The notes beneath the pieces were generated by a model. That model was not told the DNA's origin, did no database searches, and was given only the letters and a program-made list of their open reading frames with translations. The position numbers and the translations under genes were made by a program. A stretch of 64,000 nucleotides of DNA from [Limnothrix rosea] IAM M-220 (GTDB lineage Bacteria > Cyanobacteriota > Cyanobacteriia > Cyanobacteriales > MRBY01), in assembly GCF_001904615.1 (NCBI RefSeq), contig NZ_MRBY01000010.1, positions 28,060-92,059 of the forward strand. The letters run 5' to 3'. This document shows, piece by piece, positions 1 to 64,000 of the stretch. Position 1 is the stretch's first letter, and each line of letters starts with the position of its first letter.

Positions 1-67
1 TCGGGAGATGTTTCTATGCAAACAATCCTACTAGCTTTCAAAAAATGCAAATTTTCGTTGCTTCCCC
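1..67 (-). repeat. Truncated copy (C) of a MITE-like intergenic repeat
   Basis: The first 67 bases are the exact reverse complement of 63240-63306, the interior of the complete element at 63181-63371. The match stops at base 67, where the element should continue into its GACACGG arm and terminal repeat; kinase-like coding sequence follows instead. The copy is therefore truncated on its right side, and its left side lies outside the window. Confidence 0.85.
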
Positions 68-213
68 ATCTTCCCACTTGGCAGGACGTAATCAACCGGG
101 AATATGACCCTTGGTCAGGCGATCGCCTAATTATTGATACGGCAGGACAAAGCATCGACGAATCGGTGACTACTCTGCTCAAAGCCTTGAGCGAAATGCG
201 AGGAAAAGATTGA
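16..213 (+). pseudogene. C-terminal fragment of a predicted P-loop kinase, joined to a repeat
   Basis: The open frame ends at a TGA at 211-213. Its last ~45 residues (EYDPW, then GDRLIIDTAGQSIDES) resemble the end of adenylylsulfate-kinase-like or COG0645-type P-loop kinases, where a YEPW-x-R-x-VIDTA pattern precedes the last helix. No P-loop is present. The first ~17 codons come from the MITE-like repeat and are not likely to be native. It is either the 3' remnant of a kinase gene truncated by the repeat, or the end of a gene whose body lies outside the window. The family assignment rests on a short motif. Confidence 0.4.
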
Positions 214-341
214 GATTTACCACAATCTATCGACGCTCGAATCTGTCCTCTCGTACACTAGCCAATGAGTTGGTACTAAGCAGAAATGCTTGTTTTGCTA
301 ACCGTTTTAAAACTTCTTTTATCACGAACTCTTAGATAGTC

Positions 342-956
342 ATGTCTCAAGACGCTTTATTTGAGCAACTAAAAAACCCAAATCCCCATTTGCGCGATCG
401 CGCCATGTGGGAAATTGTTGACTCCAAAGATGACACTACCATTCCTCGACTGATGTCTGTCCTCGACGAAACCGATACAACCTATCGTCGGGCAGCAGTC
501 AAAACGATTGGTGCAGTGGGCATTGAAACAGTTCCAGCTTTAGTGGAGACACTACGAGCGAGCGATAACGGTACTGTACGCAGTAGCTGTGCGAAGGCAT
601 TGGCGCAGGTTTCTCTGAATTACCCCGAAGAAGAGTTTCCAGAGGAAGGAATTGAGGGTCTCAAAGAATCTCTCCAAGACGAAAATCCTGTGGTAAATAT
701 CGCTTCGGCAATGGCGCTTGGTGTCATCGGCGTGCCTGCCCTAGATACTTTATTAGATGTGCTGCATTCCTCTGATAACCCGGCTCTCGGTGTAGCGATT
801 ATTAATGCCCTGAGTTCTATTAAAGATGAACGGGCTGTGGCCGCACTAAAGGAGTTGGCAGAAGGCGAAGATACCGATATGTATATGAAGCAAATGGCGC
901 AGAGTGCCTTTTCTCGCATGGATATGCTCAAAGGTCTGGAGTGGAAAGGAAAATAG
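342..956 (+). CDS. HEAT-repeat protein, phycobilin-lyase-like superfamily
   Basis: A 204-residue soluble protein made almost wholly of HEAT-like helical repeats of about 31 residues. Recurrent patterns are [17 protein letters not shown] and [11 protein letters not shown], and DRAMWEIVD begins the first repeat. Such proteins in cyanobacteria include the CpcE/CpcF and NblB/CpeZ relatives that load, remove or chaperone bilins on phycobiliproteins. None of the bilin lyase subfamilies can be assigned from sequence alone, so a scaffold or chaperone role is inferred. ATG start, single gene, convergent with the Uma2 and prlC genes. No signal peptide or membrane segment. Confidence 0.75.
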
Positions 957-1019
957 AATAGTATTTTCCCTAGCTGGAGTGCATAGGGCGATCGCCATTG
1001 ATGTTGCTAGCACCCCATC

Positions 1020-1053
1020 AAAAAAGAGCCCCTGAAATCGTTTCAAAAGCTCT
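1020..1053 (-). terminator. Intrinsic terminator, left copy
   Basis: Read on the minus strand, arms at 1053-1041 and 1037-1025 form a continuous 13-bp stem with G-U pairs and a 3-base loop, followed by a U tract. It lies downstream of the prlC tail relic and the Uma2 gene. It is homologous to the terminator at 1807-1840. Confidence 0.8.
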
Positions 1054-1077
1054 CGCGAATTTTGAGATTTATCGTAA

Positions 1078-1172
1078 AAACCGCGGAATTTCTTAAACAC
1101 TTCCATGGGATGTAAACTTCCCCCTAAACCAAGGACAGTCTCCCGGAATTTTTTACCAACAGTGGCGATCGC
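1078..1172 (-). pseudogene. Relic of the prlC 3' end
   Basis: The minus strand encodes 31 residues matching the end of PrlC at 1927-2018, with a single D-to-E difference. Of the 11 base differences over this stretch, ten are synonymous. The last ~20 codons of prlC are missing through a ~59-bp deletion, after which the sequence rejoins the prlC downstream region and its terminator. Homology stops exactly at a GCGATCGC (1165-1172), two bases before the Uma2 stop codon. It has no start and is not a gene. Confidence 0.85.
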
Positions 1173-1174
1173 CC

Positions 1175-1747
1175 TTACTGTTCAATATCTTCGTAGACAT
1201 CAGCCAAGGCAATCTCACAATCTATAGATTCCAACTTAATGACATCTTCAATTTCTGTATATTCCGTCAAGCTCCACTTTTTCGCTTCAACCTTCACATA
1301 ATGTTCCACAAAAATCTGCTCTTGTTCAATTAGTAAATATTCCTGAAACCCTGAAATTGAACGATAGTATTGAAACTTTTCGCTGCGGTCATAATTTTTC
1401 GTTGACGGTGACAGAACCTCTGCAACCAAACAAGCATTGAGGATCGTATCCTTACGACCTTCTTGCATGACCAAAGGTTTAGAGGCAACCATCACATCTG
1501 GATAAGTAAAAATTTGCTGGGACGGAATCCACAAACGCTGATCTACGTGATAGACCTTGTAAGGTTGTTTTTTGAGAGCGAGTTTAAAAGCAACAAATAA
1601 ATTCCCGCTCAAATCGTTATGCTTCGGTGTGCCCCCTGACATTAGCCGAACTTCTCCTTTAATATACTCATGTCGCTCTGTAGCTAACTCTTCCTGTGCC
1701 AAATATTCTTCTGGAGAAATGGTTTTAACCGGAGCTTGAGTCGCCAT
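1175..1747 (-). CDS. Uma2 family (DUF820) PD-(D/E)XK nuclease-fold protein
   Basis: About 190 residues with the Uma2 layout: [10 protein letters not shown] near the start, RHEYIKGEV, a HN motif (KHNDLSGN), PDVMVA (the acidic fold residue) and [17 protein letters not shown] (the E-x-hydrophobic half). The fold belongs to the PD-(D/E)XK nuclease superfamily. The family is very abundant in cyanobacteria and its substrate is unknown. The frame opens upstream at 1801, but the family start is the ATG at 1747 (MATQAP). The gene sits between two copies of the prlC 3' end, so it looks like inserted cargo. It is unrelated in position to the second Uma2 gene at 47.8 kb. Confidence 0.85.
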
Positions 1748-1806
1748 AACTGATCTCGCATTGCTGCACGAACTTCTTTGACCTAACGCTAACACAACCA
1801 TCCCAT

Positions 1807-1840
1807 AAAAAAGAGCCCCTGAAATCGTTCCAGAAGCTCT
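1807..1840 (-). terminator. Intrinsic terminator of prlC, right copy
   Basis: On the minus strand, arms 1840-1828 and 1824-1812 form a 13-bp stem with a 3-base loop and a U tract. The bases differ from the left copy (1020-1053) at three positions in one arm, yet every pair is kept through G-U or Watson-Crick alternatives. Confidence 0.85.
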
Positions 1841-1868
1841 CGTGAATTTTGAGATTTATCGTAAAAAT

Positions 1869-3938
1869 CTACGCTGTTTGTAATAAGCCGCTATGGCGCA
1901 ATAGAGGTTCCGTTTGCGGTTCGCGACCACGGAATTTCTTAAAGACTTCCATCGGATGCAAGCTACCGCCTAAACCAAGCACTGTATCTCGGAATTTTTT
2001 ACCAACAGTGGCGATCGCCTGTTCATCCTCAAGGCCAACTTCCTCAAAAGCCGAGAACGCATCAGCACTAAGAACTTCCGCCCACTTATAGCTGTAATAA
2101 CCCGCCGCGTAACCACCCGCGAAAATATGCCCAAACGCACAAAGGAAAGAATCCTCTGGCAAAGGTTTCATTACCGTGGTCGTTTCTGCAAGACGGTTGC
2201 GCACATCTTCCGGCGTTTCATCACCAGCAGGGTCATACTTAGCATGTAGCTCAATGTCCAGCAAACTAAAGTGCAACTGACGCAACATTCCAGAACCACT
2301 CATATAAGTACGAGCCGCAAGGAGTTTTTGGTAGTAATGCTCCGGCAATGTTTCACCAGTTTCATAATGCTTTGCCATGCCAAACAGAGTTTCACGGTGG
2401 TAGCACCAGTTCTCCATAAACTGACTGGGCAACTCAACCGCATCCCATTCAACATTATTAATGCCCGCCGCACCGGGAAAATCCACATGGGTGAGCATAT
2501 GCTGGAGACCGTGACCAAACTCATGGAAGAGGGTTTCCACTTCACCGAAAGTCATCAAGCTAGGTTTGCCATCAACAGGAGGCGTTTGGTTACAGATTAG
2601 ATACGCCACCGGCAGGCGAGTATCCACCTTACCTTCGAGCATAATTTTGGCGCGACCGACACAGTCATTCATCCATGCACCGCCGCGTTTTTCCGCTGGA
2701 CGACTGTAGGGATCAAGGTAAAAATTCGCAATGTGAGTGCCCGACTCATCCGAAATTTTGAAATAACGCACATCTTCATGCCATACCGGAGCAGTACCAT
2801 CGGCAGCGGTAATGGTCACAGAGAAAAGACGTTGCGCTAAACCAAACAAACCTTCAAGCACTTGGGGTAATGGGAAATAGGGACGTAGTTCTTCTGCCTT
2901 AAAACCAAATTTCGCTTCCCGTTGTTTCTCAGACCAATAGGCCACATCCCAATGCTTCAGTTCCGATTGCCCGGAAAATGTTGTGAGTTCAGCTAGCTCA
3001 GCCTTTGCCGCATCAAAACTCACTTCCCGTAGCTCGTCCATTAGTTTCTCGACAGCTTCGACGCTGGGAGCCATTTTGCGAGCAAGGCTTAATTCGGCAA
3101 AGTTATCAAAGCCAAGGAGATTTGCTTTTTGTTTGCGCAGCTCAAGGATGCGGTCGATGTGGGGATGATTATCAAACTCGCCAGAGGATGCTTTCGACAC
3201 AGCGGCTTTATAGACTTTTTCCCGTAGCTCACGGTTTTCGGCATATTTGAGGAAAGGTAAGTAGCTGGGATAGTCGAGGGTAATGACCCAGGGGCCTGCT
3301 TCAGGTGTCGCGTTTTCTTCCCCTTCGCTACGGGCAGTTTGGGCAGCGAGACTGAGGGCACTATCGGGTAAGCCTGCCACATCGGCTTTGTCGGTGAGCT
3401 TTAGTTTGAAGGCCTTCGTTGCGTCGAGGGTGTTGTTAGAAAACTTGGTGGATAGTTCGGCAAGTTCTAGTTGGATGGCATTGAATTTTTCTTTGGTTTC
3501 CCCTTCTAAACCGACCCCTGCCAGCTCTGCTTCTCGGAGGGATGATTCGATAATGCGTTGTTGGGCGGGTTCTAGATGAGACCAGTTGTCGCTTTCGCGG
3601 ATCGCTTTGTAGCCTTCGTAAATGGGCTTGCTCTGACTCCAGCGGTTAATGAACTGAACGACGCTTGGCTGCATTTTTTCGTAGGCTTCACGCAGCTCTG
3701 GACTATTTTTGACGCTCATTAAATGGCCAATGATGCCCCATGTCCACATGAGTTTTTCTTCCATGCGGGTGAGGGGTTCGATGAAGTCTTCCCAAGTGGG
3801 TTTGATATTGGCTTCTAGCTCGTTTACTGAGGTTTCGAGTTCGGCAAGGATTTGCGTGACTGCGGGTTCCACATGCTCGGCTTTAACTTGCTCGAAGGGA
3901 GGAAGTCCATGACCGATGAGAAGGGGATTTTGGCTCAT
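1869..3938 (-). CDS. prlC: Oligopeptidase A, M3 family zinc metallopeptidase
   Basis: A 689-residue cytosolic thimet-type oligopeptidase that cleaves short peptides, including degraded signal peptides. The zinc site HEFGH is at about residues 472-476. The third ligand is a Glu about 26 residues later in WDAVELPSQF. The N-terminal helical half (residues 1-230) and the conserved C-terminal AGYYSYKWAEVLSADAF are complete, so the gene is intact. ATG start at 3938. A second, degraded copy of its 3' end lies at 1078-1172 beyond the Uma2 gene, suggesting that one of the two tails was acquired with that gene. Confidence 0.95.
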   Translation of the reverse strand: MSQNPLLIGHGLPPFEQVKAEHVEPAVTQILAELETSVNELEANIKPTWEDFIEPLTRMEEKLMWTWGIIGHLMSVKNSPELREAYEKMQPSVVQFINRWSQSKPIYEGYKAIRESDNWSHLEPAQQRIIESSLREAELAGVGLEGETKEKFNAIQLELAELSTKFSNNTLDATKAFKLKLTDKADVAGLPDSALSLAAQTARSEGEENATPEAGPWVITLDYPSYLPFLKYAENRELREKVYKAAVSKASSGEFDNHPHIDRILELRKQKANLLGFDNFAELSLARKMAPSVEAVEKLMDELREVSFDAAKAELAELTTFSGQSELKHWDVAYWSEKQREAKFGFKAEELRPYFPLPQVLEGLFGLAQRLFSVTITAADGTAPVWHEDVRYFKISDESGTHIANFYLDPYSRPAEKRGGAWMNDCVGRAKIMLEGKVDTRLPVAYLICNQTPPVDGKPSLMTFGEVETLFHEFGHGLQHMLTHVDFPGAAGINNVEWDAVELPSQFMENWCYHRETLFGMAKHYETGETLPEHYYQKLLAARTYMSGSGMLRQLHFSLLDIELHAKYDPAGDETPEDVRNRLAETTTVMKPLPEDSFLCAFGHIFAGGYAAGYYSYKWAEVLSADAFSAFEEVGLEDEQAIATVGKKFRDTVLGLGGSLHPMEVFKKFRGREPQTEPLLRHSGLLQTA

Positions 3939-4509
3939 GCTTACCTACTTTGATGTCTACTATTTTTACTGCTTTACATTATGACAGTTCGCTTTTGGTC
4001 AAGTCAGGTGAGGATATCCGAGATCAAGGTACTGGATAAAGGGCGATCGCCGACAGTTATGGGAGAAAAAGACTTTCTTAGGGGCGATCGCCTAATGGCC
4101 TCTACGCAGTACAGATTCAGCGAGGACAGAGAGCAAAATATCCCCTACGACAACGAGAGCATCACCATTGATTTTCACAACAGTCAGGACTTACGCCAAA
4201 GCAAACTGGAGAGTAGAAGATTGAAGCTGCTGGCATAGGAAATCAGACCATAGCTATTGGGAGATTTCATAGACTGTTAAACCTTTGGATATCATTACCT
4301 GACCAGCGAAAGGCTGAAAACATAAAAAATTAGCACACTCGCAGGCAGCTCAGGAAACGATTCAGATACTGACAACCTAAAAACGGCCATGAGTAAAAAC
4401 TAAACATTACTACTAAATATTTCTGATCTGCGGTGGGGCGCATCGTGGATATAAAACCAAAATGTCTGGTGAGACGGTCTGACGGAGAATTACATGTGAA
4501 TTGCATATT

Positions 4510-4825
4510 CTAGTTCAAGGTCTTTGAAACAGGAATCTCACAAGCCATACTGCTTTGCAGTTGGTGGGAGAGCGTCAAACCACTCAACTGCTTTAGTTCA
4601 CGCTTCACTACACCACCCACCAAGCTTTCACCTATGGTCGGAGTACTACGAAGCTTTTCTGATAGTTTCACTTTCTTCTGAGCCGGAAAGCCCCTAGGGC
4701 ATCTCAAAAATAATGCCGTTAGCGATTAGGATAATGTCGGGAAATTTGACAAGACATTTGACGAGAAACTCTAACCATTGTGATGGCTTTTTCCCACTGA
4801 GGCCAGATCTTTTTGGCAATGGCAG
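4510..4825 (-). pseudogene. Possible decayed IS5-type transposase fragment
   Basis: Two minus-strand frames read in succession give WLEFLVKCLVKFPDIILIAN, then, after a frame change, an AQKKVKLSEKLRSTPTI segment. The order resembles the PD-x-IIIDGTE and QKK-YYSGKKKRHTIK blocks of DDE_Tnp_4 (IS5-like) transposases. The catalytic Asp position and many residues are lost, and a stop interrupts the first frame. No terminal repeats were found. This is a weak, pattern-level assignment; it could be chance. Confidence 0.25.
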
Positions 4826-4866
4826 ACACGTATCTGTGTAACAAATCTATGTAACAAAATCGCAAT

Positions 4867-4962
4867 AGTAAATTGCCCCCCGAAAATAGTCTCCCTAAGC
4901 TAGAAGGGCTGGGAAATACAAGACCTTAGAGAACTCGACAGTCTGGATGATTTCTCCTAGAA
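4867..4962 (+). pseudogene. Possible relic of an Rpn/DUF4351 protein C terminus
   Basis: One frame reads SLPKLEGLG and, after a shift, another reads LRELDSLDDFS before a stop. Together they mimic the end of DUF4351, where LE-x-LGEALLDF is followed by SLxDLxxWL. That domain closes Rpn-type (PD-(D/E)XK, transposase_31) proteins common in cyanobacteria. The upstream nuclease part is absent. Short, low-certainty relic. Confidence 0.25.
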
Positions 4963-5069
4963 TGTATTTTCCGAATTACAACAAAATGCTGAAATATCCA
5001 TCCCCCGCGAGGAAGAGGGAGAAAAACTTCAGCAATTCGTGATTGTCCTACAAGTTATTACCCTAGGTA

Positions 5070-6836
5070 GTGCCCGTGGTTTCTACAACATCGCCCGCAG
5101 CAAATGATACTGCTGTTCGTTCTGAAGTTCGTTCTGGTGCATACATTCTGATTGACAGTTTGAAGCGCCATGGCGTCGAATTCATCTTTGGTTATCCCGG
5201 CGGTGCAATTCTGCCCGTCTATGATGCCCTTCACCCGGTGGATGAGCGTGGGGAGATTAAGCATATTTTGGTGCGCCACGAACAAGGTGCTTCCCATGCG
5301 GCAGATGGTTATGCCAGAGCAACAGGGAAAGTGGGTGTGTGCTTCGGCACGTCGGGTCCTGGTGCCACGAATTTGATTACAGGGATTGCCACGGCTCATA
5401 TGGATTCGATTCCGATGGTGGTCATTACAGGTCAGGTGGCACGGGCGGCGATCGGTACTGATGCCTTCCAAGAGACTGATATTTTCGGCATTACTCTGCC
5501 TGTTGTGAAGCACTCCTACGTTGTTCGCGATCCTAAGGATATGGCGCGGATTGTTGCGGAAGCTTTTCACATTGCTAGCACTGGCCGCCCAGGTCCGGTA
5601 CTCATTGATGTACCCAAAGATGTTGGTTTGGAGCTATGTGAGTATATTCCTGTGGAACCCGGTGACGTTGATATTACTGGCTATAGGCCTCACTTTGAGG
5701 GAGATTCCACCAAGATTACTGGGGCGCTCCATCTCATTTCCGAGTCCCGTAAGCCTTTGCTTTATGTCGGTGGTGGGGCAATTACCTCCGGAGCTCACGC
5801 GGAAATTAAAGAATTGGCAGAACGGTTCCAGATTCCGGTAACTACGACTTTGATGGGTCTGGGGGCTTTTGATGAGCATCATCCGCTATCGGTGGGTATG
5901 TTGGGAATGCATGGTACGGCCTATGCAAACTTTGCGGTCAGTGAATGTGATCTTTTGATTGCTGTGGGGGCGCGTTTTGATGATCGAGTCACGGGTAAGC
6001 TGGATGAGTTTGCCTCGGAAGCGAAGGTGATTCACATTGATATTGATCCGGCGGAAGTGGGCAAAAATCGTGCGCCTGAGGTGGCGATCGTTGGTGATGT
6101 CCGCCATGTTTTGATTGAAATGTTGCAGGGTGGTAAGGGCTTACCTTTGAGCACGACTCCGACGGAGGAATGGCTCACAAAAATTGAAGGTTGGAAGCAA
6201 AAGTACCCGATGGTTGCGCCTGTATATAAAGATAGTATTTCGCCCCAGTCTGTTATTGCGGAGTTGGATCGTCAGGCTCCGGATGCCTATTACACAACGG
6301 ATGTGGGTCAGCACCAAATGTGGGCGGCACAGTTTCTCAAGAATGGCCCCCGCCGTTGGATTTCGAGTGCGGGTCTCGGCACAATGGGTTTTGGCATGCC
6401 TGCTGCGATGGGTGTAAAGGTGGCGGTTCCTAATGATGAGGTGATTTGTATTAGTGGTGATGCGAGTTTCCAGATGTGTTTGCAGGAGCTGGCAACGCTT
6501 GCGCAATATAATATTGCGGTGAAAACGGTGATTCTTAATAATTGCTGGCAGGGTATGGTGCGTCAGTGGCAACAAAATTTCTATGGTCAGCGTTATTCTG
6601 CGTCTAATATGGAGGTGGGGATGCCTGATTTTGAGCTGCTTGCTAAGGCTTTTGGTGTGAAAGGTATGGTGATAGATAAACCGGAAGAGCTAGCGGGGGC
6701 GATCGCCGAGATGATTGCCTATGATGGCCCTGTACTTTTGGATGTACGGGTGAAGCGCGACGAAAACTGCTATCCCATGGTTGTTCCCGGCAAGAGTAAT
6801 GCTCACATGATGGGTATTGGTCAAGAACATGAATAG
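5070..6836 (+). CDS. ilvB: Acetolactate synthase large (catalytic) subunit
   Basis: A 588-residue thiamine-diphosphate enzyme that joins two pyruvates, or pyruvate and 2-oxobutyrate, in the first common step of valine, leucine and isoleucine synthesis. The catalytic Glu is near residue 71 in [19 protein letters not shown]. The FAD-binding middle domain follows ([10 protein letters not shown]). The ThDP/Mg motif begins GDASF near residue 463 and ends with the paired Asn in ILNN. The start is GTG; an in-frame GTG two codons later is an alternative. The small regulatory subunit gene (ilvN) is not adjacent, as is usual in cyanobacteria. Transcribed alone, with a terminator just downstream. Confidence 0.96.
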
Positions 6837-6892
6837 AAGACAAAATATTTAGAAGACAAAATATACCAATCGTTTCTACATTACCGTCGAGG

Positions 6893-6921
6893 GGAGTAGG
6901 GTTTTGCCTTGCTCCTTTTTT
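6893..6921 (+). terminator. Intrinsic terminator of ilvB
   Basis: Arms 6893-6901 and 6907-6915 pair over 9 bp (two G-U pairs) with a 5-base loop, followed directly by six Ts. Confidence 0.75.
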
Positions 6922-6966
6922 GTGGCTCGATTACGATATAAACCGCATTGAACGAGGAATTTTTCT

Positions 6967-8409
6967 GTGGCTGAGTTAGTCTTACATTGGCATCGTCGAG
7001 ATTTACGTTTACATGACAATGTGGCTTTAACCCGCGCCCGCGCCCAATCGGAAAAAGTTGTGGGAGTTTTTTGCCTAGACCCCGGTATTTTAGACGCGGA
7101 TGATGTTGCGCCCGTCCGTGTGAAATATTTGTTGGCTTGTTTGCAAGAATTGGCAGAAAAATACCGTCATGTTGGTAGCGAATTATTAGTTTTACACGGC
7201 AAGCCCCTAGAGCTTTTACCGAAGCTGGCAGAAACCTTAAAAGCGGCAACGGTGTATTGGAATCTCGATGTGGAACCCTATGCCCAAAAACGGGATCATG
7301 ATATGGCGATCGCCCTGCGAGAGGTGGGTATCAAAGTCGAAACCATGTGGGATCAGTTGCTCCATACACCTGGAAAAATTTTGACTGGATCTAAATCTCC
7401 TTATAAAGTTTATTCTCCCTTTTGGCGGAACTGGTCGAAACAAGAAAAAGCCGATCCGTTACCTGTAATTACAGGATGTGTAGGATTAAGCCAAGCGGAG
7501 CGCAAACAATTAGGCGATTTGGCGTTACCCGAAATTCCGACGTTAGAAGACTTGGGGTTTAGTTGGGATAATCCTTTTACTGTGCCTGTCGGTGAAACAG
7601 AAGCTCTAGCGAAACTAGAAGAATTTACTGAAAATTTTATTGAAGCCTACGACGGCGATCGCAACCTGCCCGCTGTGGACGGGACATCGCGATTAAGTGC
7701 TGCCTTGAAATTTGGGGCGATCGGCATTCGTACCGTTTGGCAAGCAACCCTTGAAGCCATGGAAAATTGTCGGAGCGACGAAGCCAAAAAAGGAATCACC
7801 ACATGGCAACAGGAACTGGCATGGCGAGAATTTTATCAACACTGTTTATTCTTTTTTCCAGAATTAGCAAAGGGACCCTATCGCGAAGAATTTCAAAATT
7901 TGCAATGGGAAAATGATGAGGTGAAATTTCAAGCTTGGTGTGACGGCAGAACCGGCTATCCCATAGTCGATGCCGCCATGCGTCAGCTCAACGAAACAGG
8001 CTGGATGCACAATCGGTGTCGGATGATTGTGGCAAGTTTCCTCACAAAGGATTTGATTATTAACTGGCAGTGGGGCGAAAAATATTTCATGCAAAAACTC
8101 GTCGATGGCGACCTTTCTGCAAATAATGGCGGCTGGCAATGGAGTGCCTCCAGCGGCATGGATCCAAAGCCCTTGCGAATCTTTAATCCCGCTTCCCAAG
8201 GAAAAAAATATGATGCCGAAGCAGACTATATTCGTGAGTGGTTACCAGAAGTGCGATCGCTGGATACTAAAGTTTTAGTGACAGGCGATATTCCAAGCTC
8301 TGTGCGGGAACGATGTGAGTATCCCGAACCGATTGTGGATCACTCAGTACAGCAGCGCGAATTTAAACGACTTTATAAAATAATGAAAGATCAAAATACA
8401 AAACAATGA
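6967..8409 (+). CDS. phrA: Deoxyribodipyrimidine photolyase (class I CPD photolyase)
   Basis: A 480-residue light-driven repair enzyme that reverses cyclobutane pyrimidine dimers. The N-terminal antenna domain begins [11 protein letters not shown]. The C-terminal FAD domain carries [33 protein letters not shown] and the substrate-pocket region around [14 protein letters not shown]. Cyanobacterial members use an 8-hydroxy-deazaflavin antenna; that is family knowledge. GTG start (GTG GCT GAG), as the conserved N terminus begins there. A decayed second copy of its 3' end lies at 9457-9712, beyond the sulfotransferase gene. Confidence 0.95.
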
Positions 8410-8563
8410 TCCTACTAATATTTCTAGACATCAGAGTTCTCAAACTAGCGATCACATAAAAATACCTTAAGAGTTATGCATAGACTAAATGTAAGCTAGC
8501 ATTGGGATATGAAATGATAACTTTATGTGATTTTCTTAAACTAAATTTAGTCAAGAAATTAAT

Positions 8564-9301
8564 ATGTTCAGCAAAGCTCAATTAAAATCAATTATTGCAA
8601 ATTCAACCTATGCATTACCTGCTAGTCTGCAACAAAAAGTTCGGAGAAAAATAGATCAAGGTCGCTTTAATTGGTTTAGAACATATTTATACCAAGACAA
8701 ACAAGAGATGATGAATGAATTCCTAAAACATTCTTGTCTATTTATTCATATCCCAAAATGCGCTGGATGTTCCATTAACAATAATTTGTTCCCTGGGCTT
8801 GACAGCATTGGTCACGTTACATTGTCAGAGTATTCCCTTGTAATCGATCAAAAAGAATTTGATGACCTGTGGAAATTCACCTTTGTCCGTAATCCTTGGG
8901 ATAGACTTGTTTCTGCCTATTATTTCCTCAAACAAGGTGGTTTAAAAGGAATAGAAAAACCTTGGTTTAATGAGCACCTAGGGGAATTTTCTGACTTCAA
9001 TGATTTTGTTATAAAATGGTTATCTTCTGAGACAGTTTCAAAGCATGCTGTATTTCAAATACAGAGTCAATATATTGAACTTAATGGCAAGATCTCTATG
9101 GACTTTATTGGACGTTTAGAAAGTTTTGATAATGATTTAAAAGCCATCGCTCAGCATATTGGCCTTGGAATTGTTCATCAGGAAAGGGTTAACGTTACGA
9201 AAAAAAGACCAAAGTACCGTGATGCTTATAACACTCAAACGCGTAAAATTGTTGCAAGAGTATACCAAAAAGATATTGAAAACTTTGGATATGAGTTTTA
9301 G
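8564..9301 (+). CDS. Sulfotransferase family 2 protein (carbohydrate sulfotransferase-like)
   Basis: 245 residues. The 5'-phosphosulfate loop of PAPS-dependent sulfotransferases is seen as IHIPKCAGCSI (residues 61-70), and the 3'-phosphate motif as FVRNPWDRLVSAYY (107-120). Such proteins sulfate cell-surface sugars or small molecules; the acceptor cannot be read here. ATG start, no signal peptide. The gene is visibly more AT-rich than its neighbours and stands alone between the intact phrA end and a relic of that end, so it was probably acquired. Confidence 0.85.
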   Translation: MFSKAQLKSIIANSTYALPASLQQKVRRKIDQGRFNWFRTYLYQDKQEMMNEFLKHSCLFIHIPKCAGCSINNNLFPGLDSIGHVTLSEYSLVIDQKEFDDLWKFTFVRNPWDRLVSAYYFLKQGGLKGIEKPWFNEHLGEFSDFNDFVIKWLSSETVSKHAVFQIQSQYIELNGKISMDFIGRLESFDNDLKAIAQHIGLGIVHQERVNVTKKRPKYRDAYNTQTRKIVARVYQKDIENFGYEF

Positions 9302-9456
9302 TTAAGTATTTGTGAATTATGCCTGTTGTAGTCGTAGTCGGCAAGATTTGTAGAGGTTTAACATGTTGAAATCCTAAAAATAAGGGTTTAAAGTATATTA
9401 CATGTCTGCATCTTGATAGTTTTAACTCTATGAATAGATAATCACTGAATAGTGAA

Positions 9457-9712
9457 TTTTAGTGGCAAGGGATATTCCGAGTTTTGTACATGGGTGATGT
9501 GATTATTTAGGGCTGATTGTGTAGCGAAGGCTAGCAAGATTAGTACAAATACTCTAGGGTTGAAAAGTTGAAGATTTTTCAAAAGGTTTCGTTTACTTTG
9601 CTAGAATTTCATAGGTCTCCGACTTTGTAGCCCTAAGCTTATTGGCTTTGACGATAGATTATTCTGAACAACAAAAAGAATTTAAACGTCTCTATAAAGT
9701 AATGGAAAAAAT
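9457..9712 (+). pseudogene. Relic of the phrA 3' end, split by a short insert
   Basis: Bases 9457-9524 align without gaps to phrA 8273-8340 at about 69% identity (47 of 68). They read LVARDIPSFVHG, stop, CDYLGLIV, stop, against [21 protein letters not shown]. Bases 9657-9712 align to the last coding part of phrA: DYSEQQKEFKRLYKVM against [16 protein letters not shown]. Between them lie 132 unrelated bases. The relic has two in-frame stops and no start. Homology may extend ~25 bp further left. Confidence 0.8.
9525..9656. repeat. 132-bp insert within the phrA relic
   Basis: This interrupts the phrA tail relic. The ends are loosely inverted: 17 bases near the left end match the complement of the right end at 12 positions (AAGGCTAGCAAGATTAG against AAAGCCAATAAGCTTAG). 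This would fit a small non-autonomous transposon, but only one copy is seen in the window. Confidence 0.35.
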
Positions 9713-9756
9713 AGCGGTAAACTTTGTGTATAAGCAATATTATGATAATGACTTTA

Positions 9757-10230
9757 TCAATTCAATAACTCTTGCAGTAACGCTATTGGTCGAGCAAACT
9801 TAATATCTAAATATCGGTCTGGGTAATGCTTAAGTATGTATGACTCATATTCATACCAATGCATTTCGCCTTTTTTCTTATTACATTTCTGACAAATAAT
9901 CCAAAAGTTACGAAAATCCATTGACCACCATGGATACTGGGCACGAGGTAACTTATGATCAATAGTTTTCCCTCCACGTTTTGAGAAAAAGTCATCGCAA
10001 ATTGGACAATATTTGTCAGAATTTTCCCAAACCCACTGTTTACTTTTTTGGGTTGTACCTAACTCATAATCGCCATCTTCATATCGCCAGTAATCATAAG
10101 CACGGTATTTTTCGAAGTCTTCTGCTGTAAGGCGGTGATAGCGTTTCTTGCCAATTTTATCGGCGAGCCGAAATAGTCCTTGAAGTTCTTGGCCTAGATG
10201 TTCTGAACCTTGTTGTGATTTATCAGACAT
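9757..10230 (-). CDS. HNH endonuclease domain protein
   Basis: 157 residues. A zinc-knuckle HNH fold is visible: CPIC (Cys75, Cys78), the catalytic DH pair (Asp91-His92) in TIDHKLPRAQYP, Asn108 in the central position, and CQKCNKKKG (Cys113, Cys116, Asn117). The N-terminal 70 residues are charged and match nothing I recognise. It is the last gene of a tight three-gene minus-strand run; only 6 bases separate it from the preceding gene. Role unknown: DNA nicking or cleavage is inferred from the fold. HNH genes of this size occur in phage, defence and intron contexts, and nothing here decides between them. Confidence 0.85.
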   Translation of the reverse strand: MSDKSQQGSEHLGQELQGLFRLADKIGKKRYHRLTAEDFEKYRAYDYWRYEDGDYELGTTQKSKQWVWENSDKYCPICDDFFSKRGGKTIDHKLPRAQYPWWSMDFRNFWIICQKCNKKKGEMHWYEYESYILKHYPDRYLDIKFARPIALLQELLN

Positions 10231-10236
10231 TTCTAG

Positions 10237-10611
10237 TTATGTTCCTGTAAAGTCAAAAATTTCAACATCATCATCTGGAAATAATTTGTCAACAGAGTCA
10301 GCAATCTCTTGGTTAACTTGATTTAGTCGTTCTTGGAAATCTTGAATCTCTTTTTTTGTTTGATATTTATTTCCTATTCGATCTGCATCTATAAATAATT
10401 CTTCGAGGGTGACATCTTCTACTGATTTAAGTAAGTTGATCTGTTTGAGTTTTTCGTACAGCTGAATGACTTTCGCCCAGCCTATATTTCTATACCCTTC
10501 TGTTTTTAGTTGATGCTGCTGTTTTTTTGACAGTGCATTTCTATTAATTTTATTTTCTACTTGTAAGTCTCGATAGCTTTTGTTTTGATAAAGCTTTTTC
10601 TTTCGTGCCAT
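10237..10611 (-). CDS. Uncharacterised basic/helical protein, middle gene of the HNH cassette
   Basis: 124 residues, not recognised. The N-terminal third is strongly basic (MARKKKLYQNKSYRDL). The middle holds NIGWAKVIQLYEKLKQINLL. The last part is helical and acidic, ending DDDVEIFDFTG. No catalytic motif, membrane segment or signal peptide. The gaps to both neighbours are under 10 bases, so it is almost certainly co-transcribed and may act with the HNH protein. AT-rich like the other two. Confidence 0.7.
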   Translation of the reverse strand: MARKKKLYQNKSYRDLQVENKINRNALSKKQQHQLKTEGYRNIGWAKVIQLYEKLKQINLLKSVEDVTLEELFIDADRIGNKYQTKKEIQDFQERLNQVNQEIADSVDKLFPDDDVEIFDFTGT

Positions 10612-10620
10612 GTTATTGCT

Positions 10621-11067
10621 TTACCCTTGTGTTTTACTAAACCATTTTGCTAATTCTCTACGGATTTCACTATCTTCAAATTTTAGTAACTGTTTCATAT
10701 CAAGAGATAAACGAAGGCGAATTTGATCGATATAAGTTTTTAGTGCCTTATTATCTTTCTGTAGTTCGCTATTAACTTCTGTTAATTCTTGGTTTTTTGA
10801 GGTTAAACGTAGGCTTTTAGTTTTAAGTTGCCTATTGACTTCTTGGGTTAGAGTGACTTCCTTTGTTCTTTTTGTCACCATGCCTTTTTGGGCTGCTTGT
10901 AATCTTTGTCGTTTATAAAGTTCTTGTCCTGCAAATGAGGAGGAAGCACGTCGGATGATTAATTCATCTGGATTTAAACTGAAGTCGATATCGACTAATG
11001 CTCTACTTGCATCTGCTTTTGTCCATCCTTCTGTTACTAATAACTGAATTGCTTCGGCTTTTTTCAC
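10621..11067 (-). CDS. Uncharacterised coiled-coil protein, first gene of the HNH cassette
   Basis: 148 residues, not recognised. The N terminus (EAIQLLVTEGWTKADASRAL) looks like a small helical, UBA- or HTH-like bundle. A basic segment, RQRLQAAQKGMVTKRTKEV, follows. Residues ~75-120 form a likely coiled coil rich in Glu, Leu, Asn and Lys. The C terminus is helical. It opens the operon, so a DNA-binding or assembly role for the HNH protein is possible but inferred. ATG start. Confidence 0.7.
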   Translation of the reverse strand: MKKAEAIQLLVTEGWTKADASRALVDIDFSLNPDELIIRRASSSFAGQELYKRQRLQAAQKGMVTKRTKEVTLTQEVNRQLKTKSLRLTSKNQELTEVNSELQKDNKALKTYIDQIRLRLSLDMKQLLKFEDSEIRRELAKWFSKTQG

Positions 11068-11202
11068 AATTTTGATTTAGAGGTATCAAAGTTTATGTGT
11101 AGATCATACCTAATGTGGATGGACTTCCTGTAAAGATATGAATAAGTCTATTGAGTAAGGGTTAGGCTGATGATGATTTGTGGGCTACAGGGATTGTTAT
11201 TT

Positions 11203-11985
11203 TTAAATGAAGCGAGTCAATTGCACTCGGTAACGTTCTTTTTTTGTCATGTTGACTTCGCCAACTTCTACACGTCCTTTACCTCGTAGAGAAATTAGAT
11301 CTCCGTCTTTGACGTTGTAGCTCGTCTGGGTAATGGTTTTCCAGTTGACTTTGACATTGCCTTTACTGATGGCATCTGCCATTTTTGAGCGGGACATGCC
11401 TAACCCTGCGGAGGCGATCGCATCTAATCTCAAGGAGGCTTCGACGGTGGTTAGTTCTTTCTTTTTTGGGGGGCGAACTTTGAGTTCTTCGAGGGGGAGC
11501 GGGCGCGTTTTCACGGGGACGGAACGCACTTGATTTAAGGCGGTTTCGAGGAAAGAGGTAAGTTCGGGAACGACTAAAGCCTGGGCGCCGCGATCGCCGA
11601 GCACTAAAATATCACCTACTTTTTCGCGGACTAAACCAGTACCGAGGAGGGAGCCAAGAAAATCACGGTGGGTTGCTGTATCAAATAAAAAATTACCGCT
11701 AATATCAATTGCTGCAATTTCGATATGTTCTGGTTCTAGGGGGATTTCGTTACGGGCGATCGCCAGCCGTTGTCGTTCCGCTTGGGGGTAACCGCCGCTT
11801 TGTAGAAAATTAAACTCTGTGAGTCGTTTGAGAATAGCAACAGCTTCGTAGAGGACTGGCGGCGAGAGAAAATCTGTCTGTACGATGTCCCATGTCCGAA
11901 AAGCTTGATCTGTTTGGTCAAGAATGCGGCTAATTTCGTCGCGATTTTCGACACCTTTGAGGAGATCATCTTTCGGTAGATTCAT
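11203..11985 (-). CDS. Photosystem II S4 domain protein (YlmH family)
   Basis: 260 residues. The N-terminal two-thirds match the YlmH-type fold (QAERQRLAIARNEIPLEPEHIEIAAIDISGNF). A C-terminal S4 RNA-binding domain lies at about 180-245 (LRLDAIASAGLGMSRSKMAD, then VNWKTITQTSYNVKDGDLIS). This is the cyanobacterial/plastid family annotated as photosystem II S4 domain protein. Bacterial relatives act on ribosome-associated RNA, and a direct photosystem role is not proven. Cytosolic. It lies directly upstream of the HNH cassette on the same strand but 130 bases away, so it is probably separately expressed. Confidence 0.85.
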   Translation of the reverse strand: MNLPKDDLLKGVENRDEISRILDQTDQAFRTWDIVQTDFLSPPVLYEAVAILKRLTEFNFLQSGGYPQAERQRLAIARNEIPLEPEHIEIAAIDISGNFLFDTATHRDFLGSLLGTGLVREKVGDILVLGDRGAQALVVPELTSFLETALNQVRSVPVKTRPLPLEELKVRPPKKKELTTVEASLRLDAIASAGLGMSRSKMADAISKGNVKVNWKTITQTSYNVKDGDLISLRGKGRVEVGEVNMTKKERYRVQLTRFI

Positions 11986-12012
11986 AGACAGTTGGGCAAT
12001 GCCCTTGAAAAA

Positions 12013-12870
12013 TTAGTTGATAATGATGTCGATATCTACGTCTACATCTGGATTATTATCCCGATCATCGTAAAGGTAGTCATCGTAGGAGCGGTAACGA
12101 TAAATTTCCTCGTAGGCTCGGCTCGATAATTCGACAACCATTAGATCATACCAAAAGCCATCTGCTGTCTGTAATTCTGCTAATCGATTCTGGCAATCGT
12201 AATAACTCAAGACACCACAAGACCAAGATAAAAGTGATGTGAGATTGGTGCGATCGCCGTCAGGGAAATACCAAGAACTACCAAACCGCGCATTTTCACC
12301 GTTGGGGTAGTACCAAGTGCGTCCAAAAGTGGCTTTTTTACCGTTAGGGTAATACCAATTATTACCAAACTTTGCCTTGCGTCCGTTGGGGTAATACCAA
12401 GAATTGCCAAACTTTGCATTACGGCCGTTTTGCCACTCTAAAACCGTATTATTTTCGTTGCGATAAAGTTCCGGTAAGTTACACAAAACCTGCTGAAATC
12501 CCGACACTTCCGACGCAGAGTTGCTATAGGGGGAATGGGCGATCGCCAACCGCGCCAAAATCGTTGCATCAACACAATCTTCCGAAGCTGAGGCAGGCGG
12601 CACAGAAATTAAAACAGGATCAACAGAACGACGGCGAGACGAATAATAAGAATTTTCTTGCACACAATACCGATATTCCAACGTAGCAAGTTCTCGAGTA
12701 CGAAACTTCGTTTGAGCACGATAATTACGAACCTGCTCACAGGTGCGGAGACTAGGGTAACTGTATTGCTCAGAGAAAATAACCTGTCCTTGGACCACAG
12801 CTGAATTGCCGCCCATAAGACCCAATACCATGGATCCAAACACCCAGCCTTTGCACCATAAACTTTTCAT
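12013..12870 (-). CDS. Secreted repeat protein with YPNG-x-x-A-x-FG units
   Basis: About 285 residues, not recognised. The preferred start is the ATG at 12870 (MKSLWCKGW), which gives a hydrophobic signal peptide ending near SAVVQG. The frame is open to 12915. After a region with Tyr- and Arg-rich sequence come four consecutive 14-residue units of the form WYYPNG-x-x-A-x-FG-x-x. The C terminus is Tyr/Asp-rich, ending DVDVDIDIIIN. The unit is aromatic and Gly-rich like a small beta-hairpin repeat, and recalls MORN-type repeats only loosely. Probably exported; function unknown. Confidence 0.65.
   Translation of the reverse strand: MKSLWCKGWVFGSMVLGLMGGNSAVVQGQVIFSEQYSYPSLRTCEQVRNYRAQTKFRTRELATLEYRYCVQENSYYSSRRRSVDPVLISVPPASASEDCVDATILARLAIAHSPYSNSASEVSGFQQVLCNLPELYRNENNTVLEWQNGRNAKFGNSWYYPNGRKAKFGNNWYYPNGKKATFGRTWYYPNGENARFGSSWYFPDGDRTNLTSLLSWSCGVLSYYDCQNRLAELQTADGFWYDLMVVELSSRAYEEIYRYRSYDDYLYDDRDNNPDVDVDIDIIIN
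12257..12424 (-). repeat. Four 42-bp in-frame tandem repeats
   Basis: Four exact-length 42-bp units (starting 12257, 12299, 12341, 12383), each beginning CCGT on the plus strand, encode the 14-residue YPNG units of the secreted protein. The two central-right units are the most alike, indicating recent unit copying. The length is a multiple of three, so unit gain or loss keeps the frame. Confidence 0.9.
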
Positions 12871-13082
12871 GCCATTAATCCCAATGAACGCTTGCACCTC
12901 ACCTATATCCGCCACTTTAAACTAAAAAAATGCTCTCTAGGTTTCCAGACGCAGCCCAAAGAAAAATGTTCATGCACATGAATTCTTTTAGCCCTGCCTA
13001 AATGGTGCGGAAACCCCGCCGTTTACAAAGCAGAATCAAGCCCTGATAATGGATTGAGTACTTTTTATCCTATGGCAATTCT

Positions 13083-14729
13083 GTGGCTATCTTTGATTGG
13101 TTTAAGCGTAAAAAAAAGGATCAACCCCAAGAGGAATCTAAACCCCAGGTTGAAACCCCACAGGTAGAAGAAAAAGCGGCCGAAACTGCGGAGGCTCCTG
13201 AAACTACCGCTGCGCCAGAAATCGATTATTTAGCTTTTGCTAAAGCGGCTTACAAAAACGTCCAAGAAAAAAAAGAGCAGGACATTATAGAAGAAACGGC
13301 ACCGGAACCGATTGCTGAAGAGCCTGCGCCAGAAACTGTTGAGGCAGAAACGGTCACTGAGTCAGAAGCAACGCAGCCAGAAAGGACAGAACCCGTTGCT
13401 GAAGTTGCAACACCGGAACCTGAGGTTATTGAAGCCGCTGAGCCTGTAGAAACTGCGCCACAACCGGAACCAGTCCAAGAGGTTGCTCCACCAGAACCTA
13501 TTCCGGTAAAACCTGAGATCAAACCTGAACCACCTGTTGTGGCGACATCTTCTGTAGAAACGCCTGCGGTGGAAACTACGCCAGCACCTATCGCCGAAGA
13601 ACAGCCCCCAGAGCCAGAAGTTGCGGCAACTCCTGCGGAAACTAAGCCAATGCCTGCGTGGATGCAGAAGTCTGATGGTTTAGAGAAATTAAAAGAAACG
13701 GCGATTGATACTGAAGGTCTAGAGTTTGATGAGGATTTCCTTTGGTCGGCGAAGGTGCTCGCGGATCAGGGTCGTGATGTTGCAGATATTTCCCTCGAAG
13801 AAATCGAATGGCTGAAGAAGCTGCGGGATGGTCTTGGTAAAACTCGCCGTAGTCTTGTGAATCAGCTGAAATCTGTGGTGGGTCAGGGCCCGCTCAATGA
13901 TGATGCTGTGATGGAGATTGAGTCGTTATTGTTGCAGGCGGATGTGGGTGTCGGGGCAACGGACTATATTATTGAAACGCTCCAAGGCAAACTCCGTGAA
14001 GAGGCTTTACCTCCTGAAGAGGCGATCGCCTACCTCAAGGAAATTCTGCGCAATATTCTGGATGAGCCTTTATCGAAATTAGAGAATTCGGGTTTTGCAC
14101 CGGAGGAAGGCAAGCTGAATATTTGGATGCTGACTGGTGTTAATGGTGCAGGGAAAACGACAACCATCGGTAAACTCGCTCACCTTGCGAATCAATCTGG
14201 TTATTCCTGTGTGATTGCGGCGGCGGACACCTTCCGGGCAGCGGCGGTAGAGCAAGTTAAAGTGTGGGGCGATCGCACGAATACCCCAGTGATTGCTAAT
14301 CCCGGCAAAAATACCGATCCAGCGGCGGTGGTGTTTGACGGTATTACGGCGGCGAAATCCCGTAATGCTCAAATTTTGCTCGTGGATACCGCAGGACGTT
14401 TGCAAAATAAAAAGAACCTGATGGATGAATTGGCAAAAATCCGCCGTATTGTCGATAAAAAAGCACCTGATGCCAAAATCGAATCACTGTTGGTACTCGA
14501 TTCTACTCTCGGTCAAAATGGTTTACGCCAAGCGGAAGTTTTCTCCCAGTCGGCTAAATTGAGTGGTGTTGTGCTCACAAAACTGGATGGTACGGCGCGG
14601 GGTGGTGTGGCTCTAGCGGTCAGTCAACAACTGGGTTTGCCCATTCGGTTTATTGGGGCGGGTGAAGGTATCGAAGATCTGCGTCCGTTCTCCAGCTACG
14701 AATTTGTTGAAGCTCTTTTAGATGGTTAG
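13083..14729 (+). CDS. ftsY: Signal recognition particle receptor FtsY
   Basis: A 548-residue GTPase that docks SRP-ribosome complexes at the membrane. Residues 1-~210 form an unusually long Glu/Pro/Ala-rich acidic A region after the basic MAIFDWFKRKKKDQ. The NG domain follows: N bundle ~235-330, P-loop GVNGAGKTTT near 350, DTFRAAAVEQ, G3 DTAGRL near 433 and G4 TKLDG near 499. GTG start. The stop is three bases before adk, so the two are co-transcribed with the deacetylase-like gene. Confidence 0.95.
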   Translation: MAIFDWFKRKKKDQPQEESKPQVETPQVEEKAAETAEAPETTAAPEIDYLAFAKAAYKNVQEKKEQDIIEETAPEPIAEEPAPETVEAETVTESEATQPERTEPVAEVATPEPEVIEAAEPVETAPQPEPVQEVAPPEPIPVKPEIKPEPPVVATSSVETPAVETTPAPIAEEQPPEPEVAATPAETKPMPAWMQKSDGLEKLKETAIDTEGLEFDEDFLWSAKVLADQGRDVADISLEEIEWLKKLRDGLGKTRRSLVNQLKSVVGQGPLNDDAVMEIESLLLQADVGVGATDYIIETLQGKLREEALPPEEAIAYLKEILRNILDEPLSKLENSGFAPEEGKLNIWMLTGVNGAGKTTTIGKLAHLANQSGYSCVIAAADTFRAAAVEQVKVWGDRTNTPVIANPGKNTDPAAVVFDGITAAKSRNAQILLVDTAGRLQNKKNLMDELAKIRRIVDKKAPDAKIESLLVLDSTLGQNGLRQAEVFSQSAKLSGVVLTKLDGTARGGVALAVSQQLGLPIRFIGAGEGIEDLRPFSSYEFVEALLDG

Positions 14730-14732
14730 GTC

Positions 14733-15284
14733 ATGATGCGTCTCATTCTGCTTGGTGGCCCCGGTGCGGGCAAAAGTACCCAGTCAAAATTTCTGTGCGA
14801 AAAATTTCAGCTCCAGCGGGTTTCTGTAGGGGATATTCTCCGGCAGGCGATCGCCGACCAAACTGAATTGGGTAAACAGGCTGAATCTTATGTTAATGAA
14901 GGAAAACTGGTTCCCGATACTTTGATTATCGATTTGATGCGCGATCGCCTGACGCAACCGGATATGAACAATGGCTGGGTTTTAGAAGGCTATCCCCGCA
15001 CTGCATTTCAGGCAGAAGAATTAGATTTTTTATTAGACGATTTACAGCAAACGTTAAACAAAGCCATCTACTTTAAAGTGCCTGAACAGGTTTTGAGTGA
15101 ACGTTCCCAAGCTCGTGGTTTAACTGACGATACCCCCGAAGCAATTCGAGAACGATTGAAAGCTTTTTGGGAAAGTACCGAACCCATTCTGGATTATTAT
15201 GCCCCGCGCCAAAAGTTGTTAGTTGTTGATGCTGGACAAGAAATTAAAACAGTGAGTGAGATTTTAGTAAATGAGTTGGGTTAA
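14733..15284 (+). CDS. adk: Adenylate kinase
   Basis: 183 residues; catalyses ATP + AMP = 2 ADP. The P-loop GGPGAGKST is at residues 8-16, followed by [11 protein letters not shown] (AMP site) and [13 protein letters not shown]. The LID is short ([15 protein letters not shown]), the zinc-free form typical of cyanobacteria. The family usually has a second adk in the ribosomal protein cluster; this copy sits behind ftsY. ATG start three bases after the ftsY stop; overlapping regulation is likely. Confidence 0.93.
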
Positions 15285-15289
15285 AGATC

Positions 15290-16207
15290 GTGATTCATCT
15301 CATTTATTCAGACCAATTTTTAGAACATGACACCGGAAGACCCCACCCCGAAAGTTTCCGTCGCCTAGTTTCGATTACGACTGCTTTAAAAGAGGTTGCG
15401 TGGGCAGATCAACTGCAATGGCACGAGCCAAAATCTGTTGCTGAACGAGATCCATTACCTTGGATTTCCAAATTACATTCACTGGAATATCTCGAAAAAT
15501 TAAAGGCGATCGCCGAATCTGGTGGTGGAAATTGGGATCCTGATACACCCATTTCACCCCGCAGTTATGATGTCGCGTTATTGGCGGTAAATGCTTGTCT
15601 TGATGGTATTGATTTAGCTATTGAAACTGGCGAACCCGCTTTTGCTTTAGTGCGTCCCCCCGGTCACCATGCCGTAAAAAATGATGCGATGGGATTTTGT
15701 TTGCTGGGAAATGTGGCGATCGCCGCCCATTATGCCTTGAGTGTTGATCAGATTAATCGCGTGGCAATTTTAGATTGGGATGTGCACCACGGCAATGGCA
15801 CAGAGTTTCTAGTCGATTACAATCCCGCTATTTTCTATTGTTCTTTGCATCAATATCCCGCCTATCCCGGCACTGGTAAGGCGACCTTTACGGGCGAGCA
15901 CAACAACGTGCTCAATATTCCCATGCCCGGCTTACAAAATGGCATGGCCTACCAAGCCCAATTCGATAATCGTGTGATGCCCCGCCTGCGGGAATTTAAG
16001 CCTGATTTTTTAATTGTGAGTGCAGGTTACGACGCGACAGAAAAAGACCCCCTCGCCGGTATGAATTTGCAACCCAATGATTTCAAGCTTTTCACTGAAT
16101 ATTGCCAAACTTTAAATTGTCCGATGTTATTGGCCCTAGAAGGTGGCTACCATCTCAAAGCCCTTGCTGAGTCAGTCATTGCGACTCTCGAACCTTTTGT
16201 CATGTAG
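15290..16207 (+). CDS. Histone deacetylase superfamily (AcuC/Hda-like) amidohydrolase
   Basis: 305 residues with the zinc deacetylase signature: [20 protein letters not shown] (charge-relay His pair), [13 protein letters not shown] (zinc-binding Asp and His, near 160-170), [14 protein letters not shown] and EGGYH. Bacterial members deacetylate acetylated small amines or protein lysines; the substrate here is unknown. GTG start five bases after the adk stop, third gene of the ftsY-adk run. Cytosolic. Confidence 0.9.
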
Positions 16208-16260
16208 GGGCTTAAGGTCTGTCAGATGTCTTGACTTTGATGGCCTTGGCGATAGGAGAT

Positions 16261-19011
16261 TTATAAACCATTGCCAATCAAGATAAATGGTGACCAGTAG
16301 TAAGGATGGGAGGTATTCGGAATGCTATCGTCAATCTCTAGCTCGCCCCGAATCATGGCAATTTGGGCTTGGCGTAGGGCTTCAGATTTACTGCTCCCGG
16401 ATAGTAAACGGCTATAAAAATCATTCATCAAAGCTTGCGTCCCGCCGTCAGACACTGACCACAGTGAGGCGATCGCCGCCTTTGCCCCAGCATCCTGCAT
16501 GAGATAACCAAATCCTAGAATTTCTTCGCCATTACCCATTTCACCACCAACAGCGGTTTGGCAGGCACTCAGCACGATTAGTTCAACATTAGTCAAAAAC
16601 CAAGAGTTCTGAACTTCTTCGAGGGTGATGCGATCGCCGTTGCCCATCAAAATAAACGAATCCTTTGGCTCGCCGGGCACAAAAGCCGCGTGGGTTGCAA
16701 AATGCACAATATTAAAATTGTCCATCAGTGGCACAGTGTCGGCAGCGTTAAAATTTGAATCAAATAATGTGGTGGTATTAGGAATTGTCGAGGCAATATT
16801 ATTGACTTCGACACCCGCGAAGGGTAAGCCAGCAAAGGAAAAATCCCGCTGTCCCGCCTGAAACTTATATTCACCTTGGGTGAAGGCTCCCGCCAAAATA
16901 TTGAGAATATTAGGGGGTTGGCTCGTAAAGTCAGTCAAGCTTGCCGCCGTAATATTATTTACCCGAAAGCGCTCTACCAACCAGCGATCGCCATCATTGA
17001 GCGCGACTAGAGGCACGTAACGCAATTGATCATCCGGTGCATAGATAATGGTGGTTGCGCCTGTTGCCTGCAAATCCCCTTCGATCGGTGCAATCAGCCA
17101 GTCATAAAGTTGACGAGCGGGCTCGATAACGGTATTGCGACGGGTAGATGTTAAGCCTTGGCGCATAGATTCAATGGTCGAATTAAGTTCTTCCCGCGAG
17201 ACATCAACGGTACGACGCACAGGCGGGGCGAAAGGGCTTGCGACAATAAGTTCCAGACGATCTTCAAGGACGAGGGGATATAAAATCACCGAGCGTTCAT
17301 CAAGGCTGCGTAAATTATCGGCGATATGTCGCAACGTATTGAGACCTAAATTTTGTTCGCGGGCTGTGGCACTGACATCCTGTAAGGCGGCTCGTACCTC
17401 TGGGCTGCGACTGAAGGCGCTAAATTCACGGGTTAAATCCTGTTGTAATGTGGTGATTTCAGTAATGCGTTGTAATTGTGCTGGAGTCAGTTCGACTTGG
17501 GGAATACGGCGCAATGCTAAAAGTTCTTTACCGAGGGCGATCGCCTGATCTTTGAGAGGCTGATAAACTGCCAAAACTTTTTCTTCGGCGGGTAATGTTG
17601 TCACAGCTTCGACGGTTGTTGCATTCGCTTCGACGCGTCCACCCCTGAGATATTCATCAACTTCCTGCACTTTTAATAAATCAACCGCTTGCTGGGCTTC
17701 CGCTGGGCGATCGCCACTCAACAGTAAATCTCCCAAGCGCCGATAAACAGGCGAAAAAACCTTTGATGGCGTTGAAGCGTCCCCCAAAATTTCTGACAAC
17801 TCCGCACGCCGCGCCTCAAAGACTTGCACCGCTTGCTTATAAAACAAAATGGCTAATTCCTTATTGCCCAAAACATTTTGAGTTGCGCCCATCTCCGCCA
17901 AAACCTCGGCTTCTAGCCCGCGCAAACCCATTTGGTTGTAAAGCACTGCCGCCTGCTGGAGAAAATCAAAGGATTCGGCATAATTACCGCGCTGCTGTTG
18001 ACCAATACTGAGATTCCGCAGAATAGAGCCTTGTTCTGTCAAATCTCCAACTTGCTGTGCCAAGCCAAGGGCTTTTGTATAAAGTTCCACCGCCGTTGTG
18101 TGATTGCCGACCTGTAGCTCTAACGAACCGAGGCGATTTAGGAGTTGTCCCCGCTGACGCAGAAAATTAGCCGTATTTTGCGTAGCTTCAAGGGCTTCTT
18201 GGTAGGACTGTTTTGCTTGGGGGTATTCCCGCTGACGTTTCTGCAAATCACCGAGAGACAAAAGTATTTCACCAATCGCGGCTTTATTGTCAGCAGAACG
18301 AGCCAGTTGCAAAGCTGAACGATAATTTTTAACCGCTTCTAAAAAATTGCGTTGCTGTTGGGCAAGATCGGCAATATTTTGGCGTGCTAGGATTTCACCT
18401 TCTGGATCATTTAAAGCCTGAAACGTACTCAGAGCATCGTTATAAAAACCTTGGGCTTGAGCTGTATTCACCACAGCTTGCTCCACTTGACCGAGGTAGA
18501 TGTTGCTGTAGGCAATGACACGTTGTTTTTCAGGATTCGTATCGGCTAAAGACTCAAGTTCGGCGATCGCCTGTCGATAGGTTGCGCGAGCATTACTGGT
18601 TCCACCACTGGCAAATTGAATTTGACCGATTAAGTTTAGACTTTGGGCAATTTGGAGGCGATCGCCACTTTTTTCGGATAATTCTAAAGATCGTTGCGCG
18701 TAACTGAGAGCCGGGTGTTCCTCTCCGATAATGGGAATAATCTCCCGAAAAATATCTTTAGCTGTGTTGCGAACTAAAGTTGCCACTTCTACATAAGTTT
18801 GCTGTGCTAAGTCCGTTTGCCCCTGCTGAGAATAAGACTGCGCTTGACTTTCCAGAGCTTGAACTTGTTGTTGGAAAGAACTAATGGACTCCGCCTGAGC
18901 TACCAGAATCACAGTTTGCCGGAGCGGGATATCGACCATACCAAAAGTTGAGCCTAGATAAAAAGAGGCAACTATCCACCGTTTCCACAACTTAGTATTA
19001 GCCACCATCAA
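16261..19011 (-). CDS. Exported TPR-CHAT protein
   Basis: 916 residues. An N-terminal hydrophobic segment (IVASFYLGSTFGMV) suggests export or anchoring. Residues ~50-400 are tetratricopeptide repeats (AQSLNLIGQIQ, GEILLSLGDLQKRQREYPQA, GSILRNLSIGQQQRGNYAES). The C-terminal third is a CHAT caspase-like domain with the catalytic His in HFATHAAF (~770) and Cys in LSACQTAVGGE (~815), then GFGYLMQDAGAKAAIASLW. CHAT proteins are common in filamentous and colonial cyanobacteria. Some in other bacteria are proteases in defence; here the domain with an export signal suggests an envelope role, which is inferred. Confidence 0.88.
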   Translation of the reverse strand: MMVANTKLWKRWIVASFYLGSTFGMVDIPLRQTVILVAQAESISSFQQQVQALESQAQSYSQQGQTDLAQQTYVEVATLVRNTAKDIFREIIPIIGEEHPALSYAQRSLELSEKSGDRLQIAQSLNLIGQIQFASGGTSNARATYRQAIAELESLADTNPEKQRVIAYSNIYLGQVEQAVVNTAQAQGFYNDALSTFQALNDPEGEILARQNIADLAQQQRNFLEAVKNYRSALQLARSADNKAAIGEILLSLGDLQKRQREYPQAKQSYQEALEATQNTANFLRQRGQLLNRLGSLELQVGNHTTAVELYTKALGLAQQVGDLTEQGSILRNLSIGQQQRGNYAESFDFLQQAAVLYNQMGLRGLEAEVLAEMGATQNVLGNKELAILFYKQAVQVFEARRAELSEILGDASTPSKVFSPVYRRLGDLLLSGDRPAEAQQAVDLLKVQEVDEYLRGGRVEANATTVEAVTTLPAEEKVLAVYQPLKDQAIALGKELLALRRIPQVELTPAQLQRITEITTLQQDLTREFSAFSRSPEVRAALQDVSATAREQNLGLNTLRHIADNLRSLDERSVILYPLVLEDRLELIVASPFAPPVRRTVDVSREELNSTIESMRQGLTSTRRNTVIEPARQLYDWLIAPIEGDLQATGATTIIYAPDDQLRYVPLVALNDGDRWLVERFRVNNITAASLTDFTSQPPNILNILAGAFTQGEYKFQAGQRDFSFAGLPFAGVEVNNIASTIPNTTTLFDSNFNAADTVPLMDNFNIVHFATHAAFVPGEPKDSFILMGNGDRITLEEVQNSWFLTNVELIVLSACQTAVGGEMGNGEEILGFGYLMQDAGAKAAIASLWSVSDGGTQALMNDFYSRLLSGSSKSEALRQAQIAMIRGELEIDDSIPNTSHPYYWSPFILIGNGL

Positions 19012-19236
19012 CCCGGCTCCTATCTATTTAATATTAGAGATCCTTATTACTTTAGTTGTAACTATCAATCAGATTGTTTCCATCACTTTTCGCGTAAATC
19101 TTTAGATGCTTTATCGAGCAAGACTTTCATTCTCTGTATCTTGTCATCGATGCAAACTATAATTTCCCTGCCACCGAGCAACAGAACTAACAGCACAATA
19201 AACCATCAACTTTTTTAATTTAAGACACAAATAAAC

Positions 19237-19267
19237 AAAAAAGCGCAACCACATTGCGCGGTTACGC
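19237..19267 (-). terminator. Intrinsic terminator of the pilin gene
   Basis: On the minus strand, arms 19267-19260 and 19250-19243 pair over 8 bp (one G-U), with a 9-base loop and a six-U tail. It is the only feature I see in the 340 bases between the CHAT gene and the pilin gene. Confidence 0.75.
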
Positions 19268-19351
19268 CTCTCTTTAAATTGTGTTGAGCTTAGATTCTCT
19301 CAACAAAAATACTCTTTTAAGAAAATCTCTAGCTAGGTGAATAGTTCTAAG

Positions 19352-20077
19352 TTACTGACCAACGTTCTGAGCATTGCGACCAACATTAGCTTCCTCATCC
19401 GCTGCAACATCTCCTCGACAACTGACGTCAACATCAGGACCATCTAAATCTTCGATTTCAGCATGCAGAAAATCAAAGCCATTTGTACCATCTGAATTAG
19501 CAATACTTAGATCTTCTTCTTCACAAAGAACCGCGATAGTTGTAGCTTCATTAGTACCATCACCGGGGACTAGCAGTGCAAGACCCATATAGTCGCGAAC
19601 AGCCTCTTGGTTCGAAGCGATTGCAAATGCAGTGGAGTAACTGGTATAACCATCAAATCCATTTCTGTCAGCCTTATTTCCTTCTGCGTAGGTAGTGCCA
19701 CCTGTTTCTACACCACCACCAGCGGTAAATCCAAGAGAATCATCAACATTGGCAGCAGTATAGCTATTGGTAAGATTAGAGTTACCGTAAGAATAGTTTT
19801 CAGTCGCAAGTTGTAGACCGAGACCGAGACCAAAGATATTCTCAGAGAAAAGTTGCTTCTCTAGGTAGTAGGCTTGCTGACCACGGTTGATCGCACCGAG
19901 GGCTTGCTTTGCTTCAGATTGACGCGCTTTGTTTGCTTGGTTCAAGAACGCAGGCAGGGCAATAGCGGACAAAATACCGATAATGATGATTACAACGAGA
20001 AGTTCGATGAGGGTAAAACCTTTTGCAGACTTCTTAGCGTTTAGCTGCTGAAGGAGTTGATAGTAGAAATTTTTCAT
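19352..20077 (-). CDS. pilA: Type IV pilin-like prepilin
   Basis: 241 residues. The prepilin peptidase site is KG|FTLIELLVV, with cleavage after Gly20 and the conserved Glu at +5. A 20-residue hydrophobic helix follows, then NKARQSEAKQALGAINRGQQ, the conserved alpha-1C region of cyanobacterial pilins. The globular part is Asp/Glu/Asn-rich with few Cys (a pair near the end may form the D-loop disulfide). GGAG lies eight bases before the ATG. It is longer than Synechocystis PilA1 (~170 residues). Major and minor pilin are not distinguishable here. Confidence 0.9.
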   Translation of the reverse strand: MKNFYYQLLQQLNAKKSAKGFTLIELLVVIIIIGILSAIALPAFLNQANKARQSEAKQALGAINRGQQAYYLEKQLFSENIFGLGLGLQLATENYSYGNSNLTNSYTAANVDDSLGFTAGGGVETGGTTYAEGNKADRNGFDGYTSYSTAFAIASNQEAVRDYMGLALLVPGDGTNEATTIAVLCEEEDLSIANSDGTNGFDFLHAEIEDLDGPDVDVSCRGDVAADEEANVGRNAQNVGQ

Positions 20078-20305
20078 TGGGGGTTCTCCGTCGGAGTGAG
20101 TAGAATTTTCTATCCGTTAGACCTAAGTTACCCAAGCTCACAAAATACACATCACTTTTTTTAAAAAAATTTTTGCCCCTAACCAAATCTCTTGTGTCAG
20201 CATTTACTGATAGCTCCGCAAGTCTTGCAATATCAAGCTTTTTCCACGACAACAGCACGTTATAATCTGCCTTGATTCACGTTCAATAGAGTGGTGGTTA
20301 AAATT

Positions 20306-21505
20306 ATGGGTCGCGCTGACAAAGTTGTCTTAGCCTATTCTGGCGGTGTTGATACATCTGTCTGTATTCCTTACATGATGGAGGAATGGGGGGTTAAAGA
20401 AATTATTACCCTCGCGGCAGATTTGGGTCAGGGTGAAGAGCTTGGTCCGGTAAAACAAAAGGCTCTTGATTCTGGTGCTTCTGTTTCTCTTGTGGAAGAT
20501 GGTCGAGAGGAATTCATTACGGATTATGCTTTTCCGGCGATTAAAGCCAATGCTCTCTACGAAAATCGCTATCCCCTAGCAACGGCTTTAGCGCGCCCTC
20601 TGATTGCAAAAATGTTGGTGCGGGCTGCGGACAAGTATGGTGCCGATGCGGTTGCCCACGGTTGCACGGCAAAGGGTAATGACCAAGTTCGTTTTGATTT
20701 GGGAATCTTGGCGCAAAACCCTGATATTAAAGTGATGGCTCCGGCGCGGGAATGGGGCATGAGCCGCGAAGAAACGATCGCCTATGGTGAGCGATTTGGC
20801 ATTCCTTCCCCTGTGAAAAAGTCTTCTCCTTATAGTATTGATAAAAATTTGCTCGGTCGCAGTATCGAAGCGGGTCCTCTCGAAGATCCGATGTGCGAAC
20901 CTCCGGAAGAGATTTTTGAGATGGTAAAGGCCATTTCTGACACACCCGATGAGCCTGAGTACCTTGAAATTGGCTTTGAAAAAGGTATTCCCACAACCGT
21001 TAATGGTGAAGCCCTCGCACCAATTGAACTTATCGAAACCCTGAATAAGATTGTCGGTGGCCATGGCGTTGGTCGCGTAGACATGATCGAAAACCGTGTT
21101 GTCGGCATCAAATCCCGCGAAATTTATGAATCTCCCGCCATGGAAGTGCTGATCAAAGCCCACCGTGATCTCGAAAGTTTGACACTGACTGCGGATGTCA
21201 CCCAATACAAACGCGGTATGGAAGAGACTTATACTCACATGATTTATCGTGGTTTGTGGTTCTCTCCTCTCAAGCAAGCTCTAGATGCATTTATCGAGCA
21301 AACTCAAGAACGTGTTTCCGGTGTCATTCGCATCAAACTCTTTAAAGGCAACGCAACGATTGTGGGTCGCCGCTCCGAAAAGTCTATTTATACTCCTGAC
21401 CTTGCAACCTATGGCGCAGATGATAAATTTGACCACAAGGCAGCGGAAGGCTTCATTTATATTTGGGGTCTACCGACTCGCGTTTGGGCACAGGCCAATA
21501 AGTAA
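20306..21505 (+). CDS. argG: Argininosuccinate synthase
   Basis: About 399 residues; ligates citrulline and aspartate using ATP in arginine synthesis. The N-terminal ATP loop is [13 protein letters not shown]. Other conserved blocks are [14 protein letters not shown] and [22 protein letters not shown]. The ATG at 20306 (MGRADKVV) matches the family start; an in-frame GTG at 20291 would add five residues and is less likely. Single gene with a clear terminator. Confidence 0.96.
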
Positions 21506-21554
21506 TGTCTCGTTAACCACGACGCTTTTAACCAAATAATATTTTAGATTTTGT

Positions 21555-21591
21555 GCTCTAACTTTCCCATAGAAGGTTAGGGCTTTTTTTT
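21555..21591 (+). terminator. Intrinsic terminator of argG
   Basis: Arms 21555-21565 and 21573-21583 pair over 11 bp (three G-U) with a 7-base loop, followed by eight Ts. Confidence 0.9.
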
Positions 21592-21709
21592 GTGCTGGAA
21601 ATCTTGTGTGGCGATCGCCTTCTGTTTATCCTGATTAGCGCGTGGAAAACTTGCTCTCTACATCAAGTTCATTTAGAAGAATATTAATCATCTACAGGCA
21701 ATACACATC

Positions 21710-24079
21710 CTAGATTTTTTCCATGGGAGCAACACGGGGGTCGATAATCTTTTTGCCAAGGTTGGGAAATAAAATCGCGAGATTAACTTTCTTGCCATCA
21801 CCGAAAATGTGGGTAACTTCCCCTTCCCCAAAGGTATTGTGATTGACGCGATCGCCCACTTCCCATTTTTGCTGGAGGATTTGGGCACGGGCAGTTTGGC
21901 GTTCACGGCGTTTGGTTGAGCGTTGTCTTTGGCTAATAGATGGCTTTTTCGGTTCTTGGCTGGGGGCTTCTTTTTGAAGCGATCGCACATTGGTCACAAC
22001 CAAATCTTTCGGGAGTTCAGCCAAAAATTGTGATGCGACAGCAGGTTCGCGGTAACCCCACATATATCGCTCGCGGGTATAGCTCAGAAAAAGTTGCTCC
22101 TGGGCACGGGTTACACCGACATAACAAAGACGACGTTCTTCTTCTAATGCCACCGGATCGCTGATAGAACGTTGGTGCGGAAATAAACCCTGTTCGAGTC
22201 CAACTAAAAAGACCACAGGAAACTCCAAACCTTTTGCAGAATGGAGTGTCATCAATGAAACTTGTTGCGCTTCATCATCGAGATTATCTAGATCAGAAGC
22301 CAACGATGCATTCTCTAGAAATCCCCCCAAACTAGCATCTTCATTTTCATCAGCAAACTGCAACATTGCGTTATACAGCTCCGAGATGTTTTCTACGCGG
22401 TTATCGGCTTCTTCTGTCCCCTGCATTTTTAAGGTGTCAATGTAGCCGGAATGTTCCATGACATGGTCGAGAATATCTGCGCCACGCATATCGTTGATTT
22501 TTTCCTGCATTTCCCGAATCAAGCTCGCAAATTGATTGATTTTTTTTGCGGCTCGGCCACCGATAGTGGCAACAGACGTTTCATCATTCAGGATTTCCCA
22601 CAACGGACAACCTAATTCCTGTGCTGCATGGTTCAATCGATCTACTGTCGTTTTACCAATACCACGCTTTGGTGTATTAATCACCCGCATCAAACTGACT
22701 GAATCTGCTGGGTTGGCGATCGCCTTCAAATAAGCCAGAGCATCCTTAATTTCTTTGCGGTCATAGAACTTAAACCCACCCACCACCTGATAGGGAATAT
22801 TATTGCGAATCAGAAGATCCTCAAAGGGGCGGGATTGAGCATTAGTACGATAAAGAATCGCAAAATCCCCCCAATCCAACTCCGGATTATGGCGGCGCAG
22901 ACCCTGCATTTGCCCCAACACAAAGCGCGCCTCATCATTTTCGTTATCAGCCTTGTGGCAATAGATTTCTTCCCCAGCTCCCCGCGTTGCCTTAAGCACC
23001 TTATCAATGCGTTGACTATTTTGTTCGATCAGTGCGTTGGCAGCCTTGAGAATATTTTCCCGGGAGCGATAATTTTCCTCTAGCTTCACCATTGTCCGCG
23101 TATCTTCATCCGGTAAACCATCGCCAAAATTCTCTTGGAATTCCAACAAAATCGTATAGTCTGCCATCCGAAATGAATAGATCGATTGGTCAGCGTCTCC
23201 CACTGCAAACAGTGATCGATTTTTCCAAGTCCACGCCGCTCGATTAGTTTCATTATTAGTGCTCAGCATCCGGATCAAATCGTACTGAATGCGGTTCGTA
23301 TCCTGATATTCATCCACCAAAATATGGTGAAATTGACTGTGCCAATACCCAAGAATTGATTCATTTTGCTGAAACAAACGCACCGGAATCAAAATTAGAT
23401 CATCAAAATCCAACGCATTATTTGCCGCTAAAGAATTTTGGTAAGCTTCATATACTTCCGCCACAATTTTTGCTTTGTAGCCGCCCCCTTCCGAACGCAT
23501 GTAATCATTGGGTGATAGACCTAAATTTTTAGCATTACTAATCTGATAGCGGATATTGCGGGGATTAAATTTTTTATCGTCTAAATTGAGCTGTTGGGTA
23601 ACAATTTTTTTGATGAGGGTTTGCACATCGCTGTCATCAAAGATCGTAAAATTTCGTTGCCACGTTCTGCCCTTTTCATCTTGGTATTTATTAATATCAA
23701 ACCGTAAAATTCGGCAGCACAAACTATGGAATGTGCCAATCCAAAGATGCTTTGTGACTTGTTTATAGACCTGAGACCGTAGCTTTTTTTGTTCAAACTC
23801 AGGTAACGCAGTAAAGGGTTTGTTGTGGTGGAGTTCTGCTAATTGTTGGGCGTAGAGGAGTTCTACCCGCTCTTTCATTTCGCGGGCGGCTTTATTGGTA
23901 AAGGTCACCGCCAGAATATTTTCCGGGTCAACGCGGTGTTGCCGGATGAGATTAGCGATACGAAAAGTCAGGGCACGGGTTTTACCGGAGCCTGCTCCTG
24001 CCACCACCAACAATGGGCCACAAAAATGCTCCACAGCACGACGTTGGGAAGGATTTAGCGTAGCGAGCAGGTCAGACAT
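21710..24079 (-). CDS. pcrA: ATP-dependent DNA helicase PcrA/UvrD
   Basis: A 789-residue superfamily 1A 3'-5' helicase for excision repair and clearing of recombination intermediates. Walker A VAGAGSGKT is at ~26-34. Others are TFTNKAAREMKERV (Ia), VDEYQDTNRIQ (II), GDADQSIYSFRMAD (III), VSLMTLHSAKGLEFPVVFLV (V) and YVGVTRAQEQLFLSY (VI). The C terminus has the WEVGDRVNHNTFGEGEVTHI tudor-like RNA polymerase-binding segment seen in PcrA. ATG start. Confidence 0.95.
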   Translation of the reverse strand: MSDLLATLNPSQRRAVEHFCGPLLVVAGAGSGKTRALTFRIANLIRQHRVDPENILAVTFTNKAAREMKERVELLYAQQLAELHHNKPFTALPEFEQKKLRSQVYKQVTKHLWIGTFHSLCCRILRFDINKYQDEKGRTWQRNFTIFDDSDVQTLIKKIVTQQLNLDDKKFNPRNIRYQISNAKNLGLSPNDYMRSEGGGYKAKIVAEVYEAYQNSLAANNALDFDDLILIPVRLFQQNESILGYWHSQFHHILVDEYQDTNRIQYDLIRMLSTNNETNRAAWTWKNRSLFAVGDADQSIYSFRMADYTILLEFQENFGDGLPDEDTRTMVKLEENYRSRENILKAANALIEQNSQRIDKVLKATRGAGEEIYCHKADNENDEARFVLGQMQGLRRHNPELDWGDFAILYRTNAQSRPFEDLLIRNNIPYQVVGGFKFYDRKEIKDALAYLKAIANPADSVSLMRVINTPKRGIGKTTVDRLNHAAQELGCPLWEILNDETSVATIGGRAAKKINQFASLIREMQEKINDMRGADILDHVMEHSGYIDTLKMQGTEEADNRVENISELYNAMLQFADENEDASLGGFLENASLASDLDNLDDEAQQVSLMTLHSAKGLEFPVVFLVGLEQGLFPHQRSISDPVALEEERRLCYVGVTRAQEQLFLSYTRERYMWGYREPAVASQFLAELPKDLVVTNVRSLQKEAPSQEPKKPSISQRQRSTKRRERQTARAQILQQKWEVGDRVNHNTFGEGEVTHIFGDGKKVNLAILFPNLGKKIIDPRVAPMEKI

Positions 24080-24140
24080 GAACAGCCGTTGGATAGAAAA
24101 TTAAGGACTCCCCATTGTAGAACATTGGCTCTCGCTAAAT

Positions 24141-24569
24141 TTAGTCTGAGTCCAGTTCGGCGATCGCCCCACGGTACATTTTTTGGATAGATTTGAGCAC
24201 TTGCTGTAAGGGAGACTTGCCGTTTTTCACTTCTGGTTCCAAAGCTTGGATTTTATGGAGGAGCTTTGCCTCTTCCGTATCAATGACGCTATCGCTATAA
24301 ACAAGTTTGCTCACGGCATCAATGAGTTCTTGATATTCTGCTTCGGTTGCTTGATCACCGACATATTCCTCAACGAGGCGATAACATTCGTCAGGTTTTG
24401 TTTGAACTGCTTCGGACAGTAAAGCCCGAATTTCCGGGTCTTCACCCAACTGGTGTTGCTCGGCCATTTTATGGAGATATTGCCGTTCTTCCTGCTGAAT
24501 TTCGCCATCGATCCATGCAGCACTACAAAGAATTTTAAAAAGTTGTTTATTCTTATCGAGGGTTTTCAT
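24141..24569 (-). CDS. TerB-like (tellurite resistance TerB fold) protein
   Basis: 142 residues, all helical. A TerB-family pattern is visible: AAWIDGEIQQEERQYLHKMA near the N terminus and the paired SDSVIDTEEAKLLHKI near the C terminus, both of D-G-x-I/V-x-x-x-E type acidic loops that may bind metal. Role in cyanobacteria is undefined, and resistance to tellurite is not implied. ATG start; the gene follows pcrA upstream with its own 60-base gap. Confidence 0.75.
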   Translation of the reverse strand: MKTLDKNKQLFKILCSAAWIDGEIQQEERQYLHKMAEQHQLGEDPEIRALLSEAVQTKPDECYRLVEEYVGDQATEAEYQELIDAVSKLVYSDSVIDTEEAKLLHKIQALEPEVKNGKSPLQQVLKSIQKMYRGAIAELDSD

Positions 24570-24636
24570 TGTTGGTTTCGGGGGTGATATTTACAAGTCA
24601 AGAAATCGGCAACCCCGGCGATCGCCCTAAGGTGAT

Positions 24637-24768
24637 ATGAGCTTAAAAACACCTCTGGCAGTATGGATCGTTGTCATGTTCTTGATTATTTCTAGGCTAA
24701 ACCTGCTTTCTATGGAGTGGGAGTTTCTGTTGGATATCTTTGAATATCTTAAGAAAAGGGCTCTTTAA
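24637..24768 (+). CDS. Candidate small membrane protein, 43 residues
   Basis: ATG at 24637 behind AAGGTGAT, ending at TAA 24766-24768. It encodes MSLKTPLAVWIVVMFLIISR, one hydrophobic span, then an amphipathic tail EWEFLLDIFEYLKKRAL. It lies in the 460-base gap before the DUF3747 gene; the rest of that gap shows only AT-rich sequence and no other feature. No family is recognised; it could be a chance frame. Confidence 0.35.
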   Translation: MSLKTPLAVWIVVMFLIISRLNLLSMEWEFLLDIFEYLKKRAL

Positions 24769-25031
24769 TGGGACGGTCTAAAAAAGAAGGATCAAATCTA
24801 CCCATTACCTGAGCAACTTTTTTTAAGGGAAACATAAATTATTTACAGGAACAATTTTGATTTACTAATTAGGAGTAACTAAAAAAATAGTCTTTTAATT
24901 TCTGTCAAAATCCATCTTTTTTACGGTGATTTTTCGTTAAGGATGCTAAGATTTCGGGCAAATAGGCAACTATTTCTCGTTTCAATTGTCTGAAACAAAG
25001 GTAGAAAACTGTATCTGACTGAAACAGAACT

Positions 25032-26117
25032 ATGAAAATTCGATTCCCTTTGTCTTTACTGTTGGCAAGCGCGACAATGTACTTCGGTTTGTGGGGCAAC
25101 TCACGCGCTGATGCCAGTTTATTCGGAGCTAACCCAATTCATGAGTCTGGAGCTGTAGCGATCGCCGTGCCCATTAATGACGGGGAGTCGTACAATCTGG
25201 TAATCCTAGAGCAGCTTAACCAACAACGGCAATGTTGGCGTGAACAGGGTGATAGTCCAACGGTTATTGACCCGTTATTACTCAATTTTGATTTCACTGG
25301 TATTTGCGGACGCAGCACAGATTCTAATGGCTATTCTGTCCGCCTAGGGGGCGAGGATATGGGGTGGCGATATGATTTGCGCCTTGTGTTTGAACAGAGT
25401 GAATTGAAATTAAAAGCGTTTAATACGGACAACCCGTGGCGATCGCCCATTGAAGTGGGAAGTACTAAAGGCCTAGGGTCAGGAATGCTAAAAATTCATC
25501 TCAACGAAGGCTGGACATTAGGGAAACGAACCTATGAAGGCAAAGAACTAGGACATATTTATATGGTCAATGGGCGCTCTGTGAATCAACTCATTGCAAA
25601 TGTACCCAGTCGTAGTTCATTTTCTAGTTCTAGACCAACGACAACTGCAGCTAGTCAACAGGTCGAAGTTGCCTCAACCACCAAGGCGATTCAGATTTTT
25701 GTGCCACCATCACAACCTACGGCGATCGCCGTACCCGATGCCCCGACAGCTCAGCGAAGTAATTTATCTCTTAATACCAACGGCTTAGCACCACTACCCG
25801 TTCCCAACAGCGCTATCCCCACCCGTAACTCTGACTCATCTGGCTATGTGCGATTAAACTCTGTCACTATCCAGCCCCCGCCGCCACCCATTTCTTTAGC
25901 ACAGTCTCTCGGACTGAAATACAAAGTAGTCGTTAATGCAACATCTAATTGGCAAAAAGAAAATCTTAAAAAAGTTGTGCCCGATGCGTTTCACACTTGG
26001 GTCGGCGATCGCCGTCTAATGCAAGCCGGAGCCTTTGCTGACGAAGTCGAAGCCCGTGAACTCCAAGAACGCTTACGAGAAGCGGGCTTTAGCTCAGAAA
26101 TTATCTCCATTCACTAG
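25032..26117 (+). CDS. DUF3747 and SPOR domain secreted protein
   Basis: 361 residues. A signal peptide (FPLSLLLASATMYFGLWG) is followed by a DUF3747 domain at ~30-170, with the signature NPIHESGAVAIAVPI, QCWREQGDSPTVIDPLLLNFD, FTGICGRSTDSNGYSVRLGG. A Ser/Pro/Thr-rich linker runs from ~190 to 290. The C-terminal ~70 residues are a SPOR-like domain (YKVVVNATSNWQKENLKKV, ending LMQAGAFADEVEARELQERL). SPOR domains bind denuded peptidoglycan, so a periplasmic cell-wall role is inferred. ATG start. Its 3' end overlaps the convergent gene by 24 bases. Confidence 0.85.
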   Translation: MKIRFPLSLLLASATMYFGLWGNSRADASLFGANPIHESGAVAIAVPINDGESYNLVILEQLNQQRQCWREQGDSPTVIDPLLLNFDFTGICGRSTDSNGYSVRLGGEDMGWRYDLRLVFEQSELKLKAFNTDNPWRSPIEVGSTKGLGSGMLKIHLNEGWTLGKRTYEGKELGHIYMVNGRSVNQLIANVPSRSSFSSSRPTTTAASQQVEVASTTKAIQIFVPPSQPTAIAVPDAPTAQRSNLSLNTNGLAPLPVPNSAIPTRNSDSSGYVRLNSVTIQPPPPPISLAQSLGLKYKVVVNATSNWQKENLKKVVPDAFHTWVGDRRLMQAGAFADEVEARELQERLREAGFSSEIISIH

Positions 26118-26537
26118 ACGATCCACAACCTCAGGCAAATCACGAAAGACCCTAGGAGAAAGCTTTAGGGTTCTAATTTTAGGAACACCGACATCAAGGG
26201 CATAGTACTGGCCTAAACCAAAAATTCCTTGCTTTTTTTCGAAACGACTAATGTCTCCCCAAGGCACAAAAATAGCTGGATATCCTAAACGAAATAAAAC
26301 AAAGGGACTAACATACAAACCCTCTGCATTCACCCCAATATCAATACAGTTGCGATAGCGAACAATGCCAATATAGGCGGTGGTCATCCACGTTGTTTTT
26401 CCTTGAAATTTACGATGATAGCCATATTTTTGGGCAAGTTTATCCCAGCCACTGAATTTAATAAACAGGAATAAATTGATCGCTAAAACAACAATAAAAA
26501 TCCCGACAAAAGATGTCAATGGCAGAAAATCCAACAT
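26094..26537 (-). CDS. Uncharacterised single-pass membrane protein
   Basis: 147 residues. One N-terminal transmembrane helix (VGIFIVVLAINLFLFIKF) precedes a soluble domain with ANQ-like beta strands: TAYIGIVRYRNCIDIGVN, GLYVSPFVLFRLGYPAIFVPW. This looks like a small PH-like domain but is not assigned. The 3' end overlaps the DUF3747 gene tail in convergent orientation. Not recognised otherwise. Confidence 0.65.
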   Translation of the reverse strand: MLDFLPLTSFVGIFIVVLAINLFLFIKFSGWDKLAQKYGYHRKFQGKTTWMTTAYIGIVRYRNCIDIGVNAEGLYVSPFVLFRLGYPAIFVPWGDISRFEKKQGIFGLGQYYALDVGVPKIRTLKLSPRVFRDLPEVVDRLVNGDNF

Positions 26538-26610
26538 ATTTTATCAAAGGGTAATATCAAGGGCGATCGCCACCTAATATCACAACAAAAAACACAAAAT
26601 CAAAATTTTT

Positions 26611-27699
26611 TTAATCCCGTGATGTTGCCACAGAAGAAGATAATTTTGCAAAAATCATCCGGCCAGCAGAAGTTTGTAAAGACGAAGTCACCGTCACATT
26701 AACATCCTCACCCATAAACTTCTCCGCCTCCTCAACCACAACCATCGTGCCATCTTCAAGATAACCAACACCCTGCTTTTCTTCCCGCCCTTCCTTAAGG
26801 ATTTTGAGATCAAGGCCATCGCCGGGCAAATAAATAGGTCGAATCGCTTGGGCTAAATCATTAATATTGAGAATTTCTACACTTTGAAGATTAGCAACCT
26901 TTTGAAGGTTGTAATCATTGGTCAGTAAAACACCATTAATCTCTTGGCTAAGGTGTACTAATTTCGCATCGACAGTGGCAATATCATCATAATCAGCAGG
27001 ATTAATGGTGATCCGTTTCGGAAAACGATTTTGCATACTTTGCAAAATATCTAAACCACGACGACCCCTTGCTCTTTTTTGATCATTACTCGCATCTGCC
27101 AACTGTTGTAATTCGTTTAAAACAAAAATTGGGACAAGGATTTGTCCTTCAATAAAACCCGTTTTTAGGAGCTCTTCTAAACGGCCGTCAATAATGCAAC
27201 TTGTATCAACGATCTTTGTGGGGGCTGGACGTAATGTCCCCTCTGCCACGAGTAATGTATCAAGGCTATTGGGGTTAATGAGACGTAAAAAACTACGGCC
27301 ATGGACATCGGCTAAACTTACGCCAAGGTAAGCAAAACTGATGCTACCGAGGATCGCAAAGGTTGGTTTTAAAAAGCCAAATTCTGTGGGAATGGGCAAA
27401 AGAAAAATAGGCGCTAACATCAAATTTGCTACCAACAGACCAATTACCAAACCCACGGCACGGGTAACAATAATCTCGATGGGAGTCTGACGAAACTGGG
27501 ATTCGAGGCGACGATAGGTACTCTGGGCAAGTAAGCCGACGGATAGTCCTAAAAGTGATGCAAATCCTGCCCCAATCCACCGGAGGGCTTCGATATTGGA
27601 AGCCTGATCGCGTATTGAAGCGGGCAATAGGTCGATAAGGTCAAACCCAACAAGGGCGATCGCCACGACAAAGATAAGGACAAGGAAAACATCAAACAT
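26611..27699 (-). CDS. PIN/TRAM domain membrane protein
   Basis: About 362 residues. Four N-terminal hydrophobic segments (from MFDVFLVLIFVVAIALVGF) are followed by a PIN nuclease domain (KIVDTSCIIDGRLEELLKTG; DPxxxx acidic cluster RARGRRGLDILQSMQ; DAKLVHLSQEINGVLLTNDY). A C-terminal TRAM domain follows (EGREEKQGVGYLEDGTMVVV). This is the YacL/PilT-like membrane PIN family, presumed RNA-directed. ATG at 27699 is preferred because it starts directly at the first helix; the frame extends nine codons upstream. Confidence 0.88.
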   Translation of the reverse strand: MFDVFLVLIFVVAIALVGFDLIDLLPASIRDQASNIEALRWIGAGFASLLGLSVGLLAQSTYRRLESQFRQTPIEIIVTRAVGLVIGLLVANLMLAPIFLLPIPTEFGFLKPTFAILGSISFAYLGVSLADVHGRSFLRLINPNSLDTLLVAEGTLRPAPTKIVDTSCIIDGRLEELLKTGFIEGQILVPIFVLNELQQLADASNDQKRARGRRGLDILQSMQNRFPKRITINPADYDDIATVDAKLVHLSQEINGVLLTNDYNLQKVANLQSVEILNINDLAQAIRPIYLPGDGLDLKILKEGREEKQGVGYLEDGTMVVVEEAEKFMGEDVNVTVTSSLQTSAGRMIFAKLSSSVATSRD

Positions 27700-27895
27700 A
27701 GGCTTAGATCCATCTACAAATCCCATGTTTTACGGGAAAGCGGGAATTTTAAGGATAATTCAAAGATAATAATGTCCTCATTATATCGATGAGGTTTCCT
27801 GAAGTTTTGATTTAGTGACCATCTTCACAAATAACAAAATTCTTGGGGATTCTAGACATTTCAAGGTCTGCTTCACTCAACAACAATCAATCGCC

Positions 27896-29107
27896 ATGAA
27901 TGAGTTCCTTTCAGATCCCGTCACAAGTGCCTATATCCATTTACCTTTTTGTATTCAGCGGTGTTTTTATTGTGATTTTGCCATTTCTGTTGTGGGCGAT
28001 CGCCCTAGTGATGGTATTCGCTTACGCATGGAGGAATATGTTCAGTGGCTTTGTCGGGAAATCACCGCAACGCCCATTTTGGGTGGAGAACTAGAAACAG
28101 TTTTTTTTGGTGGCGGTACACCTTCACTCCTGCCCGCCGATCTATTGGAGAAAATTTTAGGGGCGATGCGGAAAAAATTTGGGGTTTGTAGCTCAGCTGA
28201 AATTTCCCTAGAAATTGATCCTGGTACCTTTTCTTTAGAACAATTGATCTGGTACAAAAATATTGGCATAAATCGTGTAAGTCTTGGAGTACAAGCTTTT
28301 CAGGACTGTCTACTTCAAAATAGTGGGCGATCGCACGCGGTAATAGATATAGAGAGTGCGTGTGATCACATTCAGCAGAGCGTGATCACTTGGAGCTTGG
28401 ATCTGATTTCTGGATTGCCCCATCAAACCCTCGATGATTGGCAGGATTCTTTAGAAAAGGCGATCGCCCTCCAGCCTCACCATATTTCTAGCTACGATTT
28501 AGTTGTCGAACCCCAAACACCCTTTGGCAAACAATACGAGCCGGGCGAGAAACCCCTACCCTCCGATCAGCACACCGCCGCAATGTACCGTTTAGCCAGC
28601 CAAATGCTCCGAGATGCTGGCTATGACCATTACGAAATCTCCAATTACGCTCAACCCGGCTATCAATGTCGCCATAATCGGGTGTACTGGGAAAATCGTC
28701 CCTATTACGCCTTCGGTATGGGAGCCGCAAGTTTTACAAATAACCAAAGATTCTCCCGTCCTCGCACCCGCCGTGAGTACTACACATGGGTGGAGCAATA
28801 TGAACAGAGCCAAGGCAAGCTTGATGTAGAGCCCCTAGATCCGGGCGATCGCCTCCTCGAAACCCTCATGCTAGGATTTCGTCTCACAAAAGGCCTATCT
28901 TTTTCCCATTTGACCGCCGAATTTGGCCAAAGTGCAGTGAATCAGATTCTAAAAATTCTTCAACCTTTTATAGATAAAAAGTGGGTTGTGATTAGCAATA
29001 ACAAAGACGGCGATCGCCAAACCATCGCCCTAACAGACCCAGAAGGATTACTGTTTTCCAATACGATTCTATCCAAGTTGTTCCAGCACCTCGACCCAGA
29101 CCTCTAA
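27896..29107 (+). CDS. hemW: Radical SAM HemW-like protein (anaerobic coproporphyrinogen oxidase-like)
   Basis: 403 residues. The 4Fe-4S cluster motif Cys-x3-Cys-x2-Cys is at residues 19, 23 and 26 (CIQRCFYCDF). SAM motifs follow (FFGGGTPSLLP; LEIDPGT; INRVSLGVQAFQD). The HemN C-terminal domain follows. The short length, lack of the HemN N-terminal arm and YYAFGMGAASFTN fit HemW, the heme chaperone, rather than true HemN. ATG at 27896 matches the family start; an upstream frame to 27815 is not needed. Divergent from the PIN/TRAM gene. Confidence 0.88.
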   Translation: MNEFLSDPVTSAYIHLPFCIQRCFYCDFAISVVGDRPSDGIRLRMEEYVQWLCREITATPILGGELETVFFGGGTPSLLPADLLEKILGAMRKKFGVCSSAEISLEIDPGTFSLEQLIWYKNIGINRVSLGVQAFQDCLLQNSGRSHAVIDIESACDHIQQSVITWSLDLISGLPHQTLDDWQDSLEKAIALQPHHISSYDLVVEPQTPFGKQYEPGEKPLPSDQHTAAMYRLASQMLRDAGYDHYEISNYAQPGYQCRHNRVYWENRPYYAFGMGAASFTNNQRFSRPRTRREYYTWVEQYEQSQGKLDVEPLDPGDRLLETLMLGFRLTKGLSFSHLTAEFGQSAVNQILKILQPFIDKKWVVISNNKDGDRQTIALTDPEGLLFSNTILSKLFQHLDPDL

Positions 29108-29192
29108 ACACTCCGGGAATCTTTATCACAGCTTTGTAAGCAGAGCAGAATACATTAGGTAGAATAGGCACGAATTTCCCAACCGGATTACT

Positions 29193-30140
29193 ATGATTGA
29201 CCTTTCCCAGAAAAAAATTCTTGTTACAGGCGGCGCAGGCTTCCTCGGTAAACAGGTTGTACAACAACTGATTGAAGCAGGTGCGCAGGCTGAAAATATT
29301 ACTGTACCCCGCTCAAAAGACTACGATCTGTGTCAACTAGAAGCCTGTCAAGCAGTAGTCAAAGGTCAAGACATGATTGTCCACCTCGCCGCCCATGTCG
29401 GTGGCATTGGTCTTAACCGCGAAAAACCAGCAGAGCTGTTTTACGACAACCTGATGATGGGCACACAGCTCATCCATAGTGCCTACCAAGAAGGTGTGGA
29501 AAAATTTATTTGTGTCGGGACAATCTGTGCCTACCCAAAATTTACCCCTGTCCCCTTTAAAGAAGAAGATCTGTGGATTGGCTATCCCGAAGAAACCAAT
29601 GCCCCCTACGGCATTGCGAAAAAAGCCCTATTAGTGCAGCTCGAATCCTATCGATTGCAATATGGCTTTAACGGCATTTATCTACTACCCGTTAATTTGT
29701 ATGGCCCCGAGGACAACTTTAATCCCGCTAGTTCCCACGTTATCCCTGCCCTAATCCGCAAGGTTTATGAAGCCCAACAAGCAGGCGCTACAGAACTTAA
29801 AGTTTGGGGAGATGGTAGTCCCACAAGGGAATTTCTTTATTCCACTGATGCAGCCCGGGGCATTGTTATGGCAGCTCAAAGCTACGATAGTTCTGAACCG
29901 GTTAACCTAGGGACTAATTTTGAGATTTCCATCAAAGATCTGGTTGAACTTATTTGTGAGTTGATGGAATTTACAGGTGAGCTAATCTGGGAAACGGATA
30001 AACCCAATGGTCAACCCCGTCGCTGTCTTGATACCCAACGGGCAAAGGAAAAGTTTGGCTTTGAAGCCCAAATGAGTTTGCGTGAAGGTTTAAAAAATAC
30101 AATTGACTGGTATCGCGATAATGCAGCGGCGATCGCCTAA
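29193..30140 (+). CDS. fcl: GDP-L-fucose synthase
   Basis: 315 residues, short-chain dehydrogenase/epimerase fold. It converts GDP-4-keto-6-deoxymannose to GDP-L-fucose with NADPH. Rossmann loop [10 protein letters not shown] is at 13-22. Catalytic Tyr139 and Lys143 lie in [31 protein letters not shown] is typical of the enzyme. The partner GDP-mannose dehydratase (gmd) is not in the window. Product feeds surface polysaccharide. ATG start, separate transcription unit. Confidence 0.92.
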
Positions 30141-30354
30141 AGAGTCAACGAGGCGGTTTTAGAGATGAAAATCCGAGGAGTCACCCACAGTTTTTTTCAT
30201 CTCGAACCCTTGCATAAATAGCTCATTTCTGATCCAATACGTTTTAAACTGGCCAAAGTATTGATACTATAAACAGGATAAAATCGTAAGATTATCAACA
30301 CTTTTACATCCTGAACCCCACTCGCTTGCTGTCTTGGGAGGAATTTATTCAAAA

Positions 30355-30543
30355 ATGACTATTCTATTTCAACTCGCTCTTGCTGCCTTAGTTGGCTTAT
30401 CCTTTTTGATGGTAATCGGCGTTCCCGTTGCCTACGCTTCCCCCAGTAACTGGGAACAGTCCAAATCTTTGATCTACGTTGGCTCCTTCGCTTGGCTTGC
30501 CCTCGTTATTGCCGTAGGCGTACTGAATTTCTTTGTGATCTAG
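30355..30543 (+). CDS. psbZ: Photosystem II protein PsbZ (Ycf9)
   Basis: 62 residues with two transmembrane helices, from [14 protein letters not shown] to the C terminus GVLNFFVI. The conserved loop is [16 protein letters not shown]. It is a core subunit at the photosystem II periphery that stabilises light-harvesting contacts. The ATG at 30355 matches the family length; an in-frame start 21 bases upstream would add seven residues. It precedes ribH, a frequent cyanobacterial neighbour. Confidence 0.95.
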
Positions 30544-30588
30544 ATTCAGTGTTGTCAGTTCCGAACGACTTTTGATTACTGATATAGA

Positions 30589-30645
30589 AGAGGCACAATT
30601 GTCCCTGTGGAATGTCCCAGCTAGATTGAGCCTCTTTGTTTTTGC
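30589..30645 (+). terminator. Likely intrinsic terminator of psbZ
   Basis: AGAGGC at 30589-30594 pairs with GCCTCT at 30630-30635. Four further pairs (CAAT/ATTG) lie after one mismatch. A loop of about 25 bases encloses an inner region, and a T-rich run follows. The long loop lowers confidence. Confidence 0.55.
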
Positions 30646-30677
30646 TTGTTCTTTAAATTTCAGGTTAATTCATTACC

Positions 30678-31157
30678 ATGACTACCTTTGAAGGTACCTA
30701 TAACGACAACACCCAAGCCCTTAAGTTAGCAATTGTGATTGGGCGATTTAACGATCTTGTGACCAGTAAATTATTAGCCGGTTGCCAAGATTGCCTCAAG
30801 CGCCATGGTGTGGATGTAAGTACCGACGGCAAACAAGTTGACTATGTTTGGGTTCCTGGTAGTTTTGAAATTTCTTTGGTGGCCAAACGCCTTGCTGCTT
30901 CCGGGGAATATGATGCTGTGATCTGTTTGGGTGCAGTCATTCGTGGTGATACACCTCACTTTGATTACGTTGCAGCGGAAGTTTCAAAAGGTGTTGCAGC
31001 AGCAGGATTCCAAACGGGAGTGCCTGTAATTTTCGGTATTTTAACAACAGATACCATGCAGCAAGCCCTAGAGCGTGCGGGCATTAAAAGTAATCTCGGC
31101 TGGGGTTATGCCCTTAGTGCCCTTGAAATGGCGAGTCTTTTAAAAAAGCTCCCTTAA
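30678..31157 (+). CDS. ribH: 6,7-dimethyl-8-ribityllumazine synthase
   Basis: 159 residues; catalyses the penultimate step of riboflavin synthesis. Conserved blocks: [57 protein letters not shown] (His for proton transfer) and [20 protein letters not shown] start, no FMN riboswitch visible in the short upstream gap after psbZ. Confidence 0.95.
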
Positions 31158-31202
31158 AAGTGATTTGCCTTGGAATAGAATAAAAAAAGTCGGCGATCGC
31201 CC

Positions 31203-31231
31203 TTGACATGTGTTTTTTTCTTTGGCATATT
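31203..31231 (+). promoter_or_regulatory. Sigma-70-type promoter for tRNA-Gly
   Basis: TTGACA at 31203-31208 and CATATT at 31226-31231, with a 17-base spacer, lie 22 bases before the tRNA. TAGTAT just downstream is an alternative -10 with poor spacing. Confidence 0.6.
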
Positions 31232-31253
31232 AGTATACGTGCTCAACACACAT

Positions 31254-31325
31254 GCGGGTATAGCTCAGTGGTAGAGCGTCACCTTGCCAAGGTGAATGTC
31301 GCGCGTTCGAATCGCGTTACCCGCT
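31254..31325 (+). tRNA. tRNA-Gly (anticodon GCC)
   Basis: 72 bases fold as a full cloverleaf. The acceptor pairs GCGGGTA with TACCCGC. The D arm is GCTC-AGTGGTA-GAGC. The anticodon stem TCACC/GGTGA encloses loop TTGCCAA (anticodon GCC). The T arm is GCGCG-TTCGAAT-CGCGT with one G-U closing pair. The discriminator is T, and CCA is not encoded. Confidence 0.96.
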
Positions 31326-31517
31326 TATCATTTCAGATATGGATCAAACTTCTTAGGTTTCCATAGGTTTAAAAGAATCTATTTTTCCTAGGAAAGGTAT
31401 AGGTATAGGCTACAATTTTCAGGAAACTTTGCAACTTATTGTTTTGCTCTTGCGGATTTAGGGAGCAAATAATTGCACCTTAGCCCATCTGTTGGGTCAA
31501 AATTAGAGGAATTGAGT

Positions 31518-34052
31518 GTGTTTAATTTTTCCAAAAAATCAAAGGCTAAACCGCAAGCTGTAGGCCAAAATACGACTAGTGAAGCTGCGGGTATTCAGCC
31601 TTGGAGCGAATCAAACACCACGAATCAAACGATGGATCCAAAACTTTCTGCTTTGGTAGATGGCAAGACAGCCAATGAACCGCCTGAGCCAGACAAAAGA
31701 GAGGGGAAGAAGAAGTCCCGTTGGCTACTGTGGGTCTTAGCTGGAGTAATGACGGGGGCAGGCTCTAGTGGTTATGCCCTTTATCGGGGTTGGGAAGAGT
31801 TAGAAGCCCTTGTGCCAGATAATGTTAATCAGGTTTTGATTTATACCCGTCCGGGGACATTGGTTGTAGAAGCTGCGGACGGTACGGTGATTGAAGAAGT
31901 GGGGCCTGTTACCCATGAGCGAGTCAAAATTTGGCAGGTTCCAGAGGTTGTTTCCCAAGCTTTTATTTCTAGTGAGGATCGTCGCTATTACGATCATTTT
32001 GGTGTGGATATGCAGGGGGTTGCACGGGCGGCCTATGCAAATTTCCAAGCGGGTGAAATTGTTGAGGGGGGTAGTAGTATTACCCAGCAGCTTGCTCGTA
32101 TTGTTTTTCTCAATCAGGAGACAACGGCTATCCGTAAGTTGAAGGAAATGCGGTTGGCGACGAAATTAGAGGAACAGTTTACGAAGGAACAAATCCTTGA
32201 AAGCTATTTAAATTTGGTTTACCTAGGCTCTGGTGCCTATGGTGTGGCCGATGCGGCTTGGGTTTATTTCGGGAAGAGCCTTGATGAGTTGACCCTTCCT
32301 GAGACGGCAATGATTGCGGGTCTTGCGCCGGCACCGAGTCTTTATTCGCCCTTTGTTAATCGTCAAAAGGCTTTGGTGCGTCGTAATCAGGTGCTTTACC
32401 GGATGCAAGAGGATGGGTTTATTTCTGAGGCGGCTTTGGAGCAGGCGATCGCCATTCCCCTAGAAACAAATCGTCAAGTACCTAAGCGATTGCTACGCAA
32501 ATATCCTTATTTTAGTGATTATATTCAAGCTGAATTGGATCGGCATTTAACGCCTGAGCAGTTGGCTCAAGGTGGTGTGGTCGTTGAAACGACAATTAAT
32601 CCTGATTGGCAAGAATGGGCGGAAGAGGTTCTTAAAGAAGGGATCGAGAATTACGGGCGTTATCAAAATTTCAAACAAGCGGCCATTGTTAGTATTGATC
32701 CACGTAATGGTCAAATTAAGACGATGGTGGGTGGTTTAGATTTTGAGAATAATCAGTATAATCGTGTAACTCAAGCCCAACGCCAGCCGGGTTCAACCTT
32801 TAAGACATTTGTTTATGCGGCGGCGATCGCCTCTGGTATGTCCCCCAATGCAACCTATGTGGACAAAGAATTTAAAGTGGGTGACTATAGACCGAAAAAT
32901 TATTCAGGAACTTTTAGTAATGCGTCCCTCACCCTCACGGAGGCGCTAACGCAATCGATTAATACAATTGCCCTGAGTGTGATGATGGATGTTGGCTGGG
33001 ATCCCATTATTAACTTGGCTCAGCAGATGGGCATTCGTTCAGAAATGCAGCCGACCTATTCTCTGGCTCTCGGATCATGGGAAGTGAATCTATTGGAGAT
33101 TACATCAGCCTATGGAACCCTCGCTAACAAAGGTGTTCACCAAGCGAACTATGGTATTAGTCGCATTCTTGACCGTGACGGCAAAGTCATCTATGAGGCG
33201 GAGGGGAGTTCCCGTCGTGCCCTTGATGAGAATAGTGCGGCGATCGTAACGTCGATGTTAACGAAGGTCGTTTCTAGTGGTACAGGCCGTAATGCAAATA
33301 TTGGTCGCCCGGTGGCGGGTAAAACAGGTACAACCGATAAAGCTCGCGATCTTTGGTTTATTGGCTATATTCCCCAGGTTGTAACCGGGGTTTGGATCGG
33401 AAATGATGATAACCAGTCAACTTGGGGATCTAGCAGCACCGCAGCCCTGATGTGGGGCAATTTGATGTCTAAAATTACTGAGGCGATCGCCGTTGAAGAT
33501 TTTCCACCATTGCCTAATCTCAGAAACCGTGTGGGATCCATCACTGCTCAACCCCTGAACCAAAGGGACAAAAAGCAGCTCTCTCGCAACGAGTCCAAAC
33601 GCGAAAAAGAACAAAAGCGCGAAGAGCAACAAGAAAATGAAAATAAAGCTAATCGCTCTTCTCAATCTAGCGGTGGGACTTCTAGCCCCACTAATGAAAC
33701 TCGTAATGATGGTGGTGGTAGTGGTTCACCTTCCCAGCGTCCCCCTCGTGTGCGGACACCGGAACCTAAATTTGACTATACGAAGCGATCGGACACAGTT
33801 CCTCCCTTTATTCCTTTAGAAGAAACAGCTCCAGCTCCGTCTGCTGCGCCGACTCCTGCGCCAGCACCTGCTCCTGCACCGACTCCTGCGCCACCTACAG
33901 CTTCCCCCACACCAGCGCCTCCTAGTCCGACACCTGCTCCAGCGCCAGCTCCTGCTCCTGCTCCTGCTCCTGCGCCAGCACCTGCTCCTTCATCCAATGT
34001 GGATATTCCTGCGCCACCTGTCACCCAGAAAAAGGCTCCTTCGGAGGAGTAA
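31518..34052 (+). CDS. ponA: Class A penicillin-binding protein (PBP1A-type)
   Basis: About 844 residues. A basic cytosolic head and one transmembrane helix (WLLWVLAGVMTGAGSSGYAL) precede the glycosyltransferase family 51 domain: SSEDRRYYDHFGVD (catalytic Glu), GGSSITQQLARI and KLEEQFTKEQILESYLN. The transpeptidase domain has the active-site Ser in SxxK (GSTFK), SxN (SIN) and KTGTT. The tail after ~690 is charged, then Pro-Ala repeats of ~60 residues. GTG at 31518 follows GAGGA by seven bases and is preferred; a TTG at 31473 would add 15 residues. It builds and cross-links peptidoglycan. Confidence 0.92.
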   Translation: MFNFSKKSKAKPQAVGQNTTSEAAGIQPWSESNTTNQTMDPKLSALVDGKTANEPPEPDKREGKKKSRWLLWVLAGVMTGAGSSGYALYRGWEELEALVPDNVNQVLIYTRPGTLVVEAADGTVIEEVGPVTHERVKIWQVPEVVSQAFISSEDRRYYDHFGVDMQGVARAAYANFQAGEIVEGGSSITQQLARIVFLNQETTAIRKLKEMRLATKLEEQFTKEQILESYLNLVYLGSGAYGVADAAWVYFGKSLDELTLPETAMIAGLAPAPSLYSPFVNRQKALVRRNQVLYRMQEDGFISEAALEQAIAIPLETNRQVPKRLLRKYPYFSDYIQAELDRHLTPEQLAQGGVVVETTINPDWQEWAEEVLKEGIENYGRYQNFKQAAIVSIDPRNGQIKTMVGGLDFENNQYNRVTQAQRQPGSTFKTFVYAAAIASGMSPNATYVDKEFKVGDYRPKNYSGTFSNASLTLTEALTQSINTIALSVMMDVGWDPIINLAQQMGIRSEMQPTYSLALGSWEVNLLEITSAYGTLANKGVHQANYGISRILDRDGKVIYEAEGSSRRALDENSAAIVTSMLTKVVSSGTGRNANIGRPVAGKTGTTDKARDLWFIGYIPQVVTGVWIGNDDNQSTWGSSSTAALMWGNLMSKITEAIAVEDFPPLPNLRNRVGSITAQPLNQRDKKQLSRNESKREKEQKREEQQENENKANRSSQSSGGTSSPTNETRNDGGGSGSPSQRPPRVRTPEPKFDYTKRSDTVPPFIPLEETAPAPSAAPTPAPAPAPAPTPAPPTASPTPAPPSPTPAPAPAPAPAPAPAPAPAPSSNVDIPAPPVTQKKAPSEE

Positions 34053-34093
34053 TGGTCGTTGCAGTTTAATGAGTTGCCGTTTAGTTTTAAGGG

Positions 34094-34777
34094 TTATGTA
34101 TCCTGTAGGCCAAAGTAATATCCTTTACCATAAACGGTGTGAATCAGTGGGCGATCGCCTTTCGTTTCGACTTTACGGCGGAGTAGACGAATCAAAGCGG
34201 CGAGAACATTACTACTCGGCGGGGCTTCATCTTGCCAGAGGTGCTGATAAATTTGCTCGTGGGTGAGGAGCTGCTCAGCATTTTCCATAAAGTAGGTGAG
34301 TAATTGCAGTTCGCGGTCGGAGAGACGAATCATTCTCCCATTGCGATAGGCGACTTGATTTTCTTTATCGAGATCGAGATCCGCAATTTTTAAACGTTCT
34401 TCTGGAACTTCGAGGATCGGCGATCGCCGTAATAGTGCCCGCACACGGGCCAGTAGTTCTCGCAATTCAAACGGCTTAACAAGATAGTCATCAGCCCCCG
34501 CATCTAAACCTTGTACGCGGTCATCCACCGTATCCTTAGCCGTCAAAATTAAAACAGGTGTTGCTTTGCCTGTGGCGCGCACCTTTTGGCAAATAGTGAG
34601 GCCAGAATATTCCGGCAGCATCCAGTCGAGGATCAATAAATCATAATCCTTTCCTTGGGCAAGCTGTAGACCACTTTTGCCATTTTTTGCCGTTTCAACG
34701 ACGTATCCTTCCCGCTCTAAAACTTGGCTCAAGGCTTCCCGTAGTTCTTTTTCGTCATCGACTAACAGAATGCGCAT
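34094..34777 (-). CDS. OmpR/PhoB-family response regulator
   Basis: 227 residues. Receiver domain: acidic pair Asp7-Asp8, phosphoacceptor Asp51 (LLILDWMLPE), Thr in LILTAKD and Lys in YLVKPFE. The C-terminal winged helix carries LSDRELQLLTYFMENAEQLLTHEQIYQHLW and VYGKGYYFG. The start is the ATG at 34777 (MRILLVDDE); the frame is open for 94 more codons upstream, but that stretch overlaps the Hsp70-like gene and is not a domain. No histidine kinase is adjacent, so it is an orphan regulator. Confidence 0.93.
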   Translation of the reverse strand: MRILLVDDEKELREALSQVLEREGYVVETAKNGKSGLQLAQGKDYDLLILDWMLPEYSGLTICQKVRATGKATPVLILTAKDTVDDRVQGLDAGADDYLVKPFELRELLARVRALLRRSPILEVPEERLKIADLDLDKENQVAYRNGRMIRLSDRELQLLTYFMENAEQLLTHEQIYQHLWQDEAPPSSNVLAALIRLLRRKVETKGDRPLIHTVYGKGYYFGLQDT

Positions 34778-34868
34778 GAGGCTCCAGACTCCATGATTAA
34801 CCACGCCTTTTATTATGGAGGAAGTTGTGGAGAGATCTATGTTTACAGTGATTGACAATGGGAAAATA

Positions 34869-36479
34869 CTAGCTAATTTCAGCGACTTTTTGGTTTTCGA
34901 GGAGGGTGACATTACGCAGTAAATCTTCAACCGTAACTCGTAAACAGCGATCGCCGTCCACAAGGAATTGCAGTTTGATGCGATCATTCCCCGGATAGCC
35001 GACTGGATCGAGCTTTGCCACTGTGCGTGCCCCGTCGCGATCATTGAGGGGTTTGACATTGGTTTGACCCTGACCTAGGGTTTTGGTCACAAGGCGATCG
35101 CCATCAAAATAAATTTCTGTGCCCATACTTTGTTTACCTAGCTCGCCGATGATCAGCTCAATGCTTGGCTGTTGCTCCGTCGATGCACCGAGGGTGATTT
35201 CGATGGGTTCAGACATGGGGTAGGGTTGCCCTTGGGGAATAATCGGATGCCAATCGTGGCATTTATTACGGCGGTTCCAGTAGCGAATACCGTAGCTGTG
35301 GTAGAGAAAATCTTTTAGTTCAAAACCTTGGGCTAACTGTAGAGCCCCGGCGGCGATCGCCCCGAAAGGATTATCGTTTTTAATTTTTTCTTCCAAGAAA
35401 TAGGACTTTAACCAAGCCTGTACCGCTGGAATTTGGCTAGTTCCTCCCACAAGTAACACCGCCTCAATATCCTCCTTACTTACCCCATTACGCCGCGCCT
35501 GTTGTAACAACTGCTCCATCAATCCATCGAGCTGCCCGACAAAGCCCTGTTCTTGTAAAATCCCTTCAAACTCTGCTCGTGTCAGATTTAGCTCAATACT
35601 TTCAAAAGTTTCAGCGTTGTAATAAACCTCACTCGCCTTATTTTTTTCTGACAGCTGAATTTTTAGGCGTTCGACGAGCCGTAAACTGAGGGCATCTTTC
35701 GGTAAATTTTGCTGTTTTTGAAAATAGTCAAAAAGCCAATTATCGAGATCAGAACCCCCTAGATTTTTGCCAGCCTTAGCAATCACCTTTGCGGTTCTTG
35801 CTTTTTGAGCACTACTATCAGCGTAGGATTTTTTTGCCCAACGCATAATGAAGCCCGTCGGTTTTGTTTGACCTTGGGTGAAATTTAGTTCTACTAAAGA
35901 AAAATCGACTGTCCCCCCCCCAAAATCAACAACGAGTACTTGTTTGAAGTTTTGCTCCAGCGCACCATAGCCGAGGGCTGCGGCAGTGGGTTCATCTAAA
36001 AGTTGAATTTTGTCGATGTCAGGCAAGGTGGCACAGACTTCTGTGAGCCAGCTCCGGTATGCTTCGAAGCTATCAACGGGGACGGTCATCACTAGGCTAT
36101 CTAGGGTTTCTGATTGGCGTTGTAATTGTTGGAATACGTCTCCGAGAAACCAACTGCCGAGTTGTTCAAAGGTTATTTGTTTGCCGTCTAGCTCTGGTAA
36201 AAAGCCTTGCATCGTTGTGCCGATTCCCCGTTTAAAGTTGCGGTAGAGTCGCTGTTCTGGATGTTGTTGTCCGTCTAGGCCGCGATCGCCGAGGGCTTGA
36301 CCGATCACGACTTTTGATTGTGATGCATCTTCGACATAAATTTGGCTGGGAATGAGGGGAGGATTATTAACCAGCTGCTGAGATAGTCGATCAAGGGATA
36401 AAACCTCTGGCTCATTTTTAATGGCATTCCAGCGGGTTATCAGGGTATTACTTGTCCCAAAATCAATTGCGATCGCCAT
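34869..36479 (-). CDS. Hsp70-family (DnaK-like) ATPase
   Basis: 536 residues. N-terminal actin-like ATPase: IAIDFGTSNTLI (phosphate 1), VVDFGGGTVDFSLVEL (phosphate 2) and LLVGGTSQIPAVQAWL (adenosine motif). The substrate-binding part after ~380 is short and lacks the DnaK helical lid, so it is about 100 residues shorter than DnaK. It is a divergent cyanobacterial Hsp70 paralog, probably specialised; no DnaJ or GrpE gene is nearby. ATG start, divergent from the 71-residue gene. Confidence 0.85.
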   Translation of the reverse strand: MAIAIDFGTSNTLITRWNAIKNEPEVLSLDRLSQQLVNNPPLIPSQIYVEDASQSKVVIGQALGDRGLDGQQHPEQRLYRNFKRGIGTTMQGFLPELDGKQITFEQLGSWFLGDVFQQLQRQSETLDSLVMTVPVDSFEAYRSWLTEVCATLPDIDKIQLLDEPTAAALGYGALEQNFKQVLVVDFGGGTVDFSLVELNFTQGQTKPTGFIMRWAKKSYADSSAQKARTAKVIAKAGKNLGGSDLDNWLFDYFQKQQNLPKDALSLRLVERLKIQLSEKNKASEVYYNAETFESIELNLTRAEFEGILQEQGFVGQLDGLMEQLLQQARRNGVSKEDIEAVLLVGGTSQIPAVQAWLKSYFLEEKIKNDNPFGAIAAGALQLAQGFELKDFLYHSYGIRYWNRRNKCHDWHPIIPQGQPYPMSEPIEITLGASTEQQPSIELIIGELGKQSMGTEIYFDGDRLVTKTLGQGQTNVKPLNDRDGARTVAKLDPVGYPGNDRIKLQFLVDGDRCLRVTVEDLLRNVTLLENQKVAEIS

Positions 36480-36710
36480 AGTCGCCTTAGTTTTTCCTTA
36501 ACTCTAAAAAGTCACCAGAGTATTGTACCGAGTTCAGCTCTAGCAAGGCGAGTGATATCAGTCACTAGTATCCTTGATGTTTCTTCTTAAATAGCTTTGG
36601 TTTTGTCACCGAGGTGATGGACAAAATTCACCGCCTAGGCTTTTTGGTATCACATAGAAGAGCGGGCGATCGCCGTAAACTAGCCTGTATCGTCACTTTT
36701 TACTGATTTC

Positions 36711-36926
36711 ATGAACGTTCTCGAAATTTGCCAAGAAGCTGTAACTACGGGTTTTATTTCCTCTGACCTCGCCTATAGATTAAGACAGCTACTGTGGTTT
36801 AAAAATCTTTCTAGTGTTGAATTAGCAACCCTTGAGTTTGTTGCTCGTCGCATTGATGCTGGCAAAATCAGAATCTCATCTGTATCAAATCACGACATGA
36901 GTCGGGAATTACAAAGGGTAAACTAA
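36711..36926 (+). CDS. Small conserved-type hypothetical protein
   Basis: 71 residues, mostly helical: ICQEAVTTGFISSDLAYRLR, then LSSVELATLEFVARRIDAGK. No membrane span or motif. The start is an ATG; the gene precedes tlyA by ~30 bases and may be co-transcribed. Not recognised; called because codon use and spacing fit and no competing gene exists. Confidence 0.55.
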   Translation: MNVLEICQEAVTTGFISSDLAYRLRQLLWFKNLSSVELATLEFVARRIDAGKIRISSVSNHDMSRELQRVN

Positions 36927-36954
36927 AGGACGCAACCTCTTAAATTTTGTCATT

Positions 36955-37773
36955 TTGGCTAAGCAAAGATTAGATACTCTTCTTGTCGATCTAGAACTCT
37001 GTGAATCGCGACAACTGGCACAGCGACTGATTCGGGCAGGGGAAGTGAAGGTACGCCAAAGAATTATTGATAAGCCGGGGACTTTAGTGCCGACAGACGC
37101 GGAGATTGAGGTTAAGGCAAAACCGCCCTTTGTCTCCCGTGGTGGCGAAAAACTGGCTAAGGCGATCGCCCATTTTGAAATCGAAGTAAAAGATCGTGTG
37201 TGTTTAGACGGCGGCATTTCGACGGGTGGCTTTACAGACTGTTTGTTTCAGGTGGGCGCGAAGCAGGTGTATGGCATTGATGTGGGCTATGGACAGGTGG
37301 CATGGAAAATTCGCCAAGATCCCCGTTTAGTACTGCGAGAACGAACTAATTTTCGGCATCTAACCCCAGAAGATTTATATGAGGATGTGGCAGCAGGCGA
37401 TCGCCCAACTTTAGGTGTGATGGATTTATCTTTTATTTCCCTGCGCAAAGTATTGCCAACTTTATGGACGTTGTTGGTGGAGCCGCGAGAGGTTCTATTA
37501 CTGGTAAAGCCGCAATTTGAAGTGGGGCGTGAACAGGTCGGTAAAAAAGGTGTGGTGCGGGACTCTCAAGCCCAAGCCCAAGCGATTTTTGATGTATTGA
37601 CTGTGGCGCAAAAACTGGGTTGGCAACCCCATGGTTTAACTTGGTCGCCTATTAAAGGGCCCGCGGGCAACATTGAATATCTGCTCTGGCTGCAACAATC
37701 ACCTTCAGAAATGCAGCTTGCTCTAGAAGATGTCGCTGCTCTCACCCACTCTGCAATGGTGTCGTTTAAGTAA
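36955..37773 (+). CDS. tlyA: TlyA-family S4/FtsJ RNA methyltransferase
   Basis: 272 residues. N-terminal S4 RNA-binding domain (~1-60, KQRLDTLLVDLELCESRQLA), then an FtsJ/RrmJ Rossmann methyltransferase: VCLDGGISTGGFTDCLFQVG, VYGIDVGYGQVAWKIR and KPQFEVGREQVGKKGVVRD. Known TlyA enzymes 2'-O-methylate rRNA; some are annotated hemolysins, which is a historical name. TTG start (TTG GCT AAG), consistent with the family N terminus MAK-x-RLDTLL. Confidence 0.88.
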   Translation: MAKQRLDTLLVDLELCESRQLAQRLIRAGEVKVRQRIIDKPGTLVPTDAEIEVKAKPPFVSRGGEKLAKAIAHFEIEVKDRVCLDGGISTGGFTDCLFQVGAKQVYGIDVGYGQVAWKIRQDPRLVLRERTNFRHLTPEDLYEDVAAGDRPTLGVMDLSFISLRKVLPTLWTLLVEPREVLLLVKPQFEVGREQVGKKGVVRDSQAQAQAIFDVLTVAQKLGWQPHGLTWSPIKGPAGNIEYLLWLQQSPSEMQLALEDVAALTHSAMVSFK

Positions 37774-37799
37774 AATTTAAACCCACAAATTTTAAATTT

Positions 37800-38993
37800 T
37801 TATAGCTTCGTAACGTCGTAATCGTAAATCCAGGCAGATTTGAGATTCATGAGATTCGGCGCGATGGCATCAACGATTTTAAAAACGAAATCACGGGCGA
37901 TCGCCTTGAGACCTGATGCGTGAAAAATATCAGCATTTTTGCGGGATGTTATTTGCATTCTCGTTGCCCGTTGATAACGCAGATTTTCGTATTGTTGAAA
38001 TGCTCCTTCTGTTGTTTGGTGACGTTGCAAACATTGCGCGAGGACGTAGGCATCTTCGATGGACATGGCTGCCCCCTGAGCCTGAAAAGGAACCATTGGA
38101 TGGGCGGCATCACCGAGTAATGTCACTTTATTTTGTGACCAAAAGGGTAAAGCTGGGCGCGTAAATAGTCCCCATTTATAGCAAGGCTCTGGACTGGCAA
38201 TCATGTCCTTTAAAATTTGATTGAGTAAGCGAGATTGATTTTGAAATTCTGCCGCGACTTGAGATTTATCCACCTCAATTGTCCAGCCTTCCTCCTGCCA
38301 CTGACTTTCTTTAACGACTAAAACCAAATTTAACCACTGCTCACCATGATTTAAATTGCCGTTGGGATAAGCTACAACGTGATGATTTTTCCCAAGCCAA
38401 ACTGTTGCGCGTCCTGCCAACTCTTCGTAGGGCGATCGCCAAGGTAAGATAGCGCGAAAAGCCGCATAGCCGGCATAACTGGGTTTTGTTTGTTGACTAT
38501 CGAGCATTAACTGTCGGCGGGTTGGAGATCCGACACCATCAGCGCCAACCAATCCTGCAACTTCAACCTTGGGAGCATGTTCAAATTTCAGCGCAACCTT
38601 ATCCGTTGTTTGGGAATAACCCGTTAAACGAGTCGCAAAATTCAACTTACTTTTATCCCTTAGCCCGTCAAATAAAAGTTGGTGCAAATCGGCGCGACGG
38701 CATTGATAATACAGCTGATTTTTTGGTAATTGCCATTTGATTAGAGTTTGGTCTGAAGTGAAAGACCGCAACTCAAAACCATAACAACGGTGGGCGATCG
38801 CCTCTAGCTTTTCCGTTAACCCCAAAGCCGCTAAAACACGCACAACATTCGGGCTCACCTGAATCCCGTAGCCCAATGCCTCAAAACTTTCTGCCTGTTC
38901 GTAGAGAGTGAAGGGAATATTTTGTTGCTCAAGGGCACAGGCCAAAGTTAAACCGCCAATACCTGCACCGACGATACCAAGGGGGTTAGTCAT
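37800..38993 (-). CDS. FAD-dependent monooxygenase
   Basis: 397 residues. The Rossmann dinucleotide motif GIVGAGIGGLTLACALEQ is at the N terminus, with the FAD motif LLGDAAHPMVPFQAQGAAMS near 290-310 and a DG-type GADGVGSPTRR in the middle. It is the aromatic/isoprenoid hydroxylase group related to zeaxanthin epoxidase, UbiH and salicylate hydroxylase; the substrate is unknown. ATG start. It lies beside the quinone methyltransferase gene but is probably separate, with 259 bases between. Confidence 0.85.
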   Translation of the reverse strand: MTNPLGIVGAGIGGLTLACALEQQNIPFTLYEQAESFEALGYGIQVSPNVVRVLAALGLTEKLEAIAHRCYGFELRSFTSDQTLIKWQLPKNQLYYQCRRADLHQLLFDGLRDKSKLNFATRLTGYSQTTDKVALKFEHAPKVEVAGLVGADGVGSPTRRQLMLDSQQTKPSYAGYAAFRAILPWRSPYEELAGRATVWLGKNHHVVAYPNGNLNHGEQWLNLVLVVKESQWQEEGWTIEVDKSQVAAEFQNQSRLLNQILKDMIASPEPCYKWGLFTRPALPFWSQNKVTLLGDAAHPMVPFQAQGAAMSIEDAYVLAQCLQRHQTTEGAFQQYENLRYQRATRMQITSRKNADIFHASGLKAIARDFVFKIVDAIAPNLMNLKSAWIYDYDVTKL

Positions 38994-39252
38994 AAATAAA
39001 AGCGTTAATAAACGGCTACTGGAAAACTATATATAGTCATTCCGAATAAGTTCTAAGGAGCATTTGTATCCTTCCTTGGGGAAGGTGCTCGTAGAGCGGA
39101 AGGGGTTGCAACAGATTATGAAACTTACGAAGAACCTGTCACAAAACTCTCGCAACAGGAAAGTGTAAATCTCCAAAAAAAAACTACAGATCGATGATTA
39201 CTCATGGAACTATAGTTTCGTTTTAGATTGGAGAGATTAATCTCGTGAAAAT

Positions 39253-40239
39253 TTAGGCATTAACCGTTTCACCAGTTCTTGCTTCATCAACGGAATTAAT
39301 GGTTGATTTTTTTACTGCTCTAAACATACCAAAGCGGCAGAGACCAGCACCAAAAGCGACGCGCATTAAGAGCATGGTGGGTACTTCCCGTAGAGACTTA
39401 ATAAAGCCAGAGAAACCAAATTTAATCAGACCCTTCGGGCGAACAATACCTTGCCAAATGGATTCTAACCAAGAAGGCAATGTTTCCTTTGTCCAGTCAG
39501 CGGTAACAACTTCACCGTCAACTAAGCCAGTTTCAGCAATCTGCTCAGAGAAACGCTCAATACTGGAAAAAGAAGGGTGAGACCACTGGTCAAGGAGCTG
39601 ACGCATAACGGGTTTTTCCCACCAGTTGAGGGGCACACGGCGATCGTCGCGCTGGTTCCAGTCCGCAACAACGAGGATACCGCCGGGCTTCAGGACACGC
39701 ATCATTTCTTCTGCGTACTTCATTTTGTCGGGCATGTGGGGACCTGCTTCCACAGACCAAACCACATCAAAACTATTGTCGGGGAAAGACATATCAAGCG
39801 CGTCATTCACCATAAATTTGGCCGTGACACCTTCAGGAGTGAGGTCGTTAGCGCGCTGGGCTTGCTTGGGGCTGAGGGTAATGCCTGTTGCTTGGAAGCC
39901 GTAGTTTTGCGCCATGATGCGGCTACTACCGCCGAAACCACAACCAACGTCGAGAACAGTTGTGCCAGCGGGAAGCTTATCTAGACCACCCCAGCGAACC
40001 ATCTCATGGACAAAGTCAGCCTTTGCTTTGAGGAAATCTTTGCGGCGTGGGGGAGAGCCGTAGTGACCGAGGTGAATATGTTCACCCCAGTAAAATTCGA
40101 GAATACCGTCTTCTGTCCACTCATCATAGGAGTTGGCAACGGTGTTAGAGGAGTCGTAGCTACGGGGAGTCAGTAGATAGATTGCTACCCCGATAACGAG
40201 TAGCGCCACTAAAAAACCGATGATGTATAACCAGAACAT
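39253..40239 (-). CDS. 2-methyl-6-phytylbenzoquinone methyltransferase (Sll0418-like)
   Basis: 328 residues. An N-terminal transmembrane helix (FLVALLVIGVAIYLL) anchors a SAM methyltransferase. Motif I is VLDVGCGFGGSSRIMAQ, with SVEAGPHMPDK and GGILVVADWNQRDDRR. The whole protein closely follows Synechocystis Sll0418, which methylates MPBQ and MSBQ for tocopherol and plastoquinone synthesis; that match is from memory. Envelope or thylakoid membrane location. ATG start. Confidence 0.88.
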   Translation of the reverse strand: MFWLYIIGFLVALLVIGVAIYLLTPRSYDSSNTVANSYDEWTEDGILEFYWGEHIHLGHYGSPPRRKDFLKAKADFVHEMVRWGGLDKLPAGTTVLDVGCGFGGSSRIMAQNYGFQATGITLSPKQAQRANDLTPEGVTAKFMVNDALDMSFPDNSFDVVWSVEAGPHMPDKMKYAEEMMRVLKPGGILVVADWNQRDDRRVPLNWWEKPVMRQLLDQWSHPSFSSIERFSEQIAETGLVDGEVVTADWTKETLPSWLESIWQGIVRPKGLIKFGFSGFIKSLREVPTMLLMRVAFGAGLCRFGMFRAVKKSTINSVDEARTGETVNA

Positions 40240-40609
40240 TTAAGGCTTATCCGTAATATTTATTCACATTGCTATGCTTATGATATCAACTTGTGTGATC
40301 TATTGACTCTTTCGCTGTTTGTGAGGGACTTGCAATCGGATTTCTCTAAAAATTTTTGGGATGGTTTTGTCGGGTCACTTTGGCTTTTTTGCTTTGGGCG
40401 ATCGCCTTTTTTGTGACTCTTAAACTAAAGAGAAATGATGCTGACAGTTTCGATGGATCAATGGCTGGGAATAATGATTTTTTCAATAGAGAGTCTTTAA
40501 AGGAAAGGCGGCGATCGCCTCAGATTTAAAGCCCCAAGAAAAAAGGAAAAGCCCGATGACTTTTCCCTTTTAGATTATTTACCCAGTTTGGAGCTCAAGG
40601 CTCCCTGAC
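40240..40609. other. 370-bp intergenic stretch
   Basis: Between the methyltransferase start and the acidic secreted protein end. It contains two HIP1 palindromes and the terminator at 40535-40571. No coding frame or repeat is supported. Confidence 0.6.
40535..40571 (-). terminator. Intrinsic terminator of the acidic secreted-protein gene
   Basis: On the minus strand, 40571-40560 pairs with 40551-40540 over 12 bp (one G-U) with an 8-base loop, followed by U-rich sequence. Confidence 0.8.
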
Positions 40610-42538
40610 TTATTGGATTTCAGGCAAACCCTCAATAATGATCACATCATCTGAGCTAGAGCCATCGGAACCAGAGTTGCCAGAATCAGAACCACTATCT
40701 GTACCATCATTAATTTCCGGGAGACCTTCAATAATGATTACATCGTTACCTGAGTCGGAAGAGTCATCGTCATCAGAATCTGAGTCATCATCGTTGTCGT
40801 CATCATCAGAATCTAAGTCATCATCGTTGTCGTCATCATCATCATCATCAGAATCTGAGTCGCTACCAGTATCAGAATCATCCACATCTACGTCAATGTC
40901 TACATCGTCATCGATATCCGCGTCAGCGATTTCAGGTAAGCCGACAAAAACTTCAAGGGGAATATCGTCAAAGTCGATTTGTACTAGACCAATGAGACCA
41001 GGGAAAATTGACGAGCCGGGACCGACCTGACGGAAGCAAAAAACTTCATTTTCGTAGTAGCCTTTCTTCTTTTTGCCTCTGCCTTGACCCTTGTGCTTAC
41101 CTTTGCTCTTATTGCGGTGGGCAACGTAGTAACGGTCTAGACCTTTGTCGATGACGGTGATGTCAATATCAATGTCGATATCGATATCCACTTCAGCAAG
41201 TTGTTTTTCGAGGGCTTCGTACTCGTCTTCACTGAGATCGTTAACATCATCAGAATCACTGAGAGTGTTATCGGGATCGTCGGAAGTATCATCAAGAAGA
41301 TCCGTGATAGACAAGAAGCGAACACTCGTGGCGACAGTGGTGGGTGCATTCCCGGTTTCATCGTCAGCACAAACATTACAAGCGCCTAAACCAACATTGG
41401 TATCATCATCGCCATTATTGATTAGTTCTGTACCACCTACTGCAGCAATAAAGTTTACGGAACCATCACTGCGGCCGCTGAACTCATTACTACCTTGTTC
41501 AAATTCAAAATCAACATCTTTACGAGCCGTACCTTCAAACTCAGCAACAGCACTGACATTTCCTAAGAGAGCAGTGAAATTGCCTTCTGCTTCACCCTTA
41601 ATTTTGTAGTCAAGCTCTTGGGTTAGATCAATTTCTGTCGAATCACCTTCAAGCTTAGAGAAAGGGCCACCAAGGGTGATGTCTACAAATGCATCATCAG
41701 CATCATCAGCTTTGATTTTGAACTCAGCAGTAGATCTTGTGCCAACTGTTTGAATTTGGAACTTTTCGTTTGCTGCACCGATAAAACGAATTTCGTCGTC
41801 AGTTGTGTCTAGATCTGTTCCACTACTCGCAACAACGTCTTCGCCGTAAAACTTGAACTTAACCCGTCTTTCGAGGCTGGGTGTGGGATTAGAGCCACCA
41901 CCAGAACTGCCGCCAGCAAAACTCCAGGTACTAGGAAGATTAAATTCGCCGCCTTCGAGGTTTGCATTTAGGATGCCGACATCAAGTTGCCCAGCGACTG
42001 CTTCAAAATCTTCGTCAGAGTCGGTTGTGAGGGTTACTGGTTGATTAATAAAAACGAGGGGGGCTGCACCTACAACTTCTGGCTGAATCAGCGTTCCCAT
42101 CAGGGAATTGGCAGTATCAAAATTAAAGGTATCGACGGCAAAGTCAAGCTGGGTGGCAACGCTAGTAAAAATAACGGGATAACCGTCGTTATCGTAGGCG
42201 AGTCCTGTGAGTAAACCTTGGAGTGCGCCAGTATCACCTTGGTCTACGGTCGCCATGGTGGGGTCTATATTGTTGTCGAACCTTGCGGCGGTTGGTACGA
42301 AAACGGCGGTGGAGGTATTGCCAATTTCGGATTCGAGGTTTAGGGTTTCGACGGTGGCATCAAGGAGTTTGACGTTTTTGCCAGCGCCGACATCGACCAT
42401 GTCTGGGAGGAAGAAGCCTGCTGCGCCGGAAAAGTCGCCGCCGGTGACTTGGACTTGGGCGATCGCCGGAGCATTAAAACTAACTAATGTCCCCCCGACT
42501 AATCCGAAACAAACAAGTTTTTTTGTGGATAAGTTCAT
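40610..42538 (-). CDS. Secreted acidic Ser-Asp-rich repeat protein
   Basis: About 642 residues, family not recognised. A signal peptide (KLVCFGLVGGTLVSFNAPA, ending AIA) follows the ATG at 42538; the frame is open to 42553. The middle is beta-rich and Gly/Asp-rich with few Cys (a Cys-x2-Cys in ACNVCADD). The last ~130 residues are Ser-Asp runs with three GLPEI copies, two of them in DVIIIEGLPEI. A basic patch (KSKGKHKGQGRGKKKKGYY) sits before the acidic tail. Likely cell-surface or calcium-binding; inferred from composition only. Confidence 0.65.
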   Translation of the reverse strand: MNLSTKKLVCFGLVGGTLVSFNAPAIAQVQVTGGDFSGAAGFFLPDMVDVGAGKNVKLLDATVETLNLESEIGNTSTAVFVPTAARFDNNIDPTMATVDQGDTGALQGLLTGLAYDNDGYPVIFTSVATQLDFAVDTFNFDTANSLMGTLIQPEVVGAAPLVFINQPVTLTTDSDEDFEAVAGQLDVGILNANLEGGEFNLPSTWSFAGGSSGGGSNPTPSLERRVKFKFYGEDVVASSGTDLDTTDDEIRFIGAANEKFQIQTVGTRSTAEFKIKADDADDAFVDITLGGPFSKLEGDSTEIDLTQELDYKIKGEAEGNFTALLGNVSAVAEFEGTARKDVDFEFEQGSNEFSGRSDGSVNFIAAVGGTELINNGDDDTNVGLGACNVCADDETGNAPTTVATSVRFLSITDLLDDTSDDPDNTLSDSDDVNDLSEDEYEALEKQLAEVDIDIDIDIDITVIDKGLDRYYVAHRNKSKGKHKGQGRGKKKKGYYENEVFCFRQVGPGSSIFPGLIGLVQIDFDDIPLEVFVGLPEIADADIDDDVDIDVDVDDSDTGSDSDSDDDDDDDNDDDLDSDDDDNDDDSDSDDDDSSDSGNDVIIIEGLPEINDGTDSGSDSGNSGSDGSSSDDVIIIEGLPEIQ

Positions 42539-42961
42539 AGGAAAGAACTCCAAATTTTTAAGGAAATACAGGTGGGTAGCGAGTAGAAATTGTAGCTGGA
42601 CTAAAATTGTTTAAGAAAACACAAGCATGGGGGCTTTTTCTTATTTTTCCCAAATTGTAGTTTGACCTAACAAACTAATTTTAAATCTCTTCTTTTATCC
42701 TGAATGCTGGTACTATGGCTGGAACAAAAAATAGGATTGAAGAGACTTTAAGGGTGAGAAAGATCAGTCTGGAAAATTGTTTAAGCTTTGCCGGCGATCG
42801 CCCTAAAAAAGAAGAAAGTTAGCCTTGTTTCTCATAGACAGGGAGACTCATAAAAGGTTCCCTAAAATCTAAAGTTATTTTCTTGTTCGCAATAGAGCAA
42901 TATTTTTTATGGCAGGCGATCGCCTAGGGAGCCGATGTAACTTAAACCACTTTTAATGAAT
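42539..42961. other. 423-bp intergenic stretch
   Basis: Between the acidic secreted protein start and the porin stop, both minus strand. It is AT-rich with two HIP1 sites and must hold the promoter of the acidic protein; no gene, hairpin with T tract or repeat could be supported. Confidence 0.5.
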
Positions 42962-44653
42962 TTAGAAACTAATCGTTGTTCTTAAAACACCGATAGTAAT
43001 GGTCTCATTATCATCATTTTGAAGGGGATTAAAAACAGCAATAAAGCCGGGTGTAAGGGCAATATTATCTGTCAGATTAAAGCGATAAAATGCTTCAAGA
43101 TGGTGGGTCGTGCCCGGTTGACCACCCGGATCTGCATTAAGATCACCGCTGGAAACCAAGGATGGAATATTACGACCAGAGGGCAGATTACTAGAGGTGA
43201 TTCGAGGGGGTTGACCAAAGAAAATACCGCCCAAGCTGCCTTCTTTGCCAAGATCGGGGAAGGTGAGATAGGTCATCCAGTTAAAGGTTTCGACATCGCC
43301 ACCGGCCGTTTGGTATTCCGAAGTGGTGTAGCCTGCCCAGCCGCCGACGTTAAATTTCGGACTCACGCGCCAATCGATCGCTAGACCAAAAGCATTTGTG
43401 CTGATCGGCGCTCGACCAGATTGAAAATCTTGAATAACAACTTGGTCATCACCAATGCCGGAGGGGCGGGGACTACCGGATAATGTGCCCCAAGGAGAAT
43501 AGGAGTTGATGTATTGGAAAGAGAGGTCAAGGTCTCTAGAAGGCGAGGCAACGAGCTGTGTACCAAAGGTTGTGGAACCCAGATCGCCGCCGAACAAACC
43601 GCCAAAGGTGGCATTGTCAGCCAAATTTGTGGAGTAAAGGGCTTGAAGACTTAGGCTTCTGGCAATTTGCCAGTCAAAACCAAAACCGCTGCCACTACCG
43701 CCAATATTGATCACTGGATTACGCTGGGCAAAGCGAGACAAGGGCCCGTAACCAGCACTCTGAACCCGGTTTGCACCACGAAATACATTGGTGGCGCTAA
43801 TGCCTTCTGTACCGATAATGAGGGCGAGTTTGTCACCTATTAAGTGGCGATAGGTCAGGTCACTAATGCGAATATTGTTACCGTTATCTGCTTCGTAACC
43901 GAGACCGACGTAGGGTTCTAGGGTGCGATTATTGCTGGTTGTGCTACCGGAACCGGCGCTTAAACCTGTGAGTAAAATGCTATTTGGACTGAACTGGGTG
44001 AACAGGCTCAGTTGGGTATTGGTAATGGTATTAATCTGATCGTCTTCGTTGGTGAGGCGATCGCGGAAGAAACTATATTCATTGGCGTTACGACCTTGGA
44101 TACCAAAAACGGTTTGACCGAATAGTTTTGTCGTTGTCGAAAACTGATGGCTTTCTAGTTCTTCCACTTGACCATCGAGATCATCGACCCTTGCGCCGAG
44201 GGTGGCCAGCTCTGCTTCAAACTCTTGGACTAGGGCACGTAGACGACTAATATCTGCGGCATCAACGTCGGAGCCGCCGGTGATCAGGCGTTCGATTTGT
44301 TGTAAACAGGCATTGAGACCTGCGGCAAATTCGTAACGACTCAGGGGGCGATCGCCACGAAATGTACCATCGGGATAGCCGACTAGGCAGTTATACTTTT
44401 CGACAAGATTACGCAGGGCATCGAAGGCCCAGTCGCTGGGAGCGACATCTCGTAGCTGGAAAACGCTATTGACTTGAGCTAAACCTGAAGTACTGACCTC
44501 AAGGGTTGCTGCTTCTGTGTCAAAGGAGCCATAATTTTCCAGTTTTGCTAGCTGATCGCCAACAGTTTCTGCCTGTACCTGTGCTGCAACACTACCGCTG
44601 AGCGCGAGAGCCAGTGCCAGCAAAGGCGATTTCAAGCAAAATTTATCATTCAT
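42962..44653 (-). CDS. SLH-domain OprB-type outer-membrane porin
   Basis: 563 residues. Signal peptide (LLALALALSGSVAAQVQA), one SLH domain (~70-120, DVAPSDWAFDALRNLVEKY and GYPDGTFRGDRPLSRYEFAAG), a coiled coil (~135-170, RALVQEFEAELATLGARVDD), and a C-terminal beta-barrel that ends in Phe (VLRTTISF), the outer-membrane insertion signal. This is the cyanobacterial SomA/SomB-type layout; members pass inorganic ions such as iron. The SLH domain binds peptidoglycan polymers. ATG start. Confidence 0.9.
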   Translation of the reverse strand: MNDKFCLKSPLLALALALSGSVAAQVQAETVGDQLAKLENYGSFDTEAATLEVSTSGLAQVNSVFQLRDVAPSDWAFDALRNLVEKYNCLVGYPDGTFRGDRPLSRYEFAAGLNACLQQIERLITGGSDVDAADISRLRALVQEFEAELATLGARVDDLDGQVEELESHQFSTTTKLFGQTVFGIQGRNANEYSFFRDRLTNEDDQINTITNTQLSLFTQFSPNSILLTGLSAGSGSTTSNNRTLEPYVGLGYEADNGNNIRISDLTYRHLIGDKLALIIGTEGISATNVFRGANRVQSAGYGPLSRFAQRNPVINIGGSGSGFGFDWQIARSLSLQALYSTNLADNATFGGLFGGDLGSTTFGTQLVASPSRDLDLSFQYINSYSPWGTLSGSPRPSGIGDDQVVIQDFQSGRAPISTNAFGLAIDWRVSPKFNVGGWAGYTTSEYQTAGGDVETFNWMTYLTFPDLGKEGSLGGIFFGQPPRITSSNLPSGRNIPSLVSSGDLNADPGGQPGTTHHLEAFYRFNLTDNIALTPGFIAVFNPLQNDDNETITIGVLRTTISF

Positions 44654-44922
44654 TAAAAAACCTCACCACACCAAATGTTTAGGAAAGAAGAAAATGTTTT
44701 GGAGAGAAAGAAACATTGGGTAGACACAGGCGATCGCCCTAGGGGCAATCACTTGATTTAGTCTATTTAGACCAGCAAGACGGCGCTGAACCGCAAAAGG
44801 TTCAAAAAAATAATTGAATTTGATTCCGAAATTCCGTAACGATAACCTGAAGTTATGATTTAGGGGGAGATGTAGCCTTTTTTTAGGATTTGTAAAGACA
44901 TATCTCAAAGGGGTCAATTATC

Positions 44923-45426
44923 TTGTTGAAATGCAGCGGATTTCGAAAAATAGCTCTGGCGATCGCCTCGTTCTGTTTAGCAGGCTGTAGTCGTGCTTTG
45001 TTTTACCAACCCCAAATTGCGACGGGGGGCATCAATAGTAACTTTGCGGAAGAATTTCCCAGCTACAGCGGTGACGGTCGTTTTCTAGCCTTTGCCTCGG
45101 AGCGAGACGGACGACGCAATATTTATTTATATGATTTTCAGGAGAATCAATTAGTTAATTTACCCAACCTCAACCGCCGTGACTCCAGTCAAGATCAACC
45201 TTCCCTGAGTGCCGATGGTCGATATCTCGCCTACGTATCCACCGAGCGCGGTAAACCCGATATCTTTGTTTATGATCGCCAACAACAACGCTCCCAACTA
45301 TTGACGGCCAATCTGAGGGGCGCAGTGCAACATCCCACCATCCGTGGCGACGGCCAGCAGGTGACTTTCCAAAGTAATGACCGTGGCCAGTGGAATTTAA
45401 TGATTGTTGATGTGACGGGAAATTAA
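44923..45426 (+). CDS. TolB-like beta-propeller lipoprotein
   Basis: 167 residues. A lipobox, FCLAGC, closes a short signal peptide, so Cys22 is probably lipid-modified. Two to three WD40-like TolB (PD40) blades follow: EEFPSYSGDGRFLAFASERD, QPSLSADGRYLAYVSTERG, and a last blade ending RGQWNLMIVDV. Too short for a closed propeller, so it may pair with another protein. TTG start, with a second TTG three bases later; GGGG precedes. Confidence 0.8.
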   Translation: MLKCSGFRKIALAIASFCLAGCSRALFYQPQIATGGINSNFAEEFPSYSGDGRFLAFASERDGRRNIYLYDFQENQLVNLPNLNRRDSSQDQPSLSADGRYLAYVSTERGKPDIFVYDRQQQRSQLLTANLRGAVQHPTIRGDGQQVTFQSNDRGQWNLMIVDVTGN

Positions 45427-45500
45427 GGGTTCTCGAATTTTTACGGTATTTTTTATCTTGGTGCGGACAATGGTAATTAGTATTAAATATCCGGCAACCC

Positions 45501-47450
45501 ATGGCTCTCAATCGGCATAAAGTCAAACGCTTTTGGCAAAATTATCAAGATAATATTTTGCTGGCGATCGCCCTCATTTTACTGACCGGTGTTGTTCTAG
45601 AAAGCCGTCGTCGCGGTGGCTTTGAGCAGCTAGAGTTGCAAGTGTATGACCGTATGCTGCGCCAACAGCCTGAACTGGCTTCCGATGATCGATTGGTGTT
45701 GGTGGAAATTAATGAAGAAGATTTACGGCAACAGGAACGTTGGCCCTTTACGGATGAAGTCTATGCCGAAGTGCTCGAAAATATTCAAGCTGCTGAACCC
45801 GCCGTTATTGGTTTAGATGTTTATCGCGATTTTCCCGTAGAACCCGGCTATAGCCGCTTGGTCGAGCAATTTAAAAAGCCAAATCTCATTGCCATCCGTA
45901 ATCTTGATGTTTTAACCGGGACACCTGCCCCCCCTGCTGTTGTGCCGGAACAGCAAGGATTTAATGATTTTACCCTTGACCCCGATGGGGTGTTACGTCG
46001 TGCTTTGCTCTATGCAACGGGTTCCGATGGCATGACTTTACCGTCTTTTGCCCTCAGTATTGCCATGCTGTACCTCTATGAGGCAGAGGGTATTAGTCCC
46101 CAAGCTAGTGAGATTGACCCCCAATATTTGCAGTTGGGCGAAGCGACCTTTTTTCCTCTGGAGACTGACAGTGGTGGCTATCAGACGGTGGATGCCCGTG
46201 GTTATCAAATGTTGTTTCATTACCGTGATCGCTCGTTGATGTTGCCGACTATTACCTTTACCGATGTGTGGCTGAATGAATTTGACCCGCAACTGTTGAA
46301 GGACAAAATTGTCCTTATTGGTAGTACGGCTCCTAGCCTGAAAGATTTGGTGATTTCGCCGTTTTCCCTTGGTAGTAGCGAGGGCAGCAAAATGAATGGG
46401 GTTGTGGCTCATGCTCAGGTGCTTAGCTATATTCTTGATACTGCTATGGGGGGGCGATCGCAGTTCCGTTTTTGGCAGGAATGGCAAGAGACTGTGTGGG
46501 TTGTGGTTTGGCTGACTAGTGGTGCGGTGATTGGCTGGTGGTTAAGGCATCCTATTGCCATTGTTGGGGGGTTGTTGTTTGGTATTGTCGGGACTGGGGG
46601 GATTGGTTATCTGTTTTTGCAAAATTTTGTTTGGATTCCTGTAGCAGCGCCCATGGTGAGTTTTCTTGTCGCGATGGGTTTTGTGATCGTCTATCAGTCC
46701 TACCAAGATTTCCGCCAGCAGAAAATGGTGATGACTTTGTTGGGGCAGAATACGTCGCCGGCGATCGCCGATGCTTTGTGGGAGGAGCGTTCAGAACTAT
46801 TAAACTCTGGACATTTGCCGGGTCGTTCGCTTACGGCCACGATGCTGTTTTTAGATGTGCGGGGTTTTAGTACGATTTCTGAAACGATGTCGCCTCCGGC
46901 GCTATTGGATTGGCTAAATGATGTGCTTGAGATGGTGACCCACGAAGTCCAAAGCCGTAATGGCATTATCAATAAATTTACTGGTGATGGGATTGTGGCG
47001 ATTTTCGGTGTGCCTGTCCCAAGGGAAACGCCGGAAGCGATCGCCCAAGATGCCCAAGCTTGTGTGTCTGCTGCTCTGGCGATCGCCGAAAAACTAGAAC
47101 CCATTAATCAAACCTTTAGCGAGAAAAATTTACCCCAAGTGCGTCTGCGCGTGGGCATCTTTACCGGAGAAGTGGTTGCCGGCAGTTTAGGAGGGAAAGA
47201 CCGCATGGAGTATGGCGTGATTGGCGATAGTGTGAATACCGCTTCCCGTCTAGAATCCTGCGCGAAAGAACGGCAGCCCGTCGATTGTCGTATCCTGATC
47301 GCCGAAGCAACGGAGCAATATCTCGACCAGAAATTTGATCTAGAGCCTTGGGGGCCTATTCCATTAAAAGGGAAAGTCGAAGTTGTGCAAGTTTTTCGGG
47401 TGCTGACTCCTGCGGAAAAGCCTGTTTCGACAACAGTGACTACTGGTTAA
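45501..47450 (+). CDS. CHASE2-domain adenylate/guanylate cyclase
   Basis: 649 residues. N-terminal helix, extracytoplasmic CHASE2 sensor (~40-330, RLVLVEINEEDLR, VIGLDVYRDFP), three transmembrane helices (~345-400), then a class III cyclase domain (~445-640): MLFLDVRGFSTISETMSP with the first metal Asp, NKFTGDGIVAIFG with the second, and GDSVNTASRLES. The signal sensed is unknown. Probably makes cAMP; the substrate-selecting Lys is not certain by eye. ATG start. Confidence 0.9.
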   Translation: MALNRHKVKRFWQNYQDNILLAIALILLTGVVLESRRRGGFEQLELQVYDRMLRQQPELASDDRLVLVEINEEDLRQQERWPFTDEVYAEVLENIQAAEPAVIGLDVYRDFPVEPGYSRLVEQFKKPNLIAIRNLDVLTGTPAPPAVVPEQQGFNDFTLDPDGVLRRALLYATGSDGMTLPSFALSIAMLYLYEAEGISPQASEIDPQYLQLGEATFFPLETDSGGYQTVDARGYQMLFHYRDRSLMLPTITFTDVWLNEFDPQLLKDKIVLIGSTAPSLKDLVISPFSLGSSEGSKMNGVVAHAQVLSYILDTAMGGRSQFRFWQEWQETVWVVVWLTSGAVIGWWLRHPIAIVGGLLFGIVGTGGIGYLFLQNFVWIPVAAPMVSFLVAMGFVIVYQSYQDFRQQKMVMTLLGQNTSPAIADALWEERSELLNSGHLPGRSLTATMLFLDVRGFSTISETMSPPALLDWLNDVLEMVTHEVQSRNGIINKFTGDGIVAIFGVPVPRETPEAIAQDAQACVSAALAIAEKLEPINQTFSEKNLPQVRLRVGIFTGEVVAGSLGGKDRMEYGVIGDSVNTASRLESCAKERQPVDCRILIAEATEQYLDQKFDLEPWGPIPLKGKVEVVQVFRVLTPAEKPVSTTVTTG

Positions 47451-47475
47451 AAACTTAGAATTTTCTGTTTTTTGA

Positions 47476-47529
47476 TTGCTTGGCGATCGCCCCAAAATCA
47501 TCTAGAACAGGGGAATGATTTTGGAATAA
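47476..47529 (-). pseudogene. Relic of the glyS 3' end
   Basis: On the minus strand the codons read LFQNHSPVLDDFGAIAKQ, against the intact GlyS end [18 protein letters not shown] (12 of 19 positions identical over the full comparison). The last shared codons contain a GCGATCGC (47483-47490) that the intact copy lacks. It sits on the far side of the Uma2 gene from glyS and is bounded directly by the MITE-like element. No start and too short to be a gene. Confidence 0.7.
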
Positions 47530-47531
47530 CC

Positions 47532-47765
47532 TACGAAACGTCAGTTCGGGTTAAGGGGTTATCTGAATGCCTTGAAGATACGGAGAAGGGGAGACACGGA
47601 GAAGGGGAGACACGGAGAAGGGGAGACACGGAGAACCTACGAAGGTCTGTGTTTTCTGACACCTAGAATCTAGAATTGTTTAAATGAAAAATCGCCCCAT
47701 CCCTCGCTCTCCCTTTCGCCGTGTCGTCATTCCAGACCATGCTTAAACCGAACTCAGGTTACGAA
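47532..47765. repeat. MITE-like intergenic element, copy A (234 bp)
   Basis: Imperfect terminal inverted repeats (47532-47555 against 47765-47742, 19 of 24 bases pairing) enclose two further inverted arms of GACACGG-NGAA type. Interior blocks (GACACGG and CTCGCTCTCCC, then GCTTAA) match copy B at 63181-63371 in order and spacing. The whole unit could fold as one long hairpin. It carries no coding frame. Confidence 0.8.
47581..47635. repeat. Three and a half 16-bp tandem repeats inside the element
   Basis: The unit CGGAGAAGGGGAGACA is repeated exactly three times (47581, 47597, 47613) and followed by CGGAGAA. Copy B has only one such block, so the tandem array arose by local expansion in copy A. 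Confidence 0.95.
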
Positions 47766-47816
47766 AATTTACGTGGTTTGTTGTGTCTTGGAACGTAATG
47801 TGATGGGTTCACATCA

Positions 47817-48413
47817 TTAAATTTGAGTTGAATCTTCTGGTTCTGTAGCAAAGGTGATGCTCTCGTAAATCTCAGTTAATGATGCATCAATGTCAAGGGC
47901 TGGAAATTCGGCGATCGCCTCTAAGCCGCTGTAAGTTTGAAATAGCCAAATGTCTTCTTTTTGACGGCGAAAGCATTCCACTAAATAGGTGTCGGAGTTG
48001 ATGAGGATATATTCTTGCAGGCTTGGGATACTGCGATAGAATCCAAATTTTTCGCCACGGTCAAAGGATGCGGTGGAATCTGATAAGACTTCCATGATCA
48101 CTTTTGGAGAACGAATATAGTAATTATCTTCATCGTCATTCTCGTTGCAGGCAACAACAAGATCTGGATAGAAAAAACGGCGATTGTTTGTGACCGAAAC
48201 TTTCACATCCGCCATATAGGTTTGGCAAGGTGAACCTCGCAGCTTTCCCCTTAGCAATATTGCAAGATTTAGACTAATGGTATTGTGCACTTTGCTAGTG
48301 CCAGCCATCGCATAGACTTCACCATCGATATATTCATGTTTAATCCTGCTGTTTTTTTCGAACTCCAGATATTCTTCTGTGGTCATCCGAGAATGTTCGG
48401 TTAGAGCAATCAT
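47817..48413 (-). CDS. Uma2 family (DUF820) PD-(D/E)XK nuclease-fold protein
   Basis: 198 residues with MTTEEYLEFEKNS, RIKHEYIDGEVYAMAG, KVHNTISLNLA, FFYPDLVVAC (acidic fold residue) and KVIMEVLSDSTASFDRGEKF. Same superfamily as the gene at 1175 but clearly different in sequence. Function unknown. It lies between the intact glyS 3' end and a relic of that end, so it looks inserted. ATG start, minus strand, convergent with the cyclase. Confidence 0.85.
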   Translation of the reverse strand: MIALTEHSRMTTEEYLEFEKNSRIKHEYIDGEVYAMAGTSKVHNTISLNLAILLRGKLRGSPCQTYMADVKVSVTNNRRFFYPDLVVACNENDDEDNYYIRSPKVIMEVLSDSTASFDRGEKFGFYRSIPSLQEYILINSDTYLVECFRRQKEDIWLFQTYSGLEAIAEFPALDIDASLTEIYESITFATEPEDSTQI

Positions 48414-48530
48414 GTTTTCTCACCCGATATATCGCTCTTCTATTCTATGAGGAATATAGAGGTTGAAGGCATCTCGAATATCCAAGGGACGATACCAAAG
48501 TAAATAACGGGGAAAGTCTACAGGAATAAA

Positions 48531-50672
48531 TCACTGTTTTACAATCGCCCCAAAATCAGCGAGCACACGGGCATGGTTGCGAAGTAGACCGAGGAGATTT
48601 AGACGATTTGCTTTCACTTCCGGATCTTCTGCCATAACGAGAACGCTGTCTTCCCCATCAAAGAAACGCTCAACTGTTGGTGCAAGTTCCGTTAAACCAT
48701 CGACAAGCTTTTGATAGTTGCGTTCTGCCTGAGCCGCTTCAGTGGTGGGCACAAGTTTTACGAGGCCATCATAGAGTTCTTGCTCAGATTTTTGCTCGAA
48801 TTTATCGGGATTGACTAGGCTGACTGGATTCAAGCTAGTGGTATCAAGGTCGCCTTTTTTCGCGAGTTTGGCAGAACGGTTGACGGTGGGATAAATCTTT
48901 TCGAGTTGTCCATCGTTGCGGATACTCTGCAAAAATTCTGCGCGATCGCCGACATCGAGTAAATCAGTTAAAGCCCGTTCAGTATATTCAGAATCATCAC
49001 CCAAGACTGCATTTACAAGGTCATAGTCGATGCCTTTTTCGTCTTGGAGGAGGGTTTGAATGCGCTGGATAAAGAATTTTTGGAGATTTTCTAAAGGAGA
49101 TTCCTTATCGGAGTGAGCCGTCACAAAGGCCTTTGCACCTTGGGCTAATAAATCCGCCAAGTTGATACCGAGTTGGGCATCCCAAGTGACATTAATGACT
49201 GCATTGGCCGCCCGACGCAAGGCAAAGGGATCAGACGAGCCTGTGGGTAACATTCCCAAGCCGAAAATACTCACCAAAGTATCGAGGCGATCGCCCATTC
49301 CCACGACCTGACCTGTCAAAGTTTTGGGCATGATATCGTCTGCGCCACGGGGAAGATAATGCTCAAAAATACCTGTGGCAACTTCTTCCGATTCGCCACT
49401 AACCACCGCATATTTTTGACCCATAATTCCCTGCAATTCGGGAAATTCATAGACCATTTGCGTCATCAGATCCGCCTTACACAACATCGCCGTGCTGGCG
49501 ATCGCCTCTTTCTCTGCCTCAGAACAATCCAGTTGTTCCGCGATTTGCTGGGACATTTGCATAATGCGGTCTACCTTTTCGCGCATCGTCCCCAATTCCT
49601 TTTGGAAAGTCATGGTTTCCAGCTGGGGTAAATAGGTATCGAGATGGTCGTCGCAGTCGGCTTTATAGAAAAATTGGCCGTCCGCTAACCTTGCCCGAAT
49701 CACCCGCTCATTACCCGCTGCAATAATGTCAGCTTTGGCAGGATCGCCATTGGAAATGGTGATAAATTTCGGTAACAATTCGGTGGGATTATCAGGATTA
49801 TTTACCGCGAAATAGCGCTGGTGCGTCACCATCACCGTCGTAATCACTTCAACGGGCAACTCTAAAAATTCTTCCTCAACATTACCCACCACAGCTGTGG
49901 GATATTCCACGAGGTTAATCACTTCATCTAACAAATCTGCGGGAATGTCTGCACTGCCATTAATACTGGCTGCCGCTTGGGCGATCGCCTTTTCGATGAC
50001 ACCACGGCGTTCTGCTGGGTCAACTTCAACAAAGGCATCCCGCAAGATGGTTTGATAATTTTCTGCACTATCGATCACCACATCATTTTTGCAGAGCACG
50101 CGGTGACCACGGGATTGGCGACCGGCGGTTAAAGTATCGGAACCAATTGTGATTTCGAGGGGCAAAATTTCCTCATTCCACAGGGAAACGAGCCACCGCC
50201 AAGGGCGGGGAAAACGCAAATCACCATCCGCCCACCGCATAAAGCGACGACCTTCTAAAGCTGTAAACCAGCCTAAAACCAACTCTTGTAAAATACCTTT
50301 TGTTTCCCGACCAAGGGTTGTTTTCTGGACAAAGACAAAATCACCTTTCGGGGTAGGACGTACTTCCAAATCCTCGACAGCAACCCCTTGTTTCCGCGCA
50401 AAACCTTCTGCCGCTTTAGTGGGCTGACCCTCTCTGAATGCTGCCGATGCGGGGGGGCCTTTAATTTCTTCTTCGCGGTCTGCTTGTTTCTCTGGCAAAC
50501 CCTTGAGCAAAACGGCAAGACGACGGGGCGTACCATAGACCTCAATGGCATTTGGGGTTAGAAACTGCTCACCCAAACTCTCGGTCACGCGAGTCTGTAA
50601 TTGGGCGATCGCCGACGCGACAAAATCAGCGGGAAGCTCTTCTGTACCAACTTCAATGAGGTAAGTTGCCAT
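48531..50672 (-). CDS. glyS: Glycyl-tRNA synthetase beta subunit
   Basis: 713 residues; the beta chain of the alpha2beta2 bacterial glycyl-tRNA synthetase, which binds tRNA-Gly. The N terminus [15 protein letters not shown] and blocks [10 protein letters not shown]-like ([15 protein letters not shown]), [20 protein letters not shown] and VVTHQRYF-type ([12 protein letters not shown]) are characteristic. The alpha subunit (glyQ) is not adjacent. Start ATG at 50672. A relic of its last codons lies at 47476-47529. Confidence 0.95.
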
Positions 50673-50766
50673 GGGAAAGGGAGTAAGGACAATGAAATAA
50701 CTTTGCTAGTTTACCGTGAACTTCTTGTTAAACCCCAACAATATCTGAGAGTAGGGCGGAAATGAG

Positions 50767-51270
50767 CTATGACTCCAAAGCTTTACGGGCATCACCAACT
50801 GTGATCATGAGCGTCATCGGTTCAATAGGAGATGCCGCAAACCCACAAGCTTCATAGAAATGTTTTGCCTGTTCTGAAATTGCGTGTACTAAAACTGCTC
50901 TGACTCCGGCAATATCAGCAGCTTGTAAAACCCTTAGAATTGCATCTCTCAGTAGTGCTTTTCCTAATCCTTGACCTTGCCAGTTTTGATCAATTGCTAA
51001 GCGTCCAATAATCATGACCGGAATCGGATTCGGCATATTGCGCTTCACTTTTCCCGTTGCTAGTTTCGTGGCGATCGCCCCTGCTGCTAGACAGTAATAG
51101 CCAACTACTTGAGTTTCATCACAAACGACGTAGGTTCGTGAAGCATTCTGTTGCTCATTTTTACTAGCGCGTGTTTTCAGCCACTGATCTAATGAATCAA
51201 CCCCAGAACAAAAAGAACTGAGGTCATGGTGAATATTCAGTTTTTCGGGTCGCGATAAATTCCCCATCAA
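50767..51270 (-). CDS. GNAT-family acetyltransferase, TacT-like toxin
   Basis: 167 residues with a GNAT fold: VVGYYCLAAGAIATKLA, IGRLAIDQNWQGQGLGKALL (acetyl-CoA loop Q/R-x-x-G-x-G), and the closing EQAKHFYEACGFAASPIEPM. This follows the TacT/AtaT-type toxins, which acetylate charged tRNA. The partner DUF1778 gene lies four bases upstream on the same strand. ATG start (double Met). Confidence 0.88.
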   Translation of the reverse strand: MMGNLSRPEKLNIHHDLSSFCSGVDSLDQWLKTRASKNEQQNASRTYVVCDETQVVGYYCLAAGAIATKLATGKVKRNMPNPIPVMIIGRLAIDQNWQGQGLGKALLRDAILRVLQAADIAGVRAVLVHAISEQAKHFYEACGFAASPIEPMTLMITVGDARKALES

Positions 51271-51274
51271 GACA

Positions 51275-51574
51275 TTAATCCCAAGGCGCTGGCGTGTTTA
51301 ATAATTTTTCCAGTTTAGGGTTGGGGACTGGCGGTGCATCGAGGCGATCGCAGAACTCTTGATATTGAGCCTCATCAAGCGTAAAAAAAACTTGATCTAA
51401 CAAAACTTCCTGAGCCTTCTGACAAGCAGATTCCAACATAAATTCAGAGCGATTTTTACCTAATGCCCTTGCAGCTCGGTCAATGAGATCTTTTTGGGAC
51501 TGATCTGCCCGTAAATCTATTTTTGTTTTGCGTGGTGATATTGAGTCAGTCAAAGATGATGCTTGTGTACTCAT
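51275..51574 (-). CDS. DUF1778 (TacA-like) ribbon-helix-helix antitoxin
   Basis: 99 residues. The N-terminal half is a DUF1778 DNA-binding domain (KIDLRADQSQKDLIDRAARA, LGKNRSEFMLESACQKA). The C-terminal half (FTLDEAQYQEFCDRLDAPPV) is the segment that wraps the acetyltransferase. It neutralises the toxin and represses the shared operon. ATG start; the pair overlaps no other gene. Confidence 0.88.
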   Translation of the reverse strand: MSTQASSLTDSISPRKTKIDLRADQSQKDLIDRAARALGKNRSEFMLESACQKAQEVLLDQVFFTLDEAQYQEFCDRLDAPPVPNPKLEKLLNTPAPWD

Positions 51575-51613
51575 GGTTTTGATGGTGTTGCATTTATCTT
51601 TGTTGATGCCCTT

Positions 51614-51641
51614 ATTATACTGTCTGTCATGACAATGTCAC
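51614..51641 (-). promoter_or_regulatory. Promoter and operator of the toxin-antitoxin operon
   Basis: On the minus strand a perfect -10 TATAAT (51619-51614) lies 16 bases after GTGACA (51641-51636). Between them is a perfect 10-bp palindrome TGTCATGACA (51625-51634), flanked by TGTC and TGTCA half-sites. This is where a DUF1778 repressor would block RNA polymerase. Confidence 0.6.
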
Positions 51642-51734
51642 TACAAATGTGGCGGCGTTTCTATTTTCTAAACCTAGCTTCTACTCACAAATTGCCTTGA
51701 TAGCCTAGGAATAAGTTGATAGAGGACAAAGGTT

Positions 51735-53408
51735 GTGGGTTATTTTTTCGGGCAAAGCGTTTTTGGGAAAAAGGTGGGCGATCGCCCCTTTTCATTAATG
51801 TTGGCGTTGATGTTGGTGGGGGGGCAAATCTTTGCCGGTTGTTCTAGGGGGCCTCAAGTAGAAACTGGCGTTCCTGCCCCAGAAGGCGATGTCGCCGTAA
51901 TGGAATCAGCCCAAGCACCCATGCCAACCGCTGCTGCACCCGATGCAGAGTTAGCGCCGCCTCTCGAACCTTCCCAAGAAAGAGATTTGAGTCAAGAAGA
52001 TTACAACCTCATCGAAGACAATCCATTCTTCCTTGCCCAAACTGAACCACTGTCCACCTTTGCCATTGATGTCGATACTGCCGCCTATAGTAATGTGCGC
52101 CGTTTCCTGAATGATGGTATGTTGCCGCCGCCCGACGCGGTGCGCATCGAAGAATTGATTAATTATTTCAGCTATGACTACGCCGAACCGACTGGCGATC
52201 GCCCCTTTGCCATTAATACCGAAGTCGCAACAGCACCATGGCAACCGGCACACCGTTTGGTGCGTATTGGATTACAAGGCGAAAAAATTGACAGCGAAGC
52301 CTTACCGCCAAATAATTTAGTCTTTTTGTTCGACGTGTCCGGCTCGATGAATGACCCGGACAAATTGCCGCTCTTAAAATCGGGTTTTCGCTTACTCATT
52401 AACGAATTGCGCCCAGAAGATCGCATCTCCATCGTGGTCTACGCCGGAGCCGCCGGATTGGTTTTACCACCAACCTCTGGTGCTGAGAAAGACACGATTT
52501 TAGCAGCCCTCGAAAAATTAGAAGCAGGCGGTTCGACAGCAGGGGGCGAAGGAATTGAGTTGGCTTACGAGCAAGCGGCGGAGAATTTTATCAAAGACGG
52601 TAATAACCGCGTCATTTTGGCAACAGACGGTGACTTTAATGTTGGTATGTCCAATGATGCAGCGTTAGTTCGATTAATCGAAGAGAAGCGAGAACAGGAT
52701 ATTTTTCTCACGGTTTTGGGCTTTGGGTCGGGTAATCTCAAGGACGCAAAAATGGAACAACTCGCCAACAATGGCAACGGTAACTATGCCTATATCGACA
52801 GCATTCTCGAAGCGAAAAAAGTCCTTGTAACCGAGATGGGCGGCACGTTGCTGACCCTCGCGAAAGACGTAAAAATTCAGGTGGAATTTAACCCCAATGT
52901 GGTGCAGGCGTATCGATTGATTGGCTACGAAAATCGCTTATTAGCCGCCCAAGATTTTAATGATGATACAAAAGATGCTGGCGAACTCGGTGCTGGTCAT
53001 CAGGTGACAGCGCTCTATGAGGTTGTGCCTGTCGGTGTAGATTCGCCGATCGCCTTACCGGAAGTAGACGCTCTGAAATATCAAGAAACTGCTGCAACAA
53101 CTTCTGATTTTAGTGGTGAATTAATGCAACTAAAATTGCGCTACAAACAACCCACGGGCGATGAGTCGCAGCTAATTACGACGGCGATCGCCAACCAGAC
53201 CCAATCATGGCAAGAAACATCTGATAATTTCAAATTTGCAGCGGCAGTGGCCGAATTTGGCATGTTATTGCGGGAGTCGGAATATCGTGGCGAGAGTAAT
53301 TTTGATCAAGTAATCGAGCTGGCTCAGTCTGCAAAAGGCTCTGATCTTGAGGGCTATCGCAGTGAATTTATCCAACTCGCCAGAACAGCTCAAGCCTTGA
53401 AATTTTAA
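51735..53408 (+). CDS. VWA-domain lipoprotein (YfbK-like)
   Basis: 557 residues. A hydrophobic leader ends in a lipobox, IFAGC (Cys36). After a Pro/Ala linker, NPFFLAQTEPLSTFAIDVDT and YSNVRRFLNDG form the YfbK N-terminal domain. The von Willebrand factor A domain carries the MIDAS FLFDVSGSM (D-x-S-x-S) and a conserved Thr later (VILATDGDFN). DUF3520 closes the protein (AVAEFGMLLRESEYRGE). Probably periplasmic face of a membrane; partner unknown. GTG start. Confidence 0.88.
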   Translation: MGYFFGQSVFGKKVGDRPFSLMLALMLVGGQIFAGCSRGPQVETGVPAPEGDVAVMESAQAPMPTAAAPDAELAPPLEPSQERDLSQEDYNLIEDNPFFLAQTEPLSTFAIDVDTAAYSNVRRFLNDGMLPPPDAVRIEELINYFSYDYAEPTGDRPFAINTEVATAPWQPAHRLVRIGLQGEKIDSEALPPNNLVFLFDVSGSMNDPDKLPLLKSGFRLLINELRPEDRISIVVYAGAAGLVLPPTSGAEKDTILAALEKLEAGGSTAGGEGIELAYEQAAENFIKDGNNRVILATDGDFNVGMSNDAALVRLIEEKREQDIFLTVLGFGSGNLKDAKMEQLANNGNGNYAYIDSILEAKKVLVTEMGGTLLTLAKDVKIQVEFNPNVVQAYRLIGYENRLLAAQDFNDDTKDAGELGAGHQVTALYEVVPVGVDSPIALPEVDALKYQETAATTSDFSGELMQLKLRYKQPTGDESQLITTAIANQTQSWQETSDNFKFAAAVAEFGMLLRESEYRGESNFDQVIELAQSAKGSDLEGYRSEFIQLARTAQALKF

Positions 53409-53560
53409 AGCTTTGGTTGCCCATGGTGAAGTCCTAGGGAGTGCAGTCTCGGAAATGCCCATAGATTTATATTTTTATTGCCTAAAATCCTGACTATGAC
53501 AAAATCCGAGGCGATCGCCTTATCGTGATGATGATGGCTTAATCGACGTGACCAATATCT

Positions 53561-55252
53561 ATGGCTAAGTTCTGGCGACGGTTTTTTCTGGCATTCTGCG
53601 CCTGCGTGCTCTGTTGGCAAATGGCGGCGATCGCCCAACCAATTGTTGAACCATTAATCACCTCAGAAACAGTTAAAGCCGAAACATTGCAAGGCGCTCC
53701 TGTTGTCCTCGGCGACAGCGAATTATTTCGGATTGAAGCACGCATTGCCTCCTTTGACCCCGAATTTCGCGCAAAAGTCATTTCAGAACGGCTGTTAGAG
53801 TTTGCCAAAAATGAAGAACTAAATGTTGATTACTTGCAAGTTATTGATAACGAAGAAACGAAAACATCTGACGTTTTAGTTGGGACAACCTTGCTGGCAA
53901 CCCTAGCCGATGTTGATGCCGTTGCTGCTGGCACACCACGATATGAATTGGCGAAAGAATATCAAAATATTATTCGAGATGAAATCCTCAAATATCGAGC
54001 CGCTTTTAGTCTACAAAATATTTTTTTAGGTATTGCCTATACGATTATTTCTAGCATTATCCTACTGCTTTGTTTTTTAGCGATAAATTCATCGTTACCC
54101 CGTGTACATCGGTATTTAAGACATTGTCAACATACTTGGATTCCCGCCTTTAAAATCTTTGGTATTGAGCTTTTATCTTCTAAGCGGGTTGTTGATTTAA
54201 TTCTTGAGTTAATTAAGATTTCACGGTTAACAATATGGCTCACTCTCATTTATATTTACGGCAACTTAGTACTGAGTTTTTTCCCTTGGACACAGGGATT
54301 TGCCCGGCGTTTATTTGGTTATGCTAGCAGTGCTGTTTTTACCTTTTTTAGGGCTGGCGTTAATTATTTGCCAAACCTCTTTTTTATTGCTGTCATTATT
54401 TTTGTAACATCATATACTCTAAAAATTTGTCGGTTCTTTTTTAGGGAAATTGAAAAAGGAAAAATCACGATTCAAGGCTTTTATCCAGAGTGGGCAATTC
54501 CAACCTATAAGCTCGTGCAATTTCTCGTTTTAGCCTTTGCCGCAATTGTGGCATTCCCCTATCTCCCCGGCGCTGAAACGCCTGCTTTTCAAGGGATTTC
54601 GATTTTCTTGGGTTTACTTTTATCTTTGGGTTCCACCGCTGCTGTGGCGAATGTCGTCGCCGGAACCATCATGACTTACACTCGCGCTTTTCGCATCGGC
54701 GATCGCATCCAAATTGGTGACACGAAAGGTGATGTTTTAGCAAAAACATTACTAGTTACTAGAATTCGTACCTTAAAAAATGAGGTAATTACAATCCCAA
54801 ACTCAGCAGTTTTAAGTAGTCATATTGTGAACTATAGCGAAGGGATAAATGACCCGGAAACACCTCCCTTAATTCTGCATACAACGATCACCCTTGGTTA
54901 TGATGTGCCCTGGCGCAAAGTCCATGAGGTTCTCTTAGACGCAGTGGCAGTAACGCAAAATACTTTGTTAACGCCAAAACCGTTTATTTTGCAGACAAGT
55001 TTAGATGATTTTTATGTGAGCTATGAGATTAATGCCTACACTGATAAACCAAAGTTAATGCCCGAAACCTATTCAAATTTACATAAAAATATTCAAGACA
55101 AGTGTAATGGGGCTGATATTGAAATTTTATCTCCCCATTACCGTGCTGCCCGTGATGGCAATCAAAGTACAATTCCTGCTCAGTATTTACCGGAAGATTA
55201 TGAGCCACCAAATTTTCGAGTCACTAATTTTCCACCACAAAAAAATGAGTAG
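53561..55252 (+). CDS. MscS-family mechanosensitive channel
   Basis: 563 residues. Signal-like start (RRFFLAFCACVLCWQMAAIA), periplasmic N domain, five transmembrane helices from ~155 on, then the MscS pore and vestibule: FLGLLLSLGSTAAVANVVAG (pore helix with Gly/Ala packing), YTRAFRIGDRIQIGDTKGDV (beta domain) and EVITIPNSAVLSSHIVNYS. Opens under membrane tension to release solutes during osmotic downshift. ATG start. Confidence 0.9.
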   Translation: MAKFWRRFFLAFCACVLCWQMAAIAQPIVEPLITSETVKAETLQGAPVVLGDSELFRIEARIASFDPEFRAKVISERLLEFAKNEELNVDYLQVIDNEETKTSDVLVGTTLLATLADVDAVAAGTPRYELAKEYQNIIRDEILKYRAAFSLQNIFLGIAYTIISSIILLLCFLAINSSLPRVHRYLRHCQHTWIPAFKIFGIELLSSKRVVDLILELIKISRLTIWLTLIYIYGNLVLSFFPWTQGFARRLFGYASSAVFTFFRAGVNYLPNLFFIAVIIFVTSYTLKICRFFFREIEKGKITIQGFYPEWAIPTYKLVQFLVLAFAAIVAFPYLPGAETPAFQGISIFLGLLLSLGSTAAVANVVAGTIMTYTRAFRIGDRIQIGDTKGDVLAKTLLVTRIRTLKNEVITIPNSAVLSSHIVNYSEGINDPETPPLILHTTITLGYDVPWRKVHEVLLDAVAVTQNTLLTPKPFILQTSLDDFYVSYEINAYTDKPKLMPETYSNLHKNIQDKCNGADIEILSPHYRAARDGNQSTIPAQYLPEDYEPPNFRVTNFPPQKNE

Positions 55253-55259
55253 GTTCTTA

Positions 55260-56057
55260 TTATTTTGATGGCGTTTTTTCTTGGGTTTTTAGCCAAGTTT
55301 GTATGGCGGCGATCGCCTCTTCTTTGTCTTCTAATTCTTGATAGTTTGAATGTTTAATTAGCCGAGCATAGGCTTGGGATTGGGCGAGCTGACTGGGTGA
55401 GTCGTCCGGTGTAGAGAGAATTAATGTGGGGGCGGTTAATTGAGCCAGTTGATAGTTTAAATATTCAGATTTTAATCTTGCGCCACTACGAAATAAAAGC
55501 TTGCAAGTGCCGGGCGATCGCCGCAGGGTTTTGCGATGCTCAAAGGCATTTTTTATTTTCTTCTTTAAGCCTAAAAGCGGTGCAATGGGCGATATCAGTT
55601 TCAGGAACCACGGCACAAGCGGTAATGGCGAAACCAAACATTTTTCCCAGAAATAGCTCGGATTTTTGTCTGTTTCTACACCGAGGGGCGATCGCAAAAT
55701 TAGTCCTTTAATTTGCTCTGGATGATTGAGGGCGTAACGTGCTGCAACCCATGCACCAAGACCATCACCGACGAGGTAAAACTGTTTGAGGCGAATATTT
55801 TCAAACAACTCTGCAAGAACTTCACTTTCCCACTGGATGGAATAGGGCGCTGGTGGGCGTTCCGAATCGCCAAATCCTAGCAAATCTGGCGCAAAACAGT
55901 GGAATTTTTGCCCTAAAACTTCAAAATGCTCTGACCATTGGGAGCTTTCGCGGCATGCCCCATGGATAAAGATGACGGCTTCCCCTTGACCTGTTTCTCG
56001 CCAAAAAATTTGTCCTTGGCTTAGTTTTAAGCGAGAATTGCGAACGACGCAGACCAT
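55260..56057 (-). CDS. Alpha/beta hydrolase
   Basis: 265 residues. Oxyanion HGA (VIFIHGACRESSQWSEHF), a nucleophile elbow degenerate as GDGLGAW rather than G-x-S-x-G, FAPDLLGFGDSERP after strand 4. The nucleophile position appears to be Asp (VGDGLGAWVAAR), as in haloalkane dehalogenase and epoxide hydrolase relatives. No substrate is assigned. ATG start. Confidence 0.82.
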   Translation of the reverse strand: MVCVVRNSRLKLSQGQIFWRETGQGEAVIFIHGACRESSQWSEHFEVLGQKFHCFAPDLLGFGDSERPPAPYSIQWESEVLAELFENIRLKQFYLVGDGLGAWVAARYALNHPEQIKGLILRSPLGVETDKNPSYFWEKCLVSPLPLVPWFLKLISPIAPLLGLKKKIKNAFEHRKTLRRSPGTCKLLFRSGARLKSEYLNYQLAQLTAPTLILSTPDDSPSQLAQSQAYARLIKHSNYQELEDKEEAIAAIQTWLKTQEKTPSK

Positions 56058-56087
56058 AGAGGTTTCAGGGGAAGTAAAAGAAAAAAG

Positions 56088-56543
56088 TTAGGCAACAACG
56101 GTTTTTCCGTCAAGATAATCGCGCAAGATTTGGGCGTGATCGTGGCTGAGATTATTTTGGGGGATGGCAGACGGCTCAAAGGGTTTGACCTCTAAAATTT
56201 CGTCGAAATCCTGAATTTTTGTGCTAGTAGGGGCTACCGCAACGGCGATCGCCACACTCACAGCATGGAAGCGGGGATCTCGCCCCAAACTAGAATACAC
56301 TCCCACGAGACGCGAAACGTTTGTCAGCTCAAATCCCGTTTCTTCGAGTAGCTCCCGGCGAGAACAGCGAGTTAAATCTTCTCCCCAATCGAGCATGCCA
56401 CCCGGTAAACTCCATTGCCCAGTATCGCGGCGACGGGCGAGGAGAATCTGACCATCTGGTAAAACGGGGATCATCGTTGTGCCCACAAGGGGGCGACGTA
56501 AAATAAGTTTGAGGCCTGCTGCAATAAAGCGCCAAATATTCAT
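56088..56543 (-). CDS. Nudix hydrolase
   Basis: About 151 residues. A complete Nudix box is visible (GMLDWGE, then a seven-residue gap, RELLEETG), which binds Mg and cleaves nucleoside diphosphate-linked compounds. Preferred start ATG at 56543 (MNIWRFIAAG); the frame is open five codons upstream. The N-terminal segment is basic and hydrophobic. Divergent from the 2'-5' RNA ligase-like gene. Substrate unknown. Confidence 0.85.
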   Translation of the reverse strand: MNIWRFIAAGLKLILRRPLVGTTMIPVLPDGQILLARRRDTGQWSLPGGMLDWGEDLTRCSRRELLEETGFELTNVSRLVGVYSSLGRDPRFHAVSVAIAVAVAPTSTKIQDFDEILEVKPFEPSAIPQNNLSHDHAQILRDYLDGKTVVA

Positions 56544-56578
56544 TGATTTTTCTGCCAATCGCTACAGCTAAAGGGGTT

Positions 56579-57130
56579 ATGGGTAAAAGTTTATACTTCG
56601 TTGCGCTACTTCTGCCGCCTGATATCGCGGCGATCGCCACCCAGTGGAAACAATATTGCGCGGATCATTTTGACACGAAAAAAGCCTTTAATTCTCCGCC
56701 CCATATCACTTTGCAACCACCCTTCAAGGTTCATGATCGCGACCGTGACCTACTCATGGGTGTCCTAACCAAATTCGCGACGGATTCTCCAAATATTCCG
56801 GTCAAGTTAGACGGTTTTAACTGTTTTAAACCGAGGGTAATTTATATTGATGTGTTAAAGACGAATGAATTATTGATGATTCAAGAGCGATTAAAAAGAG
56901 AATTTATTGAGAGATTAGAGATTAGAGATGAACGGTATGGCGATCGCCCTTTTTGTCCCCATGCAACCATTGCATTTAAGGATTTGAGTAAAGCTAATTT
57001 TTACCGCGCTTGGCAAGAATTTCAAAATAAGCCTTTGCACCACGAATTTGTTGTCCCCGAACTCACTTTACTCAAACATAATGGTCGAGTGTGGGAAGTC
57101 GATACAACTTTTTTATTCGAAAATAGCTGA
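56579..57130 (+). CDS. 2'-5' RNA ligase family (2H phosphoesterase) protein
   Basis: 183 residues with the two H-x-T/S motifs of the 2H superfamily: HITL in SPPHITLQPPFK and HATI in CPHATIAFKDLS. Bacterial ThpR enzymes open or form 2'-5' and cyclic phosphodiester bonds in RNA; the physiological substrate is unclear. ATG at 56579 behind AAGGGG is preferred; a TTG at 56543 would add 12 residues with no conservation. Confidence 0.85.
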   Translation: MGKSLYFVALLLPPDIAAIATQWKQYCADHFDTKKAFNSPPHITLQPPFKVHDRDRDLLMGVLTKFATDSPNIPVKLDGFNCFKPRVIYIDVLKTNELLMIQERLKREFIERLEIRDERYGDRPFCPHATIAFKDLSKANFYRAWQEFQNKPLHHEFVVPELTLLKHNGRVWEVDTTFLFENS

Positions 57131-57141
57131 CATATCGGAGT

Positions 57142-57246
57142 TATAGTCTTTGTAATTAAGCCTGAGACGTTCGATCCCCCTAAAGTCCTCTGATCAAGGG
57201 AAACTTGAGGCTATCCATTATTTCATAGTCAACTGAAATGACTATA
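57142..57246. repeat. Candidate 105-bp MITE with TATAGTC ends
   Basis: The ends are inverted repeats of 18 bases with 13 matching (TATAGTC-x-TT-x-x-A-x-TT-x-A), starting with TA on each side, as in IS630/Tc1-type elements that target TA. It lies between the RNA ligase-like and the 116-residue gene. A similar TATAGTCATT end occurs at about 39033, without a clear partner. Confidence 0.5.
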
Positions 57247-57259
57247 CGTCTTTGTATTG

Positions 57260-57610
57260 TCAGGACTTCCAATCAACAATCACTTGGTAATTGGCTAAAT
57301 CATCTGCACCCAGAAGCGTCATTTTTTTCAATTTAAATTTGACAAACCCTTTGAGAATCTGCCCATCAGCCCGACGCGCAGTGATCTGGAAAGTCGGCGC
57401 AGATCGACTCTGTACCCTCCAGCGATTGCGTTTATTCTTGTAGATAACTTTGTATTGGGCTTTGATGAGTTGCAGCGATGTTCGTTGTGCCCAAGTTTTT
57501 ACCAAGGGCAGATAAAAAGCTCGGTTGATAATGCCCACAAGGTAGACGCAGAATGCCAGCATCACAATCGTTGCCACAATAATAAGTACAGCCTTTAAAA
57601 AAACTAGCAT
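57260..57610 (-). CDS. Uncharacterised membrane-anchored small protein
   Basis: 116 residues. One N-terminal transmembrane helix (VLIIVATIVMLAFCVYLVGI), then a basic beta-rich domain (YKVIYKNKRNRWRVQSRSAP, TFQITARRADGQILKGFVKF). Not recognised. Probably a periplasmic or cytosolic domain tethered to the membrane. ATG start. Confidence 0.65.
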   Translation of the reverse strand: MLVFLKAVLIIVATIVMLAFCVYLVGIINRAFYLPLVKTWAQRTSLQLIKAQYKVIYKNKRNRWRVQSRSAPTFQITARRADGQILKGFVKFKLKKMTLLGADDLANYQVIVDWKS

Positions 57611-57682
57611 TGCTCGGATTGGGGATGGATTGATTGGTTAATAAGATCGATGGGCGATCGCCTTTTTCTTCGTCTTTGAATC

Positions 57683-58363
57683 CTAATCCTTTAAAACGTA
57701 ACCAACACCGCGCACAGTATGAATCAAACGAGACTCGTCTTCTGCCTCTAGTTTCAGCCGTAAATAACGCACATAGACTTCAATGACATTGGAGTCACCC
57801 ATCGTTTCGTCATAACCCCAAACCCGCTCTAAAATTTGATTCCGCGTTAAAACCTGCTTGGCATGGGACAACAAATATTCCAGCAAATCGTATTCTTTTA
57901 CGGTTAGCTCAATCAGGCGATCGCCCCGGTAGATTTCGCGAGTCGTGCGATTAAGCCTGAGATCATCAAACCGTAAAACTTCCTTTTCGTCCGATTGATT
58001 ACGACGCAAATGGGCGCGCACCCGTGCCAACAGCTCCTCAATACTAAAAGGCTTCACCACATAATCATCCGCCCCAGCATCCAGACCCTGCACCCGATCC
58101 TGAATTTCATCCTTCGCCGTCAACATAATTACGGGTAACTCTGCCCCCGTTGCCCGCAACCGCCGACAAACCTCAACCCCCGTCATACCCGGCAACATCC
58201 AGTCGAGCAAAATCAAATCTGGTATATTTTCCCGCGCCGCCATTAACCCACTCAGACCATCCTTGGCAACAGTAACGCCATAGCCTTCACTACTAAGTTC
58301 GAGTTCGAGAAAACGCGCCAAATTATCGTCGTCTTCAATGAGGAGGAGTTTGTGATCGGTCAT
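57683..58363 (-). CDS. OmpR/PhoB-family response regulator
   Basis: 226 residues. Receiver with phosphoacceptor Asp54 (LILLDWMLPGM), Thr in VIMLTAKDE and Lys in YVVKPFS, then a winged-helix domain (LTVKEYDLLEYLLSHAKQ, HTVRGVGYVL). The kinase gene directly upstream on the same strand overlaps its start by 4 bases, so the two form one translationally coupled pair. The stimulus is unknown. Confidence 0.93.
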   Translation of the reverse strand: MTDHKLLLIEDDDNLARFLELELSSEGYGVTVAKDGLSGLMAARENIPDLILLDWMLPGMTGVEVCRRLRATGAELPVIMLTAKDEIQDRVQGLDAGADDYVVKPFSIEELLARVRAHLRRNQSDEKEVLRFDDLRLNRTTREIYRGDRLIELTVKEYDLLEYLLSHAKQVLTRNQILERVWGYDETMGDSNVIEVYVRYLRLKLEAEDESRLIHTVRGVGYVLKD

Positions 58364-59805
58364 AATTTCTTCGTCTTGAGGGGAAGCGTCACGGTGAACG
58401 TACTGCCTTGGCTCGGTTGGGAGCTTACCGTAATGTTACCGCCCATTTGGGTGAGGAGAGTTTTAACAATTGCTAACCCCAAACCAGACCCACCAGAGCG
58501 GGTACGGGCTTCGTCAGCGCGGTAGAATCGATCAAAAACTCTGGCTTGATCTACCAAGGGAATACCATCACCTTGATCACGGATATCAACTTCGACGTAA
58601 CGGGATAATTGCCGTAGCTCAACGGTAACAACGGTGTGGGCTGGCGAATATTTCAGGGCGTTATCAATGAGGTTAATAAAAACCTGTTTGAGACGGTTGC
58701 GATCGCCGCAAATTTCCACCAGCTTTTGCATCCCGATCAGTTTAATCTCACGCTTAGAGATATTCATGGACATCGCGACAATCTCTTCAAGGAGATCATT
58801 AAGAATAAATTGCGAAATATTAAGGTGCAGAAAACCACTTTCCGCCCGCGCCAAATCTAATAAATCCTGCAAAAGTTGGGTCGTCCGTTCCGCTTCCGAT
58901 GCCGCCACCGTTAAAGCTTCCCGTTGAGGTTCCGTAAGATTATCGCCCCGCCGCAACAAACTCTGGATATAACCCTGCACAATCGTTAAAGGCGTACGCA
59001 GCTCGTGAGAAACATTACCCACCAATTGTCGTTGTTGCTCCCAAGTCTCCGATAGGCGCGCCAACATTAAATTACAAGCCTGAGCCAACTCCTCAACTTC
59101 TAAAGGAGCCGTTTGTAAGGTTAATTGAGCTTGATCAAGATTTTGAGGGGAGATTTCCCCCGCTAATTTGCTCATGTCCCGCAACGGTTGCAGCGATCGC
59201 CGAATATAGAAACTAATCCCAAAAATAGCAACAACAAGAGCAATAGCACTAATCATCAGCAGATTACGCACCAGCATCACAAACATCGTTTGATCTTCAG
59301 TGATATCTTGGGCAATAATCACCATCCCCAGATTTTCCCCTTGCACAACTAGAGGCGTACTACAAAACACAAAATAGCGCCCCTGAAGCATCTGCACCTT
59401 TGGAAACAGAACATACTTCGGAATCTCGCCTAAAACCTGATTGACATCAATATCCGGGTAATTTTCTGGCGAAACACTCGCCACAACTTGGTCGTTATTA
59501 TCTGTCACCCGCAGCAGCACATTCCCCATCGACAGAAAATCAGTGGCCGGCTGTAAGCCACTACGCAAATCCTCAGATTCTCGAAATCGCGCCACATCCT
59601 CTGGAAAGCGACCCGCAATGTATTCAATATTTTGCTTGTGGGTCATGATTAGGATCTGTTCCATACGCCAACTGAGCCAAAATACAGAACCCCCCAAACC
59701 CAACGCCGTAAAGCCGATGATCCCAGCGGTCAATCTGCCCCGTAGAGAACGTAATTGTACTTTTTCTACAAAAGGCTTTAATAAATTTGACCAACGTCGA
59801 TACAT
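58360..59805 (-). CDS. Membrane histidine kinase
   Basis: 481 residues. Two transmembrane helices (~20-42 and ~180-205) flank a periplasmic sensor domain (~45-178). A HAMP region follows, then HisKA with His267 in NVSHELRTPLTIVQ. The HATPase domain has N (RLKQVFINLIDNALKY), G1 DQGDGIPL and G2 GGSGLGLAI. Translationally coupled to the response regulator downstream. Sensor ligand not known. Confidence 0.92.
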   Translation of the reverse strand: MYRRWSNLLKPFVEKVQLRSLRGRLTAGIIGFTALGLGGSVFWLSWRMEQILIMTHKQNIEYIAGRFPEDVARFRESEDLRSGLQPATDFLSMGNVLLRVTDNNDQVVASVSPENYPDIDVNQVLGEIPKYVLFPKVQMLQGRYFVFCSTPLVVQGENLGMVIIAQDITEDQTMFVMLVRNLLMISAIALVVAIFGISFYIRRSLQPLRDMSKLAGEISPQNLDQAQLTLQTAPLEVEELAQACNLMLARLSETWEQQRQLVGNVSHELRTPLTIVQGYIQSLLRRGDNLTEPQREALTVAASEAERTTQLLQDLLDLARAESGFLHLNISQFILNDLLEEIVAMSMNISKREIKLIGMQKLVEICGDRNRLKQVFINLIDNALKYSPAHTVVTVELRQLSRYVEVDIRDQGDGIPLVDQARVFDRFYRADEARTRSGGSGLGLAIVKTLLTQMGGNITVSSQPSQGSTFTVTLPLKTKKL

Positions 59806-59861
59806 GACGAGTACGGGGGGTGAGGGGGGACTAAGCTGAATTTAAGCTTAGATGACCGGGC

Positions 59862-60098
59862 TTATTCTGCCGTTTCTTCACCTTCAGCGTTTTCTTCGCC
59901 TTCAGCGGGCATTTCTTCTTCGGTCATCTCTTCGGTCTCTTCGCCTTCAGCGGGCATTTCTTCCTCAGATGCTTCAGGGGCGGTCTCTTCAGTAGGAGTT
60001 TCTTCTACAGGCTCCTCAGGAGCACCACAAGCGCCGAGAAAACCAAGGGACAGAACGGAAGCGAGTGTTAGAAGTACAAAACGTTTCATAGAAACCAT
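59862..60098 (-). CDS. Small Glu/Pro-rich acidic lipoprotein
   Basis: 78 residues from the ATG at 60098, which sits seven bases after GAGG; a further ATG at 60089 also opens the signal peptide. Lipobox FLGAC, then an acidic tail with two copies of EEEMPAEGEE. Composition only; no fold or function known. The frame is open upstream to 60227 but that part is unlikely to be translated. It lies beside the Cys-rich lipoprotein gene, on the same strand. Confidence 0.7.
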   Translation of the reverse strand: MVSMKRFVLLTLASVLSLGFLGACGAPEEPVEETPTEETAPEASEEEMPAEGEETEEMTEEEMPAEGEENAEGEETAE

Positions 60099-60405
60099 TG
60101 CTTTATCCTCAAGTTGTTTAGGAGTGTGTTGAAACAGCTTGATTATAAAGATTTGAACAGGGCAATTTACCATCGTCAGACTTTTAATGCAAAAGGTTTG
60201 AACGATGGAGGAGTAGTTGATTAACATTGTTAATCTATTCTTTACCGTATTCTTTACTGAAAGTATTAGTTGCGAGATTAGTTGTGAGTCTAAAACTTAT
60301 GTTCAGTAGCTATCCAAAGGAGTAATAGCGGCTTCGGACAGGGAAGAAGGGCATTTGTCGCTGCCGCTGTACATTATCTACCTAGAGATTAACGAAAGTA
60401 AGTGG
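60099..60405. other. 307-bp intergenic stretch
   Basis: Between the two small lipoprotein genes. AT-rich; must contain the promoter of the acidic lipoprotein. No other feature supported. Confidence 0.5.
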
Positions 60406-60696
60406 TTATTGCCCAGCACAGGGGTTTTCTTTTGCGGCGCAGGGATTTGCTTTGCCGGCGCAAGGATCTTCTTTTGCTGCACAAGGGTTGGCTTTGCCTG
60501 CACAAGGATCTTCTTTTGCTGCACAGGGATTTGCTTTGCCGGCGCAGGGGTCTGTTTTTCCAGCGCAGGGGTCTACGGTTTCGGTTTTGCTAGCGCAGGG
60601 GTTTTCTTTCGCGGCACAGGGATTAGCGCAAGCGCCTACTAAACCTAGTCCCATAACGGAGGCGATCGCCATCATCGAGAAATACTTAACCTTCAT
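60406..60696 (-). CDS. Cys-rich heptad-repeat lipoprotein
   Basis: 96 residues. Lipobox LVGAC (Cys23), then ten units of [N/D]PCA, mostly spaced seven residues apart (NPCAAKE, DPCAGKA), giving one Cys per heptad and alternating Glu, Asp and Lys. Plus-strand frames over this gene are shadows. No recognised domain; the regular thiols suggest metal or thiol chemistry at the cell envelope, which is inferred. Confidence 0.8.
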   Translation of the reverse strand: MKVKYFSMMAIASVMGLGLVGACANPCAAKENPCASKTETVDPCAGKTDPCAGKANPCAAKEDPCAGKANPCAAKEDPCAGKANPCAAKENPCAGQ

Positions 60697-60914
60697 TTAT
60701 ACAAACTCCAAATTTTTCATAACGAATACAATTAATATTAAAAAACCTAGACTTGGGTATTCAGTGAAAGCTATCTGAGAAAACCCTGAAAGTTCGAGCA
60801 TTTCTACCTCAGATAAACAAATTCTGAGACTTTAAGGTGATTTTCAGGGAGTACTTAGCCCGAAAACATACCATAGAAATAGTAATGTCTATTTAGTTAA
60901 GGCAGCCATAAATA

Positions 60915-61508
60915 ATGCGAGATTGGCACATTAACGCTCACGGTGAAATTGAAGCAGGAGCAGATGCTGAAGAGTTTGAACTGCCGCCTGAAGAGTATCG
61001 GCTATATCGTTTTCTGACGGAACTAGAAGACCTATTGCGGGACAATCCTGATGATGACCAGCTCGTTAAACAAGTTTCTCCAATGGTGCGACGTTTACTG
61101 ACGAGCTCCTACTGGCTGCAAGCGTCCTATAGTGAGCCAGACCCGAAAAAAGGGTGGTCAGTGGATATGCTTTACGATGAGCCGGAGTTTCCCCTAACGG
61201 TACAAATGGTGGCTTGGCAGCCGGGCACTGTTTCTCCTATCCATAACCATGGCGCTTGGGGCATTGTGGCGTTTGTGATGGGGTCAGAGAAAAATGTTTT
61301 GTGGCGCGAAACGGTATCCGGGGAGCTGGAGCAAGTGGGCGAACGGGTATTTGAAGCTGGTGATATTGTCACATTTGTGCCGGAAACGATTCATCATATT
61401 GAGGCGATCGGCGAAGATACAGTCGTGAGTTTTAATATTTATGGCAAAACGGATTACAAAAATCGCTACGAATTTGATCCAAAAACAGCTGATAAAAAGC
61501 TATTTTAA
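60915..61508 (+). CDS. Cysteine dioxygenase-like cupin
   Basis: 197 residues. A cupin core with the metal ligands in SPIHNHGAWGIVAFVMGSE (two His) and a later His in TFVPETIHHIEAIG. The N-terminal ~60 residues are helical. Cysteine dioxygenases oxidise cysteine to the sulfinate with Fe(II); the Cys-Tyr cofactor cannot be confirmed by eye, so related thiol dioxygenase or other cupin roles are open. ATG start. Divergent from the Cys-rich lipoprotein, 218 bases away. Confidence 0.8.
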   Translation: MRDWHINAHGEIEAGADAEEFELPPEEYRLYRFLTELEDLLRDNPDDDQLVKQVSPMVRRLLTSSYWLQASYSEPDPKKGWSVDMLYDEPEFPLTVQMVAWQPGTVSPIHNHGAWGIVAFVMGSEKNVLWRETVSGELEQVGERVFEAGDIVTFVPETIHHIEAIGEDTVVSFNIYGKTDYKNRYEFDPKTADKKLF

Positions 61509-61569
61509 GGTGGCGTAAGGAAGTTTTATGACCGGGGCGATAGTCTCAGTTTCTAGTGGGTAAGGTGCA

Positions 61570-61743
61570 ATGCTTGCAATGTTAATTTGGCTTGTTCTGT
61601 TCCTCTTGGGATCAAGTTATTTTTTTACTGAGGTCTTAACGCTGTGGCCAGATTTTTTGCTGGTTAAAGTCAGTCAGTTATTTGGGTGGTTTTGTCTTTG
61701 GGCGATCGCCGGATTTGTCCTATGGTGCTTTGCCGAAGAATAA
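61570..61743 (+). CDS. Small two-span membrane protein, 57 residues
   Basis: ATG at 61570, TAA at 61741-61743. Two hydrophobic segments (MLIWLVLFLLGSSYFF and LFGWFCLWAIAGFVLW), ending CFAEE. No paralog recognised. The length and spacing after the cupin gene (62 bases) fit a genuine gene; a HIP1 site lies inside. Function unknown. Confidence 0.6.
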   Translation: MLAMLIWLVLFLLGSSYFFTEVLTLWPDFLLVKVSQLFGWFCLWAIAGFVLWCFAEE

Positions 61744-62081
61744 AGACATTCTGTGCCGTTTTTTCGATGAACATAAAATCATCTTGTCTAAATTTGATTT
61801 TTAGAAAGAGCCAAGCAGATGATCTTTTTATTATTTTATTATTGACTTTACTATTAAACTTTTTTCGTTTATGGGCAAGCAAAACTAGCTCTGCTATGAA
61901 TGAATTGACCCAAACTTTTTTATCGACAAAAGAAATCCAACAACTCCATTGGGAGCCATGCCCCAAAGTAAATAACTTGCCCAAGACTGCAGTATCGTTA
62001 ACAAAAATCAATATTAAATAATCGATAAATCTAACTTTCCGTTTGGTGAACTATTGGATTTTCTCCGCGAAAAAAAACAGT
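61744..62081. other. 338-bp intergenic stretch
   Basis: AT-rich. Overlapping opposite-strand frames at 61670-62021 show no conserved motif, and neither is called. Confidence 0.5.
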
Positions 62082-62270
62082 TTAATAGGTTGTATCCGTA
62101 TTGATTGTAATATCTAAAGTTTCCTCATCAACCTCTATGTAGAGGCGATTGGGACGACAACAGACTTGGCAATCTTCAATATAATTTTGTAAAAAGCCTT
62201 CACTTAAGTCGATAAAAGTTATACTTCCTTCACCACAATAAGCACAAAAATATTCCGCTGTATTTTCCAT
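62082..62270 (-). CDS. CPXCG-motif Cys-rich protein
   Basis: 62 residues with a zinc-ribbon-like pair: FCAYCGEG near the start and CQVCCRPN in the middle. This is the PF14255 CPXCG family, small proteins of unknown function. The fifth position of the first motif is Gly (CAYCG), as in the family. ATG start. Confidence 0.88.
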   Translation of the reverse strand: MENTAEYFCAYCGEGSITFIDLSEGFLQNYIEDCQVCCRPNRLYIEVDEETLDITINTDTTY

Positions 62271-62424
62271 TCCATTACCTCAATTTTTCTTGCCTCAATA
62301 TGTCTCCATACTGATGGCTTAGTCACCTCAAGTTTTATGAAGGCTTGTCAGTGCTTTTTCGTATTCTAGGACACAATGAAATCAATATCGCATCATTGTC
62401 AAAGTGGGGATGAGAAGAATGATC

Positions 62425-63051
62425 ATGTTTATCGATCGATCGCCGAAAACGGGTTTAGCAGAGCATTGCGCTGAAGATCAACCCCGTGATCGTATTTTAA
62501 AAGCTGCCCTACATTTATTCGCGAAAAAAGGCTATGAAAAGACCACGACAAAGGAGCTTGCTGCTAGGGCAAATGTCGCAGAAGGAACGCTATTTCGACA
62601 CTTTACGAACAAAAAAACAATCCTTGTTGAGGTTGCGACTTTAGGTTGGATGGATTTGCTTACGGACTTTCTAACGGAGCTTAGTGAAATGGGTAGCTAT
62701 AAGGCGATCGCCCAGGTGATGCGGCGGCGAATGCTAAACATGCACAAAAATAAAGACCTCCTCAAAGTTTGCTTTATCGAAGCCCAATCCCACCCAGAAT
62801 TACGGGAGCGCATTCAAGCAGAAGTAATCGATAAAATGACCGATATTGCTGAGGCATTTTTTGAGTCTGCAATGGAAAAAGGGATTTACCGTAAAATGAA
62901 TCCCCAAATTGTGGCGCAGGTGTTTTTAGGGATGTTTGCGATCGCCGGATTTTCCGATGCAACGATTGCCGATCCCAATGCCTCTCCCGAAGCGCTACGG
63001 GAAATGGCAGAAGGCATTGCGGATATCTTTTTACATGGTGTTTTAGCCTAG
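62425..63051 (+). CDS. TetR-family transcriptional regulator
   Basis: About 208 residues. The helix-turn-helix is clear: RILKAALHLFAKKGYEKTTT, KELAARANVAEGTLFRHFTN. The C-terminal ligand domain is helical. ATG at 62425 (MFIDRSP) lies seven bases after GAGAAG and is preferred; the frame is open to a GTG at 62404. Ligand and targets unknown; it is convergent with ppa. Confidence 0.88.
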   Translation: MFIDRSPKTGLAEHCAEDQPRDRILKAALHLFAKKGYEKTTTKELAARANVAEGTLFRHFTNKKTILVEVATLGWMDLLTDFLTELSEMGSYKAIAQVMRRRMLNMHKNKDLLKVCFIEAQSHPELRERIQAEVIDKMTDIAEAFFESAMEKGIYRKMNPQIVAQVFLGMFAIAGFSDATIADPNASPEALREMAEGIADIFLHGVLA

Positions 63052-63074
63052 ATTCAGACATCAAAACACAAAAT

Positions 63075-63100
63075 AAAAAACGCACCTCCCATGAGATGCG
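63075..63100 (-). terminator. Intrinsic terminator, probably of ppa
   Basis: On the minus strand, arms 63100-63093 and 63088-63081 pair over 8 bp (one G-U) with a 4-base loop, followed by six Us. Its direction matches ppa, not the TetR gene. MITE copy B lies between it and the ppa stop codon. Confidence 0.75.
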
Positions 63101-63180
63101 CCCATCATAATTTAAGTGGTTTACTGATATTTATTGAACAATAAAAGTCTCAGTAGACCTTTTGTTATTTACTAAAAAAG

Positions 63181-63371
63181 TACTTAACGTCAGTTATGGA
63201 TAAGCATGTAGCCAAAATTCTCTAGAGAAAAAGAGACACGGGGAAGCAACGAAAATTTGCATTTTTTGAAAGCTAGTAGGATTGTTTGCATAGAAACATC
63301 TCCCGATCTCTCGCTCTCCCATTCACCGCGTCGTACTTCCGAGCATGCTTAAGCAAAACTCACGTTACTTA
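63181..63371. repeat. MITE-like intergenic element, copy B (191 bp)
   Basis: Imperfect terminal inverted repeats at 63181-63208 and 63344-63371 (22 of 28 bases pair), each including GCATG. Interior arms are GAGACACGG and the CTCGCTCTCCC region. Its right end coincides with the ppa stop codon (63369-63371). Bases 63240-63306 are identical to the first 67 bases of the window in inverse orientation. Confidence 0.85.
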
Positions 63372-63881
63372 GCCTTTGTAAGCTTTGATGCACTCTTCAA
63401 CGAGGGGAGCTACGGCATCAATATCTTTCCAACCAAGGATTTCGACTGCTTTTTTTTCTAGATTTTTGTAGGATGCAAAGAATTCCGCAATCTCGTCGAG
63501 ACGGTGCTGGGAAATTTGCTTAATGGACTTGATGTCGTTGTAGCGAGGATCTTCGGCGGGCACACAGAGGATTTTTTCGTCGCGATCGCCGCCGTCGATC
63601 ATTTCCATCATGCCGATGGGACGCGCTGCAATTACACAACCGGGGAAAGTGGGCTCATCCATGATCACCATGCCATCGAGGGGGTCGCCATCATCAGCAA
63701 GGGTGTTAGGGATGAAACCATAGTCATAGGGATACTTTACAGAGGAAAACAGTACCCGATCCAAGATAAAGGCATTCATGTCTTTATCAAATTCATACTT
63801 GTTTTTGCTGCCGCCAACAATCTCAATTAAAACGTTAACCAAACCGGGTTCGGGTTGGGCAGGAATACGGGATAAGTCCAC
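63369..63881 (-). CDS. ppa: Inorganic pyrophosphatase (family I)
   Basis: 170 residues; hydrolyses pyrophosphate to drive biosynthesis. Active-site metal ligands are in [20 protein letters not shown] and the Asp cluster [12 protein letters not shown]. Substrate-binding KYEFDKD and [12 protein letters not shown] are complete. ATG start at 63881. The stop codon is formed by the terminal bases of the MITE-like element. Confidence 0.96.
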
Positions 63882-64000
63882 AGGTAATTTCTCCTAATAA
63901 AATCCATCACAAAATCTTTGCAGGACTCGACTGAAATCAGGCCTTGCACTAAAAAATGAAAGCATAAAATTCAGGCGATCGCCCTCAAGCATTCTACACA

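Follow-up and report, generated by a model that had tools for sequence, protein, structure and literature searches.

HNH effectors that have partners are already known, among them Septu, which combines the ATPase PtuA with the HNH protein PtuB, and retrons with an HNH protein (TIGR02646). We analyzed a window, a stretch of 64,000 nucleotides from the cyanobacterium [Limnothrix rosea] IAM M-220, in which three adjacent genes encode a coiled-coil protein (P3), a small two-part protein (P2), and an HNH endonuclease. As in Septu and the retrons, an accessory HNH gene lies beside partner genes, and the HNH core of the trio matches PtuB models (1.6e-9). However, the defining partners of both systems are absent. 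There is no adjacent PtuA-type ATPase, and neither P2 nor P3 scores above threshold with an ATPase model of PADLOC or Pfam. Likewise, the HNH protein reaches only 17 bits against the retron HNH cut-off of 52.15, the trio has no reverse transcriptase, and its partners are instead the coiled-coil protein and P2.

Other described proteins resemble single parts of the trio. The best PADLOC match is to the candidate PDC-M01B and involves the HNH core alone (residues 71–138; 2.2e-11), whereas the PDC-M01B models span 210–366 positions, mostly about 280, and neither P2 nor P3 is matched by any model in PADLOC. No known anti-phage system of PADLOC-DB 2.0 was recovered, the HNH core being the sole component matched. 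McrA, Cas9, and Cap5 are alike in the predicted HNH fold, but neither an RNA guide nor a nucleotide sensor nor a modified-base reader turned up. RuvA modestly resembles the P3 head in fold, but the trio has neither RuvA domains I–II nor a RuvB-like partner. Cyanophage portal-type proteins with a C-terminal extension have the tail of P2 in common with the trio; their remainder is portal and, unlike the trio, they have no P2 N-domain and no HNH. We found no published description of the trio in a search whose reach excluded most subscription journals.

We tentatively favor, at slightly less than even confidence, the view that the cassette moves horizontally and specifies a single tripartite HNH nuclease, most likely acting against phages or other invading DNA. 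For the trio we infer the formation of a complex, its docking partners, a DNA target, and a role in defense. Cyanobacterial immunity has been little explored by experiment.

Conservation and chromosomal setting of the trio

All three genes lie in the order P3, P2, HNH on the minus strand (table 1), and their ORFs are in one common reading frame. The first-pass annotation had claimed operon-like packing within an AT-rich patch, and both points are borne out: ORF coordinates give spacings of 9 and then 6 bases, and the G + C content of the trio is 35.2% versus a mean of 45.2% (SD 3.3) across tiles of the window. In 2000 shuffles of the region (4000 strands), three ORFs of at least 120 aa occurred on 0 strands and one such ORF on just 30.

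Table 1. Features of the trio and its surroundings, in window positions.
Feature	Positions	Strand	Description
P3	10621-11067	-	GTG start, 148 aa, coiled-coil protein
P2	10237-10611	-	124 aa, small two-part protein
HNH endonuclease	9757-10230	-	157 aa
P2 tail, residues 63-124	10240-10425	-	also within portal-type proteins of cyanophages and in other large proteins of phages
HNH N-terminal element, residues 14-46, ELQGLFRLADKIGKKRYHRLT	10093-10191	-	resembles P2 tail
Accessory hotspot	8410-11202	no strand	between photolyase-like gene and S4/YlmH-like gene
51-base copy of photolyase 3' end, 75%	9657-9707	+	original at 8338-8388; adjoins cassette

The trio is a conserved functional unit and no chance neighborhood. 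A search of species genomes with the HNH protein yielded 33 loci, 57–69% identical and in cyanobacteria only, and P3 and P2 lie upstream with their order kept in 32 of them. At the exception (L010), the P3/P2 end has decayed, leaving an intact HNH frame and a truncated P2 but no P3; at L017, the gap between P3 and P2 is about 200 bases. Full-length P3, P2, and HNH occur in the identical 10 of 386 cyanobacterial genomes (G000, G047, G076, G082, G090, G156, G177, G216, G291, and G341), never separately, and the trio is also present on an Acaryochloris plasmid. Co-occurrence, on which the grouping had been staked in advance, thus survived this comparison. Values of dN/dS in six close pairs range from 0 to 0.37 for P3, P2, and HNH, and all three are under purifying selection.

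Genes flanking the trio are common to close relatives and vary between lineages; in the window, they encode a sulfotransferase and an S4-domain protein. The trio is missing from five siblings of the window's own genus. In three of these siblings, the photolyase-like and S4/YlmH-like genes are nearly adjacent, and in the two others the hotspot is occupied differently (one phosphoesterase-like gene, one desaturase-like gene). The hotspot is accessory and carries signs of horizontal transfer. The diverged 51-base copy of the photolyase-like gene is a probable remnant of transferred DNA. The sulfotransferase gene separates this copy from the original, an arrangement that suggests stepwise acquisition of the patch. 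Elsewhere in the window, four 42-base tandem repeats (12257–12429) encoding WYYPNG-type units lie in the gene at 12013–12915, and siblings have them too. XisI-like genes are found beside or near the cassette at L020:5924–6274, L024:3121–3459, and L032:5571–5909.

An HNH nuclease in an accessory hotspot, with related cassettes at many sites, is also what a selfish homing-type cassette that spreads by cutting its empty site would present. We regard this as highly improbable because there is no fixed target site and neighbors differ between loci; homing nucleases are not known to require two conserved partners.

The first-pass annotation had proposed both an accessory or mobile unit and a function in defense. 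Variable neighbors, the hotspot, and plasmid carriage uphold the former, and the latter draws no support from the neighboring genes. We compared 101 cassette neighbors with 85 random ORFs from a few related genomes, counting PADLOC matches per family and not per gene. The neighbors gave 13 PADLOC families with at most 3 members each, and the random ORFs gave 48, chiefly Cas1 and methyltransferase models matching one member each. Cassette neighbors are therefore no richer in known defense genes than random ORFs, and the trio does not appear to be part of a defense island, although the evidence is weak because the control is small. This lack of enrichment weakens the case for a role in conflict.

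Anatomy of the three proteins

The HNH protein is a member of the HNH endonuclease family PF01844 (27.7 bits versus a gathering score of 21.4) and has a weak Pfam match to Endonuclease_7. Its HNH site had been read as intact and is so, with C75/C78, D91-H92, N108, C113/C116, N117, and H124 invariant in 19 aligned sequences. The predicted model matches the HNH domain folds of McrA, Cas9, and Cap5 (Z 3.1–5.2), and its alignment to the Cas9 HNH (Z about 5.2) is a modest score for a small fold. In the mechanism that we propose, this protein would be the cutting subunit.

P2 had been called basic, a description that does not hold for the whole protein, which is neutral (22 K/R versus 21 D/E; pI 7.8); P3 is more basic (pI 9.85). 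The charge of P2 is split between a basic N-half (16 K/R to 4 D/E) and an acidic C-half (6 to 17). The N-terminal domain (residues 7–58; YRxxQxxN...GYRNxGW) is basic, helical, and common to several forms of the cassette. The acidic tail (LEELFxxADRIGNKY...FPD..DF) is restricted to the form found in the window, form I. When P2 was modeled alone (mean pLDDT 71.5), the N-domain was confident and the tail was not, and fold searches against the PDB and viral models gave no convincing match. P2 may act as an adaptor, and because its N-half is basic, the N-domain probably contacts DNA.

P3 consists of a small helical head (residues 1–48; "type A"), a coiled coil (about 50–120), and a conserved C-terminal motif (DSEIRxxLxxxF). 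In the model, the head bears a modest resemblance to RuvA domain III and UBA domains (together, Z 3.7–6.2 over 38–48 residues). For RuvA domain III, Z is 5.2–6.2 and rmsd 2.1–2.6 over 45–48 residues of a common small fold; Pfam gives no sequence match for the head. We suggest that P3 may serve as a scaffold built on its coiled coil, with an exchangeable head (UBA/RuvA-domain-III-like in this case) that senses or binds something. In Anabaena sp. FACHB-1237 (L036:3819–4529), P3 opens with an XisI-like segment that replaces the usual head, in a manner resembling a gene fusion.

Together with the weak Endonuclease_7 match, the likeness to RuvA raises the alternative of a host DNA-repair or recombination nuclease, in which an HNH/endonuclease VII-like activity works with a RuvA-like partner. 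This alternative is improbable, as the matched region of RuvA is a small and common UBA-like fold and the window's form is found in just 10 of 386 genomes, in variable places and also on a plasmid.

The partners had been described as belonging to no recognizable family, and searches agree. Neither P2 nor P3 passes any cut-off in Pfam or NCBIfam, PHROGs give nothing below 0.03, and in PADLOC nothing matches even at an E of up to 1. No family match supplies a function for either protein, and a modification gene for self-protection was not found. The partner families are below threshold in these four collections, and the cassettes now have a definition precise enough for further searches and tests.

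The first-pass annotation had called for structure prediction of the trio as a complex. Because P3, P2, and HNH are in one frame, we could fold them as a single chain, with the native short linkers, stops read as glycine, and 30 sequences. In this model, the P3 head is confident (pLDDT >90) and the HNH protein is mostly at 60–90, but no interface is confident. With a pTM of 0.32, we therefore claim no interface. A sequence search of solved structures gave no significant match.

A wider family of cassettes

Sequence comparisons place the trio in a larger family of HNH cassettes, with about six forms among which P3 heads and P2 types have been recombined. Searches with the P2 N-domain led to further cassettes with a coiled-coil gene before P2 and an HNH gene after it. 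Form I comprises the window's cassette and its relatives, with type-1 P2 and P3 heads of type A (as in the window) or type B. Form II (L052–L060, L062, and L063) has type-1 P2 with another P3 and HNH, and form III (L049 and L050) is also a type-1 P2 cassette. Form IV (L163–L166 and L132) has a type-A P3 head, an unrelated type-2 P2, and another HNH. Type-2 P2 is joined to another P3 in form V (L168), and HNH comes first in form VI (L176 and L179). Type-2 P2 occurs in 9 of 386 genomes, although one of these occurrences is doubtful; a match in G321 was rejected because it falls within a long unrelated frame.

Between cassettes with type-1 P2, P2 profiles (hhalign E 2e-15) and HNH cores (4e-11) are homologous. 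The profile comparison of form I and form II P3 was negative, which leaves position and motifs read by eye as the only links between the two. The differing combinations of type-1 P2, type-A head, and type-2 P2 imply that parts have been recombined between cassettes. Within form I, type A and type B heads alternate over a common C-terminal half of P3, and the tree requires five changes, with weakly supported inner branches. This pattern suggests repeated swapping of A and B heads and also allows a single origin.

Four plasmids carry form II cassettes, and among the plasmid-borne cassettes one adjoins a type I restriction system, another VapC. On the Euhalothece plasmid pEu2 (L129:1–5860), genes for HsdS, HsdR, and an SprT-like metalloprotease are followed on the same strand by a form II cassette, the single case of a cassette next to HsdS/HsdR on a plasmid. 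In Gloeothece, a form IV cassette has a minor capsid gene, BRO, and a helix-turn-helix regulator in its vicinity.

A role in conflict is consistent with the patchy distribution of the cassettes, their differing locations, their carriage on plasmids, and the swapping of parts.

An element common to P2, the HNH protein, and phage proteins

In form I, the tail of P2 clearly resembles the N-terminus of HNH (hhalign E 1e-6, probability 91%). The local score between P2 and HNH was matched by at most 2 of 200 shuffles in 22 of 33 loci, versus 1 of 32 for the P3–HNH control. In form II, P2 and HNH are alike at their C-termini (E 1.5e-4, a moderate signal), and in form IV the likeness of P2 to HNH is weak. 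This related short element makes it probable that P2 and HNH dock on one kind of site, for which P3 is the simplest candidate.

A shared element could also be expected of a toxin–antitoxin system in which P2 or P3 neutralizes an HNH toxin and the P2 tail mimics the HNH N-terminus, competing for a partner. The small, tight operon and patchy distribution would suit such a system. We nevertheless judge it quite improbable because three genes are conserved, not two, and the decayed locus L010 keeps its HNH frame intact with P3 gone and P2 truncated.

The form I P2 tail also occurs in five IMG/VR contigs. One carrier is a Phage_portal_3 protein and another a Portal_Mu protein; of the remaining three, two are very large and one is small. 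The portal-type carriers fall into two Pfam families (PF06381 and PF06074), and a cyanophage portal-type protein is 45% identical to the P2 tail over 51 residues. The form II P2 tail is found in a Nodularia phage protein encoded next to terminase and portal (nine records, E 2e-9). A viral match in L082 was rejected as chance similarity within another phage protein. Weak profile matches of the P2 tail in other cyanobacterial proteins were rejected as well.

These occurrences raise the possibility that the trio belongs to phage or satellite biology, as a packaging-type HNH nuclease with helpers that was left by, or serves, prophage-like elements. Such an origin would explain the tail common to P2 and portal-type proteins. 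HNH proteins of phages are often associated with packaging, P2 tails are in portals of two families and in the Nodularia protein by terminase and portal, and the Gloeothece cassette has phage-like neighbors. Conversely, 50,697 phage records hold no relative of HNH, the P2 N-domain, or P3, searches of IMG/VR by HNH or P2 profile returned no whole cassette, and ordinary chromosomal genes surround most copies. We therefore consider a phage or satellite origin unlikely.

If the trio is instead a tripartite nuclease against invading DNA, cyanophage portal-type proteins with the P2 tail may target the site that P2 and HNH use, as a trigger or a decoy. The presence of the tail in phages suggests that this site plays a part in infection. 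A broader and doubtful proposal is that the cassettes form a superfamily of modular tripartite cyanobacterial HNH nucleases. Their P3 heads and P2 types would be swappable, P2 and HNH would dock via related elements, and the P2 tail of cyanophage portal-type proteins would sequester the scaffold or be sensed by it. Were the tail truly used for docking by a host nuclease and by phage head proteins alike, it would offer a direct handle on phage recognition by a cyanobacterial nuclease or on its evasion by phages.

Phage-contig proteins of more than 1700 aa (L104:2–5110 and L106:2–5998) carry the element, and the L104 protein has no Pfam or PHROG match. In the cyanophage proteins at L125:5673–7082, L080:3294–6443, and L081:2991–5960, a Cys-Gly...Cys motif precedes the P2-tail element, an arrangement that virion proteins may have in common.
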